From a virus, in the IMG/VR virus record IMGVR_UViG_3300025110_000051, positions 1 to 35,843 of that record: a stretch of 35,843 nt of DNA. One strand, given 5' to 3'. Of this stretch, positions 1 through 35,843 are shown piece by piece (position 1 is the stretch's first letter; each line of letters starts with the position of its first letter). A model generated the notes under the pieces. It worked only from the letters and a program-made list of their open reading frames with translations, had not been told where the DNA came from and made no database searches. The position numbers and the translations under genes are program-made.

Positions 1-171
1 TCTATCAATGTTAAGACTAACCATGATCCAAGACAAGCTATCTTTGAGATAGTTAAACAGTTAAAAGGTATCCTTCCAGTATTATCAATTGATTACAGAT
101 TGATTGAGGAAAGAGATACAAACGTTGAGCATCATGGAGGTTTAGATGATAGTTCCGAATTGGAAACATAA
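1..171 (+). CDS. C-terminal end of an unknown early protein (5' truncated)
   Basis: The frame is open from the first base to a TAA at 169-171 and gives 56 residues. The start lies outside the window. The peptide includes a hydrophobic stretch (GILPVLSIDYRLIEE) and an acidic, serine-rich tail (DDSSELET). I do not recognise the family. It lies upstream of the RNA polymerase gene, where T7-like phages keep host-takeover genes, but that is only context. Its last 26 bases overlap the next small gene, whose ribosome binding site lies inside this one. Confidence 0.6.
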   Translation, partial: SINVKTNHDPRQAIFEIVKQLKGILPVLSIDYRLIEERDTNVEHHGGLDDSSELET

Positions 172-268
172 CTCTGGTAAGTATCAAAAACCTACCAAGA
201 AACCCGTTGCTATTAGACAATCTAAAGCACGATTGAAAGCGCTAATTAAGAAATTAAACTCTAGTTAG
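146..268 (+). CDS. Small basic hypothetical protein, 40 aa
   Basis: The ATG at 146 is preceded by a perfect GGAGG at 136-140 with a 5-base spacer, one of the best ribosome binding sites in the window, which decides the start. The protein is strongly basic, with about ten lysines and three arginines and almost no acidic residues, so nucleic-acid binding is possible but not shown. Its stop codon lies in the right arm of the terminator that follows, so it is the last gene of its transcription unit. Family not recognised. Confidence 0.6.
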   Translation: MIVPNWKHNSGKYQKPTKKPVAIRQSKARLKALIKKLNSS

Positions 269-279
269 CGCTCTTTTTA
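238..279 (+). terminator. Intrinsic terminator of the first early unit
   Basis: Perfect 8-base inverted repeat AGCGCTAA (238-245) and TTAGCGCT (265-272) with a 19-base loop, followed by CTTTTTAT. It ends the unit containing the 40-residue protein. The first copy of the TTCACAGTCA motif begins 9 bases downstream. Confidence 0.7.
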
Positions 280-287
280 TATCCTAA

Positions 288-297
288 TTCACAGTCA
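288..297 (+). repeat. Early-region motif copy 1 (TTCACAGTCA, 10 of 11)
   Basis: Matches the 11-base motif except for the last base (G in place of A). It is in non-coding DNA directly after the terminator at 238-279 and upstream of the next gene, a position expected of a promoter or operator. Confidence 0.55.
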
Positions 298-318
298 GAG
301 CGTAGCTCATGGACGGTG

Positions 319-334
319 GATCTTTCACAGTCAA
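319..334 (+). repeat. Early-region motif copy 2 (GATCTTTCACAGTCAA)
   Basis: Exact copy of the 11-base core at 324-334. The 16-base string GATCTTTCACAGTCAA is identical to the copy at 922-937. It lies 20 bases upstream of the ATG at 355. A 6-base inverted repeat, GAGCGT (298-303) and ACGCTC (343-348), encloses it. Confidence 0.65.
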
Positions 335-354
335 TCTCACGGACGCTCACCATC

Positions 355-504
355 ATGGACTCAGAACAAAAGTACAACGTCACTCTTGAAAGTGGACGCA
401 CATTTATTATTGATGCTTATGATGATATTGATGCTATGTATGTAGCAGACAATGAATCTAAGTTATTTGATGATTACCTAGTTAACGTGGAGCCGATCGA
501 ATGA
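355..504 (+). CDS. Acidic hypothetical protein, 49 aa
   Basis: Small acidic protein, beginning MDSEQKYNVTLESGRTF and ending NVEPIE, with a predicted mix of beta and helix and no recognisable motif. The frame is open back to a GTG at 316, but that would translate the repeated motif at 319-334 as protein. The ATG at 355 is the better start, although no good Shine-Dalgarno precedes it. Its stop overlaps the next gene as ATGA (501-504), so translational coupling is likely. Function unknown. Confidence 0.55.
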   Translation: MDSEQKYNVTLESGRTFIIDAYDDIDAMYVADNESKLFDDYLVNVEPIE

Positions 505-821
505 CTAAGAAGAAGAAGAAGTACTTCCCTAACAAATGGAAGCAGTACAGCGAAGTACCAGATGAGATGTTCGAACCTATAGAGTTTGACGTCTTCATGG
601 ATTGGAAGATTGCAGGGTATGAAATCCCTACAGAAGTTGTAGCTTTAGTCAGAGAAAAGAACGTTGACACTGGGAAAGTTAAAGAACATGTTTATAAGTA
701 TAGACATGCAGCTATTAAGAAGACCCGTAAACTTATGCTGGAAGGTAATAAGGAAGTTACGGTAGTTCAACACGATTCAGTACACTTTATTGACCCTAGA
801 TATGATGACATCTTCACATGA
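501..821 (+). CDS. Conserved-looking hypothetical early protein, 106 aa
   Basis: Starts with a lysine run (MTKKKKKYFPNKWK), then a segment of alternating aromatic and acidic residues (PDEMFEPIEFDVFMDWK) and a C-terminal half rich in lysine with a predicted long helix (residues about 55-90). From memory, proteins of this pattern sit just upstream of RNA polymerase in other cyanopodoviruses; I cannot verify this. It is joined to the preceding gene by an ATGA overlap and overlaps the next small frame by 20 bases. No enzyme motif seen. Confidence 0.7.
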   Translation: MTKKKKKYFPNKWKQYSEVPDEMFEPIEFDVFMDWKIAGYEIPTEVVALVREKNVDTGKVKEHVYKYRHAAIKKTRKLMLEGNKEVTVVQHDSVHFIDPRYDDIFT

Positions 822-963
822 TAAGATAGACGAGTACTATCAAGAAGCATTAGCTTCTATCCCATTAGATCACCCTCATTACGATGAGATACATGATTTA
901 CTAATAGATCAAGTAAACGACGATCTTTCACAGTCAAATGCCTACACCCGAACAAATAGATGA
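802..963 (+). CDS. Small acidic hypothetical protein, 53 aa
   Basis: Frame of 54 codons beginning ATGATG, so 805 is an alternative start. The peptide is acidic and rich in histidine and tyrosine (HDKIDEYYQEALASIPLDH). It fills what would otherwise be a 116-base gap, overlapping the upstream gene by 20 bases and the RNA polymerase gene by 26 bases. The motif copy at 922-937 is inside it and is read as DDLSQS. Acceptance rests on size, composition and tight packing; no family recognised. Confidence 0.45.
   Translation: MMTSSHDKIDEYYQEALASIPLDHPHYDEIHDLLIDQVNDDLSQSNAYTRTNR
922..937 (+). repeat. Early-region motif copy 3, abutting the RNA polymerase start
   Basis: GATCTTTCACAGTCAA, identical over 16 bases to 319-334. 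Its last base is immediately before the ATG of the RNA polymerase gene at 938. No Shine-Dalgarno is visible for that ATG, so the motif occupies the place where one would be. Confidence 0.65.
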
Positions 964-3280
964 GCAAATCAAGCTAGAGAGTTACCAAAAAACCGAGGGA
1001 CTCAGACGACTCAGGGACAACAACGATAAATTAGAACAACAGAACTATGCATCAGCTACTATATACGGTATAACCTGTATAGAAGAATTGATCCCATTAA
1101 CTATCAAACAAATCGAAGATACCAGATTACGTATTAAACGTGGTCAAACAGGTAAACATTTTAAGGAGATCAATACTTACCTAGCTAATATAGAAGACGA
1201 AGTTCTAGCTATTATTGCTTGTAAACTAACCTTTGATAGTGTATTTGGTAAAAGACCTAACAGTAATTATGTAGCTAATGTATCAGAATCAATAGGTAAA
1301 GCTATAGAGTGTGAGGCAAAGATGCGTCACTATGAATCTAAAGCACCAGGATTATTACATACATTAAAGAAGAATTACTGGCATAAATCATGTGGAACAC
1401 AACAAAAAGTTGTAATAATTCAAACATTAATGAATCGTTACGGCATTGAAGCATGGAATTCATGGACTACCACAAATAGAATTAAATTAGGCGGATGGTT
1501 ATTAGATTGTATTATGGAATCCAGTGGTTGGTTCTTTAGAGGAACTAAACGACAAGGACGTAAAACCATCATGGTCGTATACCCAACACCTGATTTTCTA
1601 ACTATCAAGGATGATGTAATAACAAAGAGTGAGATGTATGCACCACTCTCTCTACCAATGTTAATTGAACCTAATGATTGGAGTAATGAAAATCCCGGAG
1701 GATACCTTCTAAACGAAGTGAGAAGAGGAAATCCTATGGTTCGTGCAGGTTTTGAGCATGGACTTATACAGGGAGAAAAACCTATTGAATTCTTGAATAA
1801 GATTCAGAAGGTTGCTTATCGCTTAAACCCTTTCACAGTCAAAGTTTCTGAACATTTTGAGAGTAAGGGTATGAGTATAGGTAAGTTTATACCTGTTATT
1901 GATCTACCTTTCCCTCCTAAACCTGTTGATATAGAGGAGAATAAAGAAGCTCGTAAAGCTTATAGGAGAGCAGCGGCAGAGGTAATGAATAAGAATGCAG
2001 GAGCATTCAGACGTTCATGCCGGACTAGAATGGTTATGGATGTAGTTAGGTTGTTTAAGGATAAAGAAAGGTATTATTTACCGTGGTCTTTTGATTACCG
2101 TGGTAGAACCTACCCAATCCCATCATTTCTAACACCTCAAGACACAGACTGGTCTAAGTCATTGATAAGATTCGCTGATGAAGCGCCAATGACTGATAAA
2201 GCAGAGGAATGGTTGGCATTTAATGTAGCTACAACTTATGGTCTCGATAAAGATACATGGTATGATAGGCAGGTATGGGTTAAGAATAACCTACACCTCA
2301 TCACTAAAATAGCTCAAGATCCCATAGGTAATCTTCCCGATTGGGAAGCTGCATCAGAACCTTGGCAATTTCTAGCCAGTTGTGAAGAATATTATGCTTG
2401 TGTCATTACACAACACCGAAATACAACTGGATTATGTGTAGCTATAGACGCTACATGTAGTGGCCTACAGATTCTCGCTGCTTTAGCGATGGACAAACGG
2501 ACAGCACAACTCGTCAATGTGCTCCCTTCTGACAGGCCACAAGACGCATATAAGGTCGTAGCTGAAGCTGCTAAACCTCATATCCCTGAGATCCTGCATG
2601 AACACTGGGATCGTAAGTGTGTCAAAAGGACTGTTATGACCATACCATACAATGCTAAACCATTTAGCAATAGGTCATACATCAGGGATGCACTAAGAGA
2701 GAAAGGTATTGAAATAAATAAAGATGACCTAACCATAGTCGTCAATGCGGTTAGGGAAGCCATGAATAAAGAATTTCCCGGACCAATGGCTGTCATGAAA
2801 TGGATTGAAAAGGAAGTAGCAAGATACTTTCTATCTGATCCACAACCTGTTATGTTAGACTGGTTAACACCGGGAAAATTTCAAGTTGTTCAACACTTAC
2901 AGAAACGTGATACAAAGACAGTGCAGCTACATCTATTAGGTAAATGCCAAATAGAAATAGCTTATGATCTTGATGACCCGTCTCTTGCTAAGCATAAAGC
3001 TGCAACAGCTCCTAACTTTATTCACAGTCTAGATGCGAATTTACTACACTACAGCGCACTACAGTTTAACGCTCCTATAGCTTTAATACATGATAGTGTC
3101 TTATGTAGAGCACCTGATATGACTATGTTGTCTTGTATAGTCAGAGAGAATTACGCAAAACTATTTAGTAAAGACATTTTAGGTGAGTTTGCCCAATCTA
3201 TTGGGGCCAAAACACCACCACCGATCATTGGAGACTTAGAACCCTCCGAAGTGATTGATTCCACTTATTTCTTTTGTTAA
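938..3280 (+). CDS. T7-type single-subunit DNA-directed RNA polymerase (T7 gp1 homologue)
   Basis: 780-residue phage RNA polymerase, about 100 residues shorter than T7 gp1 (883). It transcribes phage genes independently of host polymerase. Catalytic residues are all visible: D504 in AIDATCSGLQ (T7 D537), K563 and Y571 in KRTVMTIPYNAK (T7 K631, Y639, same spacing of eight) and D719 in LIHDSVL (T7 D812). The C-terminus ends in aromatic residues (TYFFC), comparable to the FAFA foot of T7. The stop overlaps the next ATG as TAATG. Upstream lies motif copy 3 instead of a clear ribosome binding site. Family assignment is certain; the promoter it recognises cannot be read from the protein. Confidence 0.98.
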   Translation: MPTPEQIDEQIKLESYQKTEGLRRLRDNNDKLEQQNYASATIYGITCIEELIPLTIKQIEDTRLRIKRGQTGKHFKEINTYLANIEDEVLAIIACKLTFDSVFGKRPNSNYVANVSESIGKAIECEAKMRHYESKAPGLLHTLKKNYWHKSCGTQQKVVIIQTLMNRYGIEAWNSWTTTNRIKLGGWLLDCIMESSGWFFRGTKRQGRKTIMVVYPTPDFLTIKDDVITKSEMYAPLSLPMLIEPNDWSNENPGGYLLNEVRRGNPMVRAGFEHGLIQGEKPIEFLNKIQKVAYRLNPFTVKVSEHFESKGMSIGKFIPVIDLPFPPKPVDIEENKEARKAYRRAAAEVMNKNAGAFRRSCRTRMVMDVVRLFKDKERYYLPWSFDYRGRTYPIPSFLTPQDTDWSKSLIRFADEAPMTDKAEEWLAFNVATTYGLDKDTWYDRQVWVKNNLHLITKIAQDPIGNLPDWEAASEPWQFLASCEEYYACVITQHRNTTGLCVAIDATCSGLQILAALAMDKRTAQLVNVLPSDRPQDAYKVVAEAAKPHIPEILHEHWDRKCVKRTVMTIPYNAKPFSNRSYIRDALREKGIEINKDDLTIVVNAVREAMNKEFPGPMAVMKWIEKEVARYFLSDPQPVMLDWLTPGKFQVVQHLQKRDTKTVQLHLLGKCQIEIAYDLDDPSLAKHKAATAPNFIHSLDANLLHYSALQFNAPIALIHDSVLCRAPDMTMLSCIVRENYAKLFSKDILGEFAQSIGAKTPPPIIGDLEPSEVIDSTYFFC
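1832..1842 (+). repeat. Early-region motif copy 4, inside the RNA polymerase gene
   Basis: Exact TTCACAGTCAA, read in frame as Phe-Thr-Val-Lys. It shares TTTCACAGTCAA (12 bases) with copies 2 and 3. Confidence 0.55.
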
Positions 3281-3519
3281 TGTATTACCCATCATTATTT
3301 GAATCATTCTTCTCACCTACTAGGATAGTAGTGGTCTCTGAAGAGAGGCTTAAAGCTGCTGAACTTAAGGTAAAACAAGATGAACTCACTGCTGTTGATC
3401 TTCGGATCACTGAACTCAATAAATATAAAGACGAGTTAACTGCACAAGTTTCTAAGCTTCAACCAGCTAAAACTGGTAAGGACTTAGACGCATTAGATGG
3501 TGCAGAATGCGATGTCTAG
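3280..3519 (+). CDS. Small coiled-coil hypothetical protein, 79 aa
   Basis: The ATG at 3280 overlaps the RNA polymerase stop as TAATG. A TTG at 3274 is open in frame but unnecessary. Residues about 20-62 form a heptad-like charged helix (EERLKAAELKVKQDEL, then TELNKYKDELTAQVSKLQ), so a coiled coil and oligomerisation are likely. The N-terminus is aromatic (MYYPSLFESFF). It overlaps the ssDNA-binding protein gene by 8 bases. Function unknown. Confidence 0.65.
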   Translation: MYYPSLFESFFSPTRIVVVSEERLKAAELKVKQDELTAVDLRITELNKYKDELTAQVSKLQPAKTGKDLDALDGAECDV

Positions 3520-4081
3520 AAACGTACATGTCACTCAAAAACCTGTAACTTTAGAGGGTTTCCAAGCTATACTAGCTCCTAGTAAATTTGGTTATTCACT
3601 ATCTGCTGTAGTAGATTCAGATCTTATAGATAAATTAGAGTCTGAAAGAGCTGATGTCCTTAAGTGGGCAGAGTCAAAGCTCAAGAACCCTAAGAGATCT
3701 ACACTCAAGCCCGAGCCATGGGAGGAAGTCAGTGACGGGAAATATAAACTCAAGTTCTCTTGGAATGAAGAGAGACGCCCGCCTGTGGTAGACACAGAGG
3801 GTTCACCCGTAACCGATACTAAGACCCCATTATATGCAGGATCTACAGTTAAACTTGGTTTTTATCAGAAGCCTTATATCCTCAGAGATGGAGTTACCTA
3901 TGGTAGTTCTCTCAAGTTGGTTGGTGTACAAGTTGTCTCAGTAAAAGGTGAGGCAGGTGTAGACACTGGCGACTTAGATGTTAACGAAGTAGCAGAATTG
4001 TTTGGTAATACTACGGGTTTTAAATCAAATGATCCCAATGTAACACCAACAACCACCGCTGATGACGAAGAAGACTTCTAA
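3512..4081 (+). CDS. Single-stranded DNA-binding protein (T7 gp2.5-like)
   Basis: About 189 residues from the ATG at 3512; an in-frame ATG at 3497 adds five residues and is the alternative. The protein would coat ssDNA at the fork and contact polymerase and helicase. Evidence: position between RNA polymerase and endonuclease I, an OB-fold-like core with the segment GSTVKLGFYQKPYI followed by GSSLKLVGVQVV, which parallels GSKLKVKYSLVPY and the following strands in T7 gp2.5, and the acidic C-terminus DDEEDF ending in phenylalanine, which is the family's protein-binding tail. It is shorter than T7 gp2.5 (232). No clear Shine-Dalgarno; translation is probably coupled to the upstream gene. Confidence 0.88.
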   Translation: MSRNVHVTQKPVTLEGFQAILAPSKFGYSLSAVVDSDLIDKLESERADVLKWAESKLKNPKRSTLKPEPWEEVSDGKYKLKFSWNEERRPPVVDTEGSPVTDTKTPLYAGSTVKLGFYQKPYILRDGVTYGSSLKLVGVQVVSVKGEAGVDTGDLDVNEVAELFGNTTGFKSNDPNVTPTTTADDEEDF

Positions 4082-4436
4082 ATACAGGTCTAAATTAGAA
4101 GAGGATATAGCTGATTTACTTGAGGGACTTGATGTATCATACGAATATGAAACCGCTCAAGTCCCTTACACTATACAACATATTTACAACCCTGATTTTA
4201 TATTATCCAATAAGGTTCATTTAGAAGCGAAGGGATACTGGTCCGCTGAAGATCGACGTAAAATCAAGGCCGTGAAGCGAGATAATCCTGATTTAGATTT
4301 GCGTATGGTGTTTCAAGCACCATTCAATAAAATATCCAAACGAAGTAAAACAACTTATGCCCAATGGTGTGAACGTCACGATATACCGTGGACCTCTTGG
4401 GCAAACATTCCACTTAAATGGTTAATTGAAAGATGA
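4062..4436 (+). CDS. Holliday-junction resolvase / endonuclease I (T7 gp3-like)
   Basis: 124-residue nuclease, slightly shorter than T7 gp3 (149). In T7 this enzyme resolves branched DNA and degrades host DNA to nucleotides. The active-site pattern is intact: E13 in SKLEED, D45 in YNPDF, E55 and K57 in LEAKG, with the same spacing as T7 D55, E65 and K67. The segment WSAEDRRK and the C-terminal YAQWCERHDI also align with T7. The start overlaps the acidic tail codons of the ssDNA-binding protein by 20 bases, and the stop overlaps the next start as ATGA. Confidence 0.95.
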   Translation: MTKKTSKYRSKLEEDIADLLEGLDVSYEYETAQVPYTIQHIYNPDFILSNKVHLEAKGYWSAEDRRKIKAVKRDNPDLDLRMVFQAPFNKISKRSKTTYAQWCERHDIPWTSWANIPLKWLIER

Positions 4437-6013
4437 CCGAAAGTGAGTTCGTAAGACATATACCTTGCGAAAATTGTGGATCGTCAGATGCTAATTCGTT
4501 ATACTCTGACGGTCACACTTTCTGTTTTGTCTGTCACAATAGAACAGGCGACAATGATGTTATTCACAGTCAAACAATGACTCAAACCGTTACTCTTACG
4601 GGATCAGCCGAACGGCTGCATAAACGTAATTTATCGGAGAAAACAAATCAATTCTATCAGATTTATAGGGATGGTAGTACATTACGATTTCCTTACTATA
4701 CAGCTGATGGGATATTACAAGGAGTAAAAACAAAAAACAAACAAAAGGATTTTCGTTATGAAGGAGTTTCCACTGATACCTTATTTGGTCAGCATAGGTT
4801 TCCTAGTACTGGTAAACGTATTGTTGTTACTGAAGGTGAGTTAGATGCTGCCTCCTGTTACGAAGCTATGTCCGGATGGCCAATGGTATCTCTACCCCAT
4901 GGGTGCGCTTCTGCAAAGAAAGATATCCAAAAACAGATCCCCTTATTCCAAGGCTATGATGAGATTGTACTCTTCTTCGACAGCGACGATGCTGGCCGTA
5001 AGGCGGCGAAGGAGGCGGCAAGCGTCCTACCACCTGGCAAGGTCAAGATCGCTCGCCTTGAGAGCTACAAGGACGCCTCAGACGCACTACAAGATGGTAA
5101 TGCTGAAGCGATTCGAAAGGCTATATGGGACGCTGAGTCGTTCCGACCTGATGGAATCATCGATGCAAAAACTCTTAGGAATCTGGTAACCACACCTCAA
5201 ACACCACATGACCACGAATACCCCTTCAAAGGACTCAACGAGAAGCTACACGGGATCCGGTATGGAGAGCTTACAACATTTTGTGCTGGCTCTGGCTCAG
5301 GAAAAACATCCCTCGTCCGTCACATTGCAACTGACTTGCTCATCAAAGGCGAACATGTTGGGATCTTGGAGCTTGAAGCGAGTAATAGAAGAACCGCACT
5401 TGGATTAATGTCCACAGCTTGTGGTAAGAATTTACACATTGGTGAGCATGACAAAGAAGAACTTGACGCCGCCTTTGGGGATAGTATTGCCAATTGGAAT
5501 CTTTATTGTTTTGATGGGTTTGGAAGTTATGATCCAGACATCATCTATTCTCGAATCGAATACATGGCTTGCGGATTGGAATGCAAAGTCATTTTTTTAG
5601 ATCACCTTAGTATATTATTGAGCGGACTAGAAGGTGATGAGCGTCGCATGATCGATGTAACCATGACCAAATTGCGTAGCTTGGTAGAACGTACAGGCAT
5701 CGCATTATTTTTAGTCTCGCATTTAAGGAGGGCGAGTAATGATAAACACTCTCATGAAGAAGGAGGAAGAGTTAGTCTGTCCTCGCTTAGAGGATCTCAC
5801 AGCATCGCTCAAATTTCAGATCAAGTTATTGCCCTCGAAGTCGATCAGCAGAGCGGAGATGAACGAAAGCTTACGACTGTTAGAATCCTTAAAAATCGCT
5901 ATTCAGGCGAAGTTGGCGTCGCATGTCAACTAAGTTACGATTTAAACACTTGCAGATTTAACGAACATGAAATTGAACCCGAATCAGGATTCAACCCCGC
6001 AACAGACTTCTAA
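4433..6013 (+). CDS. Primase-helicase (T7 gp4-like)
   Basis: 526 residues (T7 gp4A 566). Unwinds DNA at the fork and makes RNA primers. Domains in order: zinc-binding domain with C12-C15-C31-C34; TOPRIM primase core with E134 (VVTEGELDA) and D183-D185-D186 (FFDSDDAG); hexameric helicase with Walker A G286-T292 (GSGSGKTS), Walker B (KVIFLDHLS), and LRGSHSIAQISDQVIALE and RILKNRYSGEVG, matching T7 helicase motifs. The C-terminus is FNPATDF, an acidic tail with terminal aromatic as in T7, where it binds polymerase. Motif copy 5 (4561-4574) lies just before an internal ATG at 4577 (residue 49), which would give a helicase lacking the zinc domain, like T7 gp4B. Confidence 0.97.
   Translation: MTESEFVRHIPCENCGSSDANSLYSDGHTFCFVCHNRTGDNDVIHSQTMTQTVTLTGSAERLHKRNLSEKTNQFYQIYRDGSTLRFPYYTADGILQGVKTKNKQKDFRYEGVSTDTLFGQHRFPSTGKRIVVTEGELDAASCYEAMSGWPMVSLPHGCASAKKDIQKQIPLFQGYDEIVLFFDSDDAGRKAAKEAASVLPPGKVKIARLESYKDASDALQDGNAEAIRKAIWDAESFRPDGIIDAKTLRNLVTTPQTPHDHEYPFKGLNEKLHGIRYGELTTFCAGSGSGKTSLVRHIATDLLIKGEHVGILELEASNRRTALGLMSTACGKNLHIGEHDKEELDAAFGDSIANWNLYCFDGFGSYDPDIIYSRIEYMACGLECKVIFLDHLSILLSGLEGDERRMIDVTMTKLRSLVERTGIALFLVSHLRRASNDKHSHEEGGRVSLSSLRGSHSIAQISDQVIALEVDQQSGDERKLTTVRILKNRYSGEVGVACQLSYDLNTCRFNEHEIEPESGFNPATDF
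4561..4574 (+). repeat. Early-region motif copy 5, before an internal ATG of the primase-helicase gene
   Basis: TATTCACAGTCAAA, identical over 14 bases to 8365-8378, and the flanking GATG is also shared. It is read as Ile-His-Ser-Gln, a different frame from copies 4 and 6, so it is not a conserved peptide. It ends three bases before ATG 4577. Confidence 0.6.
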
Positions 6014-6173
6014 CTATGTACATCCTTGGGATGCTTACGTAGCAAAACTGAATACACCTAATCCACCATCGCAACAAGACGTTGAAAAAGCCAAGTTCGT
6101 TGACAAAACCTACCAATGGAACCAAGGTGGGAACGATCGTGTTCGACCTAGAAACAAACGGTCTACTCCATAA
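5967..6173 (+). CDS. Possible small protein overlapping the primase-helicase end, 68 aa
   Basis: ATG at 5967 inside the end of the primase-helicase gene, extending through the otherwise empty 6014-6126 and into the start of the exonuclease gene. The peptide is polar and proline/asparagine-rich (TPNPPSQQDVEKAKFVDKTY) with a WDAY segment and a basic C-terminus. No motif recognised and no good ribosome binding site. It may be real because it fills a gap in a tightly packed region. It may equally be a chance frame if the exonuclease starts at the TTG at 6082. Confidence 0.4.
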   Translation: MKLNPNQDSTPQQTSNYVHPWDAYVAKLNTPNPPSQQDVEKAKFVDKTYQWNQGGNDRVRPRNKRSTP

Positions 6174-6693
6174 TGCCACTAGTATCCACTGTGTTGCACT
6201 CCATTGGGGTGAGATTGACGTCACCGAGTCGTTTAATGATGAGCCTTATGGAGACGGGACATACGATATCAAGGAAGATGCTCCGATGGCTGGTAATTAC
6301 GCCATACATACGGGTCTTCAATGGCTCGAAACAGCAGATGTTCTTGTCGGTCATAATATTATCGGCTTTGACTTACCTATCATACGAAAGCTTTATCCTT
6401 GGTTCACTCCCCCTAGTAATATACTGGACACTCTTATTTTATCTAGGCTTTATCATCCTAACCTTTTTGATATAGATCAGAAACATGCATGGCCCCATAT
6501 GCCATTACAATTATATGGAAGACATTCTCTTGAGGCATACGGATATCGGTTAGGTGAGTACAAAGGGAACTTTGGTAAAACCACCGATTGGAAGGAATGG
6601 TCTCAAGAGATGCAGGATTACTGCGAACAAGATGTTGCAGTTACTACTAAACTATGCAAACATTTCCTCCCATACCTGAATGGGTCTCGTTAG
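6127..6693 (+). CDS. DNA polymerase 3'-5' exonuclease subunit (N-terminal part of T7 gp5)
   Basis: Proofreading exonuclease encoded as its own gene of about 188 residues. Catalytic acids: D7 and E9 (VFDLETNG), D82 (HNIIGFDLP) and D169 (YCEQDVAVT), equivalent to T7 D5, E7, D65 and D174. RHSLEAYGYRLGEYKG matches T7 closely. I chose the GTG at 6127 because it places the first motif at the T7 position; the frame is open to a TTG at 6082. The frame stops at 6691-6693, just where T7 gp5 passes from exonuclease to polymerase domain. The polymerase continues in the -1 frame from an ATG at 6654. No canonical slippery heptamer is visible in the 40-base overlap. Confidence 0.9.
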   Translation: MGTIVFDLETNGLLHNATSIHCVALHWGEIDVTESFNDEPYGDGTYDIKEDAPMAGNYAIHTGLQWLETADVLVGHNIIGFDLPIIRKLYPWFTPPSNILDTLILSRLYHPNLFDIDQKHAWPHMPLQLYGRHSLEAYGYRLGEYKGNFGKTTDWKEWSQEMQDYCEQDVAVTTKLCKHFLPYLNGSR

Positions 6694-7925
6694 AGCATCA
6701 GGTAGCACAAATACTTACTCAACAAGAAATTCATGGATGGTACTTTAATGAACGTCAAGCTAGAGAGCTCGAATCAACTCTCAGACGAGAGATGGAAGAA
6801 ACTACTAGCTTACTTCGCAGACAATTCCCTTACGTTGCAGGAGCGTTGTTCACTCCTAAACGAAATAACAGGACACAGGGATATATAGAAGGAGCATCAT
6901 TTACTCGACTTAAGGAGCTTAATCCTACAAGTAGGGACCACATAGCATGGATACTACAAACACACTGTGGTTGGACACCGTCATTAATGACCTTGAAGTC
7001 CAACAAACCGATCATAGACGAACCAGTGTTAAAAGAGATTGGGACGGATATTGCCCTGTCTTTTTTGAAGATACTGGAACTGACCAAAGCGCTTGGGATG
7101 ATATCCGAAGGAAAGAACGCATGGCAGAAGCTTGTTACGAAGTCTAGGATACACCACCACTGTTCAGTCGCCACCTCTACTTTTAGGTGTGCCCATCGAA
7201 ACCCAAATTTAGCACAAGTACCATCAGATGAAAGATTTAGAAAACTATTCACCGCATCACCTCGCAAGGTTATGGTGGGTGCCGACCTTAGCGGTATTGA
7301 GCTCAGGATGCTTGCCCACTATCTCGCCAGATACGATCAAGGACGTTACACCAAAATTCTCCTCACCGGAGATATCCACACCACCAACGCCGAGCGTATC
7401 GGAGTTTCGAGACGGGATGTTAAAACAATCAGCTACGCCTTCCTCTACGGAGCAGGAAACCTTAAATTAGGATATACTTATGACAAAGGGCTTTCCGAGA
7501 ACGAGGCGAGAAAGAAAGGTAAAGAACTTAGGGAAGCTTATGTTGCTGCCATTCCGGGTCTTAAAGAACTGTTGGAAGCGGTACACAAAGCTAGTGAGAG
7601 GGGTTATGTTCGCGGACTCGACAACCGTCGTATCCTGTGTGACTCGAAACATAAGTCTCTAAATTATCTCATACAAGGGTCGTCGGCGCTCTTAGCAAAA
7701 CGTTGGATGGTTATCACCCATGACCAAATTAAGAAAATGGATTTACACTGTCACCAGCTCGCTTTTATTCATGACGAGTTGCAGTTTGAATCTGAACCAG
7801 AACATGTTGATGATCTCAAATCTCTTCTTGTTCGCTCCGCTGCTGAAGCAGGAGAGTATTACAGTTTACGAATACCCATAGCTGCTGACTCACAGTCAGG
7901 TACTACTTGGGCAGATGTCCACTAA
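6654..7925 (+). CDS. DNA polymerase, family A polymerase subunit (C-terminal part of T7 gp5)
   Basis: 423-residue polymerase domain lacking the exonuclease. Motif A D211 (GADLSGIELR), motif B K257 and Y261 (VKTISYAFLYGAG, equivalent to T7 K522 and Y526) and motif C D374-E375 (FIHDELQFE) are intact. The C-terminus TTWADVH parallels the T7 ending NWAICH. The residue aligned to E. coli Pol I 762 is tyrosine, as in T7. The ATG at 6654 is the first possible start, because an in-frame TAA lies at 6648-6650. It overlaps the exonuclease gene by 40 bases in another frame, and no ribosome binding site is evident. The T7 enzyme is one 704-residue chain. Confidence 0.95.
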   Translation: MQTFPPIPEWVSLEHQVAQILTQQEIHGWYFNERQARELESTLRREMEETTSLLRRQFPYVAGALFTPKRNNRTQGYIEGASFTRLKELNPTSRDHIAWILQTHCGWTPSLMTLKSNKPIIDEPVLKEIGTDIALSFLKILELTKALGMISEGKNAWQKLVTKSRIHHHCSVATSTFRCAHRNPNLAQVPSDERFRKLFTASPRKVMVGADLSGIELRMLAHYLARYDQGRYTKILLTGDIHTTNAERIGVSRRDVKTISYAFLYGAGNLKLGYTYDKGLSENEARKKGKELREAYVAAIPGLKELLEAVHKASERGYVRGLDNRRILCDSKHKSLNYLIQGSSALLAKRWMVITHDQIKKMDLHCHQLAFIHDELQFESEPEHVDDLKSLLVRSAAEAGEYYSLRIPIAADSQSGTTWADVH

Positions 7926-7928
7926 TAT

Positions 7929-8666
7929 ATGAAATTATTAATAGATGCAGACTTTATCGTCTATAAAGCGTGCGCGGCGGCAGAAAGTGAAGTGGACTTT
8001 GGCAACGATGTTATTCTTGTCACTTCTAACTTTAGTGATGCATACTCCGCAACACGTAGAGAGCTTACCAAGATTCAAAACAAATTTGGGTCATTCTCTG
8101 ATATAATACTGTTCTTTTCCGACAGTATAAATTTTAGGAAAAAAATCTTGGAGTCATACAAAGGTCACCGCAATCGGAAGAAGCCGTGTGGCTATAAACG
8201 TGTCATAGAAGCTTTAAAAGAAGAGTATAAGGTTATTATTAAACCTACTCTTGAAGCTGATGATGCGATGGGTATTTACTCCACAAAATATCCCGGTAAT
8301 TGTATAGTATCACCTGACAAGGATATGCGACAAATACCCGGACAACTATATAATTTTGATGATGTATTCACAGTCAAAGAAGATGAAGGTGCTAAATGGC
8401 ATCTAATCCAAAGCTGTGCTGGGGATCAAACTGATGGTTATTCAGGAATTCCAGGAATTGGTGTTAAAAGAGCTGAAACTTTATTTGAAGAAGAAGGTTA
8501 TAGTTGGAAAACTGTAGTCAAAGCTTTTAAGGATAAAGGTTTAACTGAAGAAGACGCTTTAATTAATGCTAGACTTGCACGTATCTTAACAGTTGATGAT
8601 TATGACTTCACAAAACAGCAACCCATCTTATGGTCCCCCGCCACCGATTACAGAATTGACGTATGA
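7929..8666 (+). CDS. 5'-3' exonuclease, FEN/RNase H-like (T7 gp6 role)
   Basis: 245 residues. In T7 this activity removes primers and degrades host DNA. Metal-binding motifs of the FEN family are in order: LIDADFIVY (N-terminal aspartates), FFSDSINFR, YKGHRNRKKP, LEADDAMGIY, VSPDKDMRQ and GDQTDGYSGIPGIGVKRAE, which combines the last acidic pair with the helix-hairpin-helix. Starts 3 bases after the polymerase stop. Motif copy 6 lies inside (8365-8378). The C-terminus is overlapped by the next gene. Confidence 0.93.
   Translation: MKLLIDADFIVYKACAAAESEVDFGNDVILVTSNFSDAYSATRRELTKIQNKFGSFSDIILFFSDSINFRKKILESYKGHRNRKKPCGYKRVIEALKEEYKVIIKPTLEADDAMGIYSTKYPGNCIVSPDKDMRQIPGQLYNFDDVFTVKEDEGAKWHLIQSCAGDQTDGYSGIPGIGVKRAETLFEEEGYSWKTVVKAFKDKGLTEEDALINARLARILTVDDYDFTKQQPILWSPATDYRIDV
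8365..8378 (+). repeat. Early-region motif copy 6, inside the 5'-3' exonuclease gene
   Basis: TATTCACAGTCAAA, the last and most downstream exact copy. It is read as Phe-Thr-Val-Lys. I found no exact copy in the remaining 27 kb. Confidence 0.6.
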
Positions 8667-8880
8667 GCAGGATTTAAAGTTAAGAGTACTACATGATAAG
8701 TTACAAGATACTTTCCATGATCATAAAGAAGATGTTATTACACTTCTAATGGCTTTACAACATCAAAACTTTGTCCTATCAAATTCAATAACAAATTTAG
8801 TTAACAAATGGCCAAAGGTCCAACCTACTATCAACGAGGATCTATCGATGTTTGGGATTTTGTTAGACAACAGGGCTTAA
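8602..8880 (+). CDS. Hypothetical helical protein, 92 aa
   Basis: Starts at one of several ATGs (8596 and 8602) inside the end of the exonuclease gene. The N-terminus has a PPPP run (SYGPPPPITELTYEQD); the rest is predicted helical (LKLRVLHDKLQDTFHDHKED, then VITLLMALQHQNFVLSN). It overlaps the DUF3310-like gene by 73 bases. It is accepted because it fills 8667-8807 and has a protein-like composition. No family recognised with certainty. Confidence 0.6.
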   Translation: MTSQNSNPSYGPPPPITELTYEQDLKLRVLHDKLQDTFHDHKEDVITLLMALQHQNFVLSNSITNLVNKWPKVQPTINEDLSMFGILLDNRA

Positions 8881-9059
8881 ACTTCCACCTCGGAAATGCT
8901 ATCAAGTATATCTGCAGAGCAGGCTACAAGGATAGTAAGATACAAGACTTACAAAAAGCAATCCACTACTTAGAGAACGAACTCCACCATGAAGAAAACC
9001 TTCTTATCAGAACAGGCGAAGGAATTCCGATCCAAATACAACCTAAGCAACAGAGCTGA
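8808..9059 (+). CDS. DUF3310-like protein, 83 aa (related to part of T7 gp1.7)
   Basis: Short protein with the DUF3310 pattern: YYQRGSIDVWDFVRQQGLNF, GNAIKYICRAGYKD, LQKAIHYLENEL. In T7 the related region is part of gp1.7, a nucleotide kinase; this protein consists almost only of the DUF3310 portion, so kinase activity cannot be assumed. It sits between the 5'-3' exonuclease and the MazG-like enzyme, and a role in nucleotide metabolism fits. Its end overlaps the next gene by 71 bases. Confidence 0.85.
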   Translation: MAKGPTYYQRGSIDVWDFVRQQGLNFHLGNAIKYICRAGYKDSKIQDLQKAIHYLENELHHEENLLIRTGEGIPIQIQPKQQS

Positions 9060-9369
9060 TAGACCAACTAGAGCTGTTCAACATAAATTAATTGTTGAAG
9101 AATTTAAAGAATTCCTAGAAGCTGAAGGTATGCTATTTATGCATGGTAGAAACCATCAAGAACATGCATTAAAAGAGTTAGCTGATTTAGTATATGTATG
9201 CTATCAGTATGCTGAAAATATGGGATGGTTTTTAGACGAAGCTCTAAACCGTGTCCATGAAAGTAATATGTCCAAGCTCGGTGAGGACGGTAAACCAATA
9301 TACCGAGAAGATGGAAAGGTCTTAAAAGGACCGAATTATAAACCACCTGATTTATCGGATCTATTTTAA
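8989..9369 (+). CDS. MazG-like / phosphoribosyl-ATP pyrophosphohydrolase-like NTP pyrophosphatase
   Basis: 126 residues of the all-alpha NTP pyrophosphohydrolase fold. Metal-binding acids are visible as EEFKEF in the first helix and KELADLVYV in the second, followed by the family's C-terminal GKPIYREDGKVLKGPNYKPPDL. Such enzymes hydrolyse (d)NTPs to monophosphates or, in cyanophages, have been proposed to affect alarmone pools; the substrate cannot be read here. Starts inside the DUF3310 gene. Its stop overlaps the ribonucleotide reductase start as TAATG. Confidence 0.87.
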   Translation: MKKTFLSEQAKEFRSKYNLSNRADRPTRAVQHKLIVEEFKEFLEAEGMLFMHGRNHQEHALKELADLVYVCYQYAENMGWFLDEALNRVHESNMSKLGEDGKPIYREDGKVLKGPNYKPPDLSDLF

Positions 9370-10745
9370 TGACTGCACAATTAATATCCCGTACAGGACG
9401 GGTCCAATCATGGTTGGATAATCCTGAATCAAGACTCCCCGTCTCATGCACCGTTTTCGTCGTAGAGGATTCTATGGAGGGAGAAAATGGTATCGAAAAA
9501 TCATGGAGATATGTATCCCATGGACTCAGATTTGGCGCGGGAGTTGCGGTCCATCTATCTAAGCTCCGTCCCAAAGGAGCAGAAAACGGCAAAGGTCTTA
9601 CAGCTTCTGGCCCAGTATCATTCGGAAAAATCTACTCAACCTTAAATGAAACACTTAGAAGAGGCGGAGTTTACAAGAACGGTGCGGTGGTTTTGCATTT
9701 GGATCTCAATCACCCTGATATCCTTGAGTTTATCACAACTCCACGGGCAGAACTCCCATGGGTCAAGAGGTGCGTCGATATTGATTCGGGATGGTGGAAC
9801 AGTGCATCTAATCAAGTAAAGGATGCGTTACTACACGGCATAAAGTCAGGAGATATCTGGCTTAATAAAGTAAAATACAACAATGGAGAAAGAATTTATG
9901 GCAACGTCTGTCTTGAGGTTTACTTGCCCTCACGCGGGACCTGCTTGTTACAACATGTCAATCTCAGTGCCTGTACTACAGGAAACATCGAGCAGGCTTT
10001 CGCTGAAGGTATGTCCGAATTGTGCGGGCTCCATAGCAGGACAGGTGTTGGAGCAACTGGAGAATACCTGTCAGCTGATATCGACCGCCAAGTTGGGCTC
10101 GGAGTACTCGGTCTCGCAAACCTCTTAGGACGTTATAAAGTAACGTATAAAGAGTTTGGCGATCAGTTAGAGAATGTTAACCGAGGTGAGTATGGTAATG
10201 GTGTAGGGTATGAATTAGCTTTCAACCTTATGCTAGGTATCCAACGAGCTGCTGATATAGCTGAAGAAAATAATATGGTAAGAGCTTTTGCTATAGCTCC
10301 TACTGCCTCTTGCTCATATAAGAGTGAGAGTTTGGATGGCTTTACAGCTACTCCTGAAATAGCACCACCAATAAGCACCTGGGTTGATCGCGATAGCGGT
10401 ACCTTTGGTGTACAAAGATATCAATACGGCGATGTAGAAATCGCTAGTGAAGTTGGTTGGGATGCTTACAAGAAAGTGGCAGATCAACTGATGATCATGT
10501 ATGATAATACGGGACTTCTTCACGGATACTCATTCAACTCTTGGAGTGATGTAGTAACCTACGATCGTGAATTCGTGGAAGAGTGGTTACTGTCACCTCA
10601 GACCTCCCTTTATTACAGCCTTCAAGTGATGGGAGACACACAAGATAAGACCGATGCATATGCAGCATTAGATCAAGGTGAAGTCGATGATTACTTGCAG
10701 GACATTTTAAACGAACCAAGTCCTACCTGCGATTGTCAAGAGTAA
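9369..10745 (+). CDS. nrdA: Ribonucleotide reductase alpha (catalytic) subunit, compact class I type
   Basis: 458 residues, much shorter than bacterial NrdA (about 760) and without an ATP-cone domain. Reduces ribonucleotides to deoxyribonucleotides. Visible: C27 (VSCTVF), N179-C181-E183 (GNVCLEV, the radical-site N-C-E triad), C192 (GTCLLQHVNLSA) as candidate partner of C27, the PTASCSYKSES phosphate-binding loop, Y415-Y416 (SLYYSL, matching the class I radical-transfer tyrosine pair) and the C-terminal C454-x-C456 redox pair. The adjacent ferritin-like gene and the tyrosine pair argue for class I. Proteins of this cyanophage group have at times been annotated as class II. Confidence 0.92.
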   Translation: MTAQLISRTGRVQSWLDNPESRLPVSCTVFVVEDSMEGENGIEKSWRYVSHGLRFGAGVAVHLSKLRPKGAENGKGLTASGPVSFGKIYSTLNETLRRGGVYKNGAVVLHLDLNHPDILEFITTPRAELPWVKRCVDIDSGWWNSASNQVKDALLHGIKSGDIWLNKVKYNNGERIYGNVCLEVYLPSRGTCLLQHVNLSACTTGNIEQAFAEGMSELCGLHSRTGVGATGEYLSADIDRQVGLGVLGLANLLGRYKVTYKEFGDQLENVNRGEYGNGVGYELAFNLMLGIQRAADIAEENNMVRAFAIAPTASCSYKSESLDGFTATPEIAPPISTWVDRDSGTFGVQRYQYGDVEIASEVGWDAYKKVADQLMIMYDNTGLLHGYSFNSWSDVVTYDREFVEEWLLSPQTSLYYSLQVMGDTQDKTDAYAALDQGEVDDYLQDILNEPSPTCDCQE

Positions 10746-11467
10746 TGAGAAAACATCCATACGACACATTATTAGAAAGAAAAAGAACATGGACACCTGT
10801 CCAAGGTACAAGAGGTACGTTTCGTGATGGATCAGAAGAAACCATCAAGCGTGCTTTGGCAATACGCCATATGGAGTTGCCAGTTGGAGAGTTTATTACT
10901 GAGGCACTTGAAAAGAGTGTCCCAGATAACGCCCGCAAACTCCTTGAATCAAATGTTAAAGATGAAATAAAGCATGATATTGCTTTACAGTACATAGTAA
11001 ACGCCATAGGCGCAGATGAAAATGAAGAAAAAGAAGGAAAACTATTAAGAGATGCTTGGATTGCACACCCTGACCATACAATTACCAAAGCTTTGGTCGC
11101 AGAACGGGCCATCTTCTTCGTTCTACTCCCTTTCTTTAGGTTTAATGGGGATGCTGCTTTGCGTACAGTATCTGCTGACATATCGCGCGACGAACAGATC
11201 CACGTCGGAACTAATAGTCTTGTTTGTGCTGAGTTGGGTCTATCTCCTTCTCCTTCTTTGGATAAACTTAGGAAGGCCACCATTAATTGGATTGTTCAAC
11301 CTTTAGGTATAAATACTACCTGTAAATATTTGGACAAAAAATTCTGGCTGGATGTAAGCGATCGCTTAATGTATGAAGGTAAAGCCCCCGAATTAATCTC
11401 CACCAAGACGGCACGAATGCCCGCTTTCTTTGAACATGCAAACACAAATCTCCCTCAATACGCTTAA
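10745..11467 (+). CDS. nrdB: Ribonucleotide reductase beta (radical-generating) subunit, divergent
   Basis: 240-residue ferritin-like protein. Metal ligands of class I beta are recognisable: probable E44 (MELPVGEF), E74xxH77 (DEIKHD), E120 (VAERAIF) and E150xxH153 (SRDEQIH). The position four residues after H77, where E. coli NrdB carries the radical tyrosine Y122, is L81. A tyrosine is present near the C-terminus (NLPQYA), as needed for radical transfer. Start chosen at the ATG of a TAATG overlap with the alpha gene; a TTG at 10733 is upstream. It is shorter than bacterial NrdB (about 375). Assignment rests on ligand spacing and adjacency to alpha. Confidence 0.85.
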   Translation: MRKHPYDTLLERKRTWTPVQGTRGTFRDGSEETIKRALAIRHMELPVGEFITEALEKSVPDNARKLLESNVKDEIKHDIALQYIVNAIGADENEEKEGKLLRDAWIAHPDHTITKALVAERAIFFVLLPFFRFNGDAALRTVSADISRDEQIHVGTNSLVCAELGLSPSPSLDKLRKATINWIVQPLGINTTCKYLDKKFWLDVSDRLMYEGKAPELISTKTARMPAFFEHANTNLPQYA

Positions 11468-11627
11468 GCTACACAACGCTAGACTGGATGAACTAATCAG
11501 CAGGCTTGACTCTAACTTCGGTTGGAAACCAGTTCATCCTAAAGAACCAATCGAATCTATTATGTATCGAGCGGGTCAAGCCAGCGTCATTGACTACATT
11601 AAATCAATCATGGAGGAAGAAATCTAA
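11436..11627 (+). CDS. Hypothetical protein, 63 aa
   Basis: ATG at 11436 inside the end of the beta gene (32-base overlap). A TTG at 11430 is also in frame. The peptide has two predicted helices (LKLHNARLDELISRL and ASVIDYIKSIMEEE) joined by a short loop with FGWKPVHP. Its stop overlaps the next ATG as TAATG, and its last codons contain the GGAGG (11612-11616) serving that gene. Function unknown. Confidence 0.65.
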   Translation: MQTQISLNTLKLHNARLDELISRLDSNFGWKPVHPKEPIESIMYRAGQASVIDYIKSIMEEEI

Positions 11628-11887
11628 TGTGTTTTGGAGGACGTGGAGGAGGCGCGCAGCATATAAACTTACCAGCGCCACCACCATTAGCACCACCACC
11701 ACCCCCACCTGCGCCACCACAAGCTCCGTTACCTGATCCTACACCAGTAGAAACGGATATTAATCCACAGGTAAAGGAAGATAAATCGAAGAAAACTAAG
11801 AACGAGATGTCTCAAGGTACAAGTGAACTAAGAATACCACTTGATACTGATGTAAATATAGGTGGAGATACTGGAGGCATTAACTAA
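11627..11887 (+). CDS. Proline-rich small structural protein, possibly T7 gp7.3-like
   Basis: 86 residues: MCFGGRGGG start, a proline/alanine tract at residues about 16-40, a lysine-rich middle, and the C-terminus TSELRIPLDTD...GGDTGGIN. The short SLRIP/GG-GIN ending and the position immediately before the portal gene resemble T7 gp7.3, a small virion protein needed for tail assembly. The resemblance is motif-level only. A GGAGG at 11612-11616, 10 bases upstream, and TAATG overlaps at both ends support the gene. Confidence 0.65.
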   Translation: MCFGGRGGGAQHINLPAPPPLAPPPPPPAPPQAPLPDPTPVETDINPQVKEDKSKKTKNEMSQGTSELRIPLDTDVNIGGDTGGIN

Positions 11888-13455
11888 TGAATGCACGTGA
11901 GAGATATGATTATTTAACGTCAGAACGTTCTCAGTTTCTGGACACTGCAGTTGAATGCTCGAAGCTCACGTTACCATATCTTATACAAGATGATTTAAGT
12001 TTAAAGATAAATCATCGCCATTTGATTACTCCATGGCAGAGTGTAGGAGCTAAGGCAGTAGTAACATTAGCAGCTAAATTGATGCTAGCATTGCTACCGC
12101 CTCAGACTACATTCTTCAAGCTACAAGTAAGAGATGACAAGTTAGGTGAGGAACTACCTAAAGAAATTAGAAGTGAATTAGATCTATCGTTTTCTAAAAT
12201 TGAGAGAACGATCATGGATTACATCGCAGCTTCTAGTGATAGAGTAGTTGTACATCAAGCACTTAAGCATCTTATTGTAGGGGGTAACGCTTTAATATTT
12301 ATGGGTAAGGATGGTCTCAAGAACTATCCACTTAATAGATATGTTGTAAGCAGAGATGGAAACGGTAACGTCCTAGAAATAGTTACAAAGGAACTTATTA
12401 GCAGAAAGATATTAGGCAAAGAGCTGCCTGATCCTGTCCCCAATAATGTTGCGGGCGGTAGTTCACGCTCTGATGGAGACGACGTAGAGGTATACACCTG
12501 TGTTAAACTGGACGAAAAATCTGGTCGCTGGGTCTGGCACCAAGAAGCTGATGATCAAATTCTTGTTAACAGCCGTAGTACAGCACCGAAGAATGCAAGT
12601 CCATGGTTAGTTCTCCGATTCAATACAGTAGATGGTGAGGATTATGGTAGAGGAAGAGTCGAAGAGTTTGTTGGAGACTTGAGGTCTTTAGAAGGACTCT
12701 CTCAGGCACTCGTAGAAGGCTCTGCAGCAGCCGCTAAGGTTGTCTTCCTTGTATCACCATCATCGACCACTAAACCAAAGACTATAGCCGATGCTGGTAA
12801 CGGTGCAATCGTTCAGGGTAGACCTGAAGATGTTGCTGTTATACAGGTAGGCAAGACAGCTGACTTCAATACTGCAGCTAATATGGCACAGCAGTTAGAG
12901 AGAAGGATAGCTGAAGCGTTCATGCAACTAAATGTAAGGCAGTCAGAACGCACAACTGCAGAAGAGGTTCGCCTCACTCAGTTAGAATTAGAACAGCAAT
13001 TAGGTGGGCTCTTTAGTTTACTTACTGTTGAATTCTTAATACCATATCTCAATAGAACTCTACTTATACTCACACGTAGTAAGCAGATACCAGCTATACC
13101 TAAAGACTTAGTACGTCCACAGATTGTTGCGGGTGTCAATGCTCTAGGTAGAGGACAAGATAGAGAAAGTCTTACACAATTCATAGGTACTATTGCTCAG
13201 ACCCTAGGACCAGATGCACTAATGAAATACATTGATGCATCGGAAGCTATCAAGAGATTGGCAGCTGCTCAAGGTATAGATGTATTGAACCTAGTTAAGA
13301 CTGAACAACAGATGCAACAAGAAATGCAAGAAGCACAAGCGATGCAAGCGCAGCAATCCCTAACTGATCAAGCTGGTCAGATGGCATCAGCTCCGTTAGT
13401 TGACCCTACTAAGAACTCATCTCTTAATGCAGCTACCCAACCACCTGAAGAATAA
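11887..13455 (+). CDS. Portal / head-tail connector protein (T7 gp8-like)
   Basis: 522 residues (T7 gp8 536). Forms the dodecameric ring through which DNA enters and leaves the capsid. Clear family segments: TPWQSVGAKAVVTLAAKLML near the N-terminus, VVHQALKHLIVGGNALIFM, YGRGRVEEFVGDLRSLEGLS, GRPEDVAVIQ, and RTTAEEVRLTQLELEQQLGG. The C-terminus is glutamine-rich. TAATG overlaps on both sides link it to the small protein upstream and the scaffold downstream. Confidence 0.97.
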   Translation: MNARERYDYLTSERSQFLDTAVECSKLTLPYLIQDDLSLKINHRHLITPWQSVGAKAVVTLAAKLMLALLPPQTTFFKLQVRDDKLGEELPKEIRSELDLSFSKIERTIMDYIAASSDRVVVHQALKHLIVGGNALIFMGKDGLKNYPLNRYVVSRDGNGNVLEIVTKELISRKILGKELPDPVPNNVAGGSSRSDGDDVEVYTCVKLDEKSGRWVWHQEADDQILVNSRSTAPKNASPWLVLRFNTVDGEDYGRGRVEEFVGDLRSLEGLSQALVEGSAAAAKVVFLVSPSSTTKPKTIADAGNGAIVQGRPEDVAVIQVGKTADFNTAANMAQQLERRIAEAFMQLNVRQSERTTAEEVRLTQLELEQQLGGLFSLLTVEFLIPYLNRTLLILTRSKQIPAIPKDLVRPQIVAGVNALGRGQDRESLTQFIGTIAQTLGPDALMKYIDASEAIKRLAAAQGIDVLNLVKTEQQMQQEMQEAQAMQAQQSLTDQAGQMASAPLVDPTKNSSLNAATQPPEE

Positions 13456-14294
13456 TGGCAGAAACACTAACATATGATGCTGGTACTGATACCGTAACAA
13501 CAGAAGATAACTTAACCGAAGCGGAACAGGAATCTCTAGCTGTTGGTACGGAGATGCAAGCTCAGCAAGAACAGTTACTTGCTGGTAAATATAAAAATGC
13601 GGAAGATTTAGAAAAAGCTTATGTCGAACTCCAAAAAAAACTGGGAGGAGAAGGCACTGAAGATAGCGAATCAACTGGGGACAGTGATGCTTCAGATGAC
13701 GGAGAAGAAACGTCAGAAGAAAAGGAAGAAGAAAAGGAAGAAACTAAAGAAGATTCTCCAGCACTTGCCTTAGTTAATGAAGCTGCAGCTGAGTATTGGG
13801 AGAATGATAAATCATTGTCTGAAGATACCATGGCTAAGCTTGGTGAGATGAGTGGTCAAGATTTACTGGCTGCTTATTTACAAGCACAACAAGCTAACCC
13901 TGTGGACCAAGCACCTGAAGTATCAGACCTAACAACTACAGATATCTCGGATATCAGATCAGTTGCAGGTGGTGAGAAGGAGTATGCTACTATGGTTCAA
14001 TGGGCTGCTGATAATATGGATAAAGATGCCGTTGAATCATTTGATTCTTTACTAGCTTCAGGTAATGTTGGCGCTATTAAATTAGCAGTCAGCGGTATCA
14101 AAGCTCAGTATGATAATGTCAACGGATACGAGGGAACTATGCTATCAGGTAAACCACCAGTAACATCAAAAGATGTATTTAGAAGTCAAGCTGAACTGGT
14201 CTCTGCAATGAGTGATCCACGATATGAGAAAGATTCAGCTTACAGACAAGATATAATTGAGAAATTAGATAGATCACAGAACGTTAAGTTCTAA
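13455..14294 (+). CDS. Capsid assembly scaffold protein (T7 gp9-like)
   Basis: 279 residues (T7 gp9 307). Scaffold for procapsid assembly, lost from the mature particle. N-terminal NAEDLEKAYVELQKKLG is typical of podoviral scaffolds. Residues about 65-100 are a very acidic low-complexity stretch (runs of E, D, S). The C-terminus is basic and helical (DPRYEKDSAYRQDIIEKLDR), as needed to bind capsid. Start overlaps the portal stop as TAATG. The next gene on is hli, not the capsid, so host-derived genes have been inserted into the T7 gene 9-10 interval. Confidence 0.93.
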   Translation: MAETLTYDAGTDTVTTEDNLTEAEQESLAVGTEMQAQQEQLLAGKYKNAEDLEKAYVELQKKLGGEGTEDSESTGDSDASDDGEETSEEKEEEKEETKEDSPALALVNEAAAEYWENDKSLSEDTMAKLGEMSGQDLLAAYLQAQQANPVDQAPEVSDLTTTDISDIRSVAGGEKEYATMVQWAADNMDKDAVESFDSLLASGNVGAIKLAVSGIKAQYDNVNGYEGTMLSGKPPVTSKDVFRSQAELVSAMSDPRYEKDSAYRQDIIEKLDRSQNVKF

Positions 14295-14348
14295 ATAGTG
14301 GCGGCCCGAAGCTATCGTACCCGCCCAGTATACTTATTCTAACCCCTA
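14295..14348 (+). promoter_or_regulatory. Short structured leader before hli
   Basis: 54 non-coding bases. GGCGG (14300-14304) can pair with CCGCC (14321-14325). No T-run follows, so this is not a standard terminator. TGGCGGCCCGA (14299-14309) recurs with one difference as TGGCGGCTCGA at 15625-15635, just after the hli-psbA block. Confidence 0.35.
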
Positions 14349-14510
14349 ATGCCAAATAACATTCACGCAACTGAACCACAAATAGAAGTAATTGAACAAC
14401 CTTACTTTGAGAACGCTGAGCGTGTCAACGGACAGCTCGCTATGATAGGGTTCATTGCAGCAATCGGTTCCTATATTTTTACTGGACAAATTATACCAGG
14501 ATTATTTTAA
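14349..14510 (+). CDS. hli: High-light-inducible protein (Hli), 53 aa
   Basis: Single-helix chlorophyll-binding protein of the thylakoid membrane. In the host, Hli proteins protect photosystem II and chlorophyll from photodamage. The hallmark is E24-R-V-N27-G-Q-L-A-M-I-G-F35, followed by a hydrophobic helix (IAAIGSYIFTGQIIPGLF). The N-terminal 20 residues are variable and polar. The stop is directly followed by the psbA ATG with no gap, so the two are co-translated from one message. Confidence 0.96.
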   Translation: MPNNIHATEPQIEVIEQPYFENAERVNGQLAMIGFIAAIGSYIFTGQIIPGLF

Positions 14511-15569
14511 ATGACAACAGCCACACTAAATAAATCCCCGCTTCAAAACTGGGATGAATTTTGTGACTGGGTTACTAGCACTAACAACCGCCTCTACGTG
14601 GGGTGGTTCGGTGTCCTTATGATACCCGCACTCTTAACTGCAGCAACCTGTTTTATAATAGCGTTTATAGCTGCACCGCCAGTAGACATTGACGGCATAC
14701 GCGAACCAGTCGCAGGCTCATTACTTTATGGAAACAACATTATATCTGGAGCTGTTGTACCTAGTAGCAACGCTATTGGGATGCACTTCTACCCCATCTG
14801 GGAAGCTGCTAACATTGATGAGTGGCTCTACAATGGAGGACCTTATCAGCTCATCATCTTCCACTTCCTTATTGGCATCGCAGCTTATATGGGACGACAA
14901 TGGGAACTTAGTTATAGACTTGGAATGCGACCATGGATAGCAGTAGCTTATTCAGCACCAGTCTCAGCAGCATTTGCTGTATTTTTAGTGTACCCATTTG
15001 GTCAGGGGAGTTTCTCTGATGGCATGCCTCTTGGTATTTCCGGTACTTTCAATTTTATGTTCGTCTTCCAAGCCGAGCACAATATCCTCATGCATCCATT
15101 CCATATGCTTGGTGTTATTGGGATGTTCGGGGGAGCTTTATTCGCTGCTATGCACGGAAGTCTCGTTACTTCCTCGATCGTTAAAGAAACAACTGACATT
15201 GAGTCACAGAATTATGGCTATAAATTTGGTCAAGAAGAAGAGACGTATAACATCGTCGCTGCTCACGGTTACTTCGGCAGGTTGATTTTTCAATATGCTA
15301 GCTTTAATAATAGCCGTAGTCTTCATTTCTTCCTTGCTGTTTTCCCCGTCGTTTGCATATGGTTTACCTCCATGGGGGTATCCACTATGGCTTTCAATCT
15401 CAACGGGTTTAACTTCAACCAGTCTATACTTGACGCTGAAGGAAGGGTGGTCCCTACTTGGGCTGACGTGCTCAACCGCGCCAACCTAGGTATGGAAGTA
15501 ATGCACGAACGAAACGCACACAATTTCCCGCTTGACTTAGCGGTTACTAAGGAGTTAGAGTATGCCTAA
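14511..15569 (+). CDS. psbA: Photosystem II reaction centre protein D1
   Basis: 352 residues, five transmembrane helices, apparently intact. It replaces host D1, which turns over quickly in light, and keeps photosynthetic electron flow during infection. Manganese-cluster ligands are present near the C-terminus: H332, E333, H337, D342 and A344 in [14 protein letters not shown]. After A344, the normal processing site, there is only VTKELEYA, unlike the longer cyanobacterial extension that ends in PAIG as I remember it. That tail overlaps the next small gene and carries its ribosome binding site. Start immediately follows the hli stop; CAGGA at 14497-14501 is a plausible Shine-Dalgarno. Confidence 0.99.
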
Positions 15570-15618
15570 AGGAAAAGGTACCTACGGTACAAAGAAAGGG
15601 AGACCTCCTAAGAAATAA
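15562..15618 (+). CDS. Tiny basic protein, 18 aa
   Basis: [18 protein letters not shown], strongly basic, with GRPPKK at the end resembling an AT-hook core. The ATG at 15562 is preceded by AAGGAG (15549-15554) at 7 bases, a good ribosome binding site located inside psbA. From memory, very similar tiny proteins occur in many cyanophages and cyanomyoviruses; I cannot check this here. DNA binding is possible from the AT-hook-like end but unproven. Confidence 0.6.
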
Positions 15619-15739
15619 CTAACTTGGCGGCTCGATAGTCGAATCAGAAGAAGCCACCTCACACTACGTCCGTTCACTCCCTTCGGGGAACGCATGAAAC
15701 CACATCATGGAACGGGGATGTGGTACTGGAGTATTAACA
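15619..15739 (+). promoter_or_regulatory. Structured RNA-like region downstream of psbA
   Basis: Several potential stem-loops. GGCGGCT (15626-15632) can pair imperfectly with AGCCACC (15652-15658). CCC-TTCG-GGG (15679-15688) is a UUCG-capped stem flanked by CGTT and AACG. CCACATC (15700-15706) and GATGTGG (15717-15723) form a perfect 7-base stem. No T-run follows, so transcription termination is unlikely; mRNA stabilisation or processing is an inference. The last part overlaps a possible 18-residue frame. Confidence 0.4.
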
Positions 15740-15750
15740 ATGACTGTTAA
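15694..15750 (+). CDS. Possible micro-protein, 18 aa
   Basis: Frame reading MKPHHGTGMWYWSINNDC from ATG 15694 to TAA 15748. GGGGA (15685-15689) lies 4 bases upstream. The DNA also forms the 7-base stem described for 15700-15723, so the sequence may be constrained as RNA rather than protein. It overlaps the next micro-gene by 11 bases. Low confidence. Confidence 0.3.
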   Translation: MKPHHGTGMWYWSINNDC

Positions 15751-15793
15751 ACTAAGGTATCGTGGTGTTGAGTACACTAAAACTACAAAGTAA
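15740..15793 (+). CDS. Tiny DUF4278-like protein, 17 aa
   Basis: MTVKLRYRGVEYTKTTK. The core LRYRGVEY matches the start of DUF4278, a short family found in cyanobacteria and their phages, although here only the motif remains. GGAG (15728-15731) is 8 bases upstream of the ATG, a good ribosome binding site that supports translation. Function unknown. It precedes the secreted beta-barrel-like gene by 10 bases. Confidence 0.5.
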   Translation: MTVKLRYRGVEYTKTTK

Positions 15794-15803
15794 TTAACTT
15801 AAC

Positions 15804-16160
15804 ATGAAAAAAATTGCACTTGCCCTAGCGGCATCTCTCGCTTCTGCACCTGCAATGGCTGGCGTTTATGTAAACGTTGAGTCAAACGCATCTTATACAG
15901 GCAATGATTATACTTCCCGTACTACCGATCTACACGTAGGCTACGAAGGAGACGTAGGCGACCTAGGATATTATATTCAAGGCGGACCTGCACTCGTAAA
16001 CGGCGACGCTGTGGACGGATCAACTGATTTCTCAGGTAAGCTTGGAGCTTCCGTAGCTGCCTCTGAAAAACTAGATGTGTATGGTGAAGTATCATTCATT
16101 ACTGATGAAGATACTGACAATGCATACGGCACTAAAATTGGTGCTAAGTATAACTTCTAA
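15804..16160 (+). CDS. Secreted outer-membrane beta-barrel-like protein, 118 aa
   Basis: N-terminal signal peptide: MKK, a hydrophobic core (IALALAASLASAPAMA), cleavage likely after AMA at residue 19. The mature part alternates polar and hydrophobic residues in strand-like segments (GVYVNVESNASYTG, LHVGYEGDV, LGYYIQGGPAL, LGASVAASEKLDVYGEVSF, YGTKIGAKYNF) and ends in phenylalanine, the hallmark of outer-membrane barrels. At 99 mature residues it is smaller than OmpX-type eight-strand barrels (about 148). It lies between photosynthesis genes and capsid, so it is probably an expressed accessory gene. A change to the host surface, such as receptor blocking, is speculation. Confidence 0.7.
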   Translation: MKKIALALAASLASAPAMAGVYVNVESNASYTGNDYTSRTTDLHVGYEGDVGDLGYYIQGGPALVNGDAVDGSTDFSGKLGASVAASEKLDVYGEVSFITDEDTDNAYGTKIGAKYNF

Positions 16161-16292
16161 ATGAAGAAGTTTAATGAGCTTTGGCTATTAGTTTTTGGAC
16201 TCTTAGCCATTGCCATTTTTATAGAAGGTTTACACATGTATGAACATGAGCACTGTAGATCTTGCCCTGTATGTGAATTGGAGGAATACTAA
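16161..16292 (+). CDS. Small membrane protein with C-terminal cysteine cluster, 43 aa
   Basis: Begins directly after the preceding stop. One hydrophobic helix (residues 7-21, LWLLVFGLLAIAIFI) is followed by a histidine- and cysteine-rich tail (HMYEHEHCRSCPVCE) with C32xxC35xxC38 and H25, H29, H31, a probable metal-binding cluster. Its stop overlaps the next ATG as TAATG. The size and topology would also fit a small holin-like or chaperone-like protein, but the cysteine cluster is unusual for a holin. Function unknown. Confidence 0.6.
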   Translation: MKKFNELWLLVFGLLAIAIFIEGLHMYEHEHCRSCPVCELEEY

Positions 16293-16429
16293 TGTCACAA
16301 CAAAGTTCAGCCGCTCCGGCGTTTGTAACAAAACTAACACCTGAACCAGAAGTCAAGGAAAAAGTAGATACTATGCCTAGTGACTACCAACCACCTGGTA
16401 CAGATGAAGGAGAAGAATCTCAAGAATGA
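16292..16429 (+). CDS. Small acidic proline-rich protein, 45 aa
   Basis: Preceded by GGAGG (16280-16284), 7 bases from the ATG, and overlapping the upstream stop as TAATG, so the start is well supported. The protein is predicted disordered and acidic (LTPEPEVKEKVD, PSDYQPPGTDEGEESQE). No motif recognised. The tRNA gene begins 5 bases after its stop. Confidence 0.6.
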   Translation: MSQQSSAAPAFVTKLTPEPEVKEKVDTMPSDYQPPGTDEGEESQE

Positions 16430-16434
16430 GGTTC

Positions 16435-16505
16435 GCGGGTATAGTTTAGTGGTAAAACTCTAGCCTTCCAAGCTAGGTTCATCGGTTCGAATCCGATTAC
16501 CCGCT
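16435..16505 (+). tRNA. trnG: tRNA-Gly (anticodon UCC)
   Basis: Full cloverleaf: acceptor GCGGGTA (16435-16441) with TACCCGC (16498-16504) and discriminator T at 16505; D arm GTTT/AAAC; anticodon stem CTAGC/GCTAG with loop CTTCCAA, giving UCC; T arm ATCGG/CCGAT with loop TTCGAAT. CCA is not encoded. It would decode GGA (and by wobble GGG). It lies between a small gene and the capsid leader, in the + orientation, within the late transcript. Confidence 0.95.
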
Positions 16506-16615
16506 TTGGCTTTAGCCCTGTACGCAGGATACCTTTAGCCGTCTAGACGGTGGGATAGACCACACATTTTGATCGATCGAAGAAGTTAATACAAACAATT
16601 ATTTTATTTTAGATC
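16506..16615 (+). promoter_or_regulatory. Capsid gene leader
   Basis: 110 non-coding bases between the tRNA and capsid genes. Contains CCTG-TACG-CAGG (16517-16528), the 12-base palindrome CCGTCTAGACGG (16539-16550), GATCGATC (16571-16578), then an AT-rich stretch up to the ATG without a Shine-Dalgarno. The hairpins could protect the 5' end of capsid mRNA after tRNA processing. No motif matching TTCACAGTCAA is present. Confidence 0.4.
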
Positions 16616-17761
16616 ATGGCTCAACAGTCTACCGCACATCAAGCGTCGGTAACTATGCCAGGTGCAGCTAATAGCACCGGCGACAGAAGGGCACTGTATC
16701 TCAAGCTATTCTCAGGAGAGATGTTCAAAGGCTTTGAGTACAATGCTATAGCCAGAGATCTCGTCACAAAGAGAACCCTAAAGAACGGCAAATCATTGCA
16801 GTTCATTTACACGGGTCACACCAAAGCTGAATTCCATACTCCTGGAAATTCAATTCTTGGTAACTCTGACGGTGCACCCCCAGTAGCTGAGAAGACCATC
16901 ACTGTTGATGATCTCCTTATCTCAAGTGCATTCGTATATGAATTAGACGAGACTCTTGCGCATTATGAATTAAGAGGAGAGATTTCCAAGAAGATTGGAT
17001 ATGCTCTTGCTCAGAAATATGACAGACTAGTGTTCCGTGCTGTTGCACGTGGAGCTAGGGCTGCATCGCCTATCACTAAGTCTGGTTTCGCTGAACCTGG
17101 TGGAACACAGATCCGAGTAGGTACTAACAATAGTGGTGCTGATGCTTATGTATCTGCGTCATTAATCAACTCCTTCTATGATGCCGCAGCGGCTTTAGAT
17201 GAGAAGGGAGTTAGTTCTGACGGACGTGTGGGTGTTTTAAACCCAAGACAATATTATGAATTGATACAAGCTGTCGGTTCCAATGGTCTTGTTAACAGGG
17301 ACTCACAAGGTACTGCATTACAGGGCGGTAATGGAATCATAGAAATTGCAGGCATCAAGATCTTCAAGTCTATGAACATTCCGTTCATGAGTCAGTACGG
17401 TACTAAGTATGGTACTGCTTCTGCTACTAACCCTGGTGTAGCTTCTCCTGGTAACCTCGGCAACTTTGTCGGTGAAGTTATTGAAGACGCTGCTGCTGAT
17501 GTAACAGGAATCAATAACGAGTACGGTGAAGAGACTGAATTCGCTAACTCTTGCGGACTTATCTTCCAGAAGGAAGGCGCAGGTGTTGTCGAAGCAATCG
17601 GACCTCAAGTACAAATTACTAGTGGTGATGTATCCGTGATTTATCAGGGAGATGTCATACTAGGACGTTTGGCTATGGGAGCCGACTATCTGAACCCAGC
17701 TGCTTGTGTTGAACTTATTGCAGGTGCTGCAACAGGTTCTTCAGGAAACGCTGCTTTCTAA
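16616..17761 (+). CDS. Major capsid protein (T7 gp10-like)
   Basis: 381 residues (T7 gp10A 345). HK97-fold shell protein of the head. Family segments include the N-terminal GDRRALYLKLFSGEM, FEYNAIARDLV followed by KNGKSLQFIYTG, ISSAFVYELDETLAHYELR, the QKYDRLVFRAVARGA helix and the C-terminal VIYQGDVILGRLAMGADYLN. One chain is seen, with no sign of a T7-like 10A/10B frameshift extension before the terminator. It is followed 11 bases later by a strong terminator, which matches T7. Confidence 0.97.
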   Translation: MAQQSTAHQASVTMPGAANSTGDRRALYLKLFSGEMFKGFEYNAIARDLVTKRTLKNGKSLQFIYTGHTKAEFHTPGNSILGNSDGAPPVAEKTITVDDLLISSAFVYELDETLAHYELRGEISKKIGYALAQKYDRLVFRAVARGARAASPITKSGFAEPGGTQIRVGTNNSGADAYVSASLINSFYDAAAALDEKGVSSDGRVGVLNPRQYYELIQAVGSNGLVNRDSQGTALQGGNGIIEIAGIKIFKSMNIPFMSQYGTKYGTASATNPGVASPGNLGNFVGEVIEDAAADVTGINNEYGEETEFANSCGLIFQKEGAGVVEAIGPQVQITSGDVSVIYQGDVILGRLAMGADYLNPAACVELIAGAATGSSGNAAF

Positions 17762-17772
17762 TTATTATTTAT

Positions 17773-17800
17773 GGAGGGTTCTCACGCCCTCCTTTTTTTT
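17773..17800 (+). terminator. Strong intrinsic terminator after the capsid gene
   Basis: GGAGGG (17773-17778), an 8-base loop, CCCTCC (17787-17792) and eight T (17793-17800). It is in the same place as T7 terminator T-phi after gene 10. Transcription of the tail genes must read through it or start anew. TATTCACA at 17800-17807 resembles the first part of the early motif. Confidence 0.9.
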
Positions 17801-17820
17801 ATTCACAAAAATTTATACCT

Positions 17821-18429
17821 ATGGCTACCACTACTGACACCGATACCGAACTATCCGCCGTGAATTCAATACTGGGAGCTATCGGTCAGTCACCAATCAC
17901 AACTCTCAATTATGAAAACCCAGAAGTATCCTACATTTATAACATATTAACCGAAGTTAATAAAGATGTACAAAATGAAGGATGGCACTTCAACACTGAA
18001 TACCATATAGCAACAGATCCTGATGCTGATGGTTATATAACTATACCTAATAACGCATTAAGATATGATATACACGATGGATTAAAAGATAGATCTAAGG
18101 ATGTAGTACAACGTAACGGTAGATTATATGATTTAGTTAACCATACTGATGTATTTACAGCCACGCTGTACCTTGACCTAGTGACGCTGTACGCCTTCGA
18201 AGATCTTCCCAACCCATTCCAACGTTACATAACCTATAGGGCTGCTGTAAGGGCTGCTACCCAGCTCGTATCAAACGGACAGCTTGCTCAACTATTGAAG
18301 GAAGATGAATTCAAATCTAGAGCAGCTTGTCTTGAGTACGAATGTGATAAAGCTGATCCTTCTTTCTTTGGTAATCCACATGACAGTAACTACACAGCTT
18401 ATCAACCATACAATGCACTGAGACGCTAA
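17821..18429 (+). CDS. Tail tubular protein A / head-tail adaptor (T7 gp11-like)
   Basis: 202 residues (T7 gp11 196). Ring that joins the portal to the tail nozzle. Typical N-terminal ELSAVNSILGAIGQSPI and VNKDVQNEGWHFNTE, and C-terminal ADPSFFGNPHDSNY. ATG follows the terminator by 20 bases. Stop overlaps the gp12 gene as TAATG. Confidence 0.95.
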   Translation: MATTTDTDTELSAVNSILGAIGQSPITTLNYENPEVSYIYNILTEVNKDVQNEGWHFNTEYHIATDPDADGYITIPNNALRYDIHDGLKDRSKDVVQRNGRLYDLVNHTDVFTATLYLDLVTLYAFEDLPNPFQRYITYRAAVRAATQLVSNGQLAQLLKEDEFKSRAACLEYECDKADPSFFGNPHDSNYTAYQPYNALRR

Positions 18430-21404
18430 TGGCAAGTATTACACAAACAATCCCTAATTATAATGCTGGGATATCACAACAGCCAGATCAATCAAAACGT
18501 CCTGGACAATTAGTTACTGCTAAGAATGTAACGCCTGACCTAGTTCAAGGTCTTATGAAACGTCCAGGTGGTAAATTAATTGGATCCTTAAGTGATGGAT
18601 CTAATAATTCTGTAACTAATGGAAGATGGTTTCATTACTATAGAGACGAAGATGAACAATATATAGGACAGGTTGCAAGAAATGGTGTAGTTAAAATGTG
18701 GAGTTGTATTGACGGCTCTGAGAAGACTGTTAATTATGACTCAGGTACTGCTTCAGCTACAGCTGCCTATCTAACTCATACTAACGATGAGGATATACAA
18801 ACACTAACCCTTAATGATTATACATATGTAGTTAATCGTACTAAGACAGTTGCAATGGATAGTACCACTGCTCCTACTAGACCTTTTGAAGCTTATGTTG
18901 AATTAAAAAAAGTAGCTTATGCTAATCAATATGCACTGAATTTATTTAATAATACTAATACTGTTACTTCAAAGACTGCCACTAGGATTAAAGTTGACTT
19001 AATTAAATCTAGTAATAATATGTGTAATGGTAGTGGAGGAATGGTTGCTCAAAGTTCAAGACCTAGTCAATCAAGTAGATGTACCAGTGGGGACACTAGA
19101 GACGCCTGGTGCCCTAACATTGCAACACGTATATTTGCAGTAAGTAGTGCTGGCTCCTTAACTGATGATGGTATATCAGGTGCATACACTTATAATGTAG
19201 ATATTAATGGCTCAAACGCTACAGGTAGAGCAAATTTATATTTTAGAATAAGTACTATAGGTCAGTCTGTACCATTTGGTGATGGCTCAGATGTTACTTA
19301 TCAGTGTAGATATACCACAACTCACGACCTGTTATACGGTGGTGAAGGTTGGGATCAAGGTGACACTTTTCATGTCTGGATGAAGGATGGTTATTATAAA
19401 ATAACTATCGAAGAGAATAGTGTATCTGAAGTACAAGCAAACCTTGGTCTTATACGTCCTACACCTACATCATTTGATACTAAGACAACTGTTACAGCTG
19501 AAAGTATATTAGGTGATTTGCAAGAAGACATTATAGCAACTAGTGAATTCAGTAGTTCAGAAGTACAGATCGTAGGTAGTGGTATTTATTTAACAAATGG
19601 TACTGCATTTAACGTAAGTTCTCCAACAGGTGAGTTACTTAATGTAGTTACTAATGAAGTAAATGATATAACTGACCTACCTACTCAATGTAAAAATGGT
19701 TATGTAGTTAAAATTAAAAACAGTGTAGCTCATGAAGATGATTACTTCGTTAGATTTGATGGAGAACATGGTCGTGATGGACCTGGAACATGGACAGAAT
19801 GTCCTGAACCTGGACGTAAGAATACTATAGACCAAGGCACTATGCCTATCTCTATTGTTAGGGAAGCTAACGGTACCTTTACTGTAGATCAAATCTTATG
19901 GGATTCAAATACTTGTGGTAATACTACAACAGTACCTGAACCTTCTTTTGTAGGTAAGACAATTAATAAGATGATCTTCTTTAGGAATAGAATGGTAATG
20001 CTCAGTGATGAGAATGTTATCATGTCTAGACCTGGAGACTTCTATAATTTCTGGCCTCGATCTGCTATCACATATACTGCAACAGATAATATTGATTTAT
20101 CATGTAGTTCTGAAAAACCAGCAATAGTATGGGATGGTATACAAGTTAATGCTGGTTTAGTACTATTTACTAAGACTCAACAGTTCATGTTGACTACAGA
20201 TAGTGATGTACTGAGCCCTCAAACTGCTAAGATCAACGCTCTAGCTGCTTATAATTTTAATTATAAAACTAACCCTATCTCATTAGGTACTACTATAGGA
20301 TTCTTAGATAATGCTGGTAAGTATTCTAGGTTCTGGGAGGTAGCTAAAATACTAAGAGAAGGTGAACCTATTGTTGTAGACCAGACTAAGATTGTAAGTA
20401 AATTATTTGATAAAGACTTAGAAATCATATCTAATTCTAGAGAAAATGGTTTTATATTCTTTAGTAAAAAAGGTGATACGACTTTATATGCGTATAAATA
20501 CTTCAATAGTAGCGAGGAACGTTTACAGCAAGCTTGGTTTACATGGGAAGTGATGGGTACAATTGAACATCATGCTGTATTAGATGATGCTTTATTTGTT
20601 GTTGTACGCAACGGTGGTAAAGATGTTCTTCAAAAATTCTCACTAAAAATTGATGATGGTGAACGTGAAATAAATGATAACCAAGGTACAACTAGTGATA
20701 CTACTGATGATATTACATACAGAATTCACTTAGATAATAGCACTTTAATTGCTTCTAGCTCCTTATCTGCATACGATGCTGTTAACAATAGAACTACTTT
20801 TAATTTACCTACGGGTTTTAATAATAGTTCCGGTCAGTTAGCAGTCTATGTAGTACCTAGTTCTACGGATCTAACCTTTCAAGGACGCTCAGAGAATGTA
20901 TCTACTTATGTAGAGAGTGGTGTTACTAAAGTAAGTCTACCTGGAAACTGGAAAACATATGATCCACAATATGTAGAAGATGGTAGTACTGGTGATGAAG
21001 TAACACCTGCTAATAACATAGTCTTAGGATATCAGTTTGATATGGAAGTAGAATTTCCTACTATCTATTATCAACAACCTGTGGGAAATCAATGGAGAGC
21101 TTTAATTAATGGGTCTTTGGTTGTTCATAGAGTTAAACTTAATTTTGGAGCTAATGGTTTATATACTACAACTATTGATAGAAGAGGTAAACCATCTTAT
21201 ACAGAAACGTGGGAACCTATTATTTCTGATGACTATTCTGCAAACAGAGTACAAATTAATGAACAAACAGAAAGAGTTATTCCTACCTATGAACGGAATA
21301 AGAACTTAACTTTAACTTTTAAATCAACACATCCAACTCCTGCTACGTTATATTCAATGACATGGGAAGGAGATTACACCACTCAGAATTACAAACTTGT
21401 CTAA
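18429..21404 (+). CDS. Tail tubular protein B / nozzle (T7 gp12-like)
   Basis: 991 residues, longer than T7 gp12 (794). Forms the hexameric tail nozzle below gp11. The N-terminus ITQTIPNYNAGISQQPDQSK is characteristic, as are KRPGGKLIG and, in the middle, GKTINKMIFFRNRMVMLSDE followed by MSRPGDFYNFWPRS. The region of residues about 190-330 is rich in Ser, Asn, Gly and Thr and probably accounts for the extra length. Codon use is AT-rich. An 8-base overlap leads into the next gene. Confidence 0.95.
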   Translation: MASITQTIPNYNAGISQQPDQSKRPGQLVTAKNVTPDLVQGLMKRPGGKLIGSLSDGSNNSVTNGRWFHYYRDEDEQYIGQVARNGVVKMWSCIDGSEKTVNYDSGTASATAAYLTHTNDEDIQTLTLNDYTYVVNRTKTVAMDSTTAPTRPFEAYVELKKVAYANQYALNLFNNTNTVTSKTATRIKVDLIKSSNNMCNGSGGMVAQSSRPSQSSRCTSGDTRDAWCPNIATRIFAVSSAGSLTDDGISGAYTYNVDINGSNATGRANLYFRISTIGQSVPFGDGSDVTYQCRYTTTHDLLYGGEGWDQGDTFHVWMKDGYYKITIEENSVSEVQANLGLIRPTPTSFDTKTTVTAESILGDLQEDIIATSEFSSSEVQIVGSGIYLTNGTAFNVSSPTGELLNVVTNEVNDITDLPTQCKNGYVVKIKNSVAHEDDYFVRFDGEHGRDGPGTWTECPEPGRKNTIDQGTMPISIVREANGTFTVDQILWDSNTCGNTTTVPEPSFVGKTINKMIFFRNRMVMLSDENVIMSRPGDFYNFWPRSAITYTATDNIDLSCSSEKPAIVWDGIQVNAGLVLFTKTQQFMLTTDSDVLSPQTAKINALAAYNFNYKTNPISLGTTIGFLDNAGKYSRFWEVAKILREGEPIVVDQTKIVSKLFDKDLEIISNSRENGFIFFSKKGDTTLYAYKYFNSSEERLQQAWFTWEVMGTIEHHAVLDDALFVVVRNGGKDVLQKFSLKIDDGEREINDNQGTTSDTTDDITYRIHLDNSTLIASSSLSAYDAVNNRTTFNLPTGFNNSSGQLAVYVVPSSTDLTFQGRSENVSTYVESGVTKVSLPGNWKTYDPQYVEDGSTGDEVTPANNIVLGYQFDMEVEFPTIYYQQPVGNQWRALINGSLVVHRVKLNFGANGLYTTTIDRRGKPSYTETWEPIISDDYSANRVQINEQTERVIPTYERNKNLTLTFKSTHPTPATLYSMTWEGDYTTQNYKLV

Positions 21405-21837
21405 ATATATTCACCCAATTACAATGGAGGCTGCTCTTGAAGTGGCCTCTAATCTACTACCTGCTGACCGTCGTGAGGTCGAAGAGGGTCATGGTGTAGA
21501 TGCAAAAGAAGCTCTTATTGATGCTGTTCAGAAACCCTCCTGTGTATACTTCGTAGTGCCTAACGGCAAGACTGCAGGTATGGCTGGAGTAGATGAAGGA
21601 GGACAGATCTGGATGTTATGTACAACCGCTATTCATGACTATCCCATGACCTTTGTTCGAGAGGCAAAGCGTTATGTTGAACGTCAAGAAGACAAGTTAC
21701 TTTGGAATATCGTAGATAAACGTAACAAAGTACATTTAAAGTTGCTTCAATTCCTAGGGTTCAAATTTCTAAAGGAATTTAAACATGGACCCAACCAAAT
21801 AACCTTTATAGAGTTTTGCCGTGTGCTTAGGTGCTAA
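21397..21837 (+). CDS. Internal virion protein A-like (T7 gp13, DUF2833/GNAT-like)
   Basis: 146 residues (T7 gp13 138). Starts at TTG 21397 because YIHPITMEAALEVAS forms the expected N-terminal strand and helix; ATG 21424 would remove it. Central segment AGMAGVDEGGQIWMLCTTAI and C-terminal LWNIVDKRNKVHLKLLQFLGFKF correspond to the gp13 pattern (trans-membrane-independent, GNAT-like fold). In T7, gp13 is needed for infectious particles. Overlaps gp12 by 8 and gp14 by 17 bases. Confidence 0.85.
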   Translation: MSKYIHPITMEAALEVASNLLPADRREVEEGHGVDAKEALIDAVQKPSCVYFVVPNGKTAGMAGVDEGGQIWMLCTTAIHDYPMTFVREAKRYVERQEDKLLWNIVDKRNKVHLKLLQFLGFKFLKEFKHGPNQITFIEFCRVLRC

Positions 21838-22639
21838 AGAGAAGGCTGCAAATGAGCAGCTAAAACGAGATTATCAGCATAAGCTCGATTTAAGAGAGCG
21901 TAAATGGATGCAAGACATTAGTTTAACTAGGGTCCAGCATTTACAACATGAACAAGGTATAGATGCTAGCAATCTTGGATTAGCTAACTTCTTTACAGAT
22001 ATACAAGAGAAACATGGAGAAGCAGTTGATGCAATGTTTACTCAAAGTCAAGAAGATTGGAAAGAATATTTAGCTAAGAATGCAGGTGACCAACGTAAAG
22101 CAGCAGGACAACTAGGTAGATCTACAGATCGTATCAGTGCTGTTGACCTTGGGGCATATCTTAAGAAAGGTCATGATCAAGTAGAAGCATTAACTAAAGC
22201 TTCAGTAGCAGCTAATAAAGCTGCAGGTCAAATGACTGCTAAAGTTAGAGCACAGCAGATGCAATCATTTGCTAATAATATGTTTATTAAACATCCTGAT
22301 ATTGCACCTCCTAAACCTGTTGGTCATGATGTGGGAGCTGCAGCATTCAGAGATGCATTACAAATTGCTAGTACAGTTGTTCAAACTGGTATGGCAGTTG
22401 CTTCTCCATTTATTATTAAAAGTGATAGAAGTTTGAAAGAGAATATTAAGAAATTAGGTGAATCACCATCTGGTATAGGTATTTATAAATTTAATTACAT
22501 TGGTAATGCTAAGAAATATATAGGTGCTATGGCTGATGATGTTATGAAAGTTGTACCAGAAGCTGTATCTACTATGGCTAACGGATTCTTTGGTGTTAAC
22601 TACAATCTCATTGATGTACAATTTAAGGAGGTAGCATAA
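21821..22639 (+). CDS. Internal virion protein B-like (T7 gp14) with C-terminal S74 chaperone/peptidase domain
   Basis: 272 residues against 196 in T7 gp14. GTG start at 21821 (MCLGAKEKA). Residues 1-200 are helical and alanine/glutamine-rich, as in gp14, which forms the outer-membrane channel at ejection in T7. Residues 201-272 are a separate S74-like domain: S201-D-R-S-L-K206 ENI, then GIYKFNYIG, YIGAMADDVMKVVPEAV and a C-terminal helix. S201 and K206 have the spacing of the catalytic Ser-Lys of intramolecular chaperones, which cleave before the Ser. The extra length equals this domain. Confidence 0.85.
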   Translation: MCLGAKEKAANEQLKRDYQHKLDLRERKWMQDISLTRVQHLQHEQGIDASNLGLANFFTDIQEKHGEAVDAMFTQSQEDWKEYLAKNAGDQRKAAGQLGRSTDRISAVDLGAYLKKGHDQVEALTKASVAANKAAGQMTAKVRAQQMQSFANNMFIKHPDIAPPKPVGHDVGAAAFRDALQIASTVVQTGMAVASPFIIKSDRSLKENIKKLGESPSGIGIYKFNYIGNAKKYIGAMADDVMKVVPEAVSTMANGFFGVNYNLIDVQFKEVA

Positions 22640-25110
22640 TGGGTGTTAGAGTAAATGGTCAGTACTATCTTTCAGAAATTACTGATTACCTTACACCAGC
22701 TGAGAAAGCTGCGAAAGAAGCTAAGGCTAGAGAAGAACGTGCTCACCAAGATCGGATAGCACATAGTAAGAATATATATGATACTGATAAAGGCATGCAG
22801 CAATTAGCAGCTGTTAAAAGTCTTGCTACGTTATCAGCAACTGTAGCTAAAGGTGTATCACAGGGAAAGAAAGCAAGGGAGCAGAAAAAAGCAGAAGAAC
22901 AAACAGCAACTAATCAAAAATTAACTTTTCTTACAAGTAATCCTACTCATAAAGACGGGTTTAGAACGGCATTAGAATGGAATGAGAAAGCAAAAGGTAT
23001 TAATGAACAAGATCAGACCTTTAAAAGTTTTGTTGAAGGTTTAAGAGCAGAAGACAAACTATCTGATGAATTAGCACGATACTTACTTAAATCATCTTCT
23101 GGAGAATTATTACGTGCTAAACTATGGCAAGGTTCTGATATTGTAAATAACTTTGAAACTACATATAAAGATGATATAAATAATCTTAGAGGTAAAGATA
23201 GAGTAGATCATGCAGCAGAATTTAATACTCCTGAAAAAGTTCAACATGATTATAGAACTAAATTAAATACAGCTCTTACTGCTTTAGGTCTTGATGAAGA
23301 TACTATAATATCTAATTTTGCTACTTCGATACAAAGTTCAAGTGAGAAGGTTAAGACTGCTGCATCTCTTTTATACAGTACAGAAGGTAAATTTGAAGAA
23401 GCTATATCATTTGAGCAGGGACTTGAAAAAGCTAGAACAGTTCAGAAAGAAGGTATCTTAAATCCAATAAAGGGACCTGTTCCAGATCCTAGGCTGGATG
23501 AAGTTTCAGTGTTTGTTAATCAGCAACTAGATACTTTCACTGCTCTTTATACAGAGAAGGGTATGAAACCTGAGCAAGCTCGGCAAATGGCAAAACAGCG
23601 AGTAACTGCTTTAATTAAAATGTCAGTTATTCGAAAAGAATTTAATCAGGCTGATTTAGGGGACTTAAAAAAAGGTTTGAATTTAGGTAATCATCCTGCA
23701 GGCAAACATGGAGATGTCTTATTAAGTCAGGATCAGTTTAAAGAAATTGAAATTGCTATAAATAATACTAATATACAACTAAAAGCACAGCATGAGGTAG
23801 GTGTTACGAAGATGCTTAATGAAGGTTTAGGTTTAGCCGTAGCTAATAAACTTACAGTTGATCAACATTCTGATTTAATACTTAAATTAGATCAATTAGG
23901 TGTTGATAAAAATTCTAAGGAATATAAACAATTACTAAATTATAACCCTGATGCTCAATCAGCTACTTATTATAAGAAAGAGCAAGAGCAGTTTTGGAGT
24001 ACGATAAAACTTGGTAGAACAAAAAACCTTAAAGCTCAAATAACAAATATTAAGAACAATCAACTAAGAAGCGAGTTAGAACAACTACACGATAGGATAA
24101 CAGTTAGTAAGGATCAAAATAATTGGCCTGTAACTTATAAAGATGTGGCTAGATCAATGGTTGTAGAAAAAGGTAAATTAACTATAAATCCTGGTGTAGA
24201 ATTACAAGGCAATGTTTTAGGTGTAAGAAATCATATTGCTAATTTAGCTGATGGATTTTATATGTATGAAATGAGCAGATCAGAACCTGGTGATACAGAG
24301 GTAGGAGCACGTGCTCTAGTTAAATTAAATGCTAAACTTGATGAATTAGGATTTAATGTAACTAAGGAAGATGATCCAAGAGCTGGTATATTAACACCTG
24401 GAACTAGGGGTCAATATAACCGATTCGGAGTTCATACTAATGTTCAAGCAGAACTAGGTAGGAGTGGTGGAGATTTTAGTCAAAAAGCAAGGAAGATAGT
24501 CAGTCTATTTAATGATCCTCAAGGTACAGGCGTTAATACAAAGCAACGTGTTTTAACTTCTCCAGGACTTTTAACTAATATAGAACTACTAGCTGTATCT
24601 AAAAATACTCAACTTAATAATCTTACAAGTTGGCCTCGTGATGTTTTATCAACAGCAGAGATGTTAGGCGTAGCTCCGAGTGAATTAGTACGTGCTCAAT
24701 TGAAAGCTCTTATAGCTAGCCCAGATAAAGCAGATAAAAAATTCGTACAGACTTATCAACTAGATAAGTTTTTAGATAAGATACCTACTGTAGATGTTGA
24801 GGTAAGAAAACTTCTCGAACAGAGTGGTAATAAAAATCTTTTATCTAAGTATGAGCATTATGGACTTAGAAGTTTTCATCCAGGAGATTATGAAACTTTA
24901 GTTGGGATTGAACAGGGTGTTGAAAAACTTGGGCAAAAAGAAACTAAAGAAGCTCAAGAAGTTAAAGCAAAAGAATCTAGAATAACAAGAATAAAAGAAT
25001 TATTCGGGAAAGATTTTAAAATAAAACCATCTCTTTTGAAAACTCTTCTAGAATCTGATGAAGCTTTAGATAAATTTATAACTGAACAAGGCTTACTCGA
25101 ATCAAAATAA
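22639..25110 (+). CDS. Internal core protein (T7 gp15-like)
   Basis: 823 residues (T7 gp15 747). Component of the inner core that is ejected into the cell and forms the periplasmic DNA conduit in T7. Mostly helical, lysine- and glutamine-rich. The N-terminal GVRVNGQYYLSEITDYLTP and a long helix (AAKEAKAREERAHQDRI) are followed by many repeats of helical segments. Identified mainly by length, composition and position between gp14 and gp16. TAATG links it to the upstream gene. Confidence 0.88.
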   Translation: MGVRVNGQYYLSEITDYLTPAEKAAKEAKAREERAHQDRIAHSKNIYDTDKGMQQLAAVKSLATLSATVAKGVSQGKKAREQKKAEEQTATNQKLTFLTSNPTHKDGFRTALEWNEKAKGINEQDQTFKSFVEGLRAEDKLSDELARYLLKSSSGELLRAKLWQGSDIVNNFETTYKDDINNLRGKDRVDHAAEFNTPEKVQHDYRTKLNTALTALGLDEDTIISNFATSIQSSSEKVKTAASLLYSTEGKFEEAISFEQGLEKARTVQKEGILNPIKGPVPDPRLDEVSVFVNQQLDTFTALYTEKGMKPEQARQMAKQRVTALIKMSVIRKEFNQADLGDLKKGLNLGNHPAGKHGDVLLSQDQFKEIEIAINNTNIQLKAQHEVGVTKMLNEGLGLAVANKLTVDQHSDLILKLDQLGVDKNSKEYKQLLNYNPDAQSATYYKKEQEQFWSTIKLGRTKNLKAQITNIKNNQLRSELEQLHDRITVSKDQNNWPVTYKDVARSMVVEKGKLTINPGVELQGNVLGVRNHIANLADGFYMYEMSRSEPGDTEVGARALVKLNAKLDELGFNVTKEDDPRAGILTPGTRGQYNRFGVHTNVQAELGRSGGDFSQKARKIVSLFNDPQGTGVNTKQRVLTSPGLLTNIELLAVSKNTQLNNLTSWPRDVLSTAEMLGVAPSELVRAQLKALIASPDKADKKFVQTYQLDKFLDKIPTVDVEVRKLLEQSGNKNLLSKYEHYGLRSFHPGDYETLVGIEQGVEKLGQKETKEAQEVKAKESRITRIKELFGKDFKIKPSLLKTLLESDEALDKFITEQGLLESK

Positions 25111-25114
25111 CATT

Positions 25115-28100
25115 ATGGAAGAACAAGAAATTAGTTTGGAAGACGCTCTAAAAGAATTGGAAGTTCCTACGGGTACTGATTCAGAGAACATACCAACATC
25201 TTCTACGGAAGTTTCTACGGAAGGAGAATCCACGGGCGGAATCCGTGGTATGGATCAAGTCTATGACGACAGAGCAGCTGCAGGAGGCGAAGAAGCCCGC
25301 TTTAGACCTGGACCTTTAGGATATACACAAGATATACTAGAAGGTACAGGTAGAAATATATACGAAAGTGCAGCACCTTTAGTTGGTATTTCAGATACAA
25401 TTATAGATGCTATCAACTTTGCTTCAGCAGGTTCTACATTTGATATACCTAAGTTACCTGCATACGAAAGCGAAGTGTATACAGCTTTACGTAACATATC
25501 AGGACTTGTAATACCATCTCTTGGTCTTAGAAGTATGGCATTAAATGCTGGTGCTAAGGCACATGCATCAGGTCAAGCAGCACCTTGGTTACAGAAATTA
25601 GGTAATATTAAATCATTTGAATACTTTGCTAAGTTTGGTATTGATGTAGGTACTGGTGCTGCAGTTGATTATGTAGCAGAACAAAACCAGAAGGATGATA
25701 ACCTAATGGGTGTTCTTAAAAACTTCTGGCCTAAGACATTTCAATTTATACCTAATAGTATAGCTACAAATCAAGATGATTCAGCAGGCGAGAAACGTGC
25801 TAAGAATGTTAATGAAGGTGCTGTTTTTAGTGTCTTTGCTAGTATCATTGAAGGTATAGCTTACTTAACTAAAGCTGGTAGAAGTATTACTAGAACACGT
25901 CAATTTATTGATTCCTCTGGTAAAGAGATAAAAGTTGGAGATCAATTTACAGATATCAAATTCTCTGATAATATAACAGAGGACACTATTCTTAGAAATT
26001 ATGCTAGAAAAGAGAATTCATTAAATGAACTTAGTGAGTACTATATCAGTAGAGGTGAAGAGCCTCCTAATTGGCCTACACTTCCTGAAAGTGATACTTT
26101 AGTTAGAACTCCTGATGATGATGGGATTATTGGTGCAGCTGCAGACGCTGCTCAAATCCAGAATAACATTGAATCTGGTTGGGGTAGACTTGGTACTATT
26201 GTTAGTGAAGCTGCTAGAAAAGAAGGACTTGAAATTAACAATCTAACTAATCGTACACTTGTTAGTGAATTAACAGATCAACTCAAGAAGGCTGGTAAGT
26301 TTAGTAAAAAGTTAAGATCTAGTACAGTGCTAACTGAACGGATGATTGATAAAGCTGGTAGAACTTTAGCAGCTACACTCTTACATCCTAGAGTTGATAC
26401 TGATGATATCCTTGGAATCTTAGATGAATTCAAGAGATCAGTTGATGACTCAGTAGTTAGAATTGTAGGTAAGAAAGGTATTAATAGAGCGGTTAAACAA
26501 TTAAAAGCTCAAATGTTAGACCTTGATGCTCAGAAAGCTAGAGCATATCTAGTTACTTCAGAAGCTGGACAAGTTGCAGACTTCTCTGAAGGTGTAAGGC
26601 TTATGGAAGGAGGTTCTTCTATAATGAGAACTGTTGATCTTATGGCAGATCGCTTAGAAGTACTGATGGTAGAGAAAGGTTTAGCTAATTTTGAAGCAGG
26701 ATCTATGTTTGCTAAGATGAGAGCTTGGCAATCTGCTGTAGATACTGGTGATGCTAGTATTATGAATGCGGCTGCTGAAACTATTTTAGATAGTAGCACT
26801 GCTAAAATGACAGAGATCATACCTAAAGCTAAGGAATGGGCTAATACATTAAAAACAGTATCTAGAGAGAATCCAGAATTTCTAAGACCTTTGTTATTAG
26901 CTAATGAATTTACTGATGGTGATGTAGATAGTCTATATAAACTACACAGTTGGGCAGCTGATAATCTATCAACATTTAAAAAAGCTATTTATGATGGTAA
27001 TCCTCATGTACCTTCAATAGTTAATAAAGTATGGTGGAGTAATTTATTTAACTCAGCATTATCTGCTATGAGTACCCCCGCTGCTGCAGGTGTAGGTAAC
27101 TTAACTGGTATATTAGGTAAAGGTCTGGCTACTGTTACAGGGGCTGTATTGCAAGGTGATATAGCTAGAGCTAAGAAAGCTATGGTAGCTCATTTTGCAT
27201 TAGATGATACCTTACAAAAAGCTATGGGTCATATGCAATTGGTCTTTAGAAAAGCTTCTAACAATCCTAAAAAAGTTAGTTATGTAATGCGTAGTGATGT
27301 AGCTATTCAAGAAGAAAGAGGTTTAGAGAGTTTAAGAGCATGGGCAGACGCTGCTGAAGCAAAAGGCGAAGAAGGCGGTAAAATGATGCTTAGTGTTTTT
27401 GAAGACCTTGATGCATTAGCTAGTGATCCTTTCCTTAGGTTTGGAGGTAACTCCATGACAGCACTTGACGGATTTTCTAAATCAGTCATGGCTAATACAG
27501 AAGCTAAGTATATAGCATTTAATAAACTTGCTCAATCAGGAGAAGCTATTACTGATAAAAACTTTAAAGCTGCTGTAGATGAAGTTTATAATAAATGGTT
27601 TGATAGTAACGGTATGCTCAGTAATGATGCTGTAGATGCTGCAACTAGTGAGATAGCACTTAATGCTAATTCACCTGTAGTTGATGGTATGAATGAATTA
27701 ATTAAACGATTCCCAGCTGCTAGGACTTTTATATGGTTCCCTAAAACTACGGCAAACGTTATAGATACATTCGGTAAGTGGAGTCCTGCAGGTATATTAT
27801 CTGCTGATTATCAGAAATTATGGGGTCCATTAGGTAGAAAATCATTAGAGGACTTTTCATTCGATGAGATATCAACTTTCTTAAAAAGTAAAGGTAAGGT
27901 AGTAGATGAGTCTGCTATGGATACTTTTGAAATGCTTCGTTATGAAGTCAAAGGTAAAGCTGCTTTAGGTAGTCTTGCTATTACAATGGCTGGTATGGCA
28001 GCTATTAATGATAGATGTACTGGTAATGGTCATTATGATAAATCAATCCAAAGACAACGTATAAGAAGTGGATGGAAGCCTAAATCTTGTAAAGCTCCTG

Positions 28101-29074
28101 GAACTAACAAACAAATTAGTTATGAATGGATGGGTCCAGTAGGTGATTGGCTAGCTCTTACTGTTGATGTTGTAGACAACTTTGATAGTTTGTCTGTTGG
28201 TGTACAAGAAGATCTATACAATAAACTTATGTTTGTTTTAGGTTCTTCTATTACTAATAGATCAGTTCTTTCTCAATTAGAACCTATGTACGATGTAATG
28301 CAAGGTAACGGTGCAGCAGCTATGAGGTTCCTAACTAACTTTGGTAATAACTTAGTACCTTTAGGTAGTCTAAGAAATGAGTTGGGTAAAATTATGTACC
28401 CTCAGTTACGTCAAATTCGTAATGAATTGGATCAGAACTTAAGAAATAGAAATGCTTTCTTAGATGCTGTAGACCCTGAACGTTCACTATCTTCAGTAGT
28501 TGATCCTATTGATGGTAAGGAAATTGGTAAAGAAGATAACTGGTTCCTTAGAGTTTGGAATAGAGGACCAGCAAAAGTTACTAGCTTACCATCTAAAGAA
28601 CGTCAATTCCTTATTGATATTGAATTCAATAGCAATCCTCAGATGAGGTTAAGTAATGGTGGAGCAATATTAGAAAACCATGAGATAGCAGCTATTAATA
28701 GTAAAATGGGAGAGCAAGGTATTTATAAAGAAGAAATAAATAGAATAATGAAAAGAGCTGAATCACTTACTTACACTGCTCCAGATGGTACTAAATATAA
28801 AGGTTTTACCAATATTATCCAAGGTCAACGAAGAGGTTTAATCTCTTCAGAGATTTTAGATACTGGTAAATATGCAAATATTTTCTCTGAACTAAGAACA
28901 GCATATGCACAAGCTAAACGTTTAGCTGAAAAACATATAGATCCTATATTAAGAACAGCTATTGAAGATCGTGAATATGAATTAAAAACTAATAGACGGA
29001 ATCAACAATATGGTGATATAGATCAAATTGTTCAAGATGCCGGATTAACTGAAACACTTAACATGGCTAAATAA
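25115..29074 (+). CDS. Internal core protein (T7 gp16-like), no transglycosylase domain seen
   Basis: 1319 residues, nearly the length of T7 gp16 (1318). Ejected core protein that pulls in DNA in T7. N-terminal 60 residues are acidic and disordered. I do not see the lytic transglycosylase domain that begins T7 gp16. Hydrophobic segments occur at about residues 655-700 (SALSAMSTPAAAGVGNLTGI, then ATVTGAVL) and 950-965 (GSLAITMAGMAAI). The region LIKRFPAARTFIWFPKTTAN matches a pattern common to cyanophage gp16 as I recall. Starts 4 bases after the gp15 stop. Confidence 0.88.
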   Translation: MEEQEISLEDALKELEVPTGTDSENIPTSSTEVSTEGESTGGIRGMDQVYDDRAAAGGEEARFRPGPLGYTQDILEGTGRNIYESAAPLVGISDTIIDAINFASAGSTFDIPKLPAYESEVYTALRNISGLVIPSLGLRSMALNAGAKAHASGQAAPWLQKLGNIKSFEYFAKFGIDVGTGAAVDYVAEQNQKDDNLMGVLKNFWPKTFQFIPNSIATNQDDSAGEKRAKNVNEGAVFSVFASIIEGIAYLTKAGRSITRTRQFIDSSGKEIKVGDQFTDIKFSDNITEDTILRNYARKENSLNELSEYYISRGEEPPNWPTLPESDTLVRTPDDDGIIGAAADAAQIQNNIESGWGRLGTIVSEAARKEGLEINNLTNRTLVSELTDQLKKAGKFSKKLRSSTVLTERMIDKAGRTLAATLLHPRVDTDDILGILDEFKRSVDDSVVRIVGKKGINRAVKQLKAQMLDLDAQKARAYLVTSEAGQVADFSEGVRLMEGGSSIMRTVDLMADRLEVLMVEKGLANFEAGSMFAKMRAWQSAVDTGDASIMNAAAETILDSSTAKMTEIIPKAKEWANTLKTVSRENPEFLRPLLLANEFTDGDVDSLYKLHSWAADNLSTFKKAIYDGNPHVPSIVNKVWWSNLFNSALSAMSTPAAAGVGNLTGILGKGLATVTGAVLQGDIARAKKAMVAHFALDDTLQKAMGHMQLVFRKASNNPKKVSYVMRSDVAIQEERGLESLRAWADAAEAKGEEGGKMMLSVFEDLDALASDPFLRFGGNSMTALDGFSKSVMANTEAKYIAFNKLAQSGEAITDKNFKAAVDEVYNKWFDSNGMLSNDAVDAATSEIALNANSPVVDGMNELIKRFPAARTFIWFPKTTANVIDTFGKWSPAGILSADYQKLWGPLGRKSLEDFSFDEISTFLKSKGKVVDESAMDTFEMLRYEVKGKAALGSLAITMAGMAAINDRCTGNGHYDKSIQRQRIRSGWKPKSCKAPGTNKQISYEWMGPVGDWLALTVDVVDNFDSLSVGVQEDLYNKLMFVLGSSITNRSVLSQLEPMYDVMQGNGAAAMRFLTNFGNNLVPLGSLRNELGKIMYPQLRQIRNELDQNLRNRNAFLDAVDPERSLSSVVDPIDGKEIGKEDNWFLRVWNRGPAKVTSLPSKERQFLIDIEFNSNPQMRLSNGGAILENHEIAAINSKMGEQGIYKEEINRIMKRAESLTYTAPDGTKYKGFTNIIQGQRRGLISSEILDTGKYANIFSELRTAYAQAKRLAEKHIDPILRTAIEDREYELKTNRRNQQYGDIDQIVQDAGLTETLNMAK

Positions 29075-30315
29075 TGGCATACATAACGGAAGTTAGTCAC
29101 ACTCAAACGACAACAGGTAACAGGGACTTCTCTGTTACCTTCCCTTTTATGAGTACTGCTGATCTAAGGGTACAACTAGCAGGCGTTACAAAATCTCTAA
29201 ACACTGACTATACAATCGTTCAATCAGGGGCTAACACCGTTGTTAATTTCAACACAGCTCCTGCTGATAATGCAGTAGTTCGTATCTTTAGAGATACAGA
29301 CATAGACGCAATCAAATCCACCTATCAATCTGGTAGTTCAATTAGAGCTACAGACCTTAATGAGAATAATACTCAATTACTGTACGCTGCACAAGAGTTT
29401 GGTACATTAAAAGAAGATAACTCTGTGTCTTTTTCTTTAGGAGATAAAGGAGATCTACAACTTAATAGTTCATCTGACTGGGTTATACAAAACAATACCA
29501 TTGAACAAGCTAATATGGCTGACAATAGTATTGGTACTAATGAAATTATTAACGGTAGTATTACTGGTGAGAAGCTTGCTAGCTTAGCTATTACTGCAGC
29601 ACAGATGGCAGCTAATGCTATTATAAATTCTAAGATAGCAGACGATGCTGTAACCTCAGCTAAGATTGCAGATAATTCTATATTAACAGCACTCATAGCT
29701 AATAATGCTGTAGAACCTACTAAGATTAATCAGACAGCTGTTGCAGGTGCTGGTTTTAATCCTACTGGTGCTGTGATATGGTATGCTGGTTCAACAGCTC
29801 CTACAGGCTATTTAAAAGCTAATGGAGATAGTATACCAAATGGTAGTGGTACTGTACAAGGTGTCGCTGCAGATTATTCTGGTTTATATGCTATAGTAGG
29901 TGGTTCATTACCTGACTTACGTGGTGAGTTTATAAGAGGCTGGGATGATGGAAGGAATGTGGATGGGTCTAGAGCTATTAGATCTACACAAGAAGATATA
30001 GCTGAAAATCATACACACTCAGCTGCAACTGGTACTGATGGAGCGCATACTCACCTAGCAACCGTCGATAATAATACTCATGACCATGATATGCCGAATA
30101 AGCATCAGAGTTCTAGCAGCGGAAATGAAGTTCAAAGAGGAGGCGATGGCAGTAGTCAAGATTGGAGAACAGAGAACAATACTCACACACACACTGTAAC
30201 TATAACTGATACCAATAGTACACATACTCATAACATATCAGTCCAGAATCAAACAGGTGGTGGTACTGAAACAAGACCAAGAAACGTGGCTCTTTTAGCC
30301 TGTATTAAATATTAA
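29074..30315 (+). CDS. Tail fibre with T7 gp17-type N-terminal domain and tail-collar C-terminus
   Basis: 413 residues. Residues 1-110 are the virion-attachment domain of T7 gp17 (FPFMSTADLRVQLAGV, VVRIFRDTDI, SSIRATDLNENNTQLLYAAQ). Residues 140-225 are repeats of the NSIGTNEIINGSITG and IADDAVTSAKIADNSI type. Residues 231-413 are a phage tail-collar domain (GAVIWYAGSTAPTGYLKANG, LPDLRGEFIRGWDDG, ending RPRNVALLACIKY) with five His-x-His motifs, likely metal-binding as in T4 long-fibre tips. Probable receptor-binding protein. Confidence 0.9.
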   Translation: MAYITEVSHTQTTTGNRDFSVTFPFMSTADLRVQLAGVTKSLNTDYTIVQSGANTVVNFNTAPADNAVVRIFRDTDIDAIKSTYQSGSSIRATDLNENNTQLLYAAQEFGTLKEDNSVSFSLGDKGDLQLNSSSDWVIQNNTIEQANMADNSIGTNEIINGSITGEKLASLAITAAQMAANAIINSKIADDAVTSAKIADNSILTALIANNAVEPTKINQTAVAGAGFNPTGAVIWYAGSTAPTGYLKANGDSIPNGSGTVQGVAADYSGLYAIVGGSLPDLRGEFIRGWDDGRNVDGSRAIRSTQEDIAENHTHSAATGTDGAHTHLATVDNNTHDHDMPNKHQSSSSGNEVQRGGDGSSQDWRTENNTHTHTVTITDTNSTHTHNISVQNQTGGGTETRPRNVALLACIKY

Positions 30316-30318
30316 CTT

Positions 30319-33093
30319 ATGGCTATTTTAACAACTGAACACTATTATACGGGAAATGCTTCCACCACAAGTTTTGCGTATACATTTCCATATTATAAAA
30401 CGTCAGACATCAAGGTTACTTGGGATGGCGTATTAAAAACTGAAGGATCACATTATAACGTTACTGGTACTAATATCGTTTTTACTAGCGGTAATGTTCC
30501 AGCTAATAACGTCGTCATACATATTTATAGAGATACTGATGTAAGTACATCCAAAGCCACCTTTGCTGCAGGATCATCTATCAGAGCAACAGACTTAAAT
30601 AATAACGAATTACAATTACTTTACTCTGCCCAAGAAGAGCAAGACCAAAAGGTTCAAACAGCAGATATTAAAGATGGTGCTATTACTTCTGCAAAGATAT
30701 TAGATGGAACTATTGCCACAGCTGATATAGCTGATAATGCAATTACTTCAGCTAAGATTCAAGCATCTGGAATTGGTACATCTGATATTGCTGATAACGC
30801 AGTTACTACTGCAAAGATTGCTGACGACGCTATAACAATGGCGAAGTTAGGTGCTGGTACATTACCTAATGATGTACTTATTAGTACTAATAACTTTGGT
30901 ACTGGTACAGTTACTGCTACTAACTTAGCATCAAATGCTGTAACAACAGTTAAAATATTAGATGCTAATGTTACTGATGCAAAGCTTGCTTCTAATGCTG
31001 TCACAACAGCGAAGATAGCAGACGATGCTGTAACCACAGCAAAGATAGCAACAGGTGCTGTAACATCTGATAGTATTGCTGCAGGTACAATTGCAACAGC
31101 TGATATAGGTGATGATGTAGTTACTACTGCTAAGCTTGCTGACAATGCTGTAGGTACTGCAGCAATTGCAAGTGATGCTGTAACATCAGCTAAGATCGCT
31201 GATAATGCTATAGGAACTGCTCAAATTGCTGATAATGCTGTCACGACTGCTAAACTGGCTGACGCAGAGCTTACAACTCTTGCTGGCATGCCTGGTGCTA
31301 CCGCTAGTATTCTTGCCGATAGTACCGCACTTACTTCCACTACTGCCGAGCTTAACTTGCTTGATGGCAAGAGCGTTGTCACATCGGTTAGCGGAAGTTC
31401 TACTAACGTTCAGTTACCGACTGCAAAAGCCGTTAACGATGCCATTGCAGCGATAAATACAGATGCAGGTAACTTTGTCCCGATAGCAGATGAACTTAAA
31501 TTCCCCAACACTAACCCTGATCCTGGTGGTAACGCTGGTACTATTGTTTCCATTGCAGACGCTGGCGGTATTGTTGTTAATGGTTCAGGTGTTAGTACAA
31601 CTGGTAGAACACTTGGTGGGACTACTGTCACAATTAACGGGATCGACTCCTCCCTCAACAATACTACCATAGCAGCTGGTAAAGGTATGTTGGTACAGAC
31701 AACTAGTACCTTAAATACCTATGATTACCATAGACTTATAGTAGATGAAGCTGGAGTAGCAACTGCTCAAACACTTGTTAATGATTTTAATAGTCGATAT
31801 CAAGTAGCATCTAGCGCACCTTCTGCTCAAGTAGATGGTACTGCTTTACAAGATGGTGACTTGTGGTTTGATACCACAGCTAATGAGATGAAAGTATATG
31901 ATTTAGGAAATACCACATACTCAGTTGTGAGTTCAGTAGGTAATTTCTACATTAGTACACTCTCTAGTTATTCTGGTACAGGTGGTAATAGTGCATCATT
32001 CAATGGTTCAGCTTATAGATTTGTACTCAGTAACACTCCAGCTAATGCACAACAACTTATTGTTAGCATCAATGGAGTCATTCAGAAGCCTAATAGTGGA
32101 ACAAGTCAACCCTCAGAGGGATTTGCTGTTAATGGCAGCTCTATTCTGTTTAGTGCCGCTCCTGCTACTGGTAGCAATTACTTCATTATCCACATCGGAG
32201 CCTCAGTAAATATAGGTACTCCAAGTAATAACAGTGTTACTACAGCTATTCTACAGAATGGTTCAGTTACTAATGCTAAGATGGCAGACGATGCTATCGG
32301 TATTGCAGAGTTATCAGCAACAGGTACTGCAGGTAATACAACCTTCTTACGCGGAGACAATAGTTGGCAAGTAGTAGATACAACAATAGCTGATGATTCA
32401 ATAGTCGAAGCTAAACTAGATATTAGTAATGCTCCAGCTGATGGTAAATTCTTACAATATAAAGATAGTTCAGATAAATTAACTTGGACAGCAGTTACTG
32501 GTACCCCCGAAGGTGAAGCAGTTAAATCTACTACTAATAGTAATGAAGCTGCTACTAAATTCTTAAGAGCTGACGGAGACGGTACATGTTCTTGGCAAGT
32601 ACCTCCTGATACTAATACACAAGTAGGCGGTTCTACAGGTGTTGACTTTAACGATACTGTTAAGGCTAGATGGGGTACAGGAAATGATTTAGAAATCTAC
32701 CACGATGGGACTAATTCTGTTATTGATAACAATACAGGAAATTTAAACATACAAACTGATGGTACTTTATATTTAACTAACGCTGCGGGAAGCGAAGTAT
32801 TTGTACAAGTAAGTAACAATGGAGCCGTACAGCTTCGATATGATAATGTTACAAAATTTGAAACAGCAAGTGGTGGTGCAACTATTACTGGAGTATGTAC
32901 TGCCACCTCATTTGCAGGTGACGGTTCCGCTTTAACTGGTGTAGCTGCAGCTTCTGCAGACGGATGTATATTTGAAAATGATCAAACAATATCTAATAAC
33001 TATACAATTGCTTCTGGTAAAGGAGCACACAGTGTCGGACCTATAACGGTCAATGCCACTGTAACTGTAAACGGAAACTGGGTGGTTAGCTAA
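30319..33093 (+). CDS. Large tail fibre, second gp17-type N-terminal domain, repetitive shaft
   Basis: 924 residues. Residues 1-112 are a paralogue of the attachment domain in the previous gene (FPYYKTSDIKVTWDGV, HIYRDTDV, SSIRATDLNNNELQLLYSAQ). Residues 116-314 are about 18 degenerate decapeptide repeats of the form IADNAVTTAK, a fibrous shaft. Then ELNLLDGKSVVT, a mixed beta-rich region, a copy of LSATGTAGNTTFLRGDN (from residue 655) and a GTGNDLEIYHDG module (about residue 775-795). No known enzymatic domain. Two attachment domains in tandem suggest two fibre types or a branched fibre. Confidence 0.9.
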   Translation: MAILTTEHYYTGNASTTSFAYTFPYYKTSDIKVTWDGVLKTEGSHYNVTGTNIVFTSGNVPANNVVIHIYRDTDVSTSKATFAAGSSIRATDLNNNELQLLYSAQEEQDQKVQTADIKDGAITSAKILDGTIATADIADNAITSAKIQASGIGTSDIADNAVTTAKIADDAITMAKLGAGTLPNDVLISTNNFGTGTVTATNLASNAVTTVKILDANVTDAKLASNAVTTAKIADDAVTTAKIATGAVTSDSIAAGTIATADIGDDVVTTAKLADNAVGTAAIASDAVTSAKIADNAIGTAQIADNAVTTAKLADAELTTLAGMPGATASILADSTALTSTTAELNLLDGKSVVTSVSGSSTNVQLPTAKAVNDAIAAINTDAGNFVPIADELKFPNTNPDPGGNAGTIVSIADAGGIVVNGSGVSTTGRTLGGTTVTINGIDSSLNNTTIAAGKGMLVQTTSTLNTYDYHRLIVDEAGVATAQTLVNDFNSRYQVASSAPSAQVDGTALQDGDLWFDTTANEMKVYDLGNTTYSVVSSVGNFYISTLSSYSGTGGNSASFNGSAYRFVLSNTPANAQQLIVSINGVIQKPNSGTSQPSEGFAVNGSSILFSAAPATGSNYFIIHIGASVNIGTPSNNSVTTAILQNGSVTNAKMADDAIGIAELSATGTAGNTTFLRGDNSWQVVDTTIADDSIVEAKLDISNAPADGKFLQYKDSSDKLTWTAVTGTPEGEAVKSTTNSNEAATKFLRADGDGTCSWQVPPDTNTQVGGSTGVDFNDTVKARWGTGNDLEIYHDGTNSVIDNNTGNLNIQTDGTLYLTNAAGSEVFVQVSNNGAVQLRYDNVTKFETASGGATITGVCTATSFAGDGSALTGVAAASADGCIFENDQTISNNYTIASGKGAHSVGPITVNATVTVNGNWVVS
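30666..31260 (+). repeat. Degenerate tandem repeat encoding fibre shaft (IADNAVTTAK-like units)
   Basis: About 18 thirty-base units of the pattern GCTGATAATGCTGTAACTACTGCTAAGATT with variation, broken once around 30840-30950. The repeat unit is 10 codons. It also explains a 128-codon open frame on the opposite strand, which is a shadow. Confidence 0.8.
32281..32367 (+). repeat. Shared fibre module, copy 1
   Basis: 29 codons including LSATGTAGNTTFLRGDN, within the large fibre gene. The same module occurs in two other genes (33180-33266, 34941-35021). Confidence 0.8.
32641..32706 (+). repeat. Shared fibre module GTGNDLEIYHD, copy 1
   Basis: 22 codons (VDFNDTVKARWGTGNDLEI and YHD), matching 34201-34266 in the S74 fibre gene at most positions. 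Confidence 0.75.
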
Positions 33094-33596
33094 TGGCAAT
33101 TACAATTAATGGATCTGCGAATACAGTTGCAGGTGTCGCAGCTGGCGGCATAAATGATAATGTAGTAGATAACGGTACAATGGCAGATGATGCTATTGGA
33201 GTAGCTGAATTATCTGCTACAGGTACAGCAAGTTCCTCTACATTTTTAAGAGGAGATAATAGTTGGGCATCCGCAGGTGCAGCTGCAGAAATACTTGCAT
33301 GGGTGAACTTTAATGGAACAGGAACCGTAGCTATACGGGATCATTACAATGTAAGTTCTATTACTGATGTTGCTACAGGTCATTACACTGTTAATTTTAC
33401 AAATAATTTACCTACTAACTATGCAACAATTGTCACTTCTGATGGTCTTTATAATGGATCAGTCACATCTTTAGGTCACAATGATGCTGATACAGCCCAT
33501 ACTAATGCTGGCAATGTAAAAGTCGAAGCAAGAGGTGCTGATGGTAGTGGTTCTACTGCAGATTCTGAAACTTATTGTGTAGTTTGTATTAGTTAG
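33093..33596 (+). CDS. Small fibre-like protein, 167 aa
   Basis: Begins MAITINGSANTVAGVAAGGI, then carries the shared module (MADDAIGVAE, LSATGTASSSTFLRGDN), then a beta-rich C-terminal domain (WVNFNGTGTVAIRDHYN, HYTVNFTNNLPTNYATIV). Such C-terminal domains are frequent in cyanophage adhesins from memory. TAATG overlap with the large fibre gene. No virion-attachment domain of gp17 type, so it may bind to another fibre as a tip. Receptor unknown. Confidence 0.75.
   Translation: MAITINGSANTVAGVAAGGINDNVVDNGTMADDAIGVAELSATGTASSSTFLRGDNSWASAGAAAEILAWVNFNGTGTVAIRDHYNVSSITDVATGHYTVNFTNNLPTNYATIVTSDGLYNGSVTSLGHNDADTAHTNAGNVKVEARGADGSGSTADSETYCVVCIS
33180..33266 (+). repeat. Shared fibre module, copy 2
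   Basis: 29 codons including LSATGTASSSTFLRGDN. The peptide is nearly identical to copy 1 and copy 3 although the bases differ at many third positions. Confidence 0.8.
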
Positions 33597-33600
33597 TATT

Positions 33601-34005
33601 ATGAGCAAAATTATTTATTCAAACTCAGACGGTACAGTAAGCATCATTACTCCAACAGGGGATATTAATGATGCTAAAAAAGACGTACCTTCTGGAGTTT
33701 CCTACGAAATTGTAGAGGATAATAAAATCCCTACAGATCGTACATTCAGAAACGCTTGGGTTAAAGGCTCAGGTGTAGTTACAGAAGATGTAACCAAAGC
33801 AAAAGTTATTGCACATACAACTAGAAGAAATAAAAGGGAAGTTGAATTTAAGCCACACGACGATATTATTTCCAAACAAATTCCAGGTCAAAGTGCTAGT
33901 GATGCAGAAACAGCTAGAGCTGCAATAAGAACGAAATATGCAACTATGCAAACAAATATAGATAATGCAACGACAATATCTAAAATAAAGGAGGCTCTAG
34001 AATAA
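33601..34005 (+). CDS. Hypothetical protein of the fibre cluster, 134 aa
   Basis: N-terminal half is beta-like (KIIYSNSDGTVSIITPTGD) with IPTDRTFRNAW, a short motif often seen in small proteins beside phage tail-fibre genes. The C-terminal half is helical (SDAETARAAIRTKYATMQTN, then IDNATTISKIKEALE). Possibly a fibre assembly factor or minor tail protein; this is inferred from position. Begins 4 bases after the upstream stop, and the next gene begins at the base after its stop codon. Confidence 0.65.
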   Translation: MSKIIYSNSDGTVSIITPTGDINDAKKDVPSGVSYEIVEDNKIPTDRTFRNAWVKGSGVVTEDVTKAKVIAHTTRRNKREVEFKPHDDIISKQIPGQSASDAETARAAIRTKYATMQTNIDNATTISKIKEALE

Positions 34006-34851
34006 ATGGCAGAATTAAAAATTAAAGCGGACTCAGGCGGTGGAACCGTTTCATTTAAGGGTCCAGCTACAACAACAAGTAATGCTGCCGTTCAACTCAC
34101 TCTTCCAGTGGATGATGGATCGGCAGATCAATATTTAAAAACAGACGGTAGTGGAGCCCTTAGTTGGGCTACTGTCTCATCAATAGGTGGGGACACAGGT
34201 ACAACTTTTAACGATGATGTAAAAGTTAAATTTGGGACGGGAAATGATCTTGAAATCTTCCATGATCCTGATGGTGGTGATAGCTCTGCTGCTATAACCA
34301 AAATAATGGCAAATAATGGTGATTTAAGAATAGGTACCCAACTAAATAAGAGGGTTATTTTAGGTGCTTACTATGATGCTGGAGGTGGTGGCGATACTCT
34401 AGAAATCTGGGGTGGTTCGAATATAGTTCCAGCTGCCAATGATACTATGGATTGCGGAGAAACAAACCATAAGTGGGATGATATCTATGCTACTAATGGT
34501 ACAATTCAGACCTCAGATCGAAATGATAAAGATAATATCACAACTAGTGATTTAGGTTTATCCTTCATCAATAAACTATCTCCTAAATCTTATAAGTTTA
34601 AAGGTAAAACGAGAACTCACTATGGTCTTGTATCACAAGATGTAGAGACTGTCTTAGGTGATATAAGTAAACCTACTTCAGGTTTTGCTGGTTTTATTAA
34701 AACAGATAGTAGCGAAGCTAAAGATGGTAGTAGTTATAATTATGGACTACGTTACAACGAGTTCATAGGACCGCTTGTTAAAGCAGTACAAGAGTTAAGT
34801 GCAGAGGTCGAAACACTTAAAACTAAAGTCGCCGCACTGGAGGCAGGCTAA
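34006..34851 (+). CDS. Tail fibre/spike with C-terminal S74 intramolecular chaperone domain
   Basis: 281 residues. N-terminal beta-rich part with AAVQLTLPVDDG and YLKTDGSGALSW, then the GTGNDLEIFHD module at about residues 66-87. The C-terminal S74 domain starts at S170-D-R-N-D-K175, followed by SFINKLSPKSYKFKG, THYGLVSQDVETVLG and a terminal coiled coil (VKAVQELSAEVETLKTKV). In this family the domain trimerises the spike and cleaves itself off before the Ser; S170 and K175 have the catalytic spacing. TAATG overlap with the next gene. Confidence 0.88.
   Translation: MAELKIKADSGGGTVSFKGPATTTSNAAVQLTLPVDDGSADQYLKTDGSGALSWATVSSIGGDTGTTFNDDVKVKFGTGNDLEIFHDPDGGDSSAAITKIMANNGDLRIGTQLNKRVILGAYYDAGGGGDTLEIWGGSNIVPAANDTMDCGETNHKWDDIYATNGTIQTSDRNDKDNITTSDLGLSFINKLSPKSYKFKGKTRTHYGLVSQDVETVLGDISKPTSGFAGFIKTDSSEAKDGSSYNYGLRYNEFIGPLVKAVQELSAEVETLKTKVAALEAG
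34201..34266 (+). repeat. Shared fibre module GTGNDLEIFHD, copy 2
   Basis: 22 codons (TTFNDDVKVKFGTGNDLEI and FHD), matching 32641-32706 in the large fibre gene. Confidence 0.75.
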
Positions 34852-35513
34852 TGGCAAAAGTAATAACAACTGAGTTACAACACTCAGGCGCATCAAGTGC
34901 GAATATAACATTAGCTTCTGATGGTTCAGTAACATTACCTAATGATACTGTTGATATAGCAACTTTATCTGCAACAGGTACAGCAAGTTCTAGTACATTC
35001 CTACGTGGTGATAATGCTTGGGCAGCTGCTGGAGGTGGGAAACTTCTTCAAGTAGTAGAAGCTACAACAGCTACAGAAGTATCTAGTACCGCGGCAACAA
35101 TGGCTGATTCAGGTCTAACTGCATCTATAACACCTGCTAGTGGTAGTAAAGTCCTTATTCTTATCAATCAATCTATCAGACAATATAGGAACAGAAATAG
35201 CACTAACCATCAAGGTTTTGGTGTAAACCTTTTAAGAGGCTCAACTATTATCCTAGCTTCCAAGAGAAACGACGCTAATCTTTTTAATGATTTCTATTTA
35301 GCAAATGATGCTGTCAATAATACAGTGATACGTCATACAATGAATTTCTTAGACGATTCTCCTGGTGGTGATGGTTCAACTTCGGTTACATATAAGACAC
35401 AATTTGCCGTCACACATACTGATGATTCTGGTCAAATTTGGGCACAACCTTCTTGGGAATCTCAGAACCAAGCACCTACTTCATCAATAATACTTATGGA
35501 GATTGGATCATGA
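34851..35513 (+). CDS. Fibre-like adhesin, 220 aa
   Basis: N-terminus MAKVITTELQHSGASSANIT, then the shared module (VDIATLSATGTASS, STFLRGDNAW) at residues 31-57, then a glycine hinge (AAAGGGK) and a C-terminal beta-sandwich-like domain (LILINQSIRQYRN, GFGVNLLRGSTIILASKR, IILMEIGS). The C-terminal domain differs from those of the other fibre genes, which fits modular exchange of tips. Ends in an ATGA overlap with the next gene. Confidence 0.75.
   Translation: MAKVITTELQHSGASSANITLASDGSVTLPNDTVDIATLSATGTASSSTFLRGDNAWAAAGGGKLLQVVEATTATEVSSTAATMADSGLTASITPASGSKVLILINQSIRQYRNRNSTNHQGFGVNLLRGSTIILASKRNDANLFNDFYLANDAVNNTVIRHTMNFLDDSPGGDGSTSVTYKTQFAVTHTDDSGQIWAQPSWESQNQAPTSSIILMEIGS
34941..35021 (+). 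repeat. Shared fibre module, copy 3
   Basis: 27 codons including LSATGTASSSTFLRGDN, with NDTVDIAT in place of DDAIGVAE at the start. Confidence 0.8.
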
Positions 35514-35815
35514 CCGTATTAAAATCTGAAGCCTTAGCTTCTTTAAAGCCTAATGCTGAATTTGTATGGACTGGTTCAGCTTGGAGTGGTCTCAATTGGA
35601 TAGATACTAAACAAACAAAACCTACTGAAGCAGAGGTCGATGCTGAAGTAACTAGATTAACTAATCTAGAAACAGCTAACAAATATCAAGAAAATAGAAA
35701 GCCTCTTTATCCAGCTATTGGAGATCAATTAGATGACCTGTATAAACAGGGTGCTTTCTCTGCTGATATGGCAGCTAAAATCAAAAAAGTAAAGGATGAC
35801 AATCCTAAACCATAA
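35510..35815 (+). CDS. Small phage tail-associated protein, 101 aa
   Basis: ATG at 35510 in an ATGA overlap; upstream in-frame codons to 35438 are open but lie inside the previous gene. Contains FVWTGSAWSGLNWID and YPAIGDQLDDLYKQGAF followed by a lysine-rich end (AAKIKKVKDDNPKP). The YPxIGDQLDxLY segment is typical of small proteins in phage tail-fibre clusters (XkdW-like). Exact role unknown. Confidence 0.75.
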   Translation: MTVLKSEALASLKPNAEFVWTGSAWSGLNWIDTKQTKPTEAEVDAEVTRLTNLETANKYQENRKPLYPAIGDQLDDLYKQGAFSADMAAKIKKVKDDNPKP

Positions 35816-35843
35816 TGACATTAACCAAAATAACAGCAGCTGG
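35815..35843 (+). CDS. Start of a further gene (3' truncated)
   Basis: ATG at 35815 in a TAATG overlap, reading MTLTKITAAG to the window edge. By position it is probably another fibre or tail-associated gene; only nine full codons are visible. Confidence 0.5.

Follow-up and report, generated by a model that had tools for sequence, protein, structure and literature searches.

The gene at 21821-22639 of the window (the whole 35,843-nucleotide stretch of viral DNA analysed here, positions 1 to 35,843 of IMG/VR record IMGVR_UViG_3300025110_000051; the gp13 to gp16 genes and the fibre-like gene described below are on its + strand) encodes a gp14-type internal virion (ejection) protein with a C-terminal Peptidase_S74 domain. 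We propose, as a reading whose chances we judge to be about even, that this domain is a detachable cap which cuts itself off during assembly and leaves an ordinary gp14 of about 200 amino acids.

The reading frame is a genuine one of 272 amino acids with a GTG start, identified by its synteny and by a match to phrog_19322 (E 4e-23), and it stands between gp13 and gp15 in a gp12-gp13-gp14-gp15-gp16 gene order. Upstream lie a nozzle gene (PF25675) and then a gp13-like internal virion protein gene (21397-21837, phrog_308) which overlaps the gp14 start by 17 bases (21821-21837); all 32 aligned relatives share the Cys that follows the start codon, and the overlap may account for part of that invariance. 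Downstream, an 823 amino acid protein (22639-25110) had no family match and is placed in the gp15 slot by position only, and it is followed by a gp16-like internal virion protein (25115-29074, phrog_6651). The window also encodes a T7-like RNA polymerase, a primase-helicase and a DNA polymerase, and these T7-like replication genes, together with psbA and the T7-like structural cluster, point to a cyanopodovirus origin. The psbA gene, a cyanophage marker, is at 14511-15569 (Photo_RC, E 1e-88), inside the structural region, flanked by portal-side genes and by the gene of the major capsid protein. In the protein encoded at 9369-10745, the match to the ribonucleotide reductase large subunit is limited to residues 25-143 of 458 (116 of 523 profile positions), and this protein is divergent or rearranged. 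A DNA-level search against deposited phages found no close relative of the window.

The gp14 body (residues 1-200, 21821-22420) has 34-36% identity over residues 1-190 to the gp14-slot proteins of P-SSP7, P-SSP2 and P-SSP3. A structure model of it, built from 32 relatives, is helical, without a triple beta-helix, and over residues 28-152 its top match is the ejected channel form of T7 gp14 (8e4g chain a, labelled T7 internal virion protein gp14; Z 11.6, rmsd 1.7 Å, 125 of 127 residues), the next matches being unrelated helical chains with Z of 10.0 or less, the next one at 4.1 Å. The Pfam profile PF24072 (T7_gp14) did not match the window protein up to E 1, but it likewise misses the gp14 of P-SSP7 and so does not reach cyanophage gp14. 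By synteny and predicted fold, then, the product is a gp14-type ejection protein, as the original prediction had claimed in calling it a T7 gp14 homologue. That prediction also held it to be longer than its T7 counterpart by about one C-terminal domain, which is what is found: T7 gp14 (PDB 8e4g, 7ey7, 9jz0), in the same genome slot and with the same fold over residues 28-152, has 196 amino acids and no S74 domain, whereas the window protein is 76 amino acids longer and its extra length is a C-terminal domain of 72. The P-SSP7 protein in this slot ends at 200 amino acids without S74, and a P-SSP2 relative ends at 193. In T7, gp14 is packed in the head, is ejected first, forms a channel in the outer membrane and is water-insoluble (PMC8954989); there are eight copies in the virion core and six in the outer-membrane channel after ejection, and in the virion no structure is resolved for its C-terminal region 130-196 (PMC11784390).

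The S74 domain (residues 201-272, 22421-22636, ending ...GVNYNLIDVQFKEVA before the stop) begins SDRSLKENI at residue 201, where it had been predicted to begin. Residues 201-249 match PF13884 Peptidase_S74 above the curated cut-off (30.3 bits against 22, E 5.3e-7), and the domain itself extends to the stop at 272. The isolated domain is modelled as a compact fold that ends in a short strand (pLDDT 96.1), and the fold match to S74 looked for in a structure check was obtained: the best match is the MyRF ICA (7dc3_A) at 1.7 Å over 51 residues, but with a Z of only 3.7 and with the first 18 model residues omitted from the alignment. Because this Z is low, and because Foldseek alone gave only poor kinase-like matches and did not have 7dc3_A among its best 50, the S74 assignment rests mainly on sequence. 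A phmmer search of the PDB with the S74 segment only gave no match, and family profiles gave weak matches to the S16 long tail fibre (6f45), MyRF (7dc3) and the GA-1 neck appendage (3gud).

Four other accounts of the domain were considered and set aside. Dozens of independent contigs have kept the S74 domain on gp14, which rules out chance or a spurious reading frame. Misplacement from the neighbouring fibre gene is ruled out by the in-frame fusion at the same place in relatives and by the low identity, only about 30% over 71 aligned positions, between the S74 domains of gp14 and of the fibre-like protein. A decaying remnant is ruled out by its pairwise dN/dS and invariant dyad, both given below. 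A defence or toxin role drew only weak, coiled-coil-like matches from PADLOC.

The predicted nucleophile, Ser201 (22421-22423), and the predicted general base, Lys206 (22436-22438), both assigned by family conservation, are five residues apart, and this is the spacing of S911/K916 in endosialidase NF and of S587/K592 in MyRF (PMC8326128), so the catalytic spacing read from the letters at the outset was correct. Lys is present in 54 of 54 S74 domains and Ser in 53, the remaining one having Cys (L035:546-773, CDVRLKED), with which a nucleophile would be retained. One of the search patterns had contained the Lys, and conservation was therefore rechecked on a set collected via the gp14 N-domain alone, where Ser and Lys were both present in 22 of 22 S74-bearing members. 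Gly235 (22523-22525), the counterpart of an essential glycine of endosialidase NF (G956) and MyRF (G626) (PMC3742443), is kept in 54/54 domains and the equivalent of Asp202 in 51/54, and the four residues that precede the Ser vary freely across the same 54, which fits a self-cleavage that needs no sequence to the left of the cut, here predicted between residues 200 and 201. The chaperone of endosialidase NF (PF13884) thus shares with the window domain the S74 core, the spacing of five, the essential glycine, the C-terminal position and an acidic or amide side chain following the Ser, but endosialidase NF is a triple beta-helix spike, whereas the 72-residue S74 of the window sits on a helical ejection protein and has no C-terminal helix. 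MyRF ICA, with Ser587 and Lys592 equivalent to the dyad of the window domain, likewise differs from it in having the alpha4 coiled coil that makes its trimers.

In MyRF these C-terminal alpha4 helices form a triple coiled coil, the chief force behind trimerisation and a requirement for cleavage (PMC8326128). In the S74 ends of gp14 a VxY motif lies just ahead of where alpha4 would start, and from it to the stop there is a median of 11 residues in 79 proteins (also 11 in the window copy); the coiled coil was looked for, and no complete gp14 copy has it. A control is provided by the window itself, in a fibre-like protein (34006-34851; PF13884, E 3e-10), in which the S74 domain (residues 170-218) is followed, unlike that of gp14, by a complete C-terminal heptad helix (YNEFIGPLVKAVQELSAEVETLKTKVAALEAG). 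Among the PHROG profiles, phrog_6121 and phrog_4287 (virion structural / DNA ejection protein) continue for 4-5 positions past the S74 match, and most tail-fibre families for about 29-76. The window gp14 therefore has the S74 core and not the full trimerising chaperone. The suggestion of a fibre- or spike-like trimerisation of gp14 by the domain, followed by cleavage, has consequently found no support and is the least supported of the readings weighed here; we regard it as very improbable. Family, dyad and essential glycine are those of known S74 domains, and the six gp14 copies of the ejected T7 channel could be taken as two times three, but the trimer-driving helix, which the window's own fibre-like S74 protein has, is gone from the complete gp14 copies, eight, the copy number in the T7 virion, is at odds with trimers, and the gp14 body is predicted to lack the triple beta-helix.

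A search of gp14 in other cyanopodoviruses had been named as a check in the original prediction. S74 is present in 23 and absent in 51 of 74 distinct gp14 N-domains (73 retrieved and that of the window), and the N-domain tree requires 15 changes of S74 state, at least 11 of them on well-supported branches. The S74-less proteins are mostly 190-207 amino acids long, and in carriers the S74 domain starts at a median near residue 195; two S74-less proteins (L115 and L118) end ..IYSGFS-stop where at the same place a carrier (L013) reads ..IYSGFT followed directly by SDRRLKEN. Between L186 and L180 the N-domain DNA is 98.7% identical and the start of gp15 is shared, yet the cassette is in only one of them. 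Conversely, the N-domains of L112 and L132 are 56% identical while their S74 domains are 97% identical, and members of the Ser-Ser subtype, where Asp202 is replaced by Ser, do not form a single clade on the N-domain tree (p-AU 7e-6), so that S74 alleles move between gp14 lineages. Pairwise dN/dS of the domain is about 0.06-0.28 (ten pairs, and small numbers), which indicates purifying selection on these sequences. Presence of S74 was not linked to gp15 type (13 versus 15 changes), on a gp15 tree with very long branches. On gp14, then, S74 is an optional cassette which has been repeatedly gained and lost, and its absence from 51 of 74 N-domains, mostly ending at 190-207 amino acids, suggests that it is dispensable after assembly.

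Such a history would also be expected of a self-removing passenger, a cassette of little or no use to gp14 which is tolerated by virtue of cutting itself out and has spread by recombination at the gp14-gp15 junction, and the 11 to 15 gains or losses, the exchanged alleles (L112/L132 and the scattered Ser-Ser subtype) and the independence from gp15 type are all in its favour. We consider it improbable, as the domain is under purifying selection and as the same short domain ends unrelated podovirus ejection proteins, suggesting a common task.

Directly before the Ser is a hydrophobic segment modelled with low confidence (residues 171-200, ALQIASTVVQTGMAVASPFIIK, 22331-22420; pLDDT under 50 at 178-199), and the S74-less relatives have their C-terminus inside or just past the matching segment. 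Among 79 proteins the hydrophobic stretch before the Ser is at a median of the 98th percentile within its own protein. In the capping mechanism that we favour, gp14 would be synthesised in the infected cell with S74 covering the end of this hydrophobic segment, and the cap would maintain gp14 in solution, or in its proper form, up to its encounter with gp15, the portal and further gp14 copies, its partners in the growing core. The gathering of gp14 copies would align Ser201 with Lys206, the domain would cut itself between residues 200 and 201, and the virion would then contain an ordinary gp14 of about 200 amino acids, the 72-residue domain being discarded. As alpha4 is absent, the trigger is probably not a coiled-coil trimer of the fibre or MyRF type, and a contact inside the gp14 assembly would have to substitute. 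We infer the cleavage, its timing before or at packaging and the chaperoning benefit; a cap and a self-cut are supported by the S74-less forms ending at the would-be cut and by the invariant dyad. The original suggestion of self-cleavage during assembly is plausible, with the dyad in 22 of 22 of the N-domain set and the end points of S74-less gp14s on its side. Against capping, conservation of the Ser and Lys could reflect a structural role, Asp202, where mutation lowers cleavage in MyRF (PMC3742443), is replaced by Ser in a few lineages, and, by the same analogy, the predicted domain may be unable to cut since the alpha4 coiled coil is missing in complete copies. As most close relatives manage without S74, the need for a chaperone would in any case not be general.

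If the domain did not cut, it would stay on gp14, being packed with it, binding gp15, the portal, DNA or another gp14 and being ejected along with it, the dyad being structural or idle. This is possible but, in our judgement, unlikely. The lack of alpha4 in complete copies would make cleavage poor by analogy with MyRF, the unresolved region 130-196 of T7 gp14 in the virion (PMC11784390) leaves space for an extra domain, and the isolated domain is predicted to be compact, with its short terminal strand (pLDDT 96). However, Ser and Lys are invariant while the flanking residues vary freely, the S74-less forms end at the predicted cut, and a retained domain would need to pass with gp14 through the portal-tail channel.

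The original prediction saw in gp14 an unusual host for S74, and the carrier is indeed unusual but not unique, as several other podovirus groups have short S74 ends on ejection proteins. An association of S74 with ejection proteins is already visible in database annotation, several of these proteins being annotated as ejection or S74 proteins. The usual carriers of S74 are tail fibres. Similar short ends are found on ejection or structural proteins of EPV2, Rhizobium RHph_I3_18, Sulfitobacter phiGT1 and Microcystis Mae-JY35, of the P22-like Pseudomonas PAE2, Pseudoalteromonas H6/1 and Salmonella 7-11 (where the S74 match is just under the Pfam cut-off) and on a protein of Aeromonas LAh_9. In phrog_6121/phrog_4287 (EPV2 gp27, RHph_I3_18, phiGT1_17 and 7-11 gp20), PAE2_13 and H6/1 gp17, S74 likewise ends soon after V-x-Y, and these podovirus proteins are mostly in the slot of a small ejection protein, but their N-terminal parts are unrelated to that of the window gp14 or very distant from it. 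A short S74 end of this kind is also seen on proteins of 540-630 amino acids in four other marine viral contigs (L040, L048, L054 and L062). A search of the non-subscription literature for S74 with ejection proteins found no paper describing or testing the combination.

Taken more broadly, the short S74 without a trimer helix might be a self-excising module of ejection proteins, cutting at core assembly, which would be mobile in the manner of an intein, as no trace is left on the mature protein, and so free to enter and leave the gp14 of marine cyanophages; we put this forward as a speculative and rather unlikely extension. The question that a capped gp14 would address is how podophages restrain a water-insoluble, membrane-inserting ejection protein until it is packaged, and a removable chaperone cap, present or absent in near-identical relatives, would amount to a natural experiment on it. 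If true, capping would widen the range of S74 clients beyond fibres to a helical protein that is not a trimer, and would show whether S74 cuts without a coiled coil, which would be unexpected under models based on endosialidase NF and MyRF.
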